Shown: positions 1 through 57,797 of the stretch, piece by piece
Layout: each line of letters begins with the position of its first letter
How positions within the stretch are numbered: the first letter of the stretch is position 1
NCBI GenBank assembly: GCA_030428385.1
Contig: JAUIDY010000025.1
Coordinates: 1-57,797, forward strand
Direction of reading: 5' to 3'
From: Rhodothermia bacterium
GTDB lineage: Bacteria; Bacteroidota; Rhodothermia; Rhodothermales; JAAAOL01
DNA length: 57,797 nucleotides
Notes under the pieces: generated by a model
The model's input: the letters and a program-made list of their open reading frames with translations, nothing else
Databases searched by the model: none
What the model was told of the DNA's origin: nothing
Made by a program: the position numbers and the translations under genes

Positions 1-897
1 CACCGCTGCCTTATCTATTCCCATTCCAAATGCGTTCGTTGCCACCACCAATCGCGTCTTCCCAGAAAGCCATTCAGCCTGGGTCTTTTTCCTCTCTCCA
101 ATGGCCATACCGGCATGATATGCCGCCACCGATTCCCCCTCTTCTTGGAGCCACCGCGCCCATTGCTCCACCCGGTTTCTAGTGCTTGCATACAAAAGCC
201 CGGTTCCTTCCACTCCACGAAGTACATCAATGACTTTTGTCCTTTTGTTTTCTGTCTGAAAAATACTCCACACGATATTGGGCCGGTCAAACCCCTGTAC
301 TAATTCGAGCGGGTCACGCATCCCCAACCGTTCTACCACATCGTGCCGTACCTCCGGCGTGGCCGTTGCCGTAACGGCGATTAGCGGTGGATTCCCTAAT
401 TTGCGCCTGGTTTCGGCAATGGTGAGGTATGAAGGGCGAAAGTGGGGTCCCCATTCACTGACACAATGGGCCTCATCAACCGCCAACAACCGCAAGGGGA
501 GTCGAGATGATCGAGCCAGAAACTTCTCGCTGGCGAGCTGCTCCGGAGCCACGTAAAGCAGCCGATATCTCCCATGTTCGGCATCCAGCCAGCGTTGATC
601 GACCTCTCGCGCGGTGAGGGTGCTATTGATAAAAGCTGCTGGTATGCGTCGATCCGTGAGTTGACTTACTTGATCCTGCATGAGCGAGATCAAAGGCGAA
701 ATGACCAGGGTGAGCCCCCCAGTAAGTAGGGCAGGCAACTGATAACATATCGACTTCCCTCCCCCGGTAGGCAGAACAGCCAACACATCGCGTCCTTCTA
801 GGATGGTATCGATTACCGTTCGCTGTCCTTCTCGAAAGGCCGGATATCCCCAATATTTATGGAGTAGCTCAAGCGGGTCCGATGAGGCGGCAGACAT
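1..897 (-). CDS. recQ: RecQ-family ATP-dependent DNA helicase (5' part)
   Basis: Superfamily 2 3'-5' DNA helicase acting in recombinational repair and replication-fork restart. The ATG is at 897 and the frame stays open to base 1, giving 299 codons; the C-terminus, with the zinc/winged-helix (RQC) and HRDC parts, lies outside the window. Visible motifs in order: the Q-motif F-R-x-G-Q near residues 21-25, Walker A TGGGKS at 44-49, DEAH at 141-144 followed by CVSEWG (RecQ usually has CISQWG), TATAT at 176-180, and an FGMGID motif near the window edge. The family is certain from these motifs. Whether an HRDC domain is present cannot be seen. The gene is transcribed away from the glycosyltransferase gene and shares the 898-1170 spacer with it. 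Confidence 0.95.
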   Translation of the reverse strand, partial: MSAASSDPLELLHKYWGYPAFREGQRTVIDTILEGRDVLAVLPTGGGKSICYQLPALLTGGLTLVISPLISLMQDQVSQLTDRRIPAAFINSTLTAREVDQRWLDAEHGRYRLLYVAPEQLASEKFLARSSRLPLRLLAVDEAHCVSEWGPHFRPSYLTIAETRRKLGNPPLIAVTATATPEVRHDVVERLGMRDPLELVQGFDRPNIVWSIFQTENKRTKVIDVLRGVEGTGLLYASTRNRVEQWARWLQEEGESVAAYHAGMAIGERKKTQAEWLSGKTRLVVATNAFGMGIDKAAV

Positions 898-1014
898 AGT
901 CAACGGTGGTACTAAATTGTGCTTTCAATCGTGTGGAAGATAGAAGAGAAAAAAATCTAAATGGGAGGTTATATTTTTCAACCCTATGTGTCTATGTAAC
1001 TGGTATGCATCTCT

Positions 1015-1106
1015 GTAAGGCCGCTATGGGGATAGCAATGATAGTCCTTACGGTATGATGGTTTGAAACCGGTGGGGTGTTTCACCTCACCGGTTTCATT
1101 TTTTTA
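1015..1106 (+). ncRNA. candidate structured RNA ending in an intrinsic terminator
   Basis: No ORF explains this stretch. GTAAGG (1015-1020) pairs with CCTTAC (1046-1051). Inside it, GCTAT (1023-1027) pairs with ATAGC (1032-1036) across a GGGG loop. The strong terminator hairpin at 1065-1097 follows, with a T run. It could be a small RNA or a leader/attenuator of the downstream glycosyltransferase gene. It matches no riboswitch family that I recognise. The promoter is unknown. Confidence 0.4.
1065..1106 (+). terminator. intrinsic terminator upstream of the glycosyltransferase gene
   Basis: A 15-bp inverted repeat runs from GAAACCGGTGGGGTG to CACCTCACCGGTTTC, with one G-T pair and a TTT loop. 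It is followed on the + strand by a run of T at 1100-1105. On the - strand no T run follows, so it is oriented rightward. It lies upstream of a rightward gene and downstream of nothing coding, which suggests an attenuator or the end of a small RNA. Confidence 0.75.
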
Positions 1107-1170
1107 ACAACCTCCTTCCGCTCGTCTGGTATAAGTTGCTTCGCGTTTCCCTGGTCTACCGTGCACTTGA

Positions 1171-2259
1171 ATGCCTTTAATGGGTGATCTCCCCCGTGTT
1201 TCCATCCTTATAGTTTCCTGGAACGCGTTACCCCTTCTGAAAAAGTGTCTCCCTTCTGTCGCCGCGACGCAGTACCCGAATTTTGAGATTGTTTTAGCAG
1301 ATAATGCCTCTTCAGATGAAACTGTTAAGTGGGTAAAAGCGCAATTCCCGAAAATCAAAATTGTCCAACATCCCGAAAACTGGGCGTTCTGCAAGGGAAA
1401 CAACGAAGCCATACCCCACACCACAGGCGAAATTATTGTCCTGCTGAACAATGACGTGGAGGTTCCGCCGCATTGGCTTACCCCGTTGGTGAAGCGGATG
1501 ATGTCTCAACCAACCATCGCCGCGGTTCAGCCGAAGATATTACAGTTTGATCAGCACGATAGGTTTGAATATGCGGGTGCCAGTGGTGGGTTCATTGACC
1601 GGTTTGGCTTTCCCTTTGCACGTGGGCGCCTATTTAATACGCTCGAACAAGACCATGGGCAATACGACGACCCAAGCACAATTTTCTGGGCGTCAGGAGC
1701 GGCCCTCATGTTGCGACGTTCGGCGCTCGAGCAGGTGGGGCTCTTGGATGAGCGTTTTTGGATGCATATGGAAGAAATAGACTTATGTTGGCGGTTATGG
1801 CATCATGGCTGGCAAGTGTGGGTGGAGCCTGCAAGCGCCGTCTTCCACATAGGCGGTGGTTCACTCCCTTCTGATAATCCCCGCAAGACGTATTTTAACT
1901 ATCGCAATAATTTGTTACTGCTTTATAAAAACCTGCCTCCTTCAGCCTGGCGGCTATTATTTCCGCTGCGGGCTGTGATAGATGGCATCGCATTGCTTCG
2001 CGCCCTGGGAATGGGCAAACCGAAGCAGGCTCTTGCTATCGTACAAGCCTATCGGGATGCCCACCAGATGAAAAAACCATATGTTCACCAGCGCCCCACC
2101 ACAAATACCCCCGCCCCCATTTATCAAAGAAGTATTGTGTTTGATTATTTTCTGCGGGGGTGGCACCAATTCTCTCAACTTCCTAAGGCTCGGTTTAAAT
2201 CACTTCCTGCTTCTTCCGTACCCATCGCAGCCAATGACTCGGAGCAACCGCCAGCATAA
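1171..2259 (+). CDS. glycosyltransferase family 2, rhamnosyltransferase-like
   Basis: Inverting GT-A fold glycosyltransferase that transfers a sugar from a nucleotide-sugar donor to a cell-surface glycan at the cytoplasmic face. The donor and acceptor cannot be read from the sequence. The N-terminal strand VSILIVSWN (about residues 10-18) opens the fold. ADNASSD (43-49) binds the nucleotide, and LNNDVEV (92-98) is the metal-binding DxD region. MEEIDLCWR further on is the acceptor/catalytic-base region typical of WcaE/RfbF-like enzymes. The length of 362 aa fits a single-domain enzyme with a C-terminal extension and no clear transmembrane segments. Starts at Met1 (1171) and Met4 (1180) are both possible; neither has a good ribosome binding site. 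The last 65 bp overlap the 3' end of the opposing exporter gene. Confidence 0.88.
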   Translation: MPLMGDLPRVSILIVSWNALPLLKKCLPSVAATQYPNFEIVLADNASSDETVKWVKAQFPKIKIVQHPENWAFCKGNNEAIPHTTGEIIVLLNNDVEVPPHWLTPLVKRMMSQPTIAAVQPKILQFDQHDRFEYAGASGGFIDRFGFPFARGRLFNTLEQDHGQYDDPSTIFWASGAALMLRRSALEQVGLLDERFWMHMEEIDLCWRLWHHGWQVWVEPASAVFHIGGGSLPSDNPRKTYFNYRNNLLLLYKNLPPSAWRLLFPLRAVIDGIALLRALGMGKPKQALAIVQAYRDAHQMKKPYVHQRPTTNTPAPIYQRSIVFDYFLRGWHQFSQLPKARFKSLPASSVPIAANDSEQPPA

Positions 2260-3121
2260 TTCCAAATAGCACCAAGGTCATCCCACACAGAGCAAGTAGA
2301 CTGGGGAGTTCATCAAACAAAAAATACGCGATGATGGAAGACCCAATGGGTTCGGTGAGTGAAAGCACACCAAGCATCGTAGCTGACACATATTTAAGCG
2401 CAAAATTAAACGACCCATGTCCTAAAAGGGATGGCCCGATCGCCAAGGCCAGACACCAGCCATAAAAGGAGGGCTCGTATCCCATCAACGGCGTCTGCAT
2501 AACCAGACACATGAGCAGAATCGTCACCATCACCACAAAATAGAGCGGAGCCACGTATCCAAACCAAGAGCGCTTTTGCCGTACAACCCGCCCGATGAGC
2601 AAATAAATACTCACGATCACGGCCCCCGTCAGGGCCAACAAGTTACCGAGAAGCGGGCGTGGGGCCAAGCCTTCTCCTGTTGCATCCCCAATGCCGATTA
2701 ATATTGCGCCAGGGACCCCCACAATAATTGCAAGGATGACGCCGCGTGATAGCTTCTCTTTTAGAAATAGCACACTAAAGAAAGCAACAAATACCGGGCT
2801 CATCGTCACCAACACCGCGGCACTTGCCACGGAGGTGTAGTAAAGAGACTGGATCCATAGGACGAAATGCATGCCGAGAAATACACCGGCACAAACGATC
2901 ATGACCCAGTCTTTCCGGGTATTTTTTTGAGCCACCTCTCCCCAGCGCCACCAGGTTGCAGGCAAGAGCAACAGGACCGCAAAACAAGCCCGCCAAAAGG
3001 CCACCGCGAGCCCAGGTACCCCGACGCTAGCAAACCGGACTAAAATCGGACTCGCAGAAAAGCTCAGAAGTCCGGCACCAACAATGACATAAACCAAGGT
3101 CAGTCGCTGGGAATCGGGCAT
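2195..3121 (-). CDS. DMT-family (EamA) transporter
   Basis: Inner-membrane exporter of the drug/metabolite transporter superfamily, 308 aa. Two EamA repeats of about five helices each are visible. The first runs from about residue 10 and includes the FWRACFAVLLLLPATWWRWG segment. The second starts near residue 155 and ends with LTEPIGSSIIAYFLFDE followed by a last hydrophobic helix and a basic tail (WLRWVRKK). The substrate is unknown; relatives export amino acids, nucleosides or small metabolites. The gene sits 45 bp downstream of the DUF4293 gene on the same strand, and its stop lies inside the 3' end of the opposing glycosyltransferase gene. Confidence 0.9.
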   Translation of the reverse strand: MPDSQRLTLVYVIVGAGLLSFSASPILVRFASVGVPGLAVAFWRACFAVLLLLPATWWRWGEVAQKNTRKDWVMIVCAGVFLGMHFVLWIQSLYYTSVASAAVLVTMSPVFVAFFSVLFLKEKLSRGVILAIIVGVPGAILIGIGDATGEGLAPRPLLGNLLALTGAVIVSIYLLIGRVVRQKRSWFGYVAPLYFVVMVTILLMCLVMQTPLMGYEPSFYGWCLALAIGPSLLGHGSFNFALKYVSATMLGVLSLTEPIGSSIIAYFLFDELPSLLALCGMTLVLFGIMLAVAPSHWLRWVRKKQEVI

Positions 3122-3165
3122 GGGCAGGCGTGGGAAAATGAAAAAAAGCCCAACAAAAACCGAGG

Positions 3166-3591
3166 TTACCGTAACCGATCCATCGACTTAACTTTATCGA
3201 TGTCCTTTTGAATGCTACGCCGAGCAAGCGCGAACAATACATATGCGGCCAAAGGCACCAACAACGCGATAAGCATGGGTCCATTTATGCCTTCGGTTGT
3301 CCGCACGACCAGCCCCCCCGAAAAGAACAGTGCTCCATAAAGGACGAGCGCGAGCATCAGCGTAAGATATTGAGCAACGAGCACCACTTTCTGCTGTTGC
3401 TTTCGGTTTTTATACCCAAAAATACCAGCAAGCGCCGTAAGCACAATCAGTCCACCAAGGCTGATCAACGTCGGACCAAACCAAGCATACGAGGACTGTG
3501 CCGTACTGCTCCAAATCGGATCAAGAAATAACAGGGCCACCACCGCTCCTGCTCCGAGTGCAAGATATACGGTTTGTATACGTTGAATCAT
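3166..3591 (-). CDS. DUF4293 family membrane protein
   Basis: Small integral membrane protein of 141 aa with four hydrophobic segments (roughly residues 8-27, 40-60, 71-90 and 104-122). The N-terminus MIQRIQTVYLALGA is the recognisable start of the DUF4293 family, which as far as I know is confined to Bacteroidota and relatives. Its function is unknown. It lies between the isocitrate dehydrogenase gene and the EamA exporter gene on the same strand, with short gaps of about 30 and 44 bp, so co-transcription is likely. It is useful mainly as a taxonomic marker. Confidence 0.88.
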   Translation of the reverse strand: MIQRIQTVYLALGAGAVVALLFLDPIWSSTAQSSYAWFGPTLISLGGLIVLTALAGIFGYKNRKQQQKVVLVAQYLTLMLALVLYGALFFSGGLVVRTTEGINGPMLIALLVPLAAYVLFALARRSIQKDIDKVKSMDRLR

Positions 3592-3621
3592 TGCTAAAGG
3601 GGTAATGCAAAAAGAAGAGTG

Positions 3622-4644
3622 CTAGGCCGACACTAGTGTGTCCACCCGTTTCGCAAGAGCGTCTGCAAATTCCATGGTGTGGGCTTGTCCCCCCACATCT
3701 GCTGTTAGGGTCTGGCCTTCGCTGTAGATATCGCGCAGCGCCTTACGAATCGCATCTGCGGCGTTCATCTCTCCTAAATGACGGAGCATCATTTCAGCAG
3801 TACGAATCAAGGCGGTGGGGTTAGCCTTGCCTTGCCCGGCGATATCGGGTGCACTGCCATGCACGGCTTCAAACACGGCATACTCATCACCGATGTTGGC
3901 ACCTGATACCACCCCCAGTCCACCCACGAGTCCTGCCGCCAGGTCACTGAGCAGATCCCCGAACAGGTTTGTCGTCACAATACAGTCGTAGCGTTGAGGA
4001 TACATCACGAGTTGCATACACATGTTGTCGATGATGCGGTCGTTAAACGTGATGTCGGGAAATTCTTCGGCAATCTTTTGCCCCTCATGCAAAAACATCC
4101 CCGATGATTGTTTCAGGATATTCGCTTTGTGTGCGAGGGTAACCATGTTTCGTCCTTGCCGACGGGCATATTCAAAACAGAACCGGATAATGCGCTCTGA
4201 TCCTTTTCGGGTGATGCGGGCGATAGAATCGGCTATTTCCAGGCGGGGGTCATAATTCTCGATCCCCGAATACAACCCCTCGGTATTCTCTCGAAAAATT
4301 ATAAGATCAACATCGGGGAACGGGGTTTCGATGCCAGGCAGATTGCTACAAGGGCGGACGTTGGCGTAGAGATCCAAGTGCTGACGAAGCGAGACGTTGA
4401 CACTTCGAAAGCCCTTCCCCACGGGGGTTGTAATGGGTCCTTTGAGGGCGGTCTTGTTTTCCCGTATCGAATCGAGGATATGCCCAGGAAGGGGCTCTCC
4501 ATATTTTTCAACGGCTGCCTGCCCCACCTCTTCTTGCCGATCCCAAACGAACGCAACCCCGGTGGCGTCCAGCACCAGCAGGGTAGCTTCTACCACTTCT
4601 GGACCAATGCCGTCACCTGGGAGCAATGTTATATGATGCGCCAT
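3622..4644 (-). CDS. NAD-dependent isocitrate dehydrogenase-like enzyme
   Basis: Beta-decarboxylating dehydrogenase of the isocitrate/isopropylmalate family, 340 aa. The start region LLPGDGIGPEV is diagnostic. SVNVSLRQHLDLYANVRP carries the substrate-binding Ser and Arg residues in the arrangement of isocitrate dehydrogenases. The catalytic Tyr and Lys regions are present, as is TTNLFGDLLSDLAAGLVGGLG with the metal-binding Asp residues. HGSAPDIAGQGKANPTAL, with no basic NADP-pocket residues, resembles mitochondrial IDH3 and suggests NAD. The expected reaction is isocitrate to 2-oxoglutarate in the TCA cycle. Homoisocitrate or isopropylmalate dehydrogenase is the alternative, but there are no leucine-pathway neighbours. 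It begins about 70 bp downstream of a terminator, so it probably has its own promoter. Confidence 0.85.
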   Translation of the reverse strand: MAHHITLLPGDGIGPEVVEATLLVLDATGVAFVWDRQEEVGQAAVEKYGEPLPGHILDSIRENKTALKGPITTPVGKGFRSVNVSLRQHLDLYANVRPCSNLPGIETPFPDVDLIIFRENTEGLYSGIENYDPRLEIADSIARITRKGSERIIRFCFEYARRQGRNMVTLAHKANILKQSSGMFLHEGQKIAEEFPDITFNDRIIDNMCMQLVMYPQRYDCIVTTNLFGDLLSDLAAGLVGGLGVVSGANIGDEYAVFEAVHGSAPDIAGQGKANPTALIRTAEMMLRHLGEMNAADAIRKALRDIYSEGQTLTADVGGQAHTMEFADALAKRVDTLVSA

Positions 4645-4711
4645 AGCTTCATCTATATCTTATGATTCAAGATTGAACGCACCAACCACGGTCAAGCCGA
4701 ACAGACGTTCC

Positions 4712-4742
4712 AAAAGAAAAGCCCTACCGAGGCAGGGCTTTT
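4712..4742 (-). terminator. intrinsic terminator of the exbB-exbD operon
   Basis: AAAAGCCCT (4717-4725) pairs with AGGGCTTTT (4734-4742). On the minus strand the stem is followed by TTTTCTTTT. It lies 30 bp past the stop of the second exbD gene and separates that operon from the isocitrate dehydrogenase gene. Confidence 0.8.
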
Positions 4743-4771
4743 AATGTTTGGCATTTTTTTACACGATTCCC

Positions 4772-5233
4772 CTAGCTCGACGCCGCACTACGGTCCTGCC
4801 GGGAGGAATAGTTAATGCGTAAGGTGCCCGCTTCGCGTAGCTCTTGCTGCACATCCATGACCATCCCCATTTCGGAGGTTTGGTCCACACGAAGGGAGAC
4901 GATCAGTTTGGGTTGTTCTACCAGCTTACGGTACATGATCGTCCGGACGTTATTAACATCATCGATCAACGCATCATCAATCTGAATGGCCGTGGCACCC
5001 CGATTCTGCCCCGTCTTTAAGGGGCCAATGTACACATAGGACACCAAGCGCTTTTGCTCGATCTTTTGGATAGCCTCCGCGCGGGGGAGGGTTGTGCGAA
5101 CCTGCACTTCCGTCTCACGCAGCACAGTGGTCACCATAAAGAAGATCAGCAACATGAAGATGATGTCGGGAAGGGAAGCGGTAGGGATATCCTGCTTCGA
5201 CTTTGCTGACTTTTTCTTAAAGTGTGAAGACAT
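4772..5233 (-). CDS. exbD: ExbD/TolR biopolymer transport protein (second copy)
   Basis: Subunit of a proton-driven ExbB/TolQ-type energizing complex, 153 aa. The architecture is a short basic cytoplasmic N-terminus, one transmembrane helix at about residues 22-42 containing the essential Asp in LPDIIFMLLIFFMVTT, then a periplasmic domain. The Asp carries protons across the membrane to energise an outer-membrane receptor or trans-envelope partner. It is the last gene of the operon: its start is 56 bp after the preceding exbD stop and a terminator follows. Having two different ExbD subunits is common in Bacteroidota. There is no TonB gene here, so the partner is encoded elsewhere. Confidence 0.9.
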   Translation of the reverse strand: MSSHFKKKSAKSKQDIPTASLPDIIFMLLIFFMVTTVLRETEVQVRTTLPRAEAIQKIEQKRLVSYVYIGPLKTGQNRGATAIQIDDALIDDVNNVRTIMYRKLVEQPKLIVSLRVDQTSEMGMVMDVQQELREAGTLRINYSSRQDRSAASS

Positions 5234-5289
5234 AGGTGCCTTTCGATTTTCAGGGCTTGAGGAGCGGCATTGCCACTACGGAAATAAGA

Positions 5290-5850
5290 CTAACCTTCAG
5301 AACCAGCATCAGGCTCAGCCAACGAAATCGCCGCTGGGATCTTCTCACGCACCATGTTCTCTTCATCCGGTCCCAGGCCATCTTTGTAGGCCTCATAGTT
5401 CGGAGAGCCAAGCACCCGGGCTTCGTTATCCCACATAGTGAAGTATGCCATCCATACCTCGTCGAGGGTCTGCACGTACACATCATACGGGGTTTGGCGG
5501 TCGGTCTTGATCGACACGATGGCTTTGTTCGAAGCCTCAGCATATCGAGGATCTTGCCCGTTATTTTGGACGTGCTTGATGACTTCTTCCCGAATCAGGT
5601 TCACTGCCGAGGGCTCGTCTTCGAGCAACACCTGTCCTTGCGCATTCACAAGGATTTTGAGGATGTTGCGCTCTTTAACCGGAGGCGGCTCCTGGTCATC
5701 TTCCAACTTCGGCGGGAGTGTCATGTTGATCCCCGTGTCGATGTCGATGGTCGTGGTGACCAGGAAAAAGATGAGCAGAAGGAAAGCGATATCCGCCATC
5801 GATGAGGTGGGGATTTCCGTCGTTTCGCGCTCTTTTTTTCGTAAGGGCAT
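5290..5850 (-). CDS. exbD: ExbD/TolR biopolymer transport protein (first copy)
   Basis: ExbD-like subunit of 186 aa. It has a basic N-terminus and one transmembrane helix (about residues 17-37) with the proton-carrying Asp in SMADIAFLLLIFFLVTT. The periplasmic domain is about 40 residues longer than usual and ends in an acidic tail. It differs clearly from the second copy, so the complex probably contains two unlike ExbD chains. It lies 38 bp downstream of the small membrane protein gene and shares the promoter upstream of exbB. Confidence 0.92.
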   Translation of the reverse strand: MPLRKKERETTEIPTSSMADIAFLLLIFFLVTTTIDIDTGINMTLPPKLEDDQEPPPVKERNILKILVNAQGQVLLEDEPSAVNLIREEVIKHVQNNGQDPRYAEASNKAIVSIKTDRQTPYDVYVQTLDEVWMAYFTMWDNEARVLGSPNYEAYKDGLGPDEENMVREKIPAAISLAEPDAGSEG

Positions 5851-5888
5851 GGGTATCTAGCGGTAGCTGTCGAAACCGACAGGATTCG

Positions 5889-6158
5889 TTAGTTAAAAAT
5901 GCCGCGCACACCAGAGATCAGTAGTGCCGCAACGGCGAGCAAAAACATGATCATAAAGGTGTAAATAGCAGCCAGAGCCCAATCACCCATCACCATGCCC
6001 AATATGCCCAAGAGAACGATGGGAACTAAGATGATGATGATGTTAAGGGGTTTGATTTTCCCAAAGGTGAGACTACGCAGGCCGAATAGCAACATGGTGA
6101 GGACACCAAGCCCAACCATGACAAGGACAACGTAGATCGCTATTGATACGAGTGTCAT
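5889..6158 (-). CDS. small membrane protein encoded between exbB and exbD
   Basis: Protein of about 89 aa with three hydrophobic segments (roughly residues 3-25, 34-53 and 58-82), ending in GVRGIFN. The frame is open a further 17 codons upstream, but that part is not membrane-like, so I place the start at the ATG at 6158, directly before MTLVSIAIYVV. I do not recognise a family. Its position between the proton channel gene and the two exbD genes suggests it belongs to the same inner-membrane complex. That is inference from context only. Confidence 0.75.
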   Translation of the reverse strand: MTLVSIAIYVVLVMVGLGVLTMLLFGLRSLTFGKIKPLNIIIILVPIVLLGILGMVMGDWALAAIYTFMIMFLLAVAALLISGVRGIFN

Positions 6159-6265
6159 TGAATCAGAGGTTAAATGAGGTGGGGAGTGCCGATGGTAGCA
6201 CACCATCAAAACCAGGAAAGACGCCAGGGAATCACTCCCCGGCGTCTTCGCGACTGGTCTTTACG

Positions 6266-6970
6266 TTATACCCCCGGCGCTTCGGCCACAGGACGGCCAG
6301 CGTTGAGCAACACCAGTGAATCAATCAACTCGACGGAAGCCTCTTCCATTTCAACCACGATACGGTCAATCTTCGAGACGGCGTAGTTGTAGAAAAACTG
6401 AAGGATGATGGCGACAATCAGACCAAACACGGTCGTAAGAAGCGCGATCTTGATACCACCAGCCACGAGGCTCGGAGAAATGTCCCCTTCGCGCTCAATC
6501 GCGTCAAAGGCGAACACCATCCCAACCACAGTGCCTAGGAACCCGAACATGGGAGCCAGCGCGATGAACAGAGAAAGCCAGACGAGGCCGCGTTCCAGAA
6601 AACTCATCTCGATGGAGCCATAGGACACCACGGCTTTTTCCACAGCATCGATGCCTTCGTCTGCACGAAGCAGGCCTGCCTGAAACACCGAGGCCACCGG
6701 CCCGCGGGTATTGGCACAAACCTCTTCGGCTGCCTGGATGCCATCTTCTTCGAGGGCGCGCTTAACATCAACGATAAATTTACGCGTGTTGATGTCGGCG
6801 CGGTTGAGGGTGATGATGCGCTCAAAGGCAATCGCGAGACCAAGAATCAGAATAATCAACACAGGCCACATGAAGTCGCCGCCTTCGTTGAAGTAGCGAA
6901 CCAGCAAGTTGATGGGCCCTTCGTCGGTTCCGTCCTGCGGGAGCAGCATCAGGGTGCTCAGAAGCGTCAT
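6266..6970 (-). CDS. exbB: ExbB/TolQ/MotA proton channel family protein
   Basis: Proton channel subunit, 234 aa, that assembles around ExbD in the inner membrane. It has three transmembrane segments: TM1 near residues 33-52 (PVLIILILGLAIAFERI), then a long cytoplasmic loop, TM2 near 125-150 (ALAPMFGFLGTVVGMVFAF, the family signature) and TM3 near 165-190. The ATG at 6970 is preceded by a clear GGAGG ribosome binding site. It is the first gene of the exbB / small protein / exbD / exbD operon, with a sigma70-like promoter about 145 bp upstream. TolQ or MotA-like roles are possible alternatives, but the two exbD genes favour a TonB-type system. Confidence 0.93.
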   Translation of the reverse strand: MTLLSTLMLLPQDGTDEGPINLLVRYFNEGGDFMWPVLIILILGLAIAFERIITLNRADINTRKFIVDVKRALEEDGIQAAEEVCANTRGPVASVFQAGLLRADEGIDAVEKAVVSYGSIEMSFLERGLVWLSLFIALAPMFGFLGTVVGMVFAFDAIEREGDISPSLVAGGIKIALLTTVFGLIVAIILQFFYNYAVSKIDRIVVEMEEASVELIDSLVLLNAGRPVAEAPGV

Positions 6971-7032
6971 AGGAATGATCCTCCAGGGTGGGTAGAAATA
7001 AGGTTAATGGGGTAGATCCAAGCGGATGAGAA

Positions 7033-7218
7033 CATACGAAGGCAATATAATCATATTCCAAGTGGAATCACCACCTCAAATGATCGTGCCGCCGCGTATA
7101 ACGGGAGACGGTGATTTTATCCAATCTCACCGCGAAAGTCAACTCGTTAGGGTGGACATCTTGGTTGACAAAAACAAGACACAGCCGGTGGGGGGAAGTT
7201 GCTGCTGGCCTTCGTATG
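7033..7218. repeat. 11-bp inverted repeat flanking the exbB promoter
   Basis: CATACGAAGGC at 7033-7043 and its exact complement GCCTTCGTATG at 7208-7218 enclose the exbB promoter and most of the leader. A shorter palindrome, ATTCCA-AG-TGGAAT, lies within it at about 7052-7065. Whether these are operators or structures in the leader RNA is unknown. Confidence 0.55.
7114..7142 (-). promoter_or_regulatory. sigma70-like promoter of the exbB operon
   Basis: On the minus strand TTGACT (7142-7137) is followed after exactly 17 bp by TAAAAT (7119-7114). It faces exbB, whose ATG is at 6970, so the leader would be about 135-140 nt long. No other good candidate was seen in this spacer. Confidence 0.65.
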
Positions 7219-7219
7219 C

Positions 7220-8887
7220 CTAATAGTTCGCACTCAGGCTTTCTGCCTCAGTCCAAAGCTTCATCGATTCGAGGAAGGCGTGGTCTACCTGGTGGATAAT
7301 CGGGTACCATGCTTTATAATCATAAAGCCGGACAGCTAAACGTCCTTTGAGCCGGGTTTCAATAAACGGTCGCTCTGCTTCTACTTCCGCAACTGTAAAC
7401 ACGGGACCGTCGGTGACATCGGGCCTGGTTTCAACGATTTGAATGCCTTCCTCCTGCATATAGGAGAGAAAAGCCGCATACATTTCCTCATCGATCGTAA
7501 ACGACTGGATAAACGCTTCGCGCTCTCCATCCCATCTGCTGTGCAGTTCCTCGCCGTATTCATCCAACCAATTCCGAATAAAGACATGGTCTAGTCTGCG
7601 GCGTAGCAATTCTTGCATAAAGACCGAAGCTGTATCCACCTCTACAATGTAATCGGGTAAAATGCCGCCGCCGCCCACAACGGTCCGCCCACCGTCCGTT
7701 TGAAACTTGAGCGAATCCGGGACCTGTTCGATAATTTCATTCAGGCTTAACGTGGCATCTTCTTCAAACAAGGCTTCTTTGCTATCATAATAGTCTTTCC
7801 GATCGCCCGATTCATACGGGGTTTGGATGAGTCGCCCGGAGGGGGTGTAATACCGAGAGATGGTCACCCGCAAGGCACTGCCATCATTAAGGCCAAGTTG
7901 CTGCTGAACCAGTCCTTTCCCAAACGTACGTCGACCCACGATAAGGGCGCGATCATGGTCTTGTAGCGCCCCTGCCACGATTTCGCTTGCCGAAGCCGAA
8001 CTCTCATCGACCAAGACGATCACCGGTTGTTGTTCAAACCGGCCACGCGGGCGGGCATTAAAGACCTGGTTCGACTCCTCAAGCCGCCCGCGCTGCGAGA
8101 CGATCACCTGTTCATCCTTCAAAAACTCGTCGCTCATCCGCACCGCCATCTCCATATAACCACCCGCATTACCGCGCAGATCGAGGAGCAGCCGTTGCAT
8201 GCCCTGTTCTTTTAACGCGCTAAGCTCTTCCAAAAACTCGCCGTAGGTCGTGCGGGCGAAACGATTCACTTTGATAAAGCCCGTCGCCTCGTCAATCATA
8301 TAGGCGGCATCCACCGAATACAACGGGATACGGTCTCGGGTAATGTTGATGTCGATTGGTTCAGCGTAATGAGGGCGGACAATCTTGATCGCGACTTCTG
8401 TGCCACGAGGGCCTTTTAGGGTCCGCTGCACGTCCTCTCCTTCAAACCCGATGGCCGACTCTCCATCAATTTCGATGATCCGGTCGCCGGAGAGCAAACC
8501 TGCGTCTTCGCTGGGCCCACCGGGAATAACCGAGAGCACCGTCAGGGTATCCGCATCATTGGAACCGGGAATAAATTCGTACGAGATGCCAATCCCTTCA
8601 AAGGATCCATCAAAATCCTCTCGCACCCGTCGCATCCGCTCCGCATCGATATAAACCGAATGGGGATCCAGGTTTTCGAGCATCCCGCGAATCGCACTTT
8701 CAGCGAGCTCAGCGGAGTCAACGTCTTCCACGTAGTGTTCATTGATGCGATAAAAAGCCGTCTGCAATTTGCGGAGCGATTGGGCTGCGTTATCGCTGGA
8801 AAGAAAGGACCCAAGTTGCATTCCGAGCAGTACACCTGCGACAAGAACAAGCACACCCACTGGAAGGAGCTTCTGATAACGCTTCAT
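7220..8887 (-). CDS. S41 family carboxyl-terminal processing protease
   Basis: Periplasmic or envelope serine protease that cleaves C-terminal regions of substrate proteins, 555 aa from the ATG at 8887. The reading frame extends 19 codons further to a TTG, but MKRYQKLLPVGVLVLVAGVLL is a natural signal anchor. Order: membrane anchor (about 5-22), helical cap, a PDZ domain (about 75-160, with SFEGIGISYE and GLLSGDRIIEIDG), then the S41 core with the catalytic Ser in SSASASE and the general-base Lys in GRRTFGKGLVQ. A C-terminal domain of about 170 aa follows, longer than in minimal CtpA, as in Bacteroidota relatives. Substrates are unknown. It lies directly upstream of the exbB promoter. Confidence 0.92.
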   Translation of the reverse strand: MKRYQKLLPVGVLVLVAGVLLGMQLGSFLSSDNAAQSLRKLQTAFYRINEHYVEDVDSAELAESAIRGMLENLDPHSVYIDAERMRRVREDFDGSFEGIGISYEFIPGSNDADTLTVLSVIPGGPSEDAGLLSGDRIIEIDGESAIGFEGEDVQRTLKGPRGTEVAIKIVRPHYAEPIDINITRDRIPLYSVDAAYMIDEATGFIKVNRFARTTYGEFLEELSALKEQGMQRLLLDLRGNAGGYMEMAVRMSDEFLKDEQVIVSQRGRLEESNQVFNARPRGRFEQQPVIVLVDESSASASEIVAGALQDHDRALIVGRRTFGKGLVQQQLGLNDGSALRVTISRYYTPSGRLIQTPYESGDRKDYYDSKEALFEEDATLSLNEIIEQVPDSLKFQTDGGRTVVGGGGILPDYIVEVDTASVFMQELLRRRLDHVFIRNWLDEYGEELHSRWDGEREAFIQSFTIDEEMYAAFLSYMQEEGIQIVETRPDVTDGPVFTVAEVEAERPFIETRLKGRLAVRLYDYKAWYPIIHQVDHAFLESMKLWTEAESLSANY

Positions 8888-9077
8888 AGTACGCGATTTT
8901 TCGTCACTAAGCGGTTGAAGAGCCGTTGTCGAGCAACGCTGCAACGTGCGCTTTTGGTACAGGACGTTCTGAAATTGGATCCCACCGACTTCACTTATTA
9001 TTGAAGAAAGGCGCCCCTCTTCCTACAGATGGTTCTCTTCTCACGCCATCACCCCTGCTCCCACCGAAGCTAGATGC

Positions 9078-10772
9078 ATGACAAATAAAGAGATAGCCCG
9101 CGTATTAAAACAGACGGCCGACTTGATCGTCTTGACAGGTGGCAACCCCTTTCGCGCCCGTGCCTTTCAGTCGGGCGCACGCCGCATCGACAGGCTCGAC
9201 GACTCCGCCTTGCTTCTCAGTCAACAGGGAGCCTTAACCCAACTTGATGGCATTGGGAATGGACTGGCGACGCAAATCGACGAAATCACCCAACGGGGTA
9301 GTTTTGACTTACGAGACGAGCTATTGGGTGCACTCCCCCCCGGCTTGCTTGATCTGTTACGCGTAAAGGGCCTCGGTGCCAAACGGGTGCGGCAACTCTG
9401 GAAAGAATTGGGTTTGACGACCCTCGATGACCTCGAACAGGCTGCGGCATCCGGGCAACTTACTTCTTTGGGCGGGTTTGGCACCAAAATGCAAACGTCC
9501 CTTCTTGCAAGCGTTCAGCAGTTACGTTCCTATCAACAACAACGTCGAAACGCCGATGCCGTAAAGCAGGCCCTACCCCTCCTCGCGAAGTTGCGGGCAC
9601 ATGCCAGCGTGGAACGAGCCGAGTTTTCCGGTGCCCTTCGGCGTAACATGGAAACGGTCTCCTCCATTGACTTGATTGCCCTCTCTTCTGACCCACCTGC
9701 CCTGGGAGAAGCCTGGGTTTCTCTTTTCCCCGACGCATCGGTACAAACCCATTCGTTGTTTCTTGCCTTCGAATCCCATTTGGAAGATGGATTTCCGGTT
9801 CACTTGGCCGTTTCAGAAGCCGCTCAATTCGGAACGGTCTGGTGGAAGCAAACCGGTTCAGAGGCGCACTGTGCTGCCCTCCAACCTCTTCTCCCTCCTG
9901 AAACCCTCTTCGCAACAGAGGACGACCTTTATCAGGTTGCCTCCCTTGACTTTATTGCGCCCGAACTACGAGAGGATTCAGATGAAATTGAGGCTGCTCG
10001 TGCCAAGCAGTTGCCAACCCTGATCACCGTTTCGGACCTTCGTGGAAACCTGCATAATCACTCCAACTACAGCGATGGTGCCCATACGTTGGTTCAGATG
10101 GCAGATGCGGCCCGGACTCTCGGACATACCTACTTTGGAATCTGTGACCATAGCCAGTCGCTCAAAATTGCCAACGGACTCTCGGTAGAGCGCGTTCTGG
10201 AACAACAGACAGAGATTGCTGCGCTCAATGCCCAATATGCGGCAGATGGGGGCCCCGCATTTCGTATCTTTCATGGCATCGAGAGTGATATCCTTGCCGA
10301 TGGGAGCCTGGACTATCCCGAAGAGGTGCTAGCTGGCTTCGACTTTATTGTGGCCAGTGTACACAGCCGGTTTAACATGACGGTTGATGAAGCCACCGAA
10401 CGCATTATTACCGCTGTTGCGAATCCCTATACCACCATACTGGGGCACCCGACAGGACGGTTGCTCTTATCGAGGGAGGGATATCCCATAGACCATGAGG
10501 CCGTCATTTCGGCCTGTGCCGCGCATCAGGTAGCCATAGAGCTAAATGCCAACCCATATCGGCTCGACCTAGACTGGCGATGGATTCGTTCCGCTACTGA
10601 GGCAGGGGTGTTGATTGCGATCAACCCGGATGCCCATTCCATGGAACAACTTTCATACGTTGAATGGGGAGTACGCGTGGCACGCAAGGGATGGCTTACA
10701 CCAGCGCAGTGTTTAAATGCCATGACCGCTGATGCGTTTGCTCAATGGCTTCGATCTCGCAAACAACATTGA
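9078..10772 (+). CDS. polX: PolX-like protein: degenerate polymerase domain plus intact PHP domain
   Basis: Family X DNA polymerase/3'-5' exonuclease homologue, 564 aa. Order: helix-hairpin-helix region (about 1-150), polymerase palm (about 155-300), PHP phosphoesterase domain (about 322-564). In active PolX the palm has GDxD plus a third Asp in VDLR. Here residues 194-198 read VSSID, so the first catalytic Asp is Ser196 while Asp198 remains, and the third site reads VHLAV, placing His242 where Asp is expected. TGSKEHN has become TGSEAHC. The PHP metal ligands look intact: HNHSNYSDG at 326-334, CDHS, HGIESD, ASVHS, ILGHPTGR and NPDAHS. I infer a nuclease that has lost polymerisation. It heads a rightward run with the acylase and kinase genes. 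Confidence 0.88.
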   Translation: MTNKEIARVLKQTADLIVLTGGNPFRARAFQSGARRIDRLDDSALLLSQQGALTQLDGIGNGLATQIDEITQRGSFDLRDELLGALPPGLLDLLRVKGLGAKRVRQLWKELGLTTLDDLEQAAASGQLTSLGGFGTKMQTSLLASVQQLRSYQQQRRNADAVKQALPLLAKLRAHASVERAEFSGALRRNMETVSSIDLIALSSDPPALGEAWVSLFPDASVQTHSLFLAFESHLEDGFPVHLAVSEAAQFGTVWWKQTGSEAHCAALQPLLPPETLFATEDDLYQVASLDFIAPELREDSDEIEAARAKQLPTLITVSDLRGNLHNHSNYSDGAHTLVQMADAARTLGHTYFGICDHSQSLKIANGLSVERVLEQQTEIAALNAQYAADGGPAFRIFHGIESDILADGSLDYPEEVLAGFDFIVASVHSRFNMTVDEATERIITAVANPYTTILGHPTGRLLLSREGYPIDHEAVISACAAHQVAIELNANPYRLDLDWRWIRSATEAGVLIAINPDAHSMEQLSYVEWGVRVARKGWLTPAQCLNAMTADAFAQWLRSRKQH

Positions 10773-10810
10773 ACGAGACTGTTTCTATTTAACCGGCCCC
10801 GATTTACGCC

Positions 10811-12799
10811 ATGTTTGGGCGCATTTCATTAGTCCTTGGCATTGTTTTCGTCCTGCTCGGAATGGGGGTCGGATTAGTGTGGTATCTGGCCTACGGAGCG
10901 AATCATGCCCCCCCTGCGTCGGCAATGATACCTTCGTTGTCAAACCAGACCCGAATCCTGTGGGGGATCGAAGGAAAAGCTACCATTGAGGCGGTTGATG
11001 AAGTTGACGCCTATGCGGCATTAGGCTTTGCGCACGGATGGGACCGCCTTTGGCCCCTGTTGTTGTGGCGGCAAGCCGCGACAGGCACCTTAAGTTCATG
11101 GGATGGGGAGTCTGCTCTACCCATTGATCAACTTATCCTTTCTTTTCGGTTCCCACACTTTGCTAAGCAATCCTTCGAAGCTCTCCCAGACGAAGAAAAA
11201 CGCCTGCTAGAAGCTTATTCGCGTGGGTTGAATGAAGCAATGAAGAGCCGATCGAAGCAATTGCCGCCCCCTCTCCTGGATGCGCCCCCTGCTCTCGACC
11301 GATGGGAGCCGTGGCATAGCCTGGCCATAGAACGATTGTTAGTGTGGTTGACAGTACCCTTTCCTTCTCCTCCTTTTTCTGAAAACCAGGCGTGGGACCG
11401 AATAATAACCGCTACCTTTCAACTCCGGGAACGCCTACAGTTTTTTGGGCTTTCCCATAGCCACGCCTGGGCCATTCAGGACAGCACGGGAGCTCACCTT
11501 TTTCAGCGCCACATTCTGGGTGCTGCTGCGACACCCACGTTGTTCGAAGTGACGTTTTCAACGGCGCAACCACCTCTAAATGCCCTCACCTTTCCCGGAT
11601 ATCCGGGCGCTCTCTCGGCACAAACTCCTTCCACAGCGTGGGTCCATTTGTTGCACTCATCTGTCCAATTTGCACACATTCCGTTGGTGGCACCGGAATA
11701 TGCGATTTCCTATAGCCGGATCGAAACTACCTCTGGGCAGGAGCATCTCGTTTCCTCAGCATTTGTCCCCAGTGGGCTTGTTCTCGATTTTGATTCCACC
11801 ACCCACACAAACACGGATTCGGAAACGCCACATCCTGACAGCATCTGGGTAATGCAATGGGCCGGCTTTTCGAATGCTTCTGATTTTCCAACCGTCCGTG
11901 CCCTGAATCGGACAGCAACCGCTGCATTTAGTCTTTTTGCCGGACATGGATTGTGGGTTAATACGGGAGGTACCGTGTCCTTGATGGGTCAACCTCAACA
12001 TGTTCGCACCTTTCAGCAGGGTCTTTTTGTAGGCAACGACTCTTGGTCAGAATACGTTGCAGCGCGGCTCATCTCCTTCGCCAGCGATTCTACCCACATT
12101 CACCCGGATACGTGGTCCCTTGACACGTACAGTCCATGGGCTGCCCATCTCGCGCCACGTCTTTCGCGGCACCTGGGTGGTTCTGTCGCCCCCAGTCCGG
12201 TTTTCGAAGAAGGGGTGACCTATCTCCTTAATTGGGATTTCCATTTTGACGGATCGAGCATCGCCGCTACTATCTTTGACCGGTGGATCGGTCAATTAAG
12301 AGCCTCACAAGCCGACATTTCGATTTTCTTGGACGAATTAGATACGGATAGCCTAACAGCAACTGATGCCGTTACCTTAGACCGTTCTTTCGAAGCCACC
12401 CTGGCTTCGCTTCAAGAGGAATTTGGTCCGGACCTCAGTCTTTGGCGCTGGGAGGACATAAATCCACAGCAGTGGCATTTTGTATCCCGATGGCCAAAGG
12501 AGCAGCAGACACGTGGAGACCTTCCACATCGCTTCGATTCAATCTATTTACCAGGCGCGGGACATCCCAGCACGCTGCGATGGGGCTCGTCTGCGCTTGC
12601 GACGCCCCTTCCCGCACCATTCTCTTGGGAATCTTGGTGGCATACGTCCCAACCGGACCACTGGGTGGTGCGACGTCAACACTTCAATGTGATACGTCCC
12701 CTGGGGCGATTTCTCATCGATCACGGGCCCCCTCCGCCCTTGGAACTGCACCAATCTGCCACCGCACATACCACCGTGCTCCTCCCCCCGAAGCCGTGA
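10811..12799 (+). CDS. penicillin acylase family Ntn hydrolase, membrane-anchored
   Basis: Amidase of the penicillin acylase (S45) family, 662 aa. These are made as precursors that cut themselves before a Ser, which becomes the N-terminal nucleophile of the beta chain. An N-terminal hydrophobic segment (about residues 5-27) directs it to the envelope. The alpha-chain signature GFAHGWDRLWPLLLWRQAATG is at about 72-92. The expected cleavage site is in LSHSHAWAI (214-222), with Ser217 most likely the nucleophile; the usual Asn after it is His here, and the usual DPHL motif reads RHILG. It is therefore a divergent member whose substrate may be an acyl-amide such as an N-acyl homoserine lactone or a peptide. 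It lies 38 bp after polX and overlaps the next gene by GTGA. Confidence 0.82.
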   Translation: MFGRISLVLGIVFVLLGMGVGLVWYLAYGANHAPPASAMIPSLSNQTRILWGIEGKATIEAVDEVDAYAALGFAHGWDRLWPLLLWRQAATGTLSSWDGESALPIDQLILSFRFPHFAKQSFEALPDEEKRLLEAYSRGLNEAMKSRSKQLPPPLLDAPPALDRWEPWHSLAIERLLVWLTVPFPSPPFSENQAWDRIITATFQLRERLQFFGLSHSHAWAIQDSTGAHLFQRHILGAAATPTLFEVTFSTAQPPLNALTFPGYPGALSAQTPSTAWVHLLHSSVQFAHIPLVAPEYAISYSRIETTSGQEHLVSSAFVPSGLVLDFDSTTHTNTDSETPHPDSIWVMQWAGFSNASDFPTVRALNRTATAAFSLFAGHGLWVNTGGTVSLMGQPQHVRTFQQGLFVGNDSWSEYVAARLISFASDSTHIHPDTWSLDTYSPWAAHLAPRLSRHLGGSVAPSPVFEEGVTYLLNWDFHFDGSSIAATIFDRWIGQLRASQADISIFLDELDTDSLTATDAVTLDRSFEATLASLQEEFGPDLSLWRWEDINPQQWHFVSRWPKEQQTRGDLPHRFDSIYLPGAGHPSTLRWGSSALATPLPAPFSWESWWHTSQPDHWVVRRQHFNVIRPLGRFLIDHGPPPPLELHQSATAHTTVLLPPKP

Positions 12800-13719
12800 G
12801 CTACAATGCCCCCCTCTTTATTGGCATCGATGCGGGAGGAACCCATAGTACTGCATGGGCACAAACCCTATGGTCCTCCCCTGAGTCGTTTGAAGGTCCG
12901 CCTGCCAATCCAAACCGGCTAGGTGTCCCGAAAGCAGCAAAAGCCCTGGCTGCATTTATCAAAGAGATCGCCTCACGATTCACTCCAGGCTGTGCCCTTC
13001 ATGTAGTGATGGGCGTTGCAGGGTTAGGTCGGCCTGCCACAAAAACCCCCTTCCGATCCCACCTTTCTGAGCAATTCGTTGAGCACCCGCTGGAGACGCT
13101 TACACTTTATCACGACGCCGAACTGGCGCTCGATGCTGCGCATGGAGGAATGCCTGGCCTTGTCGTGATCGCTGGTACGGGGTCTGTCGTGTTTGCGCGC
13201 ACTCCCTCTGGTGACTTGCTGAAAGCGGGCGGATGGGGCTATTTATTGGGGGACGAAGGCAGTGGGTACCAAATCGGTTTGGAGGGGCTCCGCGCGGTCA
13301 TCGCAGCGATGGAAGCGGGCCCTGAAACACGCCTGTCTAAATTACTGCTGGATCAGTATCAGTTGGGGTCTTCCGATGCAATTGCTCAAGCTGTTTACCA
13401 AGAGCATTGGCCGCCACAACAAATGGCCCCGCTTGTTCTACAAGCAGCACAAAAGGGCGACTCGGTTGCCCTTGAGCTTCTCCTTAAACAATCCCAATTA
13501 CTTGCACACCAGGTGCAGGGGCTTACCGTCCGCGGAGGCTTTCTGAAGCCTGCCGTTGCTTTGTGGGGTGGCTTAACGAAAGACCCGTTCTATTATGCCA
13601 CCCTAACAACGGCTCTAATGCGCATCATACCTCATGGCCGAATAGTCCCCGTCCAGCAAACGCCTGCAGAATGGGCCTTGCACCTTGCCCGGTCTCGCTT
13701 CGAAGAACCCGCTTCCTGA
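12796..13719 (+). CDS. BadF/BadG/NagK-type sugar kinase or ATPase
   Basis: ASKHA-fold ATPase of 307 aa in the BadF/BadG/BcrA/BcrD group, closest in layout to N-acetylglucosamine kinase. Phosphate-binding loop FIGIDAGGTHS at about 8-18, GVAGLGR near 73, the second phosphate motif VVIAGTGSV near 120, and GDEGSGYQIG near 150, which is typical of NagK-like enzymes. The likely reaction is ATP-dependent phosphorylation of an amino sugar; the exact sugar is not readable. I start it at the GTG at 12796, which overlaps the acylase stop (GTGA) and implies translational coupling. The frame is open for another 350 bases upstream, but that part lies inside the acylase gene and is not kinase-like. Confidence 0.85.
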   Translation: MSYNAPLFIGIDAGGTHSTAWAQTLWSSPESFEGPPANPNRLGVPKAAKALAAFIKEIASRFTPGCALHVVMGVAGLGRPATKTPFRSHLSEQFVEHPLETLTLYHDAELALDAAHGGMPGLVVIAGTGSVVFARTPSGDLLKAGGWGYLLGDEGSGYQIGLEGLRAVIAAMEAGPETRLSKLLLDQYQLGSSDAIAQAVYQEHWPPQQMAPLVLQAAQKGDSVALELLLKQSQLLAHQVQGLTVRGGFLKPAVALWGGLTKDPFYYATLTTALMRIIPHGRIVPVQQTPAEWALHLARSRFEEPAS

Positions 13720-13771
13720 TTCTGGGATGATGCGTCGGATTTACGCGTCTGCGGCTTTTTAGTCACCGAGG

Positions 13772-15637
13772 TCAGCGGTTGAGGCGTTCTTCTACCAGGG
13801 CTTCGACGACCGATGGATCGGCGAGGGTGCTGATATCACCCAGATGGTCGTGCTCGTTGGCTGCAATTTTGCGCAAGATGCGCCGCATAATTTTTCCGGA
13901 GCGGGTTTTGGGAAGCGCTGGGGTAAACTGAATATGATCTGGTTTAGCGATTGGCCCCAGCGTTTTACGTACATGTTGAACCAAGGTCGCTCGCAGATCA
14001 TTAGTCGGTGAATGGCCTGCTTTCAGGGTGACGTAACAATAGATGCCTTGTCCTTTGATTTCGTGAGGGTATCCCACCACGGCGGCTTCGGCCACCGAAG
14101 AATGCAAAACGAGCGCACTCTCCACTTCCGCTGTTCCCATCCGGTGTCCCGAGACGTTGATCACGTCATCTACGCGCCCTGTAATCCAGTAGTAGCCATC
14201 CTCATCCCGGCGGCAGCCATCACCGGAGAAATATTTCCCTTCGAACTGCGAAAAATAGGTTTGCACAAACCGGCCGTGGTCTTTATACACCGTTCGCATC
14301 TGACCCGGCCAGGAATCCTTCATAACCAACAACCCCTGCACAGCTCCTTCCAAAACGTTGCCTCCTTTGTCCAACACCTCGGGCTGAATGCCAAAGAAAG
14401 GTAAGCCCGCCGAGCCTGGCTTCTGAACTGCTGCTCCGGGCAACGAAGAGATCATGATGCCGCCTGTTTCCGTTTGCCACCACGTGTCGACCACGGGGCA
14501 CCGTCGCTCGCCCACCACTTCGTAATACCAACGCCATGCCTCCGGGTTGATGGGTTCTCCCACGGTCCCAAGCAATTTTAGCGAGGAGCGATCATATTTG
14601 GTCACAAACGCATCGCCTTCGCGCATCAAAGCACGGATGGCTGTGGGTGCCGTATAAAACTGGGTCACCTTGTGCTTTTCAACGACGGCCCAGAAACGCC
14701 CCGCATCCGGGAACGTGGGCGTGCTTTCGAAAAACACCTGGGTGACGCCGTTCACCAACGGGCCAAAAACAATATACGAGTGTCCGGTAATCCAGCCGAC
14801 ATCAGCGGTGCACCAAAAAACATCCCCCTCGTGGTAGTCAAACACCATTTGTTGGGTGAAGGAGGTATACACCAGGTACCCGCCGGTGGTGTGCATCACC
14901 CCTTTGGGTTTGCCCGTGGACCCCGACGTATACAAAATGAACAAGGGATCTTCAGCATCCATCACGGCAGGCTCACACTCGCCTTCCACCGTTGCGACCT
15001 CTTCATGGTACCACAGGTCCCGTCCTGAAACCCAATCGATGGCCCCTCCAGTTCGTTTTACGACGAGCAGCGTCTGGACGTCGGGGCAGCGCTCCAGGGC
15101 TTTGTCGGCATTGCGCTTCAACGGAACGGGACGCCCCGCGCGCATGCCTTCATCAGCCGTGATTACGAAGGTGGAGTCACAGTCAAGGATGCGATCGGCG
15201 AGGGAATCGGGCGAGAAACCCCCAAATACTACCGAGTGAACCGCCCCAATGCGGGCACATGCTTGCATGGCATACGCCGCCTCCGGGATCATGGGCATAT
15301 AGATGGTCACCCGGTCACCCTTTTGCACTCCATGTTTTAATAACACGTTGGCGAGTTTGCATACATGGTGGTACAACTCGCGATAGGTGATATGCTGCGC
15401 TGGTTCACTTGGATCGTCGGGTTCAAAGATTAGTGCAGTCTGTTCCCCTCGTGCGTCCAAGTGACGGTCGATACAGTTGTAGGACGCATTTAGCTTCCCT
15501 CCCAGGTACCACCCAACGTGCAGGTCTTTTGACGCATAGGACACATCTTTTACCGTATGAAAAGGCTCATACCAATCTAATCGCTCGGCCTGTTTTCTCC
15601 AGAACGCCTCGTTATTCTCTACCGACTCACGGTACAT
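13772..15637 (-). CDS. acs: acetate--CoA ligase
   Basis: AMP-forming acetyl-CoA synthetase making acetyl-CoA from acetate, ATP and CoA. The adenylation motif [12 protein letters not shown], the core [37 protein letters not shown] and the acetylation-site motif [11 protein letters not shown] near the C-terminus are all present. From the ATG at 15637 the protein is 621 aa, about 25-30 short of usual. The same frame continues upstream without a stop to 15745 and encodes [19 protein letters not shown] plus REAYDA, which look like the normal Acs N-terminus. That stretch has no ATG, GTG or TTG. The true start is therefore unclear: an ATT at 15742, a CTG at 15667, or a lost base near an out-of-frame ATG at 15726. 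Confidence 0.95.
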
Positions 15638-15851
15638 CGCGTCGTAGGCTTCCCTCGAACCAACCAGGGCGGTTTTTTGGAAGTCTTCGCTGGGAGCATA
15701 CGCTTGGGCTTCTCCTGAATCGACATGTTGTTGGGGTGGAATCGTTTAAATTGAGTGTTCAACGGGCGAGAACTGGTGAAGACGCCAGATCTGAACTGCA
15801 AAAGTGGCACCCAGCTTCTTGCGTCGCGCCGACTGTAATGCATGTTTCCAT

Positions 15852-16673
15852 TCAGACAATGGAGTCAGGGGGGTAATCGTTCGGATCGAAGGACGGTTCG
15901 GGGTATTGTGGATTCATGTCCTTCAAAGTATCGAGCACCAACTGACTGACGACCAGATTGCGAAACCAGCGTTCTTCGGCGGGGATGACGTACCAGGGTG
16001 CCCACGGCGTAGAACAACGACGGATGGCGGTTTGATAGGCGTCCATATAATCGTCCCAGTAGCCCCGTTCTTTGAGGTCGCCGGGGTTAAATTTCCAGTG
16101 TTTGTCTGGCTTGCGCAACCGGTTCTTAAACCGCTCCAACTGAAACTCCTTCGAGACATAAAGCATGATCTTCAGGATGCGGGTCCCGTGATCTGCCAGC
16201 AATTCTTCGAAGGCGTTGATATGCCCGTAGCGTTTCTCGATGAGGTCCGGGGATGCCCAGCCGTGAACTTTAACAACCAACACATCTTCGTAATGGGAGC
16301 GGTTAAACACCGCGATGTTGCCTTTTTGGGGGGCGTGATCGTGGATTCGCCACAAGAAGTCGTGGGAAAGTTCTTCTTTGCTAGGCGCCTTAAATCCCCA
16401 CACGCGGCAGCCCTGGGGGTTCAGGTCACCAAAAACTTTGCGGATGGTGCTGTCTTTCCCCGCTGCATCCATGGCCTGGAGCACCACCAGCAGCGATTGT
16501 TTGTCCTCGGCATACAGCCGCTCTTGCCAATCATCTAATTCTTTGCGATTGTCATCAAATACGTCATCCGCCTGATCCTCATCAAGCTTCTGCGTATCGG
16601 CAGGGTCCACATCGGCGAGGCGAAAATTTGCGTCGGCCCGGTAACGGTCATAATCGAGAGAAAAAGCGGCCAT
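15852..16673 (-). CDS. ppk2: polyphosphate kinase 2 family protein
   Basis: Cytoplasmic PPK2 enzyme of 273 aa that uses polyphosphate to phosphorylate nucleotides, or the reverse. Walker A reads MDAAGKDSTI (about 67-76), and FNRSHYEDVLV (about 123-133) is the Walker B/lid-associated motif in which SHYED is typical. FNPGDLKERGYWDDYMDAY matches class I/III PPK2 from Deinococcus- and Meiothermus-like bacteria. The single domain and length suit a one-domain enzyme. The AMP versus ADP preference cannot be read safely. It lies between pabB-pabC and acs on the same strand, 215 bp before the first ATG of acs, so acs probably has its own promoter. Confidence 0.92.
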   Translation of the reverse strand: MAAFSLDYDRYRADANFRLADVDPADTQKLDEDQADDVFDDNRKELDDWQERLYAEDKQSLLVVLQAMDAAGKDSTIRKVFGDLNPQGCRVWGFKAPSKEELSHDFLWRIHDHAPQKGNIAVFNRSHYEDVLVVKVHGWASPDLIEKRYGHINAFEELLADHGTRILKIMLYVSKEFQLERFKNRLRKPDKHWKFNPGDLKERGYWDDYMDAYQTAIRRCSTPWAPWYVIPAEERWFRNLVVSQLVLDTLKDMNPQYPEPSFDPNDYPPDSIV

Positions 16674-16726
16674 CGTTTTGGTGTCGTGCCTGAAAAATTA
16701 GGAATCGTAAGATGCATGCTCGCACA

Positions 16727-18565
16727 TCAAGGATCAACTGTCAACGCTGCATTTATAGGCACAAGCTCCTTAACCGTTTTTAATCCCATCAGGGCATTAC
16801 AAAGCAAAACCTCATCGGCCTGCATCAGGTCCTCGACGTAGAGTACCTGCTCCGACGCCTCTGGGTGGGTTTCCAGCACATGCCTGCGGTACACCCCCCC
16901 CAGCAACCCACTCGATATGGGCGGGGTGTAGAGGTGCGAGCCTTTGCGAATAAACACATTGGTCCGCGATCCTTCCGCCACTTCTCCGCGCTCGTTTATA
17001 AACAGGACCTCGTCAAAGCCCATTCCCCTCGCCTGGTCATACCAACGTTCATAAAAATGGCGATGGGTGGTCTTGTGAAAATAGAAGTGGTCGCTGCTCT
17101 GCACCGATTCTGGCGCGATGAGTACCCGCTGAACTTCTGGCGGTATAGCATAGGGCTGGTCCGTAACCGAAAGCGTGCCGTCTTCCGCCAGTGTCACGCG
17201 GACTTTGGCTTGACTCCTCGTCCCCTGAGCGGCTTCAGACACCCGTTGTTCGAATATTGCACGGTTAAAGCGATACCTGAAGTACCCAGCGGATGTCTCC
17301 ATGCGATCCGCGTGCAGGCCTAGCAATGGAACCGTGCCTCCCTCGGCGCGCATGGTTTCGATGAGTTCGAACGCATGTGCTGCACCCGTCAAGGTGAGAA
17401 ACTGGCCTTTTAACATACACTCATCGTATTCCGCCTCGGCATCTGAATCCCACACGATGCCACTGCCACTACCCATCACGCCCTTGTCCTCCTGCAAGAC
17501 AAGGGTTCGGATAGCGACGTTAAACGTGGCCTGCTGTTTGGGGCTGATGTAGCCTATCGCTCCACAATACACTCCCCGTGCGCCCGATTCCAACTGATGA
17601 ATGCGTTTCATGGCGCGGATCTTGGGAGCCCCCGTCACGGACCCACACGGAAAGAGCGCCCGGAACAGATCCGCGTAGCGAATTCCATCTTTCAGAGTAC
17701 CCTCCACCGTGGAGGTCATCTGAATCAGTGTCTCGTACGCCTCGGTGTTAAACAACGCCGGGACACGCACCGTACCCGGCTCGCAGCACACCGACAGGTC
17801 ATTACGGAGCAAGTCGACGATCATCAGGTTTTCCGCCTGGCTTTTTTCATCAGCAGCCAGCCAGTGACGCAGCTGTTCATCTTCTTCCCAGGTGCGTCCC
17901 CGCTTGACCGTGCCTTTCATCGGGCGGGTGACGATGCGATTCCCTTGACGCTGAAAAAAGAGTTCGGGCGAAAGGCTCAGGATGGTGCATGCTTCCAGTT
18001 GTAAAAAAGCCCCGTAGGCAACCCGTTGGCGTTGGCGCAACGCCTCATAAAACGCCCATGGATCACCCGTGAAAGAAAAGGTAAAAGCATCGGTGAAGTT
18101 GATCTGGTATACATCGCCCTCCCGGATGTACTGCTTGATTGCTGCAATCGCATCCAGGTATTCCCGCCTCGGTAAACGGAAAGCGAGGTCGTGCACCTGA
18201 AAAGAAGATTGTGGAGAAGCTACATCTGCGAAATCAAACCCCGCTTGGCGAGTAGGTTCATCATACACGCCAAACCACAGGAGCGGATACGGCAGCGAAG
18301 GTTCGGAAGCGACCTCTTCGAAGGCATATCCGGCCTCATAGGCGAGATACCCCGCCACCCAGTACCCGTCGGCCACGGCTTGATCAACGGCTTCGAGGGT
18401 TGAATGCACTTCTAGAATAGAATGGGCCTGCAAAACCGCAATCGGCTCTTGAAACACAAGCGACTCGCGCTGCGCGGCGTTTGGCGGAGCGGTGTCGAAA
18501 AGCAGGGTACCGTGCGAAGTGGAGCGCAACGATTCGGGCACTACAGTTGGGAAATTGATGCTCAC
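16727..18565 (-). CDS. pabB: aminodeoxychorismate synthase component I fused to aminodeoxychorismate lyase
   Basis: Two-domain enzyme of p-aminobenzoate and folate biosynthesis, about 612 aa from the GTG at 18565. The frame continues to another GTG at 18616, and the choice is uncertain. The N-terminal chorismate-utilising domain (to about residue 395) includes EGDVYQINFTDAF, RPMKGTVKRG with the active-site Lys, DLLRNDLSVC, FPCGSVTGAPKIRAM and GSGIVWDSDAEAEYDEC. The C-terminal fold IV PLP enzyme (from about 405) has its PLP Lys in FYFHKTTHRHFY and the signature EVAEGSRTNVFI. It converts chorismate plus ammonia to aminodeoxychorismate and then to p-aminobenzoate plus pyruvate. No pabA amidotransferase gene lies next to it. 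Confidence 0.92.
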   Translation of the reverse strand: MSINFPTVVPESLRSTSHGTLLFDTAPPNAAQRESLVFQEPIAVLQAHSILEVHSTLEAVDQAVADGYWVAGYLAYEAGYAFEEVASEPSLPYPLLWFGVYDEPTRQAGFDFADVASPQSSFQVHDLAFRLPRREYLDAIAAIKQYIREGDVYQINFTDAFTFSFTGDPWAFYEALRQRQRVAYGAFLQLEACTILSLSPELFFQRQGNRIVTRPMKGTVKRGRTWEEDEQLRHWLAADEKSQAENLMIVDLLRNDLSVCCEPGTVRVPALFNTEAYETLIQMTSTVEGTLKDGIRYADLFRALFPCGSVTGAPKIRAMKRIHQLESGARGVYCGAIGYISPKQQATFNVAIRTLVLQEDKGVMGSGSGIVWDSDAEAEYDECMLKGQFLTLTGAAHAFELIETMRAEGGTVPLLGLHADRMETSAGYFRYRFNRAIFEQRVSEAAQGTRSQAKVRVTLAEDGTLSVTDQPYAIPPEVQRVLIAPESVQSSDHFYFHKTTHRHFYERWYDQARGMGFDEVLFINERGEVAEGSRTNVFIRKGSHLYTPPISSGLLGGVYRRHVLETHPEASEQVLYVEDLMQADEVLLCNALMGLKTVKELVPINAALTVDP

Positions 18566-18660
18566 CAAACGGAACCACGGGCAAGATGGATCCACACTCC
18601 TTGACCGGGCCCTCACGGCTTTTCCTTTCTTTCCTCACTTTTTCCGCGAACGAATCGCTG

Positions 18661-18668
18661 TATCTTTG
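18661..18668 (+). promoter_or_regulatory. possible Bacteroidota-type -7 element upstream of the esterase gene
   Basis: TATCTTTG matches the TAnnTTTG element of Bacteroidota promoters and would place transcription start about 70 bp before the esterase ATG. A good -33 TTTG box is not evident. A competing sigma70-like pair (TTGACG, 18 bp, TTAATT) lies at about 18690-18720. I cannot decide between them. Confidence 0.3.
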
Positions 18669-18745
18669 CGGATTCCTTTCAGCCGCGCGTTGACGAAAAC
18701 CTTCTGCGCAGCGTTAATTCTTTTCTCTTTTTTCCACGGCATCAA

Positions 18746-19459
18746 ATGCATCAGGACTATATAAAATGGTGGAGTCCCAGCCTCGGGCGTGACATGGAGT
18801 TGGTTGTTTTTGGGCATGGCGGTACCCCGCTTCTGGCGTTTCCTTCCAGCATGGGGCGCTTCTTCGAATGGCGCGACTTCGGCATGGTGGGCGCGCTGGC
18901 CGATCAACTAGAGCATGGCCACAACCAGCTTATCTGCGTAGACTCGGTTGACAGCGAAAGCCTGTACAACAAACACGTCGATCCCTTCACCCGAATCCGG
19001 CGGCATCAGCAGTACGAAGCCTATATTGTTAACGAAGTGCTGCCGTTCATCCGTAATTACACGGGCCATCACTTTATCATGGCAGCCGGCGCGAGCTTCG
19101 GGGCGTACCACGCGATGAATTTTGTGCTCAAGCAGCCGTGGCAGTTCGGCAAGCTGATTTGCATGAGCGGGGCGTACGACATCAAGTCGTTTATGGACGG
19201 TTTTTACGATGAGAATGTTTATTTCTCCAACCCCGTCGATTACTTGCCCAACCTGAACGACCACCACACCCTGGAAGCGCTCCGGCGGAACCACATCATC
19301 CTCACCACCGCCGAGCATGACCCGTGCAAGGACGCCAATTTCTACATCAGCCACCTGCTCAACAGCAAAGGTATACAGCATACGTTCGACTTTGAGGACG
19401 GCGTTTTCGGGCACGACTGGCCGTGGTGGCGACACCTGATCCGCAAGCACATTGCGTAA
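18746..19459 (+). CDS. alpha/beta-hydrolase esterase of the ATP-grasp cassette
   Basis: Putative serine esterase of 237 aa, similar in layout to the Esterase D/antigen 85 (PF00756) group. No signal peptide is visible, so it should be cytoplasmic. The nucleophile elbow is GASFGAYHA with Ser117. The acid is probably Asp192 in TTAEHDPCKD, and the base is His223 in FGHDWPWW or His230. A complete triad suggests an active enzyme. It is followed, after a convergent membrane-protein gene, by two ATP-grasp ligases and a glutamine amidotransferase. It may process or release an acylated intermediate or product of those ligases; this is inference from position. Its stop abuts the stop of the opposing gene (TAATTA). 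Confidence 0.8.
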   Translation: MHQDYIKWWSPSLGRDMELVVFGHGGTPLLAFPSSMGRFFEWRDFGMVGALADQLEHGHNQLICVDSVDSESLYNKHVDPFTRIRRHQQYEAYIVNEVLPFIRNYTGHHFIMAAGASFGAYHAMNFVLKQPWQFGKLICMSGAYDIKSFMDGFYDENVYFSNPVDYLPNLNDHHTLEALRRNHIILTTAEHDPCKDANFYISHLLNSKGIQHTFDFEDGVFGHDWPWWRHLIRKHIA

Positions 19460-19864
19460 TTAGTGACGCCCAAAATGCTGCTGTACCTGCGCGGAACGGA
19501 ACAGGAAAACCGCAATGGACACGTAGGCGATGTATTCCAGCCCCATCGCCAGATATCGCCCGCTGTTGGTGAGCATATCGAGGGTTTGCACGGCACAGAG
19601 GGTGGCCATCATGGTGTAGGCGAGGCTCATAGCAACGGGCGTGTGCTGCCATTTGGTGACGTAGCCGAACAGGAACGTCCCGCCTCCTGCAACAATCGCC
19701 ACCCAGTGTAAAAACTGCATCCCGGCGGGAAAAGCGGGGTTTTGTAAGTCAATCCACGGAACCGACGGGGCGAAATATTCCACAAACCCGAGCACGCCCC
19801 AGACCAGCAGCCCCAGGTGCACCAACACCAGCATCGAAAAGAAATAGGTGGATACCTGGTTCAT
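19460..19864 (-). CDS. four-helix membrane protein, unknown family
   Basis: Protein of 134 aa that I do not recognise. It has about four hydrophobic segments: residues 8-29, 50-68, 76-97 and 107-123. The N-terminus (MNQVSTYFFSML) has no cleavable signal, and the C-terminus is short and polar with His (QQHFGRH). The gene is oriented against the esterase and ATP-grasp genes that flank it. It could belong to the same locus or simply be enclosed by it. Its stop (TTA on the top strand at 19460-19462) directly follows the esterase stop with no spacer. Confidence 0.75.
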   Translation of the reverse strand: MNQVSTYFFSMLVLVHLGLLVWGVLGFVEYFAPSVPWIDLQNPAFPAGMQFLHWVAIVAGGGTFLFGYVTKWQHTPVAMSLAYTMMATLCAVQTLDMLTNSGRYLAMGLEYIAYVSIAVFLFRSAQVQQHFGRH

Positions 19865-19902
19865 TAACTTGATCCCCAGTGTTATTTATATGAGACTTCC
19901 CC

Positions 19903-19937
19903 TTTAAATATTCAATATTCCTTGTTCCTTGTACTCA
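19903..19937. repeat. degenerate heptamer-phased repeat upstream of the first ATP-grasp gene
   Basis: Read in steps of seven the sequence is TTTAAAT / ATTCAAT / ATTCCTT / GTTCCTT / GTACTCA, a pattern close to rTTCnnT. It lies in the 162-bp spacer between the membrane protein gene and the ATP-grasp gene. A similar 7-bp phasing recurs on the other side of that gene. Confidence 0.5.
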
Positions 19938-20026
19938 TCGGTATTAATGTATTTATCCGGCGGATTGCAATGGTGAATTCCATGCATCTTATTCTCGTCT
20001 CTCTTTGATCTCTAACCCTAAACCAT

Positions 20027-20968
20027 ATGCCAAGCAAAACCATCCATAAAATCGGCGTCCTACGGGGCATGGAAACCACGTTTCCGGACGGCATCATCCC
20101 CCACATTAACGACACCTACGGCAAGGACGGCATCCACGCCGAGTTTGTCTCGCTGGACCACGTCTCGATGGACGGCGAACCCGAATACGCCGTGCTGCTC
20201 GACCGCATCTCGCACGAGGTGCCGTTTTACCGTTCGTACCTGAAATGGGCCGCGCTGAAAGGCACGTACGTCTGCAACAACCCATTCTGGTGGAGCGCCG
20301 ACGACAAGTTCATCGACAATGTCATTGCCATGAAAGTGGGTGTGGCGGTGCCGCGCAGCGTCATTCTGCCACACAAAGACCACCCGACCAACACCCAATC
20401 GGAGTCGTTCCGCAACCTCAAGTATCCCGCCGATTGGGATGCCATCTTCGACTACATCGGCTTCCCGGCCTTCCTGAAGCCGCACGACGGCGGCGGCTGG
20501 CGCGGCGTCAGCAAAGTCACCAACCGCGACGAATTCTTCGCCGCGTACGACGCCTCGGGCCAGGACTGCATGTTGTTGCAGGAAGGCATCGAGTTCGAGG
20601 ATTACTTTCGGTGCTATGGCATTGGGCAAGAGGATGTGCGGATTATGCGCTACAATCCTGGGGCGAGCAACGCCCAGACGCGCTACTCGGAAGTAAACCC
20701 GGACCCCATCCCGAAAAAGATGCTGGCGAAGGTCAAACGCGACGTACTGGCCCTGTGTCGCGCCCTCGGCTACGACATGAACACGGTAGAATTCGCCGTC
20801 CGCGATGGCGTGCCATATGCCATCGACTTCATGAATCCCGCCCCAGACGCCGACTTCTGGACGGTGGGCCAGGAGAACTACGAGTGGGTCATTAAGGCGG
20901 TCGGTAAGTTCCTCGCCAAAAAGGCCAAGCAGGGCCGGACGCACAATCAGGTACCGCTAAGTTTGTAG
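20027..20968 (+). CDS. ATP-grasp ligase (RimK-like)
   Basis: ATP-grasp fold enzyme of 313 aa that would join a carboxylate to an amine through an acyl-phosphate. A pre-ATP-grasp domain (about 1-95) includes DRISHEVPFYRSYLKWA. The ATP site follows: Lys151 in FPAFLKPHDGGGWRGV with the Gly-rich loop at 155-160, the hinge Glu186 in MLLQEGIEF, and Mg ligands at Glu255 (NTVEFAV), Asp267 and Asn270 (AIDFMNPAPD). All are present, so activity is likely. The substrates are unknown. It is followed at 21137 by a second, circularly permuted ATP-grasp enzyme. Base composition is visibly GC-rich, with many C/G-ending codons compared with the genes before 18600. Confidence 0.85.
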   Translation: MPSKTIHKIGVLRGMETTFPDGIIPHINDTYGKDGIHAEFVSLDHVSMDGEPEYAVLLDRISHEVPFYRSYLKWAALKGTYVCNNPFWWSADDKFIDNVIAMKVGVAVPRSVILPHKDHPTNTQSESFRNLKYPADWDAIFDYIGFPAFLKPHDGGGWRGVSKVTNRDEFFAAYDASGQDCMLLQEGIEFEDYFRCYGIGQEDVRIMRYNPGASNAQTRYSEVNPDPIPKKMLAKVKRDVLALCRALGYDMNTVEFAVRDGVPYAIDFMNPAPDADFWTVGQENYEWVIKAVGKFLAKKAKQGRTHNQVPLSL

Positions 20969-20982
20969 ACCCGTTGGTTTTC

Positions 20983-21132
20983 GTGAAACGTGATGCGTTA
21001 AACGTGAACTTCTTTCAGACGCTTGTGCTCTAAACAACGTGCCTGCTGACTCGATCGGATTCTGTTTTTTTGTTCTCTCGTTTCTCAACGTTATCACCAG
21101 CACCCTCACGCTTCACGTTTCACGTTTCATTC
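20983..21132. repeat. heptamer-phased repeats forming an inverted pair between the two ATP-grasp genes
   Basis: The left block reads GTGAAAC / GTGATGC / GTTAAAC / GTGAACT at 20983-21010. The right block reads CTCACGC / TTCACGT / TTCACGT / TTCATTC at 21105-21132. GTGAAACGTGA (20983-20993) is exactly complementary to TCACGTTTCAC (21113-21123). The right block ends four bases before the ATG at 21137, so a stem-loop could affect its translation. No ORF of note lies between. Confidence 0.6.
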
Positions 21133-21136
21133 TCCC

Positions 21137-22522
21137 ATGCGAGACGAACTGCAACCCGCGATTGACTATTACCACGGCCTGATCGCCCGTGACCTCGGTG
21201 CCGCCGAACGACAACTGGCTGAACTGCTTGGCAAACAGGTCGAGCGCAAGGTCACGTTTGGCGACCGGCCGATGGCCCACAGCCTGCGCCCCACCTTTAT
21301 GACGGAGGCGACGTACAACTGGGTCCAGGATACGGTTTACCTGATCCGGCAGGCGGTGCTACGCATCGCGGCGGCCTACTTTACCAACACCACCCTGCTC
21401 AAGGAAGACCTGGGGATGGAAGAATGGGAAATCGAGCTGGCAGCGATTCCCACCAACGTGATCCGCCTTTCGGCGCTCTCACGGATGGATTCCTTCATCA
21501 CGAGTGACTCGTTTAAATTCGTCGAGATCAACGGAGAAAGCCCGGCGGGCATCGCGTATATCCACGAGTTGGGCCGCATCTACCGGGAAATGCCACTGTT
21601 CCAAGCCTTCGAGCGGACGCATCCTGTGCGGTTCATCTCGCCTATGGAGCATACGCTGTCGGCGCTGCACCTAATCTACCACGAGCAGTTCGACGGGCGC
21701 GAGGAGCATCCCAGCATTGCCATCGTGGACCACCTCGACGTGCCCACTATTCATGAGTTCAACCTGCTGAAGAACTACTTCGAGCGGATGGGCTCTCCCT
21801 GTGAGGTGGTGGCTCCGCAGGCCCTGGACTGCCGCGACGGGTGGATCTACGCCAATGGGCGTAGAATCGACATTTTGTATCGCCGCCTGTTGATGAATGA
21901 GTTTTACGCGGTCAAAGACGAATGTCAGGCGTTTTTGGAAGGGTACGTGGCGCAGAAAACGTGTTACATCAACACGTTCCGCACCAAGATGGTGCACAAA
22001 AAAGCCATCTTTGCCTTCCTCACCGATGAGCGGTATACCGCAATTCTCACCAACGAACAGCGGGAAGCGATCCGGGCGCACATCCCTTGGACACGGATGC
22101 TTCGGGAGCAAAAAACCTCATTCAGAGGGCTCAAAATTGACCTGCTTGAATTTGTACGGGCCAACCGCAAATATTTTGTCATCAAACCCAACGACGAATA
22201 CGGGGGGAAAGGGGTCTCACTCGGATTTGCCTCAACCCAGGCTGAGTGGGACGATGCCCTGAATCAGGCCATTGGTCATGACTTCGTGGTACAAGAAACG
22301 GTGGATATTCACCGGGAACCGTTCCTCATGAAAACAGCCAACGGCTGGGACATGATTCCCACCATCATCGACCTCGACCCGTACCTCAACGGCCCGCTGA
22401 TGGGCGGCTGCCTCACCCGAACCTCGGCCTCAAACCTTGCCAACGTAACTGCAGGCGGTGGTACCCTTCCGATGTTTATTCTTCGCCATACCTATGGAGA
22501 TCGTACCCCAAGCTTTACCTAA
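21137..22522 (+). CDS. circularly permuted ATP-grasp ligase
   Basis: Protein of 461 aa whose ATP-grasp motifs occur in permuted order, as in the glutathionylspermidine-synthase-like and cp-ATP-grasp families. The metal/substrate segment FKFVEINGESPAGIAY comes first (Glu130, Asn132). The ATP-lysine segment YFVIKPNDEYGGKGVSLG (Lys350, Gly356-357) follows only after a 200-residue insert, and then VVQETVDI with Glu387. A final NLANVTAGGGTLP (433-445) closes the site. The binding residues seem complete. It probably makes a second amide or peptide bond in the same pathway as the preceding ligase. The amidotransferase gene begins inside its 3' end, so the two are translationally linked. The exact substrate is unknown. 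Confidence 0.8.
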   Translation: MRDELQPAIDYYHGLIARDLGAAERQLAELLGKQVERKVTFGDRPMAHSLRPTFMTEATYNWVQDTVYLIRQAVLRIAAAYFTNTTLLKEDLGMEEWEIELAAIPTNVIRLSALSRMDSFITSDSFKFVEINGESPAGIAYIHELGRIYREMPLFQAFERTHPVRFISPMEHTLSALHLIYHEQFDGREEHPSIAIVDHLDVPTIHEFNLLKNYFERMGSPCEVVAPQALDCRDGWIYANGRRIDILYRRLLMNEFYAVKDECQAFLEGYVAQKTCYINTFRTKMVHKKAIFAFLTDERYTAILTNEQREAIRAHIPWTRMLREQKTSFRGLKIDLLEFVRANRKYFVIKPNDEYGGKGVSLGFASTQAEWDDALNQAIGHDFVVQETVDIHREPFLMKTANGWDMIPTIIDLDPYLNGPLMGGCLTRTSASNLANVTAGGGTLPMFILRHTYGDRTPSFT

Positions 22523-23369
22523 ACCTCACCCTGCAGATCCTCGCTCGTTGCGCATCGCGGTCATCGACCTGTACAATGGCGAGGCGAATCAGGGGATGCG
22601 GGCCATCCGCGAGTTGTTGCAGCGCTGCAACGGTCGTTTCCATGGTGTGCCCGTTAGCATTGATGTGTTTGAGACCCGCCTACACGGTGAGATTCCTGAC
22701 CTTAGCTATGACGTGTATTTATCCTCAGGTGGTCCGGGCAGTCCGTATGAAGGACAGGATCAACCCTGGGAAGCGGCGTATTTCAACTGGCTAGACCGGT
22801 TGTGGAATCATAACATACAACACCCCGAGGCCAGGAAACACGCCCTCTTCATCTGTCACTCGTTCCAGATGATGTGTCGGTTCTTCGACCTTGCCGAAAT
22901 CACGGAACGCCGCTCCCAGTCCTTTGGCATTTTTCCGGTTCACCTGACCCCCGAAGGACAAGCCGACTCCATTTTTGCTGGCCTGCCTGATCCCTTTTAT
23001 GCGGCCGATTTCCGGGATTGGCAAGCAGTTCAGCCTCATACCGAGCGGCTTCAAGAGATGGGGGCTTCGGTGCTGGCGTTGGAGAAAGACCGGCCGCACA
23101 TTGACCTGGAACGCGCGGTGATGGCAATCCGTCTGTCTCCTGAATTTGTCGGGGTCCAGTTTCATCCCGAAGCCGACCCGCCAGGGATGCGGGTGCATTT
23201 TTATAAAGGCACGCGGCGGCGGCATATCACGGCCCAACACGGCGAAGCCAAGTTTTACCGGATTGTCAACCGGCTGGAGGACCCGACGTATCTGACCCGG
23301 ACTCACCAGACCATCATTCCGGAATTCATTCGGCAGGCCCTAAACGCACAACGCCCGGAGCTTTTATAA
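22494..23369 (+). CDS. class I glutamine amidotransferase-like protein
   Basis: Class I glutamine amidotransferase-fold protein, about 291 aa from the ATG at 22494, which lies 29 bp inside the cp-ATP-grasp gene. An upstream GTG at 22458 is less likely. The oxyanion strand SSGGPGSPYE is at about 78-87. The nucleophile is Cys121 in ALFICHSFQMM; most relatives have GxCxG, so this elbow is unusual. His224 and Glu226 in GVQFHPEAD complete the triad. It could supply ammonia from glutamine to the ligases, or hydrolyse a gamma-glutamyl amide. No synthetase domain is fused. The overlap with the ligase gene argues strongly that the two work together. Confidence 0.85.
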   Translation: MEIVPQALPKPHPADPRSLRIAVIDLYNGEANQGMRAIRELLQRCNGRFHGVPVSIDVFETRLHGEIPDLSYDVYLSSGGPGSPYEGQDQPWEAAYFNWLDRLWNHNIQHPEARKHALFICHSFQMMCRFFDLAEITERRSQSFGIFPVHLTPEGQADSIFAGLPDPFYAADFRDWQAVQPHTERLQEMGASVLALEKDRPHIDLERAVMAIRLSPEFVGVQFHPEADPPGMRVHFYKGTRRRHITAQHGEAKFYRIVNRLEDPTYLTRTHQTIIPEFIRQALNAQRPELL

Positions 23370-23378
23370 ACTCCGGGC
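23353..23378 (+). terminator. GC-rich hairpin over the amidotransferase stop codon
   Basis: GCCCGGAG (23353-23360) pairs with CTCCGGGC (23371-23378) around a loop that contains the TAA stop at 23367-23369. A T run follows only at 23396-23400, so it is an imperfect terminator. It would end the ATP-grasp cassette transcript. Confidence 0.45.
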
Positions 23379-23405
23379 GCGTCTCGCTCAAATGGTTTTT
23401 CTTGA

Positions 23406-24080
23406 TTAGCGCTTGCCGCCCAGCAAGCCGCCAAGCAGACCGCCAACATCGTCGATGACGTTACCATCTCCATCGGCGTCGAGCAAGTCCAACAGGCTTC
23501 CACCGGATTGCCGCCGGGACTGATTGCCAATTTGTGACCGCTCCTGGGTCAGCAGGTCCGTGAGACCACCTGCGTCCAGCCCTTTCTGGCGCTTCATTTG
23601 GCCCAACGCTCCCATCACGATAGGAGCAAGCATTTTCAGCAATTCACCGCTTTGGGCCGCATCAATCCCCGAGGCCTGTCCGACGCCTTGCTCCACCTGA
23701 CCACGCTTGCCGCCGAGGATATGTCCCAAGATCCCGTCAGCGTCAAGCGTCTTTTTAGAGGAAGCGCCACCACCCAACATGCTGGTGGCAGCACCAAGAA
23801 GCCCTCCTAGATCGCCCCCCTGGCTTCCGCCTTGCAAAGCGCCTAGCAAGCCGCCCAGGTTGTTCAGCACCGACCCATCATGGTCCCGCTCCAGGGCATG
23901 CGCAAGCGACTCCGCGCCCGTTGGCGACTGTGCATTCTTGGCGAGCCCACCGATCAAGGCAGGAAGGGCCGCCGCAATGGCCGATTCCGTAGCGGATTCA
24001 TCCAGTCCGAGTTGGCGGCCTACTTGCTGCGTGGTTCCGGCTCCGAGTTGTTGGGTAATGAGATCAATAAGTTGGGACAT
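23406..24080 (-). CDS. DUF937 family protein with an EF-hand-like C-terminus
   Basis: Protein of 224 aa from the ATG at 24080. The longer frame to 24170 adds a non-conserved, Cys-containing stretch. The N-terminus MSQLIDLITQQLG followed by LGLDESATESAIAAALPALIGGLAKNA is the DUF937/YidB-like signature. The middle is Gly/Leu-rich and low in complexity (GGLLGA repeats, residues 75-110). A second helical region contains QSGELLKMLAPIVMGALGQMKRQKGL. Near the C-terminus LLDLLDADGDGNVIDDVGGLLG contains a DxDxDG calcium-loop pattern. The function is unknown. It has no signal peptide. It lies 125 bp downstream of the lipoprotein gene, separated by a nested inverted repeat. Confidence 0.8.
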   Translation of the reverse strand: MSQLIDLITQQLGAGTTQQVGRQLGLDESATESAIAAALPALIGGLAKNAQSPTGAESLAHALERDHDGSVLNNLGGLLGALQGGSQGGDLGGLLGAATSMLGGGASSKKTLDADGILGHILGGKRGQVEQGVGQASGIDAAQSGELLKMLAPIVMGALGQMKRQKGLDAGGLTDLLTQERSQIGNQSRRQSGGSLLDLLDADGDGNVIDDVGGLLGGLLGGKR

Positions 24081-24110
24081 GGCCCTCTTTCGTTTCGTGA
24101 AGCAAAATGA

Positions 24111-24177
24111 ACGGCGGGGCGATACATTGTCTGGATTCGCAACACCAGACAGCACATACGCGAAGTGCACCCGCCGT
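24111..24177. repeat. nested inverted repeat between the lipoprotein and DUF937 genes
   Basis: The outer arms are ACGGCGGG (24111-24118) and CCCGCCGT (24170-24177). The inner arms are TGTCTGG (24128-24134) and CCAGACA (24145-24151). It could fold as a two-stem hairpin in the mRNA leader of the DUF937 gene, or be a remnant of a small repeated element. Confidence 0.5.
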
Positions 24178-24205
24178 CTATAGGCTTTACCAACAGTTAT
24201 GCCAA

Positions 24206-24916
24206 TCAGACGGCAGGCGGCACCAAATCCTCAACGTTGTCTATTCCGAGTTCTCGGATCGAGGCTTCCACATCTTCCATCGGGCAGCCACTCCCTTCCA
24301 CCTGCACCACAATACGATTCCGAACCACGACGTGCATCTCAAAGCGTTGGCCGTCATACGTGAACTTCTGGAAGGCGGGATACCCTTCAAATTGCATGGT
24401 TCGCTCGAATCCTTCGTCGCTTTCGCGGTCAAAATCTGCATTAAGCCAAGCATACCCAAGCATGGCCGCTCCCGACAGCGTCCCCATGTCGATGAGGGTC
24501 ATTGTCATTTCTTTGTTGTCCCCTTCGTACTCGCCCGTCGCCTGCGAAAGCTTGATACCGAACGCACCTGTCCGTTCACCGGATGAGTTGGTCTGAGTCA
24601 TGTCACCCAATTGCCCCGGCATTAAGTCGCGGAGCCTGCGAAAATCGGTTACCTCCACTTCACCATCGGCCCCTTCATTACCAAATGCCTCCTGAATTTG
24701 CTGGGTGGCCTGATTTATCGCATCGCCTAGATTTTCCGGTGGGTTGTTTGATTCGCTTTCGCTGGATGCGCTCGAAGAAGACGAGGAGGAAGCCTGTTCT
24801 GTTGGCTCGGCATTATCCGAAGAGCTACTATTCGAGCTTCCACAGCCAATACCAAAGCAACCGTTAAATAGAAAAGAGACAAAGAGAAGCAATCCGGCGG
24901 TCCGCAGGGTAATCAT
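24206..24916 (-). CDS. putative lipoprotein with Ser-rich linker
   Basis: About 236 aa from the ATG at 24916, which has a GAGG ribosome binding site. The N-terminus has a hydrophobic segment (about 6-17) leading to LFNGCFGIGC. Lipid attachment could be at the first or the second Cys, and the lipobox is not perfect. A Ser/Glu linker follows (about 25-60), then a soluble domain with TDFRRLRDLMPGQLGDM, SGERTGAFGIKLSQATGEYEGDNK and FQKFTYDGQRFEMHVVVRNRIVVQVEG. I recognise no named domain. It is likely tethered to an envelope membrane. A single conserved-looking Cys remains near the C-terminus (GSGCPMEDVEASI). Confidence 0.75.
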   Translation of the reverse strand: MITLRTAGLLLFVSFLFNGCFGIGCGSSNSSSSDNAEPTEQASSSSSSSASSESESNNPPENLGDAINQATQQIQEAFGNEGADGEVEVTDFRRLRDLMPGQLGDMTQTNSSGERTGAFGIKLSQATGEYEGDNKEMTMTLIDMGTLSGAAMLGYAWLNADFDRESDEGFERTMQFEGYPAFQKFTYDGQRFEMHVVVRNRIVVQVEGSGCPMEDVEASIRELGIDNVEDLVPPAV

Positions 24917-25050
24917 GAGAACCTCAAAAAAAAGTGAGAGCAGCATAGGAAACGATCAAGGTACTGCTTTTCTCAATAATGAGCTAAACCGCCCCTGTCT
25001 TATTGTTTGTCCAGCACCCTTCAAGTGGTGGGATCATCCCTTGCCCCCGC

Positions 25051-28000
25051 TCACATATTGCGCCGATATTGCCCCCCTACCTCAAACAGGGCCTGTGTAA
25101 TCTGACCCAGGGAGCACACCTTTACGGTTTCCATCAACTCCTCGAACAGATTGCCGCGTGCCCGAGCCACCGCCTGCAGACGCTGAAGGACTGCCGGGGC
25201 TTTGCTGCTGTTCCGTTCATGCCACTCCCTAAGGTGGTCGAGTTGATGTTGCTTCTCTTCTTCTGATCCCCGCATCAATTCCACGACCTGCTGTTCGGGC
25301 TCCTCACCGGGGCGCTGAAACATGTTGACGCCCACAATGGGAAGTTTGCCCGAGTGTTTCTGGTGTTCGTAATGCAGGCTTTCCTCCTGGATTTTGCCCC
25401 GCTGATACATGCTCTCCATGGCTCCTAGCACACCGCCTCGTTCATTGATGCGATCAAACTCGTCCAGCACTGCTTCCTCCACCAGATCGGTAAGTTCTTC
25501 GATGATGTAACTCCCCTGAAGCGGGTTTTCATTTTTCGCCAGCCCTAACTCACGGTTGATAATGAGTTGAATCGCCATCGCCCGGCGTACGCTTTCTTCG
25601 GTGGGCGTGGTGATGGCTTCGTCGAAGGCGTTGGTATGCAGGCTGTTGCAATTATCGTAGATCGCATAGAGCGCCTGCAAGGTGGTGCGAATGTCATTAA
25701 ACTGGATCTCCTGAGCATGCAGGCTCCGCCCGGAGGTTTGAATGTGGTACTTAAGCTTCTGACTGCGCTCATTGGCCCCATACCGTTCCCGCATCGCCAC
25801 GGCCCAAATGCGCCGCGCCACCCGTCCGATGACGCTGTACTCAGGGTCCATGCCGTTGGAGAAGAAAAACGAGAGGTTGGGGGCAAAGTCGTCGATGTGC
25901 ATCCCTCGGCTGAGGTAATACTCCACGTACGTGAACCCATTGGCGAGCGTAAACGCCAGCTGCGAAATCGGGTTGGCTCCAGCCTCGGCGATGTGGTAGC
26001 CTGAAATGGAGACCGAATAGAAATTACGCACCTGCTGGTCGATGAAGTACTGCTGGATGTCGCCCATCAGCTTAAGGGCAAACTCCGTGGAGAAAATGCA
26101 GGTGTTTTGGGCCTGATCCTCTTTGAGGATGTCGGCTTGCACCGTTCCGCGCACGACCCGTAGCGCCTCTGCTTTTAGGTGGTTGTATTCCTCTTCCGAA
26201 AGCACTTGCTTTTCTACCAGGTCGCTGCCTGACCACCCCAACAACCCCAGGCCAGCACCGTTGTGCGTGGGCGGCAGCCCGTCCTCCTTCCCTTTCGGTC
26301 CGAATGGTTCGTAGCGGGGCCGTTCGCCCATAATCTGCTCCGCCTCCTTCCATCGTCCTTCCGCCTTCAGAAACGCCTCCACCTGCTGGTCGATGGCCGT
26401 ATTCAGAAACATCGCCAGTAGCATCGGGGCGGGACCGTTGATGGTCATCGACACGCTGGTCTTCGGATCACACAGGTCAAAGCCCGAATACAGCTTCTTC
26501 ATGTCATCCAGCGTGCAAATACTCACCCCCGAGGTGCCTACTTTGCCGTAAATATCAGGGCGTTCATCGGGGTCAAAGCCATACAGCGTGACCGAGTCGA
26601 AGGCCGTAGAGAGCCGTTTGGCGGGCATGCCTTCGCTGACGAGGTGAAAGCGGCGATTCGTTCGCTCGGGGCAGCCCTCGCCGGCGAACATGCGGGTCGG
26701 ATCTTCGCCTTTCCGCTTAAATGGAAAAACGCCTGCCGTAAACGGATAAAAGCCCGGGACATTTTCGAGCAACGCAAACCGCAGCCGCTCTCCCGGATCG
26801 GTGGTCCGTGGCAGAGCCACACGCGGGACGTGGGTCCCCGACAGGGTTTCTACGGTGAGCGGGACCGTGATATCGCGTCCCCGGACCTGGTAGGTAAACT
26901 GCTCTCCCCGATACCGTTCTGCCAAGGCATCCCAGTCATCCAGGATGCGTTTGCACCGATGATCGAGCTTGTCCCACCAATGCTGCGCCATGATGTTGAG
27001 GCGGTCCATAAGCACCTCCTGGTCTTCTGGCGCCCACGACGCCACCTGCTCTCGGGCCCCCATTGCCTGTCCCCACTTCTGGGCGATTTCGGCCTGCTGC
27101 ATCGCCCATTTCTTGTACTGTATAACCGACTCGGCGATCTCACCGAGGTACCGCTGCTTTTTCGGGGGGATTATCGCAAGTTTTGACGGATCAACCTCCG
27201 GTAATTCCTCCGCAGCGTAAAGCTGTGACGACTGCCCAAATGCATAAGAAGTATTCAGGTGATCAAGCAGGGCAAGGTACAAACGCGTAACGCCGGGATC
27301 GTTGAACTGGTTGGCCATCGTCGGGAAGACAGGCATGGCATCTGGCGATTGGCCAAAGGCTGCCCGGTTGCGCTGCACCTGTTTGCGAATGTCGCGCAGG
27401 GCATCACGACTGCCCCGTTTTTCAAACTTGTTCAGGGCAACAAAATCGGCAACATCCAGCATTCCAATTTTTTCAAGCTGTGTCGGCGCGCCGAAATCGT
27501 GCGTCATCACATACAAGGAAACGTCCACCAGTTCGGTGATTTCGGTATCGCTTTGTCCGATCCCGGCGGTTTCAAGGACCACTAAATCGAACCCTGCCGC
27601 TTGGCACACCTCAATGGCTTCCCGTAGGGCGTTGCTCGTAGCGCGGTGGGCTTGTCGGGTGGCAAAGCTGCGCATATACACCCGATTGGTGTGCGCCCCA
27701 TAAATTGCGTTCATCCGAATACGATCGCCGAGCAACGCCCCCCCCGTACGCCGACGGGTGGGATCGACCGACAATACCGCCACCTGAAAATTGTCAAAGT
27801 CGTTCAAAAAGCGCCTCACCAATTCGTCGGTGAGGGTGGATTTTCCCGCGCCACCTGTGCCGGTGATACCCAATACAGGAGTGGCTGAGGAGCGCGAAGC
27901 GGGATAATCCAGTGCGGGCTCCCCACCAACTGCTCCATCGCCCCCCCCAACATGAGCCCGCTGCTCTACTTTGGTGAGCTTTTTTGCCAGCGTTTCTACC

Positions 28001-28500
28001 TTTCGTGCCACCACCTGCACGGCTTCATTTTCCTTCTTGCTCTCCCTTTCCCAAGCCTCCAAGGTGTCAAAATCGCAGGCTTTGAGCATCAGGTTGATCA
28101 TGCCCTGAAGCCCCATCTCCATCCCATCCTCGGGAGAGAAAATCTTACAAACCCCATAGGCTTCCAGTGAGGCAATTTCCTCCGGGACGATAACCCCGCC
28201 TCCTCCACCAAATATCTGAATATGACCTGCCCCGCGCTCCAACAGCAGATCGTGCATATAGGTGAAGTATTCCATGTGCCCGCCCTGATAAGACGAGATG
28301 GCAATGCCCTGAACGTCTTCCTGAATGGCGGTATCTACAATCTCCTGAACGGAACGGTTGTGTCCGAGATGAATCACTTCAGCCCCGCTTGCTTGCAGGA
28401 TGCGGCGCATGATATTGATGGCCGCGTCATGTCCGTCGAACAGGCTGGCGGCTGTCACAAAGCGAATGGGATATGTAGGCGTATATACGGCAGGTTGCAT
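25051..28500 (-). CDS. icmF: isobutyryl-CoA mutase, fused form
   Basis: Adenosylcobalamin-dependent acyl-CoA mutase interconverting isobutyryl-CoA and n-butyryl-CoA, with its own GTPase chaperone in one chain, 1149 aa from the ATG at 28500. Order: B12 domain (1-140) with LFDGHDAAI holding cobalt ligand His24, and [11 protein letters not shown]; MeaB-like G domain with Walker [16 protein letters not shown] (about 210-225); a linker; the mutase barrel with [25 protein letters not shown] and [20 protein letters not shown]. The Phe and Gln in these segments are the IcmF, not methylmalonyl-CoA mutase, pattern. A longer frame opens at a TTG at 28629, but that lies inside the sodA terminator. Another 5-carbon acyl-CoA substrate is possible. 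Confidence 0.93.
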
Positions 28501-28606
28501 GGTACCGGCATGGCTTTGATCGATACAATAAAGCGTGGGGGGCATGTGCTCAACGCATGCCCGCGTCAGAGGTTTTTCACCCCGATACACGGTCGCGTCG
28601 ATCTGC

Positions 28607-28644
28607 AACAAAAAAGGGCTGAAGCGCAATGCTTCAGCCCTTTT
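28607..28644 (-). terminator. intrinsic terminator of sodA
   Basis: A perfect 14-bp stem, AAAAGGGCTGAAGC with its complement across a 5-nt loop, is followed on the minus strand by a T run and TTGTTG. It lies 22 bp after the sodA stop. Confidence 0.88.
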
Positions 28645-28666
28645 GTCACCATTCGGTGTGAACTAA

Positions 28667-29275
28667 TTATTTGGCCGCTGCAAAATTGGCTGCCACTTGA
28701 CCCCAGTTCACCACATCCCACCAGCTACTGACGTAGTCGGGACGGCGGTTTTGGTAGTTCAGGTAGTACGCATGCTCCCACACATCCAGCCCCAGAATGG
28801 GCGTATGGCCTTGCATGTACGGGCTGTCCTGGTTGGCGGTTGAATACACCTGTAATCCTCCGTCACCATCCACCACCAGCCATGCCCAGCCACTGCCGAA
28901 GCGGGTCCCCGCAGCGCTTGAAAAGGCCGACTTAAATTCGTCGAAGGAGCCAAAGGTACTGTTGATCGCATCACCGAGGGCACCAGACGGCGCACCGCCT
29001 CCATCGGGCGACATCACGGTCCAGAAAAGGCTGTGGTTGGCATACCCACCACCATTGTTTTGCACCGCACCTTTGATGCCATCCGGGACGCTGTCCATGT
29101 TGCGCAGGATGTCTTCGATGGACTTGCCTTCGAGGTCGGTGCCTTCGATGGCCGCATTTAGTTTATTGGTATAGCCCTGATGGTGTTTGCCGTGGTGGAT
29201 CTGCATCGTCCGCGTGTCGATGGAGGGCTCCAGGGCATCGTGGGCATAGGGAAGGTCAGGAAGGGTAAAAGCCAT
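28667..29275 (-). CDS. sodA: superoxide dismutase, Mn type
   Basis: Cytoplasmic Fe/Mn superoxide dismutase of 202 aa, converting superoxide to hydrogen peroxide and oxygen. The metal ligands are His27 in [10 protein letters not shown], a His in YANHSLFW, and Asp and His in [26 protein letters not shown] and ANQDSPYM have the Gly and Gln positions typical of Mn-dependent enzymes rather than Fe ones; cambialistic use cannot be excluded. There is no signal peptide. The ATG at 29275 has a GAGG ribosome binding site, and a perfect terminator follows the gene, so it is probably monocistronic. Confidence 0.95.
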
Positions 29276-29435
29276 GATTTCCTCGGGGTGATTGGGTGGA
29301 TATATTAAAATGGGTCGGACACTTTCTAACGTTGTTTACGACATCATGTTTTGACGTTCACTCGCTAGTTACAGAATATGAGCAATTCCTCTACTCCTGC
29401 TTTTGGTCAACAAGATACCCTAGATTCATTACCTC

Positions 29436-30002
29436 CTATTCTGCCTTCAACAAGACCTGCATCAATCGCTCAAAGTCGTTTTCGGCAAGGTACTCTTCCC
29501 GTACCAAGCGACTCAATTCTTGCCGTACGTAGCTCAGGTTGGTTCCATGAGGTGTGGTTTCAAAAGAGAGTGCTTCTTCCGCTGAACTGGGTTGCAGCAT
29601 GGCCGCTTCGAGAAACCGTTCGATAAAAGAAGCCGCTTCGGGCTTGCCCGAAAAATCCAGTGAGACGTGAAAAAGCGCACGCCCCCGATTCACGCCAATC
29701 TCAACCTTTGGTCCCCTCAGTATTGGCTTCTTGCGTTTTACCTCCACGATATCAGCATAGCGCACCTCGTGAACCTGACTCAACGCATAGTTTTGGAAAA
29801 CGAAGTGTGTGGCGGTGAATACTGCTCCATCCTTGGCACTACCGAGTACGGTAGAATCGTAGAGCGCCAATATTTCATTCTCGGAGATTCCTTTTGCAAA
29901 ATCACTCCGGGCGTTCATGAGCAAGCCAGCCGGAATCTGCGGGGCCACGTACAAACCCATCTGGGGGGCATGCGGAATCAAGGATTTGATGAGCGACTGC
30001 AT
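29436..30002 (-). CDS. soluble protein with a possible bacterial PH-like domain
   Basis: 188 aa, no signal or membrane segments. The central part (about 40-135), with ISENEILALYDSTVLGSAKDGAVFT, ATHFVFQN, RYADIVEVKRKK and KVEIGVN, alternates short strands in the manner of bacterial PH domains that sense whether a protein or lipid is present; this is a structural guess. The C-terminal 50 residues (TNLSYVRQELSRLV, ENDFERLMQVLLK) look helical and SHOCT-like. The function is unknown. It lies 19 bp upstream of the end of nuoN on the same strand but is unlikely to be part of complex I. Confidence 0.65.
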   Translation of the reverse strand: MQSLIKSLIPHAPQMGLYVAPQIPAGLLMNARSDFAKGISENEILALYDSTVLGSAKDGAVFTATHFVFQNYALSQVHEVRYADIVEVKRKKPILRGPKVEIGVNRGRALFHVSLDFSGKPEAASFIERFLEAAMLQPSSAEEALSFETTPHGTNLSYVRQELSRLVREEYLAENDFERLMQVLLKAE

Positions 30003-30020
30003 GTCGCTTAAAGATCAGAT

Positions 30021-31517
30021 CTAGGGAAGGACCTGTGTGGTCGCCACCGCCGCGTCAAAAAAGGTAGCAGCCATTTCACGCACGCCAGGCACAAAACCTA
30101 TTACAAGCAGAAGTCCAGCACACACGATCACGACCGCCGCGGAGGCTGGGGTAACCGGAAAGGCGGCTTCGCGAACGGCGTCGGGGCTTTCGTCGGCAGA
30201 ACGCATAAACAGCACAAACAACACCCGCAGGTAATAATACGCCGACAACACACTCGACAGCACCCCGATGATCACAAGCCAGGTCAGGCCAGCATCAACG
30301 GCCGGGGCAAAAACAGCGAATTTCCCGAAGAACCCACCCATCGGCGGGAAGCCAGTGAGGCTAAACATAAAGATACCCATCGTCACACCCAGCACGGGCT
30401 TTCGGAGCCCCACACCAGCAAGCGAGTCGATGTCTTGGACGCGTCCTTCTTTTCCATCCCATTCCAGCATCGCCATCACCCCAAACGCGCCCACATTCAT
30501 CAGCGTGTAGATCAGCAAATAATAGAGCGCCCCGGAATACCCGTCGGCGGTGCCAGCCGCGAGTCCTACCAGCACATACCCAGCGTGGGCAATGGACGAA
30601 TACGCCAGCATACGCTTGACATTGTTCTGCACCAGCGCCAGGAAGTTGCCCAACACCATCGTCACCAGCGCAATCAGTGCCAAGACCAAGGTCCAACGCT
30701 CATCCAGCACTGGCTCCAGGGCGTAGTAGAGCACCAGAATCAGGGACGCGAACGCTGAAGCCTTGGAAGCCGTGGACATGTACCCCGTCAACGGCGTGGG
30801 CGCACCCTGGTACACGTCGGGGGTCCACATGTGGAACGGCGTGGCGCTCACCTTAAACATAAACCCGATGAACAACAACGCTACCCCGGCCCAGAACATG
30901 AGCACACCCTCGCGGGCCGCGAATCCAGCCGCCATTTCAGGCAAATACATCGTACCTGTTGCCCCGTACAGCAAGGCGATTCCGTACAGGAAAAAACCGG
31001 TAGAAAACGCTCCGAGCAAGAAATATTTGAGCGCGCTTTCGATGGCACCCTCGTCTTCGCGCACCAGCCCAGTCATGATGTAGAGCGCGACCGACATGGT
31101 TTCCAGCCCCACAAAAATCGTCACCAGGTTATTGGCAGTGGCTAGCACAATCATGCCCAACGTGGCAAAGAGAATCAGCGCATATACTTCGCCATAAGCG
31201 TGCTCAATCTTTTTGAGATAGGGCACGGCCAAAACAATCGTAGCCAGTGCACTGCCGAGAATGATGATGTTGATAAAGGACGCGAAGCCACCAACGCGCA
31301 CCATGTCGTAAAAAGCTGTCCGCCCGACGCCAAGCTGCGTGGCTTCCCACCCGATGCAGGCCGCCAGTGAAAGCCCAGCCACCCACGGCAGCACCGGGGC
31401 ATCATTCCGAAAGGCATCCCACACCACCAGCACCAATCCCATCACCGCCAGGATGACGAGCGAAAACCCACTTCCGAGGTCGGCGAGCAGGGTATCATAT
31501 ACGTTCGAGAGTTCCAT
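30021..31517 (-). CDS. nuoN: NADH-quinone oxidoreductase subunit N
   Basis: Antiporter-like proton-pumping subunit of respiratory complex I, 498 aa with about fourteen transmembrane helices. Characteristic pieces are FVGLETMSVALYIMTGL with the key Glu of TM5, KYFLLGAFSTGFFLYGIALLYG with the Lys of TM7, TPFHMWTPDVYQGAPTPLTGYMSTASKASAF, MLAYSSIAHAGYVLVG and LTGFPPMGGFFGKF. It is the last nuo gene of this operon, separated from nuoM by nhaD and phhB. The quinone is probably menaquinone in this lineage. Confidence 0.96.
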   Translation of the reverse strand: MELSNVYDTLLADLGSGFSLVILAVMGLVLVVWDAFRNDAPVLPWVAGLSLAACIGWEATQLGVGRTAFYDMVRVGGFASFINIIILGSALATIVLAVPYLKKIEHAYGEVYALILFATLGMIVLATANNLVTIFVGLETMSVALYIMTGLVREDEGAIESALKYFLLGAFSTGFFLYGIALLYGATGTMYLPEMAAGFAAREGVLMFWAGVALLFIGFMFKVSATPFHMWTPDVYQGAPTPLTGYMSTASKASAFASLILVLYYALEPVLDERWTLVLALIALVTMVLGNFLALVQNNVKRMLAYSSIAHAGYVLVGLAAGTADGYSGALYYLLIYTLMNVGAFGVMAMLEWDGKEGRVQDIDSLAGVGLRKPVLGVTMGIFMFSLTGFPPMGGFFGKFAVFAPAVDAGLTWLVIIGVLSSVLSAYYYLRVLFVLFMRSADESPDAVREAAFPVTPASAAVVIVCAGLLLVIGFVPGVREMAATFFDAAVATTQVLP

Positions 31518-31565
31518 GCTGTGTTTAGTTACCGTCTCCGGCTTGGTGTGTCTTGTTAAGTTTGA

Positions 31566-31853
31566 TCAGGTTAGTGCTTCGATGGCTTTTGCCAACTTCA
31601 CGTCCATCTCCGTGACTTTATTCCCTGCGTCATGGGTGTTGAGCGCGATCTCAACACGGTTGTACACATTATGCAAGCTCGGGTGATGATCCAGTGCTTC
31701 TGCATGAAAGGCCAGCCGCACCATAAATCCCACCGCCTCTTGAAAATCTGCGAACGTAAACGACTTGGTCAAGGCATCACCCGCGAATGACCAACCCGGC
31801 AATTCATGCAGGGCGGCATTGATCTCGTCCGTATTTAATGGGGTACGTGCCAT
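31566..31853 (-). CDS. phhB: 4a-hydroxytetrahydrobiopterin dehydratase (PCD/DCoH)
   Basis: Small enzyme of 95 aa that dehydrates pterin-4a-carbinolamine during recycling of the pterin cofactor of aromatic amino acid hydroxylases. The family motif is clear: AEALDHHPSLHNVYNRVEIALNTHDAGNKVT, with the His-His-Pro and later His residues. WSFAGDALTKSFTF forms the first strands. The full family length is present. Its gene lies between nhaD and nuoN in the complex I operon. Such stand-alone dehydratases also occur in organisms without phenylalanine hydroxylase and may serve the molybdopterin or other pterin pools. No hydroxylase gene is in the window. Confidence 0.93.
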   Translation of the reverse strand: MARTPLNTDEINAALHELPGWSFAGDALTKSFTFADFQEAVGFMVRLAFHAEALDHHPSLHNVYNRVEIALNTHDAGNKVTEMDVKLAKAIEALT

Positions 31854-31871
31854 CAGGTTAGTCTCTTCGTC

Positions 31872-33392
31872 CTAAAGCACCCAGCCGCTGTAGTAAATCA
31901 GCCAGACGACGAAGTACACCGGCAGCAGGATCGGAATCGAGTACTTCACGAGGTAGCCAGCAAAGGACGGCGTATCCACATCGTTGGCTTCGGCAATGGC
32001 TTTAACCATGAAGTTGGGCGCATTGCCGATGTAGGTCAGTGCCCCAAAGAACACCGCAGCCACCGAAATTGCCTGCAAATACAACGGTGCGGTCGACTCG
32101 GCGAAGGCCATCACGTCGGCAGGCGACCCAACGTCCTGCCCAAACTTGCCCATCGCTGCCGCGAGGAAGTTCAGATACGTGGGTGCGTTGTCGAGGAAGC
32201 CAGAAAGCGCCCCTGTGCCCCAGTAAAACGTCGAGATCCCCAGCGAATCGGCGTTGTTGCTCGCAAACGCGGCGATCAGGTTCAGCGCGGGCACCATACA
32301 TGCGAAAATGCCGAGGAACAGCCAGCCCACTTCCCGAATCGGTTCAAAAGAGAACTGGTTTTTCTCAAGCGCATCTTGTCGGCAGAATTTATAGCCGACA
32401 TAGCACATCGAAAACATGACGATCTCACGGATGCCAAATGGCAGGTGAATATCGCCGAGGTGCAAGGCCGGGACCCAGTCAAATACGTTCGGGTCGATGA
32501 AGACCGAAACGATGATGATGAAGACAAAAATGAAGCTTCGCCAGCCCAAAATACTGATGGTGCTCTCCCCTTCTATCGGATCTGGACTGACCGCTTTGTT
32601 TCGCTTGTCGATAACGTAGAAGATCCCTAATAATACGATCATGGTCGGAATCCAGACGTGCAGCACATTCGCTAGCGTCCAGAAAAACGGCACACCCCGC
32701 AAGAAGCCGAGGAACAGCGGCGGGTCACCAATCGGGGTAAGCGCTCCGCCGACGTTGGCGACGACGAAGATAAAGAACACAATGTGGTAGGCCTTCAGCC
32801 GCCCCTGATTCAGCCGCATGTAGGGCCGGATAAAGAGCATGGCGGCCCCCGTCGTGGCGATGAGGTTGGCAATCAATGAGCCAACCGCCAGCAAGGCGGT
32901 GTTCACCATCGGCGTGCCCCGCGCATTAACGCGTAGGAAAATTCCACTCGCCGCAATAAAGAGCGACGCTACCAGCGCAATGAAAGACAAATACTCTTGT
33001 AGCGCGTGGACCATCGCGATGGGCGCGTCCAACACAAAAATGTAATAGAGCGTGACGAAGGTCCCAAGCCCCACCGCATATTTAGGATAATGATGGTGCC
33101 AATGATGGGCGTAAAACAACGGCCCTGTCGCAATCATCAATAGCAAAATGACAAAGGGCGCCACCAACCAGAGGGGCGGGACGGGCGCATGATGATCATC
33201 CCCATGGTCGTCTTCTTCCGTATGCTCAGCATCTTCTTGGGGCGCTTGAACCAATTGGACGACGCTTTCATCCGTGTCCTGGGCAACCGCCATCGATGGC
33301 AACACCGTTACCGTTGCGGCTGTCACCAGCAACAGTGCAAACATCCACCGAGCAAAAGTAGAAAACAGGGTACGTTGGGATTCCCAGTCCAT
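31872..33392 (-). CDS. nhaD: NhaD-type sodium:proton antiporter
   Basis: Ion-transporter superfamily membrane protein, about 506 aa from the ATG at 33392. A TTG at 33407 overlapping the nuoM stop as TTGA is also possible. The N-terminus is a signal sequence (WMFALLLVTAATVTVLPSMAVAQ), followed by an acidic/His segment (about 40-70, EEDDHGDDHH) likely outside the membrane, then about eleven or twelve helices. NVGGALTPIGDPPLFLGFLRGVPFFW and GALTYIGNAPNFMVKAIAE are the two discontinuous-helix motifs of NhaD-like antiporters. It exchanges cytoplasmic sodium for protons. The specific ion is inferred from the family. Its place inside the complex I operon is discussed as a finding. Confidence 0.85.
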   Translation of the reverse strand: MDWESQRTLFSTFARWMFALLLVTAATVTVLPSMAVAQDTDESVVQLVQAPQEDAEHTEEDDHGDDHHAPVPPLWLVAPFVILLLMIATGPLFYAHHWHHHYPKYAVGLGTFVTLYYIFVLDAPIAMVHALQEYLSFIALVASLFIAASGIFLRVNARGTPMVNTALLAVGSLIANLIATTGAAMLFIRPYMRLNQGRLKAYHIVFFIFVVANVGGALTPIGDPPLFLGFLRGVPFFWTLANVLHVWIPTMIVLLGIFYVIDKRNKAVSPDPIEGESTISILGWRSFIFVFIIIVSVFIDPNVFDWVPALHLGDIHLPFGIREIVMFSMCYVGYKFCRQDALEKNQFSFEPIREVGWLFLGIFACMVPALNLIAAFASNNADSLGISTFYWGTGALSGFLDNAPTYLNFLAAAMGKFGQDVGSPADVMAFAESTAPLYLQAISVAAVFFGALTYIGNAPNFMVKAIAEANDVDTPSFAGYLVKYSIPILLPVYFVVWLIYYSGWVL

Positions 33393-33403
33393 CCGGCTAA
33401 GGG

Positions 33404-35038
33404 TCAAGGCGTGTGGGTGGTTTCGCGAAGAGGGGCTTCAATCTCCTGGGTGACAGGGGGTAGGTCGAGGGAAAGGGGTACATCTTGCGCAAATTGGGCC
33501 GCCCGTGCTTCCTCAAGGACCACGGCCTGTTTTTCCTGAATGACCTGTAACAGGTGTTCGGTGGCAGGCTCACTCCGCTGGAGGAATGGATTGGGGGCAA
33601 GGCCAAGAATAATCATAAAGGCAGCCAACGGCACCAAAAGGCCCAACTCGCGGGCGTTGAGGTCGCTCATCTCGCGGTTGGCATCGCTCGTTAGTGGACC
33701 GAAGAAGGTTTTGTAGAGCATCCACAGCAGATAGACCGCCGCGAGAATAACCCCGGTTGTCGCCAGCGCAATCAGCAGCGGGTTGCCGATGACCGTACTC
33801 TTAAATGAGCCTAGCAAAATCATAAACTCACCGACAAAGCCGTTGAGTCCAGGAAGGCCCGCCGACGCCAAAACCGAGAGCACCATAAAAAACGTCAGCA
33901 CCGGGACGCTTTTGGCTATGCCACCATAGTCTTCCATCAGCCGCGTGTGCCTCCGTTCGTAGAGCATCCCCACAATAAGGAAGAGTGCGCCTGTCGACAA
34001 GCCATGGTTCACCATCTGGATCATCGCGCCTTGCAACGCTTCCAGGTTAAACGCAAAGATGCCCAGCACTACAAATCCGAGGTGGCTGACGGAGGAATAC
34101 GCGACCAGTTTCTTGGCATCGGGCTGCACACGGGCAACGAGGGCGCCATAGATAATGCCGATGACGGCAAGGACTGCGAACAGCATTGCATATTCTTGCG
34201 CTGCATTAGGGAAAAACGGCAGGCAGAATTTCACCAAGCCAAACGTCCCCATTTTTAGCAGTACCCCCGCCAGAATCACGGAGCCGCCTGTTGGAGCCTG
34301 CACATGGGCATCGGGAAGCCACGTATGGAGCGGGAAAAGCGGCACCTTGATCGCGAATGCCAATGCAAACAGGAAGAACAGCCACGTCTGCATCGACAGC
34401 GGGGTGTTGTAGGCCAGCAGCTTGTAATAGTCCGCCGTGAAGACACCGTTGTTCACGGCATCGCCTGCTACATAGCAAAAGTACAGGATGGCCACCAGCA
34501 TCAGCAAGGAGCCGACGAGCGTGTAAATGACAAACTTAACCGCCGCGTACACCTTGTTCTCTCCGCCCCAGATGCCGATGATAAAGTACATCGGGATGAG
34601 CGTGAGTTCGAAGAAGATGTAGAACAGGATGATATCGTACGAGGCAAAAACGCCCGTCACGCCCGTCTGCAAGATGAGCAGCAGCGTGTAATAGGCCTTT
34701 TCGTGCTTCTTGATATACGTCCATGAGGCCAACACCACCAACGGCCCTAGCAGCGTCGTCAGGAGGACTAGCAGCAGGTTCAGCCCGTCGATGCCCACGT
34801 AATATTTGATGTCGAGCGAGTCGGCGAGAATGGGCCCCGAGATATCAGCTAGTTGCGGAGCGAGGTTGGTGGCTACGGCCGGATCGAAGCCAAACCACAG
34901 CACCAACGAGAGCCCGAATGTGATAAGCGTCGTCACCAGCGCGGCCCAGCGGACTGCATCTTTGCCCCGCGCCGCCATGGTAAGCAGCGCGCCAATCAGC
35001 GGCAAAAAGATGATGATAGAGGTAATGTTTGGAATCAT
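33404..35038 (-). CDS. nuoM: NADH-quinone oxidoreductase subunit M
   Basis: Proton-pumping antiporter-like subunit of complex I, 544 aa, with fourteen expected helices plus a hydrophilic C-terminal tail of about 45 residues. Diagnostic stretches are FFELTLIPMYFIIGIWGG with the TM5 Glu, KFVIYTLVGSLLMLVAI, HTWLPDAHVQAPTGGSVILAGVLLKMG, AYSSVSHLGFVVLGI and ASAGLPGLNGFVGEFMIL. The tail (EEARAAQFAQDVPLSLDLPPVTQEIEAPL) is longer than in E. coli NuoM. It starts 29 bp after nuoL, and its stop overlaps the possible TTG start of nhaD. Confidence 0.96.
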   Translation of the reverse strand: MIPNITSIIIFLPLIGALLTMAARGKDAVRWAALVTTLITFGLSLVLWFGFDPAVATNLAPQLADISGPILADSLDIKYYVGIDGLNLLLVLLTTLLGPLVVLASWTYIKKHEKAYYTLLLILQTGVTGVFASYDIILFYIFFELTLIPMYFIIGIWGGENKVYAAVKFVIYTLVGSLLMLVAILYFCYVAGDAVNNGVFTADYYKLLAYNTPLSMQTWLFFLFALAFAIKVPLFPLHTWLPDAHVQAPTGGSVILAGVLLKMGTFGLVKFCLPFFPNAAQEYAMLFAVLAVIGIIYGALVARVQPDAKKLVAYSSVSHLGFVVLGIFAFNLEALQGAMIQMVNHGLSTGALFLIVGMLYERRHTRLMEDYGGIAKSVPVLTFFMVLSVLASAGLPGLNGFVGEFMILLGSFKSTVIGNPLLIALATTGVILAAVYLLWMLYKTFFGPLTSDANREMSDLNARELGLLVPLAAFMIILGLAPNPFLQRSEPATEHLLQVIQEKQAVVLEEARAAQFAQDVPLSLDLPPVTQEIEAPLRETTHTP

Positions 35039-35067
35039 AAGGTCCCGGTTCTATCGGTTACCGCTGG

Positions 35068-37086
35068 TTAGCTGAATAACAACATCGCAATGACAAAGGC
35101 CACCCCCAACACAATCGCGAGGGCGTAGTTTTGCACCACACCTGTCTGCATCTTGCGCAAGCTGCCACTGATCCTGGACGAGAGGCTCGCCATCCCGTTC
35201 ACCAAACCATCAACCACGTTGGCATCAAACGGAGCCAGCCCTTTTTCGGAGCCGCCAATTAGCGGGCGCACCACCACGCGGTCGTAAAACTCGTCCCAGT
35301 AATACTTGCCCTGCCACGTTTTGTAGAGCCCACCAAAACGACCCTTTAGCTTTTCGTCGTAAGCCAAGCCATGCTTTTTATAAACACTGTACGCGAAGTA
35401 AACGCCGACGATGGCAATGAGTGAACCCAGCGCGATGAGGCCCCACTCAATGGTTAAGAAACTCGGGTCGTGTGGACTTACCGCTGCTTCGGCGACGGGA
35501 CCAACCACATCGCCATGCCCCACCAGGAAGCCGTGGATCCAGTTCCATTCTCCGTGTGCAATGACGCCCGGCAGTCCAATAAAACCGCCAATCACGGAAA
35601 GAATCCCTAATACCCACAGCGGAATGGTCATTGTCGCAGGCGACTCATGGGCATGGACTTCATCCGCATTGGGCCAGCGCTCTTCACCTTCAAAGGTGAG
35701 CATATACGAGCGCATCATATAAAACGCCGTCAGTAGGGCGGTGATGAGACCAATGATCCAAACAAACCACGCATAGCCGTTTCCATCGTAGCCATATTCA
35801 AACGCCTTAAAGAGGATCTCATCCTTGGAGAAAAACCCAGCGAAGAGCGGTATTCCAGCGATGGCAAAAGTAGCCAACAAATACGTCCAACGCGTCGAGG
35901 GCATGTATTTCTTAAGGCCGCCCATCGTGCGCATGTCCTGCGCGTCGAAGTGACCTCCGTCAGCGCCTGCATGATGCACGTCCACGCCCTTGTGCTCCAA
36001 GTCGTGCTCCACATGGTGCATCGCATGGATCACCGAGCCGGAGCCGAGGAAGAGACAGGCCTTAAAAAAGGCGTGTGTCATCACGTGGAAAATCGCCACG
36101 AAGAACGCGCCGACGCCTGCCGCCATAAACATGTAGCCAAGCTGCGAAACCGTCGAATAAGCCAGTACGCGCTTAATGTCGTTCTGCGTGATCGCAATCG
36201 TCGCCGCCATAATGGCCGTGAGCGCACCCACAATCGCGATCACCATCATGATGTCGGGCGCATTTAGCACGACGGGCGACATGCGCGCTAGCAGATACAA
36301 ACCCGACGTAACCATCGTAGCCGCATGGATTAGGGCAGAAACGGGTGTTGGCCCAGCCATGGCATCGGGCAACCAGACAAACAAGGGGATCTGGGCGCTT
36401 TTCCCCGTGGCTCCGATAAATAGCAACAGCACCGCCCACATCGTGGTACCCTGGCTCAGGGAAGCAGGATCGGCTAGAATCGTCCCGAAGTCGAGGCTGC
36501 CGAGTTCCCGAAAGAGCAGAAACATCGCCAGCAGAAAAGCGAAGTCGCCAATGCGGTTGACGATAAACGCCTTGTTCGCGGCTTCCGTGTTTTTTAGCTC
36601 CTTGTACCAGAATCCGATGAGCAGGTACGAACACAGCCCCACGCCTTCCCAACCGAGAAATAACACAACGAGGTTGTCGGCCAGGACCAAGTTGAGCATC
36701 ATGAAGATGAACAGGTTCAGGAAGGCGAAAAACTTCCAGAACCCGTCGTCATCGTGCATATATCCGATGGAATACAGGTGGATCAATGATCCTACACCCG
36801 TCACCACCAGCGTCATGATCAGCGAGAGTTGATCAATCCGGTAGGCAAAGCTCAGATCCAGGTCGCCCGCCTGCATCCAGGTAAAGAACGTTGCAATCAG
36901 GGGCTCTTCGTGGAAGTAGAGGAAGAGCAACACGGTTAGTGCAAATGGTACAGCCACACAGGCTGTTGCCAACCCACCCAACAAGGTCTTGTTTTTACGC
37001 CATGCTGGGACGAAGAGCCCCAACATACCGTTGAGCACCGCGCCTGCAAGCGGTAAGAGCAGGATAAGCAGAACGTATTCTTGCAT
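35068..37086 (-). CDS. nuoL: NADH-quinone oxidoreductase subunit L
   Basis: Largest antiporter-like membrane subunit of complex I, 672 aa, distal on the membrane arm, with the long amphipathic lateral helix near the C-terminus. Recognisable parts are FLGWEGVGLCSYLLIGFWY, AFIVNRIGDFAFLLAMFLLF, WLPDAMAGPTPVSALIHAATMVTSG, AYSTVSQLGYMFMAAG and FFKACLFLGSGSVIHAM. A His/Asp/Gly-rich insert (HHVEHDLEHKGVDVHHAGADGG) sits in the loop after that last segment. The C-terminal WQGKYYWDEFYDRVVVRPL is typical. It lies between nuoK (66-bp gap) and nuoM. Confidence 0.96.
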   Translation of the reverse strand: MQEYVLLILLLPLAGAVLNGMLGLFVPAWRKNKTLLGGLATACVAVPFALTVLLFLYFHEEPLIATFFTWMQAGDLDLSFAYRIDQLSLIMTLVVTGVGSLIHLYSIGYMHDDDGFWKFFAFLNLFIFMMLNLVLADNLVVLFLGWEGVGLCSYLLIGFWYKELKNTEAANKAFIVNRIGDFAFLLAMFLLFRELGSLDFGTILADPASLSQGTTMWAVLLLFIGATGKSAQIPLFVWLPDAMAGPTPVSALIHAATMVTSGLYLLARMSPVVLNAPDIMMVIAIVGALTAIMAATIAITQNDIKRVLAYSTVSQLGYMFMAAGVGAFFVAIFHVMTHAFFKACLFLGSGSVIHAMHHVEHDLEHKGVDVHHAGADGGHFDAQDMRTMGGLKKYMPSTRWTYLLATFAIAGIPLFAGFFSKDEILFKAFEYGYDGNGYAWFVWIIGLITALLTAFYMMRSYMLTFEGEERWPNADEVHAHESPATMTIPLWVLGILSVIGGFIGLPGVIAHGEWNWIHGFLVGHGDVVGPVAEAAVSPHDPSFLTIEWGLIALGSLIAIVGVYFAYSVYKKHGLAYDEKLKGRFGGLYKTWQGKYYWDEFYDRVVVRPLIGGSEKGLAPFDANVVDGLVNGMASLSSRISGSLRKMQTGVVQNYALAIVLGVAFVIAMLLFS

Positions 37087-37151
37087 AGATCAAGAGGCGG
37101 GTTGCAAAAAGGGCTGCGGGCAGAACCCGCCACCCGAAAAAACCTAAGCCG

Positions 37152-37457
37152 TTAATACTTAAACAGATTAATCTGGGAGATATCGACCGTGAGCTTGTTG
37201 CGGAAGATGGCGATCACGATGGCAAGCCCAACTGCCGCCTCGGCGGCTGCCACACTCATCACAAAAAACACCAGAATCTGACCCGACACATCCCCCATTG
37301 CCTGACTCAAAGCTACAAGGGTCAGATTAACCGCGTTGAGCATCAATTCGACAGACATCAACACCACGATGACGTTGCGGCGAAACAGCACGCCCAGCAC
37401 GCCGATGGTGAACAAAACCGCGCTTAGCGACAAAAACCAATTCAGGGTCAATTCCAT
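37152..37457 (-). CDS. nuoK: NADH-quinone oxidoreductase subunit K
   Basis: 101-aa complex I membrane subunit with three helices. The conserved Glu-bearing segment [14 protein letters not shown] is present, as is [24 protein letters not shown] with the second conserved Glu in the third helix. These Glu residues lie on the proton path linking the quinone module to the antiporter subunits. It starts 10 bp after the nuoJ stop. Confidence 0.96.
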
Positions 37458-37467
37458 CGTTTGTTGC

Positions 37468-37977
37468 TCAGGTAAATCGACGTTTAGCCAACATTAACGC
37501 CCCAATTGTCGCCACCAGAAGCAATATTCCGATGACTTCAAAGGCCAATACGTGCTTGGTAAAAAGCTCTGCCGCAATGGTACGTGCACTGCCTGTCACC
37601 ACGGCTTCTTCAGCGACGATGGCAGCAGGCACGACATCCAGACTTAACGCCAGCATATATACCAGTTGCGCCAAAACCACCATCCCTAGAAAGAATCCGA
37701 CTACTTTTTTCCAGTCGAACTCCTGCAAGCGGGGCAAAGAGGACAGATTCAGCAACATGATGACAAACAGGAAGAGCACCATGATGGCCCCCGCATACAC
37801 CAGAATCTGAATGGCACCAATAAAGGAGGCGTTCAGGGTGATGTACAGTCCCGCGATGCAAAGCATATTTAGAATAAGCCACAACGCACTGGAGACAGGG
37901 TTGCGTGAGAGCAGCATGCCCAGTGCTGCCGCCACAGCTACAACAGCGAGGAAGAAAAAGAGAAAAGGTGCGACCAT
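37468..37977 (-). CDS. nuoJ: NADH-quinone oxidoreductase subunit J
   Basis: 169-aa complex I subunit, five expected helices. [21 protein letters not shown] and [27 protein letters not shown] are the hallmark segments; the second contains the Tyr and the pi-bulge helix TM3 needed for coupling. It is the first gene of the leftward nuoJ-K-L-M operon. Divergent purK lies 286 bp away, so nuoA-I must be elsewhere in the genome. Confidence 0.96.
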
Positions 37978-38263
37978 CGAATCGCTGGTGGGTGAGTCAA
38001 GACGCTAGCAGGAGCAGGGCTTCTCCCTACAGCCTGCGAAGTTAGACAAATCGAGAAGCACCAACAAGCAAAGATCCCGTAAAACCAAGCCTGCTTCCCA
38101 GCCCCCAATTTAGGGCCTCCTTCCTTTCTACGCTACGTCCTTTACAGGTCTTTTCCAAACTCAAAAGGTTTTTGATATGCAATAACGGATTTAATCCCGG
38201 AAAACTATGCAGGCGGCCATTATCTTCATCCCTCGTTCTAGAAGAATTTTATGGAGGACTTAG

Positions 38264-39406
38264 ATGTCGAAATCAGGTTTCCCCTTGCTGGGGATCATGG
38301 GGGGAGGCCAGTTGGGCCGGATGATGGCCTTAGCGGCCCTACGGATGGGATTTAAGGTACGCTTCCTCTCCCCCCATTCTTCCGGCCCAATGCAAGGCCT
38401 GGGCGAGCAGATGGTAGGGCCTTGGACCGACAAAGACGTGCTTCAAGACTTCGTGGAAGGGTGTTCGGCAATAACGGTCGAAAGTGAATGGGCCCCTGCA
38501 GAAGAAGTGAAAGCCATTTTGCCAGAGGGAGTCGCCCTATGGCCTAGCCCTGCCACCCTGCAGTTGATCCGACACAAAGGCATTCAAAACACAACCCTTC
38601 AAAAAGCAGGGCTTCCTCTGCCTGCCTTCTGTTGCTGTGCTAGCCTCGATGAAGTCCACAACGCCGTAGAGGCTTTTGGCTTTCCGGTTATGTTCAAGCG
38701 GTTTGAAGGCTCCTATGATGGCTACGGAAATGCCACGGTACGTTTCCCGGAAGAGATCCAGCAAGCCTGGGATGACCTCGCTGCAGAGGACGGGCTGCTT
38801 GTAGAAGCCTGGGCGCCATTTGTCCGTGAACTCTCCGTACTGGTTTGTCGGCGGGCGGACGGAGCCCATGTGGAATACCCGGTCGTCTACACGGAGCAAA
38901 AAGACCACCGGTGCCATGCCGTAGAAGCACCTGCGCCCTCACTCTTCCCCGATGTAGAAGCGGAAGCACGCCGGGTAGCCCTTGCTGCGGTGGAAGCAGT
39001 TGGCGGGGTTGGAATTATGGGAGTTGAATTATTCGAAATGAAAGACGGGACCGTGCTGGTGAATGAACTGGCACCTCGCCCCCACAACACCGGACACTAC
39101 ACCATCGAGGCATGTCATACCTCCCAATTTGAAAATCACGTTCGGGCTGTGCTTGGTCTTTCTCTCGGCAATCCTAACCTGCGTGTACCAGCAGCGGTCA
39201 TGATCAATATATTAGGACACCGTTCCGGAGAAGCAGCGCCTGATGGACTTGATGACGCCTTGGCTGTGGAAGGAGCGGCCATTCATCTATACAATAAGCC
39301 ACAGGTTCGTCCGAAACGAAAGATGGGCCATGTCACCATTACAGGAGATGACGTGAAAACTGTTCGTGCGCGTGCAGAGCATGCCGCGTCATTGATTCAA
39401 CTTTAA
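38264..39406 (+). CDS. purK: 5-(carboxyamino)imidazole ribonucleotide synthase
   Basis: ATP-grasp enzyme of purine synthesis, 380 aa, that carboxylates aminoimidazole ribonucleotide with bicarbonate and ATP to form N5-CAIR. The N-terminal strand LLGIMGGGQLGRMMALAALRMG is the PurK signature. The ATP-binding FPVMFKRFEGSYDGYGNATVRF and the Mg-binding VELFEMKDGTVLVNELAPRPHNTGHYTIEACHTSQFENHVRA are intact. A GGAGG ribosome binding site precedes the ATG. purE follows after 6 bp, so the two steps are made together. It is divergent from nuoJ. Confidence 0.96.
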   Translation: MSKSGFPLLGIMGGGQLGRMMALAALRMGFKVRFLSPHSSGPMQGLGEQMVGPWTDKDVLQDFVEGCSAITVESEWAPAEEVKAILPEGVALWPSPATLQLIRHKGIQNTTLQKAGLPLPAFCCCASLDEVHNAVEAFGFPVMFKRFEGSYDGYGNATVRFPEEIQQAWDDLAAEDGLLVEAWAPFVRELSVLVCRRADGAHVEYPVVYTEQKDHRCHAVEAPAPSLFPDVEAEARRVALAAVEAVGGVGIMGVELFEMKDGTVLVNELAPRPHNTGHYTIEACHTSQFENHVRAVLGLSLGNPNLRVPAAVMINILGHRSGEAAPDGLDDALAVEGAAIHLYNKPQVRPKRKMGHVTITGDDVKTVRARAEHAASLIQL

Positions 39407-39412
39407 ACCAAT

Positions 39413-39916
39413 ATGACCAAAACGAACCCCTTGGTAGGAATTGCTATGGGCAGTGAATCGGACCTGCCCACCATGAAAGAGGCTGCAGACGTGTTAAAAT
39501 CGTTTGCCGTCCCGTTCGAGATCCGCGTCCTGTCTGCCCACCGTACGCCCGACGCCATGCACGCCTATGCAAAATCAGCCCATAAGCGCGGACTCAAGGT
39601 GATTATCGCCGGAGCGGGTGGAGCCGCGCACTTGCCAGGCATGATCGCTGCGTCCACTCCCCTTCCCGTCCTTGGCGTCCCCGTCAAATCAAGTAAACTC
39701 AGTGGCCTCGATTCTTTGCTCTCGGTGGTGCAGATGCCCGGAGGCGTTCCTGTCGGTACCCTGGCCATAGGGGGAGCCAAAAACGCAGGGTTGCTCGCCG
39801 TTCAGATCCTTGCCACCTTCGATACGACCCTGCTCGATAAAATGCTTGCATACAAGAAAGACCTGATTACCCTCGTCGAGGGCATGGACGCACGCGTCCA
39901 GGAAGCGGTGAAATAA
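39413..39916 (+). CDS. purE: 5-(carboxyamino)imidazole ribonucleotide mutase
   Basis: 167-aa class I PurE, which rearranges N5-CAIR to CAIR, the step after PurK. The N-terminal [20 protein letters not shown] and [22 protein letters not shown] with the active-site Ser, His and Arg are present, as are [26 protein letters not shown] and [26 protein letters not shown]. Its stop is 5 bp from the stop of the opposing GWxTD gene. Gene order and spacing indicate one purK-purE transcript. Confidence 0.97.
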
Positions 39917-39921
39917 GCGGC

Positions 39922-42336
39922 TTACTCCAAAAACAGGTCCTGCTCGCTCTCGACCGTTTTGCCTGAAATGTTATCGTGGACACGTATGGCCAGGGTATAA
40001 ATGCCCGGCTCTTCGCCACTCACGTCCAGGATCTGATAGGCGGCATCATCGCTGAGGGTACCTGTCCCCGGAAAACTGACCGAGACCCCTCCTGTGCGCC
40101 CGAATATGTTCTTCACGAGGCGACCAAGACCACGTGATTCTTCCTTCGGGATCAGCACAATGTCAACCTCATAATCCGTCTGACCATCATCGCCTTTTGC
40201 AAGATTGTAGGCTTCGAAGTAAAGGTAAACGGGCTGATTGGTCGAAAAAACGCTCCACGGAGCGGGTTGAATCGACAGGTCATGTCGAACAATTTCGCTG
40301 GCACTGTGCGGCTTGCCATCGAATGTATCCTCGACCCGGTACGCCAACAGCAAATCACTGATTCCAAGCTCGCCCGATGAAAAATCGGGAATGTCCACCG
40401 GACGCCGTTGCACGGCTACCGTACCCCCACTTGCCGTTTCAAACTCCATGGAAAGCTCATGGTGTCCTGGCGGCGCCGTCATCGTCTGAGTGTCTACCCA
40501 CAAATTTAAGTCGGTGAACGATACGATCTGCTCTGTAGGCAATCCATAGATGGTCCGCCGTCGTTCTACCAACAAGTCTCGTTGTTCACTGACCAAAAAA
40601 GTGCCGGTATTGGCGGTAATCTCAAGCATCTGCTCGCCATTGTCGAACGTGGTGATGGGGACACCGTAATGCACGTACAAATCGGTGACGCCGCCTTCTC
40701 CTTTAAACGCTGTCGTCAGGTAGGGCAACTCCACCGCACGACCTGTGGGCTCATACTCATACCGTTCTGGCGTACGACGAAACGTTTCCTTCGCCTTGAT
40801 CTCATAATCGTTTTCCCACACGTCCATACCGTCGCTAATCTCAGAGGCCTTGGGGGTATACAGTCGATATTCTCCATTCCGGAATGGATCTTCAAAAACA
40901 AACCGGAATTCCCCGTATTCCCACACGTTGAACGTGTTCATCTCATTAAAGAGTTGGGAATCCATCAGGTCGCGCATTTCCTGAGGATCGTTCCTAACCG
41001 CTGATGCACCTGAGTTATTAAGGTCTCCCTCTCCAACGGTCGTTAAGGCCTCAATCAAGATGGTTTTCCCCTCATGGATCGCCTCGTCGTTGGGGATAAT
41101 AACTACATCGGCTTCGGGAGGCCCATAGCGTACCAAGATACGTCCGCGTTGGGTATCCCAACCGCGCAGGTCCAGGCCATCGGCTCCATACAACAAGTCA
41201 GCATACGTTAGCCGGGAATAGTGTTCCTGCCGGCGCTCGTTATAGGGCGTCAGATACCGTGGATCTTTGCTCGTCCAAAACCGAGAGGCGTAGGTAACCG
41301 GATCGGCCTCATAAGCTTTTATTTCCTCTTGGGGAAGGACGTAGCGTATATCGGTGTAGGCCTCTTTTACCGCCGGATCCATAAATCGAAACGCCGTTTC
41401 AAAGCTGCGCTCAGAGGCTTCAAAATTGCCTGCCCGGTGATGGGCTAACCCCAAATAGGTCCATGTTTCGGGATCCTCCGGGAAAAAGCGATACATGTCC
41501 TCCAACATCACTAACGCTTCCGTGTACTCTCCTTTGAGCGAGTATATCTCCATCAGCAGATCGTAGACTGAACGGCGGCGAGGGTCCACCTCCAGGGCTT
41601 TTTGCAGATGGGTAATCGCCCGATCATAAGAGCGCTGTGCCCGCACCTCCAGGTCCCGTATCGGGACGCCCTGGGAGGCCAGTGATTCGGTGTCGAACCG
41701 GTCGTTGAGAAAGACGCGGTTGGGGTTGGCAATCCGTTCGAGATTATTTCCCGTTGGAATAAAACGCTCCGCCACACCCACGTTTTCAGCCTGATAATCG
41801 AAGCGGCCTGCCCCTTCTTGCAGGCTGGTATATTGCAAGGCGTACGTCGGAATCATAACCGCATTCCGGTAGCGCCAGAAATCATGAATATGAACCGCCC
41901 CTAGTTCTTCGTTCGCAAAGGCATTTTCTGGGTCGAGATCCAGAATTTTACTGGCAAGTTCAAGCCGACGTAACTCACGGAGTCGTTCCGCAAAGAAATT
42001 GTTTGTTTCGGTACGTAGTTGCTGAAGCTGGGCGACCAGATAAACTACGTTTTCGGGCTCGATGTCGAGCGCTTTATCCAACGCACGCGCAGCTTTTCGG
42101 CGGTCATGCAGTGGGGTTTCATAATACACCCGCGCCAACAGGTAGTGGGCCTCTGCATTTTGAGGGTCTGAAGCTGTCGCCTGTTCAAAGGCACGCGCGG
42201 CCTCTTCGAAACGGGCCTCCCGGAAGGCTTGACGGCCTTGCGCAAGATAGTCAGGAGCCTGCTGTGCGGTCCCTGTTTGTGCAAGGAGCAGGCAGAGGAC
42301 GAAGAGAAACGCTGATGTCAGCAGTCGATGAATCAT
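39922..42336 (-). CDS. GWxTD domain-containing TPR protein
   Basis: About 804 aa from the ATG at 42336. Two further ATGs lie 5 and 10 codons upstream but do not improve the signal peptide MIHRLLTSAFLFVLCLLLAQTGTAQQ. It is therefore exported. TPR-like repeats follow: ARFEEAARAFEQATASDPQNAEAHYLLARVY near 40-70, more near 240-320 including AITHLQKALEVDPRRRSVYDLL and GLAHHRAGNFEASERSFETA. The GWxTD domain includes WTSKDPRYLTPYNERRQEHYSRLTYAD and GWDTQRGRILVRYGPPE (about 375-430), and beta-rich C-terminal segments follow. Its function is unknown; the family is typical of Bacteroidota and relatives. It probably works in the periplasm or on the outer membrane. Confidence 0.85.
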   Translation of the reverse strand: MIHRLLTSAFLFVLCLLLAQTGTAQQAPDYLAQGRQAFREARFEEAARAFEQATASDPQNAEAHYLLARVYYETPLHDRRKAARALDKALDIEPENVVYLVAQLQQLRTETNNFFAERLRELRRLELASKILDLDPENAFANEELGAVHIHDFWRYRNAVMIPTYALQYTSLQEGAGRFDYQAENVGVAERFIPTGNNLERIANPNRVFLNDRFDTESLASQGVPIRDLEVRAQRSYDRAITHLQKALEVDPRRRSVYDLLMEIYSLKGEYTEALVMLEDMYRFFPEDPETWTYLGLAHHRAGNFEASERSFETAFRFMDPAVKEAYTDIRYVLPQEEIKAYEADPVTYASRFWTSKDPRYLTPYNERRQEHYSRLTYADLLYGADGLDLRGWDTQRGRILVRYGPPEADVVIIPNDEAIHEGKTILIEALTTVGEGDLNNSGASAVRNDPQEMRDLMDSQLFNEMNTFNVWEYGEFRFVFEDPFRNGEYRLYTPKASEISDGMDVWENDYEIKAKETFRRTPERYEYEPTGRAVELPYLTTAFKGEGGVTDLYVHYGVPITTFDNGEQMLEITANTGTFLVSEQRDLLVERRRTIYGLPTEQIVSFTDLNLWVDTQTMTAPPGHHELSMEFETASGGTVAVQRRPVDIPDFSSGELGISDLLLAYRVEDTFDGKPHSASEIVRHDLSIQPAPWSVFSTNQPVYLYFEAYNLAKGDDGQTDYEVDIVLIPKEESRGLGRLVKNIFGRTGGVSVSFPGTGTLSDDAAYQILDVSGEEPGIYTLAIRVHDNISGKTVESEQDLFLE

Positions 42337-42496
42337 GGATTCCCGAACCATGGCTGCGGAGTCCAAGGGCTAAGTGAGTGTACACCAAATATCATGGTAC
42401 AACGCATCAAAGACACTGTACACCCCAAATCCGCCGAATGGTTGCAGGACGAGGGTGAGGCGTTGCAACGTGGTACCAAGCCGCGCCATCCCCGCT

Positions 42497-43720
42497 CTAG
42501 GCCCAGTCAATTTTTGCGAAACGCCGTTTTCCGACTTTTATCACAAACGGAGCCTGTACTGCCAGATCAAGTATTGCACGCGGATCCGCTACTTTTTCCC
42601 CGTCGATGGACACGCCGTTTTGTTGCACCATCCGCCGAGCTTCACTATTGGATGACGCCAAGCCTGCCTGCGTGATAAGTGTAAGGAGCCCGATACGGCT
42701 TCCCTCTGCAACGTGCGGCGTAAAGGTCGCAATGTCGTCGGGGATATCGCCTTTGATCACCGTTTTCTCAAAGTGCCGGCGGGCAGCCAAGGCCGCCTCC
42801 TCGCCGTGATACATACGCACGATGGTGAGGGCCAACTCGTGTTTGGCATTGCGTGGATCGTCCGCAGAAAATGCTTTCAGGCGGGGCAAATCTTCAGTCG
42901 GAGCGTCGGTGGCAAGCTCAAAATAGCGATAGATCAAGTCGTCCGGTATCGATAAGGTTTTGCCATACATCTCCTCCGGGGCTTCGTCTATCCCGATGTA
43001 GTTATCCAGCGACTTCGACATTTTCTCGACACCATCAGTCCCCTCCAGCAAAGGAAGCATAATGCACACTTGCGGGGAAAGTCCTGCCGCTTGCTGGATA
43101 TCACGCCCCACGAGCAGGTTAAACCGCTGGTCCGTCCCGCCCAATTCGATGTCAGACTTGATGGCAACGCTGTCTTGCGCCTGGGCGAGTGGATACAGAA
43201 ACTCATGCACCCCAATCGGAGCTCCTTCGGCATAGCGCTTGGCGAAATCGTCGCGCTTGAGCATCTGGGCAACGGTATATTTTCCGGCCAACGCCACCAC
43301 CTCGCTAAACGTCATAGCATCGAGCCACTCTGAATTATAGACGATTCGGGTCTTGACCGGGTCAAGAATTTTTGTCGCCTGCTCGAAGTAGCTTTGCCCA
43401 TTTATCCGCGTGTCCTCGAAGGTAAGCGGAGGGCGGGTTTTGGAACGCCCCGTCGGATCCCCGATCATGCCGGTAAAGTCGCCGATGATCAGGACGGCCT
43501 GATGCCCCAGATCTTGAAACTGCCGGAGCTTACGCAGCACCACGGCGTGCCCCAGGTGCAAATCCGGTCGGCTTGGATCACAACCTAATTTGACAACCAA
43601 AGGCGTTCCGGTTTTTTCTGCTTCTTTGAGCTTTTCAACCAGTTCCTTTTCAGGCAGAATCTCTTCAACCCCGCGGCGGATTTGTGCCAGTTGCTCGTCG
43701 ATTGGTGGAAATGAAGCCAT
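42497..43720 (-). CDS. tyrS: tyrosine--tRNA ligase
   Basis: Class I aminoacyl-tRNA synthetase charging tRNA-Tyr, 407 aa from the ATG at 43720. An in-frame ATG at 43750 would add ten residues that overlap the upstream gene. The class I signatures are HLGH in PDLHLGHAVVLRKL (about 52-55) and KMSKS (about 233). IELGGTDQRFNLLVGRDIQ forms the Tyr pocket. A C-terminal S4-like RNA-binding domain is clear (ASSNSEARRMVQQNGVSIDGEKV). It is of the TyrZ subtype by its HLGH form. It is downstream of the small hypothetical gene in a leftward run with smpB. Confidence 0.95.
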   Translation of the reverse strand: MASFPPIDEQLAQIRRGVEEILPEKELVEKLKEAEKTGTPLVVKLGCDPSRPDLHLGHAVVLRKLRQFQDLGHQAVLIIGDFTGMIGDPTGRSKTRPPLTFEDTRINGQSYFEQATKILDPVKTRIVYNSEWLDAMTFSEVVALAGKYTVAQMLKRDDFAKRYAEGAPIGVHEFLYPLAQAQDSVAIKSDIELGGTDQRFNLLVGRDIQQAAGLSPQVCIMLPLLEGTDGVEKMSKSLDNYIGIDEAPEEMYGKTLSIPDDLIYRYFELATDAPTEDLPRLKAFSADDPRNAKHELALTIVRMYHGEEAALAARRHFEKTVIKGDIPDDIATFTPHVAEGSRIGLLTLITQAGLASSNSEARRMVQQNGVSIDGEKVADPRAILDLAVQAPFVIKVGKRRFAKIDWA

Positions 43721-43743
43721 GGATGTAATGCTTGGTTCAGTCG

Positions 43744-44091
43744 TTAACATTCTTCGACGATAGATTCCCCTTGCTCGTATCCACCACACGTCCAACGCCA
43801 GCGTTCATAGAGCCGTAACCGCCCATCGGGAAGTATTTCCGGCTTGGATTCACAGATTCCCGTTTTCAGGGTGCCATCGGTCGTGATGTGTTGATAGCGC
43901 ATGTCCAGCGCTCCCTCATCATCAACACGGGCGATCAGTTGTCCGCATGAAATGAGTCCCCCTTTGTAAGTGGCCCAGACGTATGAGCCCTCCTGGTGGT
44001 ACTCAAAAAAAGTCTCGGCATCGACTTCGCCGATCTCGGAATTTTGCACGGACCGGAATCGCCGCCCCTCGTAATGAATCCGTTGTTTCAT
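43744..44091 (-). CDS. small conserved protein, unknown function
   Basis: 115 aa from the ATG at 44091. The longer frame to 44148 runs into smpB. The sequence is rich in aromatic residues and beta strands: IHYEGRRFRSVQNSEIGEVDAETFFEYHQEG, VWATYKGGLISCGQLIARV, LDMRYQHITTDG and RLYERWRWTCGG. Relatives in Bacteroidota and Firmicutes are sometimes labelled n-acetylglutamate synthase, but no acetyl-CoA loop is visible, so I do not adopt that name. A small lipocalin-like or Avidin-like barrel is possible. It starts 5 bp from the smpB stop and is likely co-transcribed with smpB and tyrS. Confidence 0.75.
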   Translation of the reverse strand: MKQRIHYEGRRFRSVQNSEIGEVDAETFFEYHQEGSYVWATYKGGLISCGQLIARVDDEGALDMRYQHITTDGTLKTGICESKPEILPDGRLRLYERWRWTCGGYEQGESIVEEC

Positions 44092-44095
44092 CGAA

Positions 44096-44551
44096 TCAGT
44101 GTTGGCGCAGGATACGGTCCAAGCGACGCTGTGTGTCTTTTTCGGCAATGTCGGCTCGTTTGTCGTAGAGCTTTTTCCCTTTCGCTAAACCGATCTCTAC
44201 TTTGGCCAATCCGTTTTTGAAATACAGCTTGAGCGGGACAATGGTGTACCCTTTTTGGCCGATGGCTTTGTCCAGCTTGCCCAATTCGCGGCGGTGCAGC
44301 AACAGCTTGCGCGAGCGCACGGGGTCATGGTTATTCACATTCCCATGTCGATATGGGGAAATGTGTACGCCATGAAGGTACAGTTCGCCGTCCTGAAACC
44401 CACAGAATCCTTCCTGCAGATTGGCCTTGCCATCGCGCAGCGACTTCACTTCGGTGCCTTGCAATACCAGCCCCGCCTCAAACGATTGTTCGATGTGATA
44501 ATCGTGGCGTGCTTTGCGATTGGTCGTTATTATTTTTATTCCTTCTGCCAT
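44096..44551 (-). CDS. smpB: SsrA-binding protein
   Basis: Cofactor of tmRNA in trans-translation, 151 aa, freeing stalled ribosomes. IITTNRKARHDYHIEQSFEAGLVLQGTEVKSLRDGKANL is the core, HISPYRHGNVNNHDPVRSRKLLLH follows, and the basic C-terminal tail (KGKKLYDKRADIAEKDTQRRLDRIL) that occupies the mRNA channel is complete. The tmRNA gene itself is not in the window. Confidence 0.96.
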   Translation of the reverse strand: MAEGIKIITTNRKARHDYHIEQSFEAGLVLQGTEVKSLRDGKANLQEGFCGFQDGELYLHGVHISPYRHGNVNNHDPVRSRKLLLHRRELGKLDKAIGQKGYTIVPLKLYFKNGLAKVEIGLAKGKKLYDKRADIAEKDTQRRLDRILRQH

Positions 44552-44618
44552 CTGCTTTCCATAACTGAGTGCCGTTTCAACGATTCAGGTCGTGCCACGT
44601 TCACTCCCGCCGCCCGTG

Positions 44619-45425
44619 CTATTCGTCGTCTTCCTCCGCCTCACCGGTGGGTATCTGATAAACGACCAGATCCTTTACTTCTTCCGTGATGCCATAGTAG
44701 TACAGATATTGGCTCCACTCAGTGAGGCTTGCAATGGCCAGATCGTCGAAGCTCAATCGCAAATCATCTGCATAAAAATGATGGATGACAGGAGGCATAT
44801 CGTTCGCTTGTAGCCATTTCGATCGGTATGCTTCTGCCGCTTGTCGGAGCGCCACCAAGCGCTCAATCATTTCAGGTGTGGCTTCGTCTTTTCGCGCGGC
44901 CCAGAACCCCCACACCATTGGGTAATTGGAGAGTTCATACCATTCCTGCCCGATATCCAACAACAAGGCCTCCGAATGAATCAGCGGGATGTTGTCCCCC
45001 ACCAGAACACATGCCTCCGTATTACTGCTTAATAATGCTGTGGGGGCTGCTCCTGGTTGTGCCTGAAATTCTGGCTCCAGCGCGTAATGTTCTTTAAGGA
45101 TGATCCGGGCTATCAGGGCTTCCAGTTCGTGCGTCGGGTTATACGCGATAGTGTTCACCTGGGATAGCCCTTTTCGCAGCAGGAGACGGGCATAGGGGTT
45201 GTTCCACGTAGACAGCGCAACTCCGGAGAGGATGCTGAGCTCCTCGGAACGCCGATAGGCTTCCAACGCCGACACCATCGCTACATCTACCAGCCCTGCA
45301 GACAGCCAGGTTAAACACTCCTCCGGCGTCCCTCGCTTTGCATAAACAGGGATATGCATCGCACCGCTTTCTTGTCCAGACAACAAGAATTCAGCAGCCG
45401 GGCTATTCCAAATGGCGAGTTCCAT
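44619..45425 (-). CDS. MqnA-like periplasmic-binding-fold protein (menaquinone pathway candidate)
   Basis: 268 aa, no signal peptide. The arrangement GTPEECLTWLSAGLVDVAMVSALEAYRRSEELSILSGVALST followed by VNTIAYNPTHELEALIARIILKEHYALEPEFQ matches chorismate dehydratase (MqnA) and related members of the futalosine menaquinone pathway, in which a two-lobed fold binds chorismate or a later intermediate. The usual N-terminal strand is less conserved (MELAIWNSPAAEFL). The C-terminal tail is acidic (GEAEEDDE). It is divergent enough that another small substrate is possible. It lies between smpB and the rplS terminator on the same strand. Confidence 0.7.
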   Translation of the reverse strand: MELAIWNSPAAEFLLSGQESGAMHIPVYAKRGTPEECLTWLSAGLVDVAMVSALEAYRRSEELSILSGVALSTWNNPYARLLLRKGLSQVNTIAYNPTHELEALIARIILKEHYALEPEFQAQPGAAPTALLSSNTEACVLVGDNIPLIHSEALLLDIGQEWYELSNYPMVWGFWAARKDEATPEMIERLVALRQAAEAYRSKWLQANDMPPVIHHFYADDLRLSFDDLAIASLTEWSQYLYYYGITEEVKDLVVYQIPTGEAEEDDE

Positions 45426-45446
45426 AGGGAGGTTGACACATGTAGA

Positions 45447-45484
45447 ACAAAAAACCGCCGGAGCAGCAAAACTGCCCGGCGGTG
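45447..45484 (-). terminator. intrinsic terminator after rplS
   Basis: ACCGCCGG (45455-45462) pairs with CCGGCGGT (45477-45484). On the minus strand the stem runs into a T run and TTGTTC. It lies about 21 bp after the rplS stop and ends the ffh-rpsP-rimM-trmD-rplS operon. Confidence 0.85.
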
Positions 45485-45505
45485 TAGCACACTTCTTGGA
45501 AACCC

Positions 45506-45868
45506 TTAATTGGTTTCACGACGGCGCTCTTTGATACGGGCAGCTTTTCCTCGTAGGTTGCGCAAATAATAGAGCTTCGCACGCCGCACCCGTCCGCGCC
45601 GCATAATATCGATCGCAGCGATACGAGGTGAATTGTAGGGGAAGATGCGTTCAACGCCTACGTTGTTCGAAATCTTGCGAACAGTGAAGGTTTTGGTGGC
45701 GCCCGTCCCTTTGACGCGAATCACCACGCCTTGGAATTGCTGGATACGCTCCTTGTTACCTTCGATCACGCGCACATGCACGTTTATCGTATCACCAGGC
45801 TCAAAGTCCGGCAGTAGATTCTCACGGTCTTGGGTCGCCTCAACCAGTTTAATCAGATCCATAGCCAT
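45506..45868 (-). CDS. rplS: 50S ribosomal protein L19
   Basis: 120-aa large-subunit protein at the interface with the small subunit. [30 protein letters not shown] and the C-terminal [33 protein letters not shown] are typical. A GGAGG ribosome binding site six bases before the ATG at 45868 fixes the start over the Met two codons later. It is the last gene of the operon and is followed by a terminator. Confidence 0.97.
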
Positions 45869-45924
45869 GGCGTACCTCCTTCTTTAGTTTTCAGGTTGGA
45901 TTTCTGCGTCAAGCGCAGAAACGT

Positions 45925-46602
45925 TTATTTCAGTAAATCGGGTCGTCGGGTTTGGGTTTTTTCGAGGCGGTGCGCCTGGCGCCATGCCTCAATTTTTTCG
46001 TGGTCGCCCGAACGTAATACGTCCGGCACGTCCATTCCGCGAAAACTCGCGGGGCGCGTGTAATGCGGAGCATCCAGCAACTGATCCTGAAAGGAATCAG
46101 ACAGCGCCGAGGTGGCATCCCCAAGCACGCCCGGGAGAAGCCTGACCAGAGCATCGACCAGCACTAGTGCTGGCAATTCACCACCGCTCAGCACGTAATC
46201 GCCAATGGATATTTCGCGCGTCACGAGGGTATCGCGTACCCGTTGGTCTACCCCTTTATAATGGCCAGCCAACAAAATGAGTCGGCCTGCCATTGACAAC
46301 GTGTTCGCTAGCGGTTGGGTAAGCCTGTCACCATCAGGAGAGAGGAAAATCACCTCGTCTACCACCGGTGCTTCGGCCTGCAACGCTTCGATACACGCAA
46401 AAATGGGCTCCGGCTTCAGCACCATGCCCGCACCACCGCCATATGGGTAATCATCGATCTGCCGGTGCTTGTCCTGCGTGTATGAACGCAAATCATGCAC
46501 CCTTACATCGACAAGCCCTTTTCGGCCGGCACGTTGTAAAATGCTGTGCTGCAACGGTCCTTCTACGAGCCCCGGCAGCGCGGTCAGTATGTCAATTCGC
46601 AT
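45925..46602 (-). CDS. trmD: tRNA (guanine-N1-)-methyltransferase
   Basis: 225-aa SPOUT methyltransferase making m1G37 in tRNA, which prevents +1 frameshifting. The start [12 protein letters not shown], the segment [18 protein letters not shown], and the knotted SAM site [19 protein letters not shown] plus [28 protein letters not shown] are complete. It lies in the conserved order between rimM and rplS. Confidence 0.97.
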
Positions 46603-46653
46603 GGCTTGAGATTTCGGCTAACGGCAAGGGCCCGACGCCCTCCGCGCCCTGAC

Positions 46654-47205
46654 TCAATCCAACAACCCCTCAATGGGGCGTATGGTCAAGCATCCGGCAT
46701 CGAAGTTGATGTCCACGATAAACGCGGGCACGGCGGGAATAAGGGCCGCCTTTTTATGGGGCCGCGCCACCACCAGCACGTCATTGCCGGGCAGTTCCAA
46801 TATGTCTTGCACCGTTCCGATCGCATCACCCTCCTCCGTAGAAACGCGGAGACCAACAAGATCGTGCAGGTAATATTCATCCTCACCCAGCGCCGGAAGG
46901 TCTTGGAGGCTGGCGTAAACATACAGTCCACGCAGCGCAGCCGCTTCCTCCCGATTGCTTACTGATTCTAACACGAGCAGAACCGTAAGGCCAAGTTTGG
47001 TTTGCTGATGACGAACCTGGGTAACCGCATAAGCGCTGACCTGTTCAGGACCGGCTCCCACGTAAACCGCAGGCAATTCGTCGAAATGCTGGGGGTTGTC
47101 CGTTTCCGGAATTACCTTCATTTCGCCCATCACACCATGTGGCTTGCCGACCTGTCCAACAAGGAACAAGGCGTCAGCAGGCGGTACTTCAAGACGGTGG
47201 GGCAT
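46654..47205 (-). CDS. rimM: ribosome maturation factor RimM
   Basis: 183-aa protein needed for late assembly of the 30S head, binding S19. The N-terminal beta-barrel opens with FLVGQVGKPHGVMGEMKVIPETD (VGQVGKPHGVxG is the family mark). The C-terminal PRC-like barrel includes EYYLHDLVGLRVSTEEGDAIGTV and NDVLVVA. It lies 36 bp after rpsP and 51 bp before trmD. Confidence 0.95.
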   Translation of the reverse strand: MPHRLEVPPADALFLVGQVGKPHGVMGEMKVIPETDNPQHFDELPAVYVGAGPEQVSAYAVTQVRHQQTKLGLTVLLVLESVSNREEAAALRGLYVYASLQDLPALGEDEYYLHDLVGLRVSTEEGDAIGTVQDILELPGNDVLVVARPHKKAALIPAVPAFIVDINFDAGCLTIRPIEGLLD

Positions 47206-47241
47206 GAGCAGACCCAGCAGTTGACGCCTAACGACCGTGCG

Positions 47242-47946
47242 TTAAGCCTCCTCTTTTGTTTCATCAGTCCCTTCCGCTTCAGCAGCAGGGGCGGATTCTT
47301 CGGCTGCAGGGGCTTCGGCTGCCGGAGCGTCATCAGAAACAGCTTCGGTTGGCGCTTCAACAGTCGCTTCATCAGCAGCAGGTGCTTCGGTCGCTTCCGT
47401 AGCAGTTTCGGCCTCGGCGGCGGCGGCGGCTTCCGCCTCAGCCTGTGCCCGGGCTTCTGCCTCTGCTTTTGCTTTGGCTTCCGCCTCCGCCTTGGCTTTG
47501 GCTTCCGCTTCGGCACGGGCCTTGGCTTCTTCGGCCGCTACTTTCGCAGCTTCTGCTTTTTCCGCTTCCAGTGCCTTCTGACGCCGCGCCTGCGGAGTCA
47601 ACTTGATGTTCTCAGCAGCTTTTTCGGCCCGGTGGGCACGATGGGCTTCGACGGCCTGCTGAATATCATCCGCGCTCGCCCCTTTTCGCTTCAGGTGCAA
47701 GGCGAGCAGCACGCCCTCTTTGCTGAGAATGTTACGCACGGTGTCGGTGGGTTGCGCGCCCACTTCCAGCCAATGCAGCACGCGCTCTTCCTTGAGCACA
47801 ATGCGAGCCGGTTCTTCCAGCGGATAGTACCGACCGAGGTCTTCAATGTAGCGTCCATCACGCGGGGAACGGGCATCGGAGGCCACAACTCCCCATATCG
47901 GAAGCTTTTTCCGGCCCATGCGACGCAATCTGAGTTTTACTGCCAC
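47242..47946 (-). CDS. rpsP: 30S ribosomal protein S16 with long Ala/Glu-rich C-terminal extension
   Basis: 234 aa, whereas the S16 core is about 80. The core [42 protein letters not shown] and [17 protein letters not shown] is standard. From about residue 105 the chain becomes Ala/Glu/Lys-rich, with AEAEAKAK-type repeats at about 142-175, then an acidic Ala/Pro/Glu tail. In DNA, four 24-bp tandem units occupy 47428-47523. Extended S16 tails occur in Bacteroidota; this one is unusually long. The segment may form a helical coiled or charged rod. Its function is unknown. Confidence 0.93.
47428..47523. repeat. four 24-bp tandem repeats in rpsP
   Basis: Units begin at 47428, 47452, 47476 and 47500. 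They begin GGCTTCCGCCTC or GGCTTCTGCCTC, except the fourth (GGCTTCCGCTTC). They encode alternating Ala/Glu/Lys, a unit of eight residues. Units differ by a few bases, so the array is old or selected at the protein level. Confidence 0.7.
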
Positions 47947-47975
47947 AGCGTATCGTAGTTGTTTAGGTGATCCAT

Positions 47976-49337
47976 CTATCGTCCCCCAAGGCCACCAAGT
48001 AGCGACCCGAGGTCGACCGAGCGTCCACTGCCAAGCAGTTTCGTCATGGTCTTCATCATTTTCTTCATTTCCTTGAACTGCTTGAGGAGTTGATTCACAT
48101 CCCGCACCTCAACGCCACTGCCGGTCGCGATTCGACGCCGACGGCTCCCATTGATAATGTGCGGCCTGCTTCGCTCCTCGGGCGTCATCGATTGGATGAT
48201 AGCTTCAATGTGTTTAAACGCATCGTCGTCCACATCCAAATCCTTCATCTGCCTGCCAACTCCAGGAATCATGCCGATGAGGTCTTTCAGCGACCCCATA
48301 CTTTTTATTTTTTGGAGTTGCTGATAGAAGTCGTTCAGGTCAAACTCTTCTGACCGAATCTTCTTGCGCAGCTTCTCCGCTTGCTGTTCGTCGTATTGCT
48401 CCTGCGCCTTCTCGACGAACGACACGATGTCGCCCATTCCCAGAATACGCTGAGCCATCCGCTCGGGATAAAACTCGGCAAGCGCATCCAATTTTTCGCC
48501 CATGGAGGCGAACTTGATGGGCTTTTCGACCACGGTGCGGATTGATAGCGCCGCGCCTCCTCGTGTATCCCCGTCCAGCTTGGTCAGCACCACCCCGTCA
48601 AAATCCAACCGGTCGTTGAATTCTTTGGCGGTATTCACAGCATCCTGCCCCGTCATGGCATCCACCACAAAGAGGATTTCAGTGGGCGTGACCGCATTTT
48701 TGATATCTTCCACTTCCTGCATCATCTCCTCATCTACATGCAGGCGTCCTGCTGTGTCGATGATGAGAATGTCGCGGGCCGCGCGCCGGGCTTCTGACAC
48801 CGCTTCGCGGGCGACACGTACTGCATCTTGCTCGGGGGTACCATCTTCCCGGAGCACCGCATGGACCGGCACGTTGATGTCGCTCGCCAGCTTCTTGAGC
48901 TGGTCAACCGCAGCAGGGCGATACACGTCAGCCGCGGCCAACATCGGAGCACGACCTTGCCTTTTAAAGAACAAGGCCAGCTTACCGCAGAACGTCGTCT
49001 TACCTGACCCTTGGAGCCCTGCCACCAATATAATAGTGGGCGGCTGTTGGGCCTTGGCCAGCCCTTCGTGGGTGCCTCCAAGAAGACCGACTAGTTCATC
49101 GTATACAATTTTAACCAGTTGCTGACCCGGAGAAACTGCCGTCAGCACCTTGTCGCCCATCGCTTCTTCCTTCACCCGGTTGGTGAAGTCCCGGGCCACC
49201 TGATAGTTCACGTCCGCATCCAGCAACGCCCGACGAATCTCCCGCATCGACTCAGCGATGTTGAGTTCGTTAATGCGGCTTTGTCCCGTTACGGACTTAA
49301 GCGCGCCTTCGAGTTTTTCGGATAGACTCTCGAACAT
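47976..49337 (-). CDS. ffh: signal recognition particle GTPase
   Basis: 453 aa from the ATG at 49337 ([11 protein letters not shown]). The reading frame continues 52 codons upstream, but that is not Ffh-like. Order: N domain; G domain with [15 protein letters not shown] (about 109-120), DTAGR, and [12 protein letters not shown] domain with [11 protein letters not shown] and [10 protein letters not shown], which binds SRP RNA. A Met-rich end ([15 protein letters not shown]) holds signal peptides. It directs inner-membrane proteins to the translocon with FtsY. It is the first gene of the ffh-rpsP-rimM-trmD-rplS operon. The SRP RNA gene is not visible here. Confidence 0.96.
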
Positions 49338-49608
49338 GCGAGTGTCAACGTTCGTTGATGAAAGGCAAAGGAGGTGGGTTATAACTCTCGCTACCGGAGG
49401 TAACAAAAGCCGGTGACGCCCCACGAGCGCACAGACCAGTAAATTTAAAACGCTACGGGCCTGTGCACAAGTAAAACGGCTCCCTAAACGCACGATCCAG
49501 GCACACGTGCCGTCCTTGAAAGGGTATTCCTCCGAATTTTCACGTGTTCACGTCCTGAGCTGAATCTTTGCCTGACTTATCGTTCTCTTTTGCAACGACG
49601 CCGACGAT

Positions 49609-50220
49609 TTGACTAAACATAACGACTTGTATCTCGGCCCGGCCAAACACGACCTCCGTGTTCGGTTTAAATCGTATCGCTCCTCGCTTTCGGAAGAAGC
49701 CTACGCGGAAAAAAGCCGCCAGATTGTAGACCGCATCGCGTCACTCCCGGAGATCACGCAAGCACAAACCATCCATGTTTATTGGCCAATGCTAGCCACT
49801 CGGGAAGTTGACATCCGACCCCTCATCCAGTTGTGGTGGCAATCGGGAAAACAAGTGGTGATGCCGGTTGTGGCCTCTTTCCAACGTGATCAACCACCTT
49901 CGTTATTGCATGCATGCTATGACGGCCCTTCCTCTCTTGTTGAAAATCGATGGGGCATCCACGAACCGAAAGACGGCAGGCGCGTTTCTCCCCATGAGCT
50001 TGAGGTGGTGATTGTCCCTGCGCTCGGCGCGGGTCGGAATGGACATCGAATTGGCTATGGATTTGGACACTACGACTCTTTCCTTCAAGCCGTAACTGCC
50101 CCGATGGTTGGGGTACTCTACGCCGATTGTCTCGTGGAGGCTGTCCCCCCTGAGACACATGATGTCCCCCTTTCAATACTCATCACTGAAACGGAGATCC
50201 TTCGCCTTACTCCGTCGTAA
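49609..50220 (+). CDS. 5-formyltetrahydrofolate cyclo-ligase
   Basis: 203 aa enzyme converting 5-formyl-THF to 5,10-methenyl-THF with ATP. The N-terminal KHDLRVRFKSYRSSLSEEAYAEKS and the ATP/substrate loop VPALGAGRNGHRIGYGFGHYDSFL are present. The usual form of that loop is VPGxAFDxxGxRLGxGxGYYD, so several loop positions differ here. I start it at the TTG at 49609 because no ATG or GTG precedes the conserved part. It is the first gene of a rightward run with two PspC genes. The start is only 271 bp from the divergent ffh ATG. Confidence 0.88.
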   Translation: MTKHNDLYLGPAKHDLRVRFKSYRSSLSEEAYAEKSRQIVDRIASLPEITQAQTIHVYWPMLATREVDIRPLIQLWWQSGKQVVMPVVASFQRDQPPSLLHACYDGPSSLVENRWGIHEPKDGRRVSPHELEVVIVPALGAGRNGHRIGYGFGHYDSFLQAVTAPMVGVLYADCLVEAVPPETHDVPLSILITETEILRLTPS

Positions 50221-50269
50221 CCTCTACTTTAATTGACCGTAAAGCCTCGGAAACAGCGGCTTCCATGCT

Positions 50270-50917
50270 ATGAAAACGCGTACACGCAGAACGTCGGAGC
50301 ACCAGGATCCATCCTATCAGGAGATAGATGAACAGTTTGCACTGGATCAGCTAAGTGCTGAGGAGTTGGAGGAATTCTTATTTGACGACGAGGAAGCACA
50401 GAGCAAGTCGTCGAAGAGTGGCATTTTTAATCTTCCAACGATGGCTGGCCTCTCGATGATTGTTGTCGGCATCGCCTATATGTTCCAGCAACTGGGCATC
50501 TGGGGCGGCGCAAGTCTACAATCGCTGATCGACTGGCTCCCCTGGTTGGCAGGCATTCTTATTATTCTTCTTGGTTTCGGCGTGCTGTCCTGGCGACCGA
50601 AGAAGAAGAAAAAGAAAATGCAGGTCCGCAAGACCGTCGATAAGACCACGGGCAAGAAAAAAGTCGTGGTGGAGTCTTCGTCGAAAAGTAAACGGCTGCG
50701 CAAATCATCGGATAAAAAAATATCTGGTGTGGCCTCCGGAATCGCCGAGTACTTCAACATTGACCCCACCCTGGTACGTATTGCGTTTGTCATCGGTATC
50801 TTTTTCAATGGGATAGGACTTGCTGCCTACCTGATCCTTTCGCTGGTGATGTCAAAATCGGATGCGAAGCCGCGCTCCTCTGAAGAAGAACGTATCACCA
50901 TCATCCGAGACAGCTAA
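50270..50917 (+). CDS. PspC domain membrane protein
   Basis: 215 aa. The acidic N-terminal segment (about 1-50) is followed by two hydrophobic segments (about 57-75 and 86-105). A long Lys-rich linker (about 110-150, including KKKKKK and repeated Ser) leads to a PspC-type domain, DKKISGVASGIAEYFNIDPTLVRIAFVIGIFF, and a last membrane helix. PspC proteins take part in envelope-stress signalling in other bacteria; a function here is inference. The next gene, 2 bp later, is a minimal PspC protein. Confidence 0.85.
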   Translation: MKTRTRRTSEHQDPSYQEIDEQFALDQLSAEELEEFLFDDEEAQSKSSKSGIFNLPTMAGLSMIVVGIAYMFQQLGIWGGASLQSLIDWLPWLAGILIILLGFGVLSWRPKKKKKKMQVRKTVDKTTGKKKVVVESSSKSKRLRKSSDKKISGVASGIAEYFNIDPTLVRIAFVIGIFFNGIGLAAYLILSLVMSKSDAKPRSSEEERITIIRDS

Positions 50918-50919
50918 TT

Positions 50920-51117
50920 ATGGCGACCACTACCCGAAAACTCACCCGTTCGAGCCACGACCGCATGCTTGCTGGAGTCTGCGGCGGCCTTGCTGAATAT
51001 TTTGATATCGACCCGTCGTTAGTGCGTGTCGGTTATGTCCTTCTTAGCATGATATCGGCTGCTTTTCCGGGCGTGCTGGTGTATATCATCCTCGCGCTCA
51101 TGATCCCTGAGCGTTAG
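50920..51117 (+). CDS. PspC domain protein, minimal
   Basis: 65 aa that consist almost only of a PspC domain: RSSHDRMLAGVCGGLAEYFDIDPSLVRVGYVLLSMISAAFPGVLVYIILALMIPE. It has two membrane segments (about 38-50 and 50-62). It follows the longer PspC gene by 2 bp, so both are made from one message. A strong terminator follows. Confidence 0.9.
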   Translation: MATTTRKLTRSSHDRMLAGVCGGLAEYFDIDPSLVRVGYVLLSMISAAFPGVLVYIILALMIPER

Positions 51118-51140
51118 ACCTTTTTATGATTGCGCACTCC

Positions 51141-51174
51141 AAGTGGGCAGTGACAATCACTGCCCACTTTTTTT
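51141..51174 (+). terminator. intrinsic terminator after the PspC genes
   Basis: AAGTGGGCAGTGA (51141-51153) pairs perfectly with TCACTGCCCACTT (51157-51169) across a 3-nt loop, followed by a T run to 51174. The minus strand lacks a comparable T run. Confidence 0.9.
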
Positions 51175-51348
51175 ATGCCCGTTACTTTCGGTACCCCGGT
51201 ATTACAAACCGCCCGCCTCGTTTTTTAAGGATCTCGCAGATGAAGCCGATATGCATGCTTAGAAGGTCCGGCATAGTCCTTGTCGAGAATTGACCTATCG
51301 CGAATCCGTTCGCTCCCTGGCTGCATTTTCAATTCTAAGAACAACCGC

Positions 51349-51813
51349 ATGCATCTGGAAGCTCCCTTAAGTTTTCAGTCCAAGCTGCCGAGCACCCTCC
51401 GCATTTTGGTCGTCGAAGACAGCACCATCAATCAGCGCCTCGCGCAGCATATCTTTCAACGGCTCGGATGTATCGTGGAGACAGCGGACACGGGCCATGA
51501 TGCCCTTCAGGCCTTCGACCGTGGGATCTATCACCTCGTCCTTATGGATTGTCGCCTCCCAGGGTTGGATGGCTTTGCCTGCACGCGGCGCATTCGGGAT
51601 ATTGAATCGAAGCGCACCTCAGATTATCGTACCCCTATCGTCGCGCTCACCGCTTATGCCCCCCCTGACTACCGGGAGCGTTGCTTGCGAGCAGGCATGA
51701 ACGACTGCTACATTAAGCCGCTCCGGCGCGACCTGGTAACTAAAATGCTGGGTTGGGTTACAGAACCGCCCCCACAACGGGTTGCCTCATCCCCCTCGAT
51801 GCTGACTTCCTGA
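51349..51813 (+). CDS. stand-alone receiver (REC) domain protein
   Basis: 154 aa from the ATG at 51349. A TTG at 51280 would add a non-conserved 23 residues. A receiver domain starts at STLRILVVEDSTINQRLAQHIF (about 17-38). The phospho-acceptor Asp lies in LVLMDCRLPGLDG, the switch Thr in VALTAYAP, and the Lys in DCYIKPLRRD. The sequence style (DSTINQRLAQ, TRRIRDIE) is that of receivers in hybrid sensor kinases, so it may be a detached phosphorelay partner. There is no output domain and no kinase gene nearby. The last 27 bp overlap the 3' end of the opposing M16 gene. Confidence 0.88.
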   Translation: MHLEAPLSFQSKLPSTLRILVVEDSTINQRLAQHIFQRLGCIVETADTGHDALQAFDRGIYHLVLMDCRLPGLDGFACTRRIRDIESKRTSDYRTPIVALTAYAPPDYRERCLRAGMNDCYIKPLRRDLVTKMLGWVTEPPPQRVASSPSMLTS

Positions 51814-53091
51814 TGGAAGAACGCCAGCCCGGACTTGATGCAATCCTTCCGGGTTGAAGTGTTTATTTATGGCCTCGCGTACCTGTAGAAGGGTTACGGC
51901 CTGTACTTCTGGCACATAGGTATCTAGGTACGACGTCGGGAACCCACGTTGGGCATTGTGATGAAGGGCCCCTGCCAATCCTTCTGTCGTAGCAAGTCCT
52001 ACCTGAAAGCTACCCGAGACAGTGGTTTTATGATTTTCCAACTCGGTATCTGAGGGCCCTTCCGTGATATACGTATTTACGACTTCTAACGTCGCATCTA
52101 CGCCTTCTTGCAGACGATCATGGCTTAAGGTCACTTTGATTTGCCAATGTCCGGGGTGCCATGTGCGAATCCCTGCTAGCCCGGAACGGATACCGTAAGT
52201 CAGCCCAAGTTCATCACGCACAGTCGCCATCAAGCGGGCTGAAAAATTCCCGCCCAATATGTGGTTTGCCAGATAAAGCGGGACAAAGAGGTCATCCTGT
52301 CGCATCATGGAGAGTCCATGCCCAAACAGGACATCTACATTTGCTTTATCAGGAAAAGGGATTTCTAATGTCGATGGAGGCTGCATCTTGAGGCCACTGG
52401 CATAAGACGCTTGCGCAAGATGAGGCTCCCACCCCCCGAAATGTAATTGAACGGCCTGAACTATTTGGTCAACATCAAGATCTCCCACGAATACGAGAAT
52501 CAACTCATTTGATCCAAAATGGCTGTTGTGGAACGTGCGGACCGACTCAGGCTCGAGAGACTCAAGAGATTTTATGCTGGCAGGGGTTGACGTTGAATAA
52601 TTTGGATGGGCCTCGGGATATAGTTCCCTTCGCAATGCCCCACCTGCTTGAATCCCCGTATCGTCTAAAGCCCGTTGAAAACCGGCCATCATTCGGGCAC
52701 GGGTCTTTTCGAATTCGTCGGCTTCAAGACGCGGCGCTTGGAGTTGCTCAGCCATAACAGCAACAACGTCTGGCACATCATCCCGAAGAGCCTGTCCTGA
52801 AAACTCAACGAAAGGGCCATGGGCTGAAAAGGAAAGGTGTGCCCCTTTGTTCTCAAGCACGTCGGCCAGCACAAACCGATCCCGATGCTGCGTGCCCTTG
52901 TCTAAAAGGGCTGTTGTCATACGCAGCAGCAATTCTTCGTCCGATCCAAAGTTCGGGTGCGCTATAAACGACCCTTCCCAGGAAACGACCGATTGGACAG
53001 AGGTTTTTAAGAGCAACAACCGACACGGCCCCACTTGCAGATCGATGACGCGATCGCCGTAGCGCGTAGATGCTTGTGAGTTTGTGGACAT
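51787..53091 (-). CDS. M16 family protein, probably non-catalytic subunit
   Basis: 434 aa with the two-lobed M16 fold. The first lobe has no HxxEH zinc motif, although elements such as SYASGLKMQPPSTLEIPFPDKANVDVLFGHG and NFSARLMATVRDELGLTYGI match the second lobe and the usual Arg/Tyr pair. It resembles the inactive partner subunits of paired M16 proteases. Its start is only 2 bp downstream of the catalytic gene stop, which supports a heterodimer. No signal peptide is visible. Confidence 0.85.
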   Translation of the reverse strand: MSTNSQASTRYGDRVIDLQVGPCRLLLLKTSVQSVVSWEGSFIAHPNFGSDEELLLRMTTALLDKGTQHRDRFVLADVLENKGAHLSFSAHGPFVEFSGQALRDDVPDVVAVMAEQLQAPRLEADEFEKTRARMMAGFQRALDDTGIQAGGALRRELYPEAHPNYSTSTPASIKSLESLEPESVRTFHNSHFGSNELILVFVGDLDVDQIVQAVQLHFGGWEPHLAQASYASGLKMQPPSTLEIPFPDKANVDVLFGHGLSMMRQDDLFVPLYLANHILGGNFSARLMATVRDELGLTYGIRSGLAGIRTWHPGHWQIKVTLSHDRLQEGVDATLEVVNTYITEGPSDTELENHKTTVSGSFQVGLATTEGLAGALHHNAQRGFPTSYLDTYVPEVQAVTLLQVREAINKHFNPEGLHQVRAGVLPSGSQHRGG

Positions 53092-53093
53092 TG

Positions 53094-54416
53094 TCAGGTG
53101 GTTTCAACCTCAGGATTTGCAACTTCAGGGATGTAGCGTCCGGTCGTTCGGTGGCGAGGAACCAGATACCTCTGGGCCACCTGTTGGATATCATTTAATG
53201 AAACACGTTGTACCCGACCCAGATAGGTGGTGTACAGTTTCCAATCTCCCGCCGCAATGGCTTCGTTCAGTTGGGCTGCCACAGCAAATGCCCCATCCCG
53301 CCCAAAGGCTTCCTGCGCCTTCAATTGGTTCAAGGCGCGCGTTCGTTCCGCTTCCGTAATCCCCTGTTCTTGAATCTCCTGAATTACGCTTTCGATGACT
53401 TCTTCTACAGTCTCATGCGCGTGGCCGGGATTCAAGAGCGCATAGATATAAAAAAGGCCCGGATCTCGTAGTCTCGATACGGATACTCCAACTTGAGCCG
53501 TCATGCCGACGTCGGTGAGTTTGCGGTACAAGCGACTGTTTTTTCCTGAACCTAGCACCATAGCAAGGACATCGAGGGCATCGGTATCTGGATGGAACGC
53601 CCGTGGAGATTTGTAGCCCTGCATCAAGGCCCCCAACTGACCTGCTTTGCGAACTGTGACAAGCCGTTCTCCCAGCTGCTGTGGCTCGCGGGTTCCAACC
53701 TCGGGCACAGGTGCAGGTGCGGCAGGAATATCTCCAAAATGCTGATTCACCAGATCCAAAGTGGCGTTACGTTCAAAGTCACCGATGATGGAAAGGGTGG
53801 CGTTATCCGGCCAGTAGTAGGTTTCGTAAAAATGCCGGAGCCCCTCCCGCGTCACGTTCTCGATGTCACTGCGCCAGCCAATAGTGGGATGATGGTAGGA
53901 ATGAGCTACAAACGCCGTACTCCACACCGCATGGAATAGATTGCGAATCGGCTCGTTTTCCCCTCGGTCGAACTCGTTGAGAATAACCGTGCGTTCGGAA
54001 GCAAGGTCTTCTGGATCGAGCAAGACATTACGCATTCGGTCAGCCTCAATTTCTACGGCTTTGATGAGGTGGGCCTTGGGGAGTAATGCATAATAATTGG
54101 TTCGATCAAACCAGGTGGTTGCGTTTATCCGGGCTCCCACCCGCTGAAGCACATTAAACACCGACGTGCCCTGCTTTTTGTGGAAGCGGGCAGTTCCTTT
54201 GAACATCATATGTTCCAGAAAATGCGTCGCTCCCGTTAACCCAACCCCTTCGTTCCGACTTCCTACGTGATAGGTGATCATAAAAGCGACCACGGGTGCC
54301 GTGGTCTCGGGTAACATGAGGACACGCAATCCGTTGGACTTCAATCGGTAGGATTCGATGCCACCAGACTGTTCTTCGAATAGAAATGCTGGGTGGGTAA
54401 CGGGGGTACGTTCCAT
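53094..54416 (-). CDS. M16 family zinc metalloprotease, catalytic subunit
   Basis: 440 aa from the ATG at 54416. The zinc site HxxEH is in GATHFLEHMMFKGT, with the distal Glu in SERTVILNEFDRGEN. The second lobe has the GSGKNSRLYRKLTDVGMTAQVGVS segment with the conserved Arg/Tyr region. The enzyme should degrade oligopeptides or signal peptides in the cytoplasm or periplasm; no signal peptide is evident, so cytoplasmic is more likely. It is followed by the inactive partner gene after 2 bp. Confidence 0.92.
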   Translation of the reverse strand: MERTPVTHPAFLFEEQSGGIESYRLKSNGLRVLMLPETTAPVVAFMITYHVGSRNEGVGLTGATHFLEHMMFKGTARFHKKQGTSVFNVLQRVGARINATTWFDRTNYYALLPKAHLIKAVEIEADRMRNVLLDPEDLASERTVILNEFDRGENEPIRNLFHAVWSTAFVAHSYHHPTIGWRSDIENVTREGLRHFYETYYWPDNATLSIIGDFERNATLDLVNQHFGDIPAAPAPVPEVGTREPQQLGERLVTVRKAGQLGALMQGYKSPRAFHPDTDALDVLAMVLGSGKNSRLYRKLTDVGMTAQVGVSVSRLRDPGLFYIYALLNPGHAHETVEEVIESVIQEIQEQGITEAERTRALNQLKAQEAFGRDGAFAVAAQLNEAIAAGDWKLYTTYLGRVQRVSLNDIQQVAQRYLVPRHRTTGRYIPEVANPEVETT

Positions 54417-54488
54417 GGTAGACTGATTGATCGAAAAAGCGGTGCGGCGGGGTGTATGGCTCAACCTCTGCTTTGTTGCCAGGTACGT

Positions 54489-54528
54489 AAAAAAGAAAAT
54501 GGGTCGGTGATCATGTGATCACCGACCC
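54489..54528 (-). terminator. intrinsic terminator after rpsA
   Basis: GGGTCGGTGATCA and its exact complement TGATCACCGACCC form a 13-bp stem with a two-base loop (54501-54528). The minus strand continues with ATTTTCTTTTTT. It lies 28 bp after the rpsA stop. Confidence 0.88.
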
Positions 54529-54555
54529 AAGAGCATCTATGTTGAAATACACGCT

Positions 54556-57117
54556 CTATGCTTTCTCTTTTTCCTCTTCCTCAGTTGGCACCTCGGCTTC
54601 AACCTCCACCTCGGCGGTGGCTTCTGCGACCTCCGCTTCCTCAGGTGTTTCAGCTTCGGGAGCTACTTCTTCCGCCGTGGTGTCTTCCGAAACCACTTCA
54701 TCCGTTGCTGTGGCTGCACTGGCTTCGACCTCCTCCTCGGTGGCTTCTACTTCCGCCGTGACGTCTTCCGCCGTTGCTTCTTCGACAACTTCGGCTTCCG
54801 CCACTTCGGCTTCGACAACTTCGGCTTCCGCCACTTCAGCTTCAACAACTTCGGCTTCTGCAACTTCGGCTTCTGCAACTTCCGCTTCAGCGGCTTCCGC
54901 AGCATCTGCTTCGGCGGCTTCCATCTGGCGCTTCAGGTCTTCCAAGCCACTCAACTCGCCAAGGGTCGTCGGGCCTGTCGCGGCGGCGGAGCGCTGATAA
55001 TCCTGCACGGAACGGCGCTCACGTTCGCGTTCGACGCGGCGTTCTTGCTGCTCTTCTGCACGACGTGCGTCTTCAGCAGCGCGGTCTTTGGCCGTCTCAC
55101 TCAGGATAATTTCCTTGTTGTTGAGGTCGAACCGGATAACCCGCAGGGTCAATTCATCACCCCGGCGATACGCGTTTTGGAAGCTGGCGCTGTGTTTCAG
55201 TTCGCCTGCCGGAATGAAGCCTTCGACCTCTAGCGGAAGTTCAACAACCACGCCTTTGTCTTCGACGCTCTCCACCTTGGCTTTGGTATCGGCGCCTTCG
55301 GCGTACACGTTTGCAAAATCATTCCACGGGTTGGTCTGAATTTGCTTGTGGCCCAGCGAGATACGTTGGCGATCTTCATCAATGTCAAGAATAACGACGT
55401 CGAGTTCCAACCCTTTCTTCACCACCTCATTGGGGTGCTTCACCTTTTTCGTCCAGGAAAGGTCGCTGATGTGTACCAGCCCATCAATGCCCGTTTCGAT
55501 CTCGACGAAGACACCAAAGTTGGTGATGTTGCGCACCTTGCCGCGGAGCACGGTTCCCGGAGGATAGCGCTCGGCGAGGCCCTGCCATGGGTTCGACTCC
55601 AGTTGTTTCATTCCGAGGGAGATCTTCTTGCCCTCGTGGTCGATGTTGAGGATTTTGACCTCAACCAACTGACCGAGCGAAACCTTTTGCGAAGGATGGC
55701 GGATATGGTCCGTCCAACTCATTTCGGAGATGTGAACCAGCCCTTCGATGCCTTTCTCCAACTCGACAAAAGCCCCGTAGTCGGTAATCGAGACCACCTT
55801 GCCTTCGACGACCTGCGCCTCCACAAAGCGTTCCGAGATATTCTCCCAGGGATGGGCCTGCAACTGCTTGAGGCCGAGGGAGATACGCTGGCGCTCTTTA
55901 TCATAGTCGAGCACCACCACGGTAAGTTTTTCGTCGAGCTCAACGAGTTCGCTCGGATGCGACACGCGACCCCAAGAGAGGTCCGTGATGTGCAACAGAC
56001 CGTCCACCCCACCAAGGTCGATAAAGACTCCAAAGTCGGTGATGTTTTTGACGGTCCCTTCGAGCACCTGCCCTGCTTCCATCGTTGAAAGAATGGACTC
56101 GCGCTGAGACTCAAGCTCTTTCTCGATGAGCGCCTTATGCGAAACAACTACGTTTTCGTTCGTTGGGTTGATCTTGACGATCTTGAATTCCATGCGCTTC
56201 TCGAGGTACGCATCGAAGTCGCGTACAGGCCGAACATCTATCTGCGAACCAGGCAGGAATGCTTCGAGGCCTTCGAGGAGTTCAACGATCATCCCGCCTT
56301 TAATCCGGCGAACGATGAGTCCTTCGAGGACTTCCTCGTTGTTGAAGGCCGTCTCCACACGTTCCCAACGGCGGTACTTGTCGGCCTTAACTTTCGAGAT
56401 AACCGGTTGCCCGTGGTAATCTTCGATTCGTTCGAGGTAGATCTCCACCTCTTCTCCTGGCTCCAATTCACGGCCGAATTCGTTTTTGGCCACCACGCCA
56501 TCGCTTTTAAAACCAAAATCGATGACGACTTCTTTCTCACCCACACTCACCACGCGCCCTTTCACAATCTCGTGCTCGGAGACGTCGGTCAGGGTTTGCT
56601 CGATAAGGGCGGTAAGTTGCTCAAAACTAGCAACGTCTTCTTCCTCATCGGGAATATTTTCGAGGTCTTCTAGCTTGACGACGCGGCCGGTAATTTCGCC
56701 AGTGTACCCAACGACGTTGGCTTCAGGCTCGGCAGGTACCGGTTCGGGAGCGGGGGGAGCGCTGGATTCACTCACCGGCTCTTCCATTTCCTCTTCCGAG
56801 GGTGCGGAGGCTGCCTCTTCTTCTGAGGCTTCCGCTACTGGTTCTACCGCTTCAGCCTCTGCTTCGGTAACCGTGAGTTCTTCCGTTGCTGGCTCTTCTT
56901 CTGGTGCTACACTTGATTCTGGTGCGGCTTCGCTTTCTGCAACAGGGTCAGGCGTGGCTTCGGTCTCCGCTTCGGCAGGTGAAGCGTCTTCAGCGCTTGC
57001 GGCAACGACGGCTTCGGTGGCCTCTTCGGCAACCGCAGTTGTAATTTCAGTGACGGCGTCCGCGGCATCGGTCACCGCGTCTTCCGTGGAGGTGTTCTTT
57101 TGCTGATCTTCAGCCAT
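54556..57117 (-). CDS. rpsA: 30S ribosomal protein S1 with acidic extensions
   Basis: 853 aa from the ATG at 57117 (MAEDQQKNTS). The open frame extends further upstream without S1 similarity. A long acidic Ala/Glu/Val region fills about residues 10-155. Six S1 (OB-fold) domains follow from about 175 to 690, for example GTVKNITDFGVFIDLGGVDGLLHI, GKVVSITDYGAFVELEKGIEGLVHI and GKVRNITNFGVFVEIETGIDGLVHI. A basic, Arg/Glu-rich linker and a repeat tail (AEAEV and VEAEV units) end the protein. S1 binds mRNA and helps to unfold it on the ribosome; lineages with few Shine-Dalgarno sites rely on it more. cmk precedes it on the same strand. Confidence 0.94.
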   Translation of the reverse strand: MAEDQQKNTSTEDAVTDAADAVTEITTAVAEEATEAVVAASAEDASPAEAETEATPDPVAESEAAPESSVAPEEEPATEELTVTEAEAEAVEPVAEASEEEAASAPSEEEMEEPVSESSAPPAPEPVPAEPEANVVGYTGEITGRVVKLEDLENIPDEEEDVASFEQLTALIEQTLTDVSEHEIVKGRVVSVGEKEVVIDFGFKSDGVVAKNEFGRELEPGEEVEIYLERIEDYHGQPVISKVKADKYRRWERVETAFNNEEVLEGLIVRRIKGGMIVELLEGLEAFLPGSQIDVRPVRDFDAYLEKRMEFKIVKINPTNENVVVSHKALIEKELESQRESILSTMEAGQVLEGTVKNITDFGVFIDLGGVDGLLHITDLSWGRVSHPSELVELDEKLTVVVLDYDKERQRISLGLKQLQAHPWENISERFVEAQVVEGKVVSITDYGAFVELEKGIEGLVHISEMSWTDHIRHPSQKVSLGQLVEVKILNIDHEGKKISLGMKQLESNPWQGLAERYPPGTVLRGKVRNITNFGVFVEIETGIDGLVHISDLSWTKKVKHPNEVVKKGLELDVVILDIDEDRQRISLGHKQIQTNPWNDFANVYAEGADTKAKVESVEDKGVVVELPLEVEGFIPAGELKHSASFQNAYRRGDELTLRVIRFDLNNKEIILSETAKDRAAEDARRAEEQQERRVERERERRSVQDYQRSAAATGPTTLGELSGLEDLKRQMEAAEADAAEAAEAEVAEAEVAEAEVVEAEVAEAEVVEAEVAEAEVVEEATAEDVTAEVEATEEEVEASAATATDEVVSEDTTAEEVAPEAETPEEAEVAEATAEVEVEAEVPTEEEEKEKA
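54781..54900. repeat. 30-bp tandem repeats encoding the S1 C-terminal tail
   Basis: Units start at 54781, 54811, 54841 and 54871, about 3.8 copies of a 30-bp sequence beginning TTCGACAACTTCGGCTTCCG. They encode ten-residue steps of Glu/Val/Ala. Copies 1 and 2 are nearly identical; copies 3 and 4 diverge. The copy number may vary between strains. Confidence 0.75.
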
Positions 57118-57284
57118 AAAGGTTTGATTGGATTTCGCAGGAAGAGACTCCTGCACGTTGGCATCCGCTTGCAATCCCGCTACAAACGAAGCCCGGATTA
57201 AGGTGAAACATAACGCTGCAATGAGGCCTGTACGGGATGAAGGGTCGGCACCCTTCACAAGCACTCATCCGTAGGCGAATCGTT

Positions 57285-57797
57285 TTAAACGGTCCGTTTT
57301 GGGGCGCGTTCCCGTGCCCATTTCACAACGCACTGCACCTGCTCATCAATAGTCTTTCCGGTCGTATCGAGGTCTACGGCATCTTCAGCCCGCCGCAAAG
57401 GAGAAATGGCCCGTTCGCGGTCTTGTTTGTCGCGCTTTTCGATTTCCTCCAATACAGACTCATACGTTTGGGAAATCCCGCGCGACGATAACTCCTCGTG
57501 GCGGCGGCGCGCACGAACGCTGGGATCTGCCCCCATAAAAACTTTTAAATCAGCATGGGGGAATACAACGGTTCCGATGTCGCGCCCGTCTACAATGACG
57601 CCTCCTCCCGCTGCTTTAAAGGATGCGCCAATTTGACGCTGCATGGCGACCATCGCTTCACGAACCACGGCAAGGGTAGCCACCGAACTGGCATGTTGAC
57701 CTACTTCAGGGGTACGAATCTTTTCCGAAACGTCCTCTCCGTCGAGCCAGATGTGCATGCTTCCGTGCTCATGGGTCACGGCCAGCGTCACGGCTTT
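57285..57797 (-). CDS. cmk: cytidylate kinase (3' part)
   Basis: Nucleoside monophosphate kinase that phosphorylates CMP and dCMP. 171 codons are visible; the frame is open through the window edge, so the P-loop N-terminus is outside. The substrate-binding region VREAMVAMQRQIGASFKAAGGGVIVDGRDIGTVVFPHADLKVFMGAD and the lid RARRRHEELSSRG are present. The C-terminus DRERAISPLRRAEDAVDLDTTGKTIDEQV is typical. cmk upstream of rpsA on one strand is a widely conserved arrangement. The spacer to rpsA is 167 bp, so rpsA may have its own promoter as well. Confidence 0.95.
   Translation of the reverse strand, partial: KAVTLAVTHEHGSMHIWLDGEDVSEKIRTPEVGQHASSVATLAVVREAMVAMQRQIGASFKAAGGGVIVDGRDIGTVVFPHADLKVFMGADPSVRARRRHEELSSRGISQTYESVLEEIEKRDKQDRERAISPLRRAEDAVDLDTTGKTIDEQVQCVVKWARERAPKRTV

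Follow-up and report, generated by a model that had tools for sequence, protein, structure and literature searches.

The window, a 57,797-nucleotide contig from a member of the Rhodothermia (order Rhodothermales; GenBank JAUIDY010000025.1), contains a cassette of four genes that all point rightward:

EST1, 18746–19459, + strand: 237 aa, alpha/beta-hydrolase of the PF00756 ('putative esterase') family, triad Ser117/Asp192/His223
AG1, 20027–20968, + strand: 313 aa, RimK-like ATP-grasp carboxylate-amine ligase
CPAG, 21137–22522, + strand: 461 aa, circularly permuted ATP-grasp ligase
GAT, 22494–23369, + strand: 291 aa from the ATG at 22494, stand-alone class-I glutamine amidotransferase-like hydrolase

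An initial annotation of the locus had described four rightward genes with a 29-bp overlap between the last two, and this agrees with the ORF coordinates if GAT starts at the ATG at 22494; the longest GAT frame in the ORF call runs from a GTG at 22458 to 23369. Because a 134-aa minus-strand ORF (19460–19864), which that annotation does not mention, occupies the 567-bp gap between EST1 and AG1, the four genes are not an unbroken run; among the relatives inspected, no comparable gene was seen in this position. A divergently oriented PabB-PabC neighbour lies at 16727–18616. The EST2, GCS2 and AG3 partners and the glycogen-gene neighbours discussed below belong to loci outside the window.

All four genes are intact and keep their catalytic residues, which are invariant or nearly so among 23–62 homologues. 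EST1 scores 36.4 bits against PF00756 (Pfam gathering score 22), and its GxSxG elbow (G115-x-S117-x-G119), D192 and H223 are near-invariant in 32 homologues. AG1 falls below every Pfam ATP-grasp cut-off; K151, E255, D267 and N270, which occupy ATP-grasp catalytic positions, are near-invariant among its homologues. CPAG reaches 31.6 bits against CP_ATPgrasp_2 (PF14403), just under the gathering cut-off of 32. Its metal-binding ExN (E130/N132) precedes its ATP-binding K350-P-N-D-x-Y-G-G (350–357), which is the permuted order, and E130, N132, K350 and G356-G357 are invariant. GAT exceeds the PF00117 cut-off (30.5 against 22.8 bits) and has an intact class-I triad, with C121, H224 and E226 invariant among homologues. 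The catalytic residues named in the initial annotation are thus all present and near-invariant, except that E186 of AG1 is invariant only among closer relatives. The same annotation had read the CHSFQ elbow of GAT, which stands where the canonical CxGxQ would be, as a sign of a special substrate. This we do not uphold: CHSFQ or a close variant occurs in 40 of 40 family members, linked to the cassette or not, and since it is the norm across the family it is no evidence for a special substrate.

Comparison of relatives reveals how the genes are inherited. The usual order in Rhodothermia is EST1-AG1-CPAG-GAT-EST2, and in many other Bacteroidota families EST1-AG1-GCS2-GAT-CPB is typical, as at locus L015 of Mucilaginibacter myungsuensis KCTC 22746, with EST1 as the first gene in most Rhodothermia loci and most full GCS2-type loci. 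Related EST1, AG1 and GAT therefore stand in the same order in both, whereas in the window CPAG replaces CPB and a GCS2 of the YbdK type (NCBIfam PRK13515), the form found in the Bacteroidota loci, is missing from both locus and genome. Of 60 genomes in the window's order, a practically identical set of ~20 contains AG1, CPAG and GAT, and the three genes adjoin in nearly all of these; AG1 co-occurs with CPAG in 19 of 20 (p = 1e-14) and with GAT in 18 of 20 (p = 4e-12; Fisher tests, which ignore shared ancestry). Across 345 sampled Bacteroidota genomes AG1 is present in 117, about a third, and is found in 73 of the 74 genomes that have GAT (p = 2e-42) and in 100 of the 111 that have GCS2 (p = 3e-55; Fisher again, ignoring shared ancestry). 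Physical linkage is not a prerequisite. Where GAT is unlinked, AG1 lies elsewhere in 9 of 10 genomes, and in KSB1 and Tanganyikabacteria AG1, CPAG and GCS2 sit side by side with GAT elsewhere. In a phylogenetic tree, the AG1 proteins from CPAG-type loci of Rhodothermia form one clade (support 0.998). Many genomes contain AG1 alone, or with just an unlinked GCS2, and the other parts are therefore not essential to AG1, which is the core gene of the pathway. These data support the view that the four genes are one conserved functional unit, coupled genome-wide even if unlinked; the possibility raised in the initial annotation, that homologues would be scattered and never adjacent, is contradicted by their adjacency and co-inheritance. 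That annotation had also seen no transporter or precursor peptide, and we likewise found none with a fixed place near 60–70 homologous loci. An ABC ATPase is close to a minority of these loci, and beyond hydrolases and ligases no pathway gene recurs.

The ligases that accompany AG1 vary. CPAG occupies the place of CPB, to which a profile match (E 3.5e-5 over 347 columns) marks it as a distant homologue, and it matches the 'putative glutathionylspermidine synthase' 3n6x at E 1.5e-8; on this sequence evidence, CPAG is distantly related to both. The YgiC/YjfC acid-amine ligases (7uk8, 7uk6) are matched only at E 0.03–0.6, with CPB matching YgiC weakly, and imply no substrate. A GCS2-type partner ligase, guessed at in the initial annotation, is indeed usual in the Bacteroidota loci, although PRK13515 GCS2 has no match in the window genome or in 7 other cassette-bearing genomes of the order that were sampled. 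A GCS2 match on another contig of the window genome (C178) belongs to a 715-aa GCS2-CBS protein and was rejected as the PRK13515 ligase. A third ATP-grasp protein, AG3, has two unlinked copies in the window genome; it occurs in 14 of the order's 60 genomes, each of which carries the cassette (p = 7e-9, Fisher, ignoring shared ancestry), and lies near the cassette in loci L049–L051, L056, L085, L143–L148, L168 and L176.

Sequence comparison gave no close solved relative for AG1 or GAT, and predicted structures, a check proposed in the initial annotation, were used for these two proteins. The AG1 AlphaFold model is of moderate confidence (pLDDT 77). The structural matches listed for it are ATP-grasp proteins, the top one being RimK (Z 18.3), whose score is equalled by inositol-phosphate kinases that share the fold. 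AG1 therefore has the fold and active-site residues of the RimK/LysX/ArgX amino-acid ligases, but its sequence scores 26 bits against the RimK family TIGR00768, far under the cut-off of 143.4, and the protein substrate of RimK is not implied for it. RimK glutamylates a ribosomal protein, and with RimK as the nearest fold the ligases might tag a protein or storage polymer instead of building a free metabolite. Storage genes do adjoin the cassette in several lineages. L065 reads GlgA-GlgC-EST1-AG1-CPAG-GAT on one strand, GlgC-GlgA-GlgB lie near cassette members in L143–L146, GlgC is beside AG3 in L176 and GlgA beside AG3 in six Rhodothermales loci; a cyanophycin synthetase is near the cassette in L085 and L143–L146. 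The glycogen neighbours are confined to a minority of lineages and are absent from the window. Because AG1 scores below the RimK cut-off and no gene for a tag peptide, a precursor or a dedicated acceptor recurs in these loci, we consider tagging unlikely. The glycogen and cyanophycin genes of relatives suggest that the cassette may act alongside the storage of carbon or nitrogen.

The GAT model (pLDDT 87) is closest to TM1158 (Z 23.8), DnfC (Z 22.1) and Arabidopsis GGP1 (Z 22.0), single-domain enzymes with which it shares the class-I GATase fold and the Cys-His-Glu triad, and from which it differs in its 14–16% identity, its CHSFQ elbow and its extra C-terminal helices. This set of neighbours allows two versions of the pathway. 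The first is a gamma-glutamyl protection cycle, in which a gamma-glutamyl group is added (by GCS2 in genomes that have it), the ligases lengthen the chain, and GAT acts as a GGP1/PuuD-like peptidase and not as an ammonia source. GGP1, including its complexes with Glu and gamma-Glu (Z 21–22), ties with DnfC as a match to GAT, TM1158 being slightly higher; GAT is encoded on its own and not as a domain of a synthase; it co-occurs with GCS2 in 62 of 74 genomes; and an M17 aminopeptidase lies in the gene row of L085, L143–L148 and L168. Set against this, PRK13515 GCS2 is absent from 12 of the 74 GAT genomes, the window's among them, and DnfC and TM1158, both titled glutamine amidotransferases, fit GAT equally well. 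We regard the cycle as a real possibility that falls a little short of even. In the second version GAT is a glutaminase that gives ammonia to an ATP-grasp ligase, and the product ends in a carboxamide. The intact triad, the CPAG/GAT frame overlap in the window and the match to DnfC and TM1158 would all suit such an arrangement; in several groups, KSB1, Calditrichia and Thermoflexibacter among them, GAT is however not linked to the ligases, and it is missing from many genomes with AG1 and GCS2, so that we hold this version as a possibility on the doubtful side.

GAT could also serve the divergent PabB-PabC as its glutaminase, which would make the cluster a folate neighbourhood. PabB homologues adjoin the cassette in seven Rhodothermales loci, but were not found beside it in other Bacteroidota loci. 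Moreover, GAT scores 17.9 bits against TrpG/PabA (cut-off 121), and the true TrpG/PabA of the window genome, at 220 bits, is on contig C44. We therefore rejected GAT as the PabA partner and consider this reading very improbable. A further proposal is a glutathione-like low-molecular-weight thiol pathway, with GCS2 and AG1 in place of GshA and GshB. The minimal AG1+GCS2 set in many genomes and the membership of GCS2 in the YbdK/PRK13515 family are consistent with it; the window genome, however, does without that GCS2, and GAT, CPAG/CPB and the esterases find no obvious place. In addition, the bacillithiol gene bshC is present in 337 of 345 genomes, cassette or not, and therefore another thiol is probably already there. 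This near-universal distribution, with no anticorrelation, also led us to discard replacement of bacillithiol by the cassette. Overall, a thiol product appears improbable.

A circularly permuted ATP-grasp is also part of the CP_ATPgrasp/alpha-E/transglutaminase peptide-modification system, as summarised in PMC3597751 citing Iyer et al. 2009. The window locus shares the permuted ATP-grasp with that system but lacks its alpha-E and transglutaminase genes. Contig C88 of the window genome has a row of this kind, distinct from the cassette, in which a CPAG-like match stands with alpha-E-like and transglutaminase-like proteins. We excluded this match from the cassette; CPAG is only 26% identical to it. 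Our literature text searches returned no description of the gene set; Iyer et al. 2009 (doi 10.1039/b917682a), which may hold a prediction on GCS2 neighbourhoods, fell outside their scope. The gene set is conserved but uncharacterised, and its enzymes probably link amino acids to give a small compound with amide bonds.

We favour, with some confidence, the interpretation that the cassette in the window is the form taken in Rhodothermia by a pathway that is widespread in Bacteroidota and makes a small amide-linked, peptide-like metabolite. AG1 would convert a carboxylate to an acyl-phosphate and couple this with an amino acid, probably as RimK does, and CPAG (CPB elsewhere) would form a second amide bond. 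As a stand-alone thiol hydrolase, GAT would split either glutamine to release ammonia or, as GGP1 does, the gamma-glutamyl bond of an intermediate, and the esterase(s), for which the initial annotation had suggested release or tailoring, may cleave an ester in substrate or product. In most Bacteroidota the YbdK-type GCS2 would supply a gamma-glutamyl amide; the window genome has no such GCS2, and the step is therefore either dispensed with or taken over by another ligase, which may be CPAG or an AG3 protein encoded by one of the two unlinked copies. The order of these steps, the substrates and the product are what we infer from the gene set, conserved residues, predicted folds of AG1 and GAT, co-inheritance and co-occurrence described above. 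An amide-bonded metabolite made with ammonia or gamma-glutamyl chemistry, as the initial annotation proposed, is reasonable because the unit is conserved, the AG1 fold is nearest RimK and that of GAT comes closest to stand-alone GATases and gamma-glutamyl peptidases. More tentatively, AG1, GCS2, a permuted ligase, GAT and AG3 might form a conserved pathway, present in Bacteroidota and in certain other phyla, for an undescribed small peptide or conjugate tied to carbon and nitrogen storage as glycogen and cyanophycin, with the window as a GCS2-free branch.

These findings have biological implications. The partners of AG1 are co-inherited with it almost without exception, and the GCS2-free Rhodothermia branch indicates that parts of the pathway are exchangeable. 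With a set so common, a clear ligase chemistry and storage genes alongside in several lineages, the cassette probably makes a common metabolite that has gone unrecognised.

The initial annotation described a four-gene cassette, and all four reading frames are present at the positions it reported, with the catalytic residues that it listed invariant or nearly so across homologues. The window lies on contig C204 of a 6.19-Mb genome, and the cassette and its neighbours are arranged as follows.

15852–16673 (−), PPK2, divergent from the cassette
16727–18616 (−), PabB-PabC fusion, divergent from the cassette
18746–19459 (+), PF00756 esterase (EST1)
19460–19864 (−), 134-aa ORF between EST1 and AG1
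20027–20968 (+), RimK-like ATP-grasp ligase (AG1)
21137–22522 (+), circularly permuted ATP-grasp ligase (CPAG)
22494–23369 (+), stand-alone class-I glutamine amidotransferase-like hydrolase (GAT)
23406–24170 (−), DUF937 protein, convergent with GAT
25051–28629 (−), 1192-aa protein resembling a fused B12-dependent acyl-CoA mutase, IcmF-like as read from its sequence

Pfam confirmed the PF00756 esterase and the PF00117 amidotransferase; because CPAG scores just below its cut-off and AG1 well below, neither ligase falls cleanly in a curated family. The nearest named matches with this gene row come from Rhodothermaceae and Rhodothermia MAGs (L009, L016), on which basis the order is taken as Rhodothermales. 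The 134-aa ORF lacks a Pfam match, is apparently of membrane type by its sequence, resembles neighbouring genes in codon composition, and occurs in this genome only among the relatives examined. Around the cassettes of Rhodothermales, PabB homologues occur in seven loci (the window included) and PPK2 in five; a DUF937 protein also adjoins the cassette in L052 and L058 and, by sequence, a contig-edge GAT in L106, and an IcmF-like protein lies nearby in L053 and L058. The identification of GAT as the PabA of the neighbouring PabB-PabC was rejected.

Whether these genes travel together was raised by the initial annotation, and they do. Among 60 genomes of the order Rhodothermales, the window's own included, AG1 occurs in 20, CPAG in 19 and GAT in 19, with Fisher p values for co-occurrence between 1e-14 and 4e-12. 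Exceptions are mostly contig-end fragments (G006, G022); one of another sort, G021, has a divergent locus with AG1, CPAG and a GCS2 ligase and lacks GAT. In a profile scan of the fetched loci the order was EST1-AG1-CPAG-GAT; another PF00756 esterase (EST2) often comes next, and the window genome has none at this place. The AG1s of CPAG-type Rhodothermia loci form a single clade (support 0.998), as expected if one arrangement was inherited vertically. A further ligase, the ATP-grasp_4 protein AG3, lies near the cassette in L049–L051, L056, L085, L143–L148, L168 and L176, and all 14 of the 60 genomes that have it are cassette carriers (p 7e-9). In the window genome AG3 is present twice, unlinked to the cassette, on C104 (57%) and C159 (42%); the C104 copy and a PF00756 esterase gene point away from each other, a layout that four genomes show.

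In loci from outside Rhodothermia, the complete row is usually EST1-AG1-GCS2-GAT-CPB; the GCS2-type partner that had been suggested exists there and is absent from the window genome. This GCS2 is a YbdK-type carboxylate-amine ligase (PRK13515), CPB is distantly related to CPAG (hhalign E 3.5e-5, 347 columns), and shorter rows (AG1-GCS2-CPB, AG1-GCS2, AG1 alone) are also common. Across 345 Bacteroidota genomes, AG1 occurs in 117, GAT in 74 and GCS2 in 111, and AG1 is carried by 73 of the 74 GAT genomes and 100 of the 111 GCS2 genomes; these counts ignore shared ancestry, but the AG1-positive genomes are spread over 35 families. The strongest evidence for coupling of GAT and AG1 comes from ten genomes. 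In nine of them GAT lies away from every ligase of the set, and in the tenth (L014) it stands at a contig edge; all but one of the ten have AG1 elsewhere in the genome. Two rows with an unlinked GAT (L005 7997–14321, L006 1954–6028) continue with putative threonine-synthase-like and amidohydrolase-like proteins, and in L005 putative xanthine-dehydrogenase-like subunits also adjoin. KSB1 and Tanganyikabacteria have AG1, CPAG and GCS2 in one cluster and GAT at another site, which rules out CPAG as a replacement for GCS2. CPAG occupies the place of CPB; why the window genome has no GCS2 is a different question, to which a secondary loss would be the simplest answer.

In some lineages the cassette also has glycogen genes as neighbours, although not in the window, where none lies beside it. 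In L065, glgA, a glgC-like gene, EST1, AG1, CPAG and GAT form one row on one strand; in L143–L146, glgC-glgA-glgB adjoins an esterase, an M17 aminopeptidase, AG3, EST1, AG1, GCS2, GAT and CPB, followed by cyanophycin-synthetase-like and cyanophycinase-like genes, both named from sequence reading. With L085, these loci resemble a storage island (glgC-glgA-glgB, PF00756 esterase, M17 aminopeptidase, AG3, whole cassette, cyanophycin synthetase, cyanophycinase-like gene), and the N-terminus of its PF00756 esterase may bind glycogen. A glgC-like gene follows AG3 in L176, and glgA lies near AG3 in six Rhodothermales loci (L133, L134, L139–L142), in most of which an M14 carboxypeptidase-like gene adjoins glgA. 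Such neighbours of cassette members or AG3 recur in at least three distant lineages; the chance rate of a glg gene at an AG1 locus is about 1/100, a rough estimate rather than a formal test. We treat the link to storage as a lead, not a result.

Other GCS2-like and CP-ATP-grasp matches in the window's genome belong to different systems. A 715-aa protein on C178 (L103 294–2441) joins a GCS2 domain to CBS domains, and many genomes of the order have similar partial GCS2 matches in frames of 615–745 aa. A separate row on C88 (L104 1343–4826), with CP-ATP-grasp and putative alpha-E-like and transglutaminase-like proteins, is the peptide-modification system already known (PMC3597751, citing Iyer et al. 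2009), apart from the cassette. A role of the cassette pathway as a bacillithiol replacement was rejected.

GCS2-ATP-grasp neighbourhoods in Bacteroidota were reportedly also predicted by Iyer et al. in 2009. The literature searched yielded no description of the GCS2-free Rhodothermia version, the AG3 partner, the genome-wide coupling or the glycogen neighbours.

The predicted structures bear on chemistry. The AG1 model (pLDDT 77) best matches RimK (Z 18.3, 3.4 Å over 256); diphosphoinositol kinases and LysX/ArgX score no more than roughly 1–1.5 Z lower. The modelled fold therefore favours amino-acid ligase chemistry, short of proof. The GAT model (pLDDT 87) matches TM1158 (Z 23.8, 2.6 Å over 227), then DnfC (Z 22.1, 3.1 Å over 228), tied with Arabidopsis gamma-glutamyl peptidase 1 (Z 22.0, 3.0 Å over 231). 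Motifs are intact in both ligases, in opposite order, and the intact thiol hydrolase GAT and serine hydrolase EST1 are tightly co-inherited with them. GAT would supply ammonia or trim gamma-glutamyl groups. Because its gene often lies away from those of the ligases and tends to be found in genomes with GCS2, we slightly and tentatively prefer a gamma-glutamyl hydrolase, although the window genome lacks GCS2 and the gamma-glutamyl group would therefore need another source; ammonia supply seems only a little less likely. Our confidence in each role overlaps with that in the best explanation, since both are versions of it: a pathway for a small amide-linked metabolite, in which AG1 and the permuted ligase would form successive amide bonds and the target of the esterase would be an ester of either the substrate or the product.
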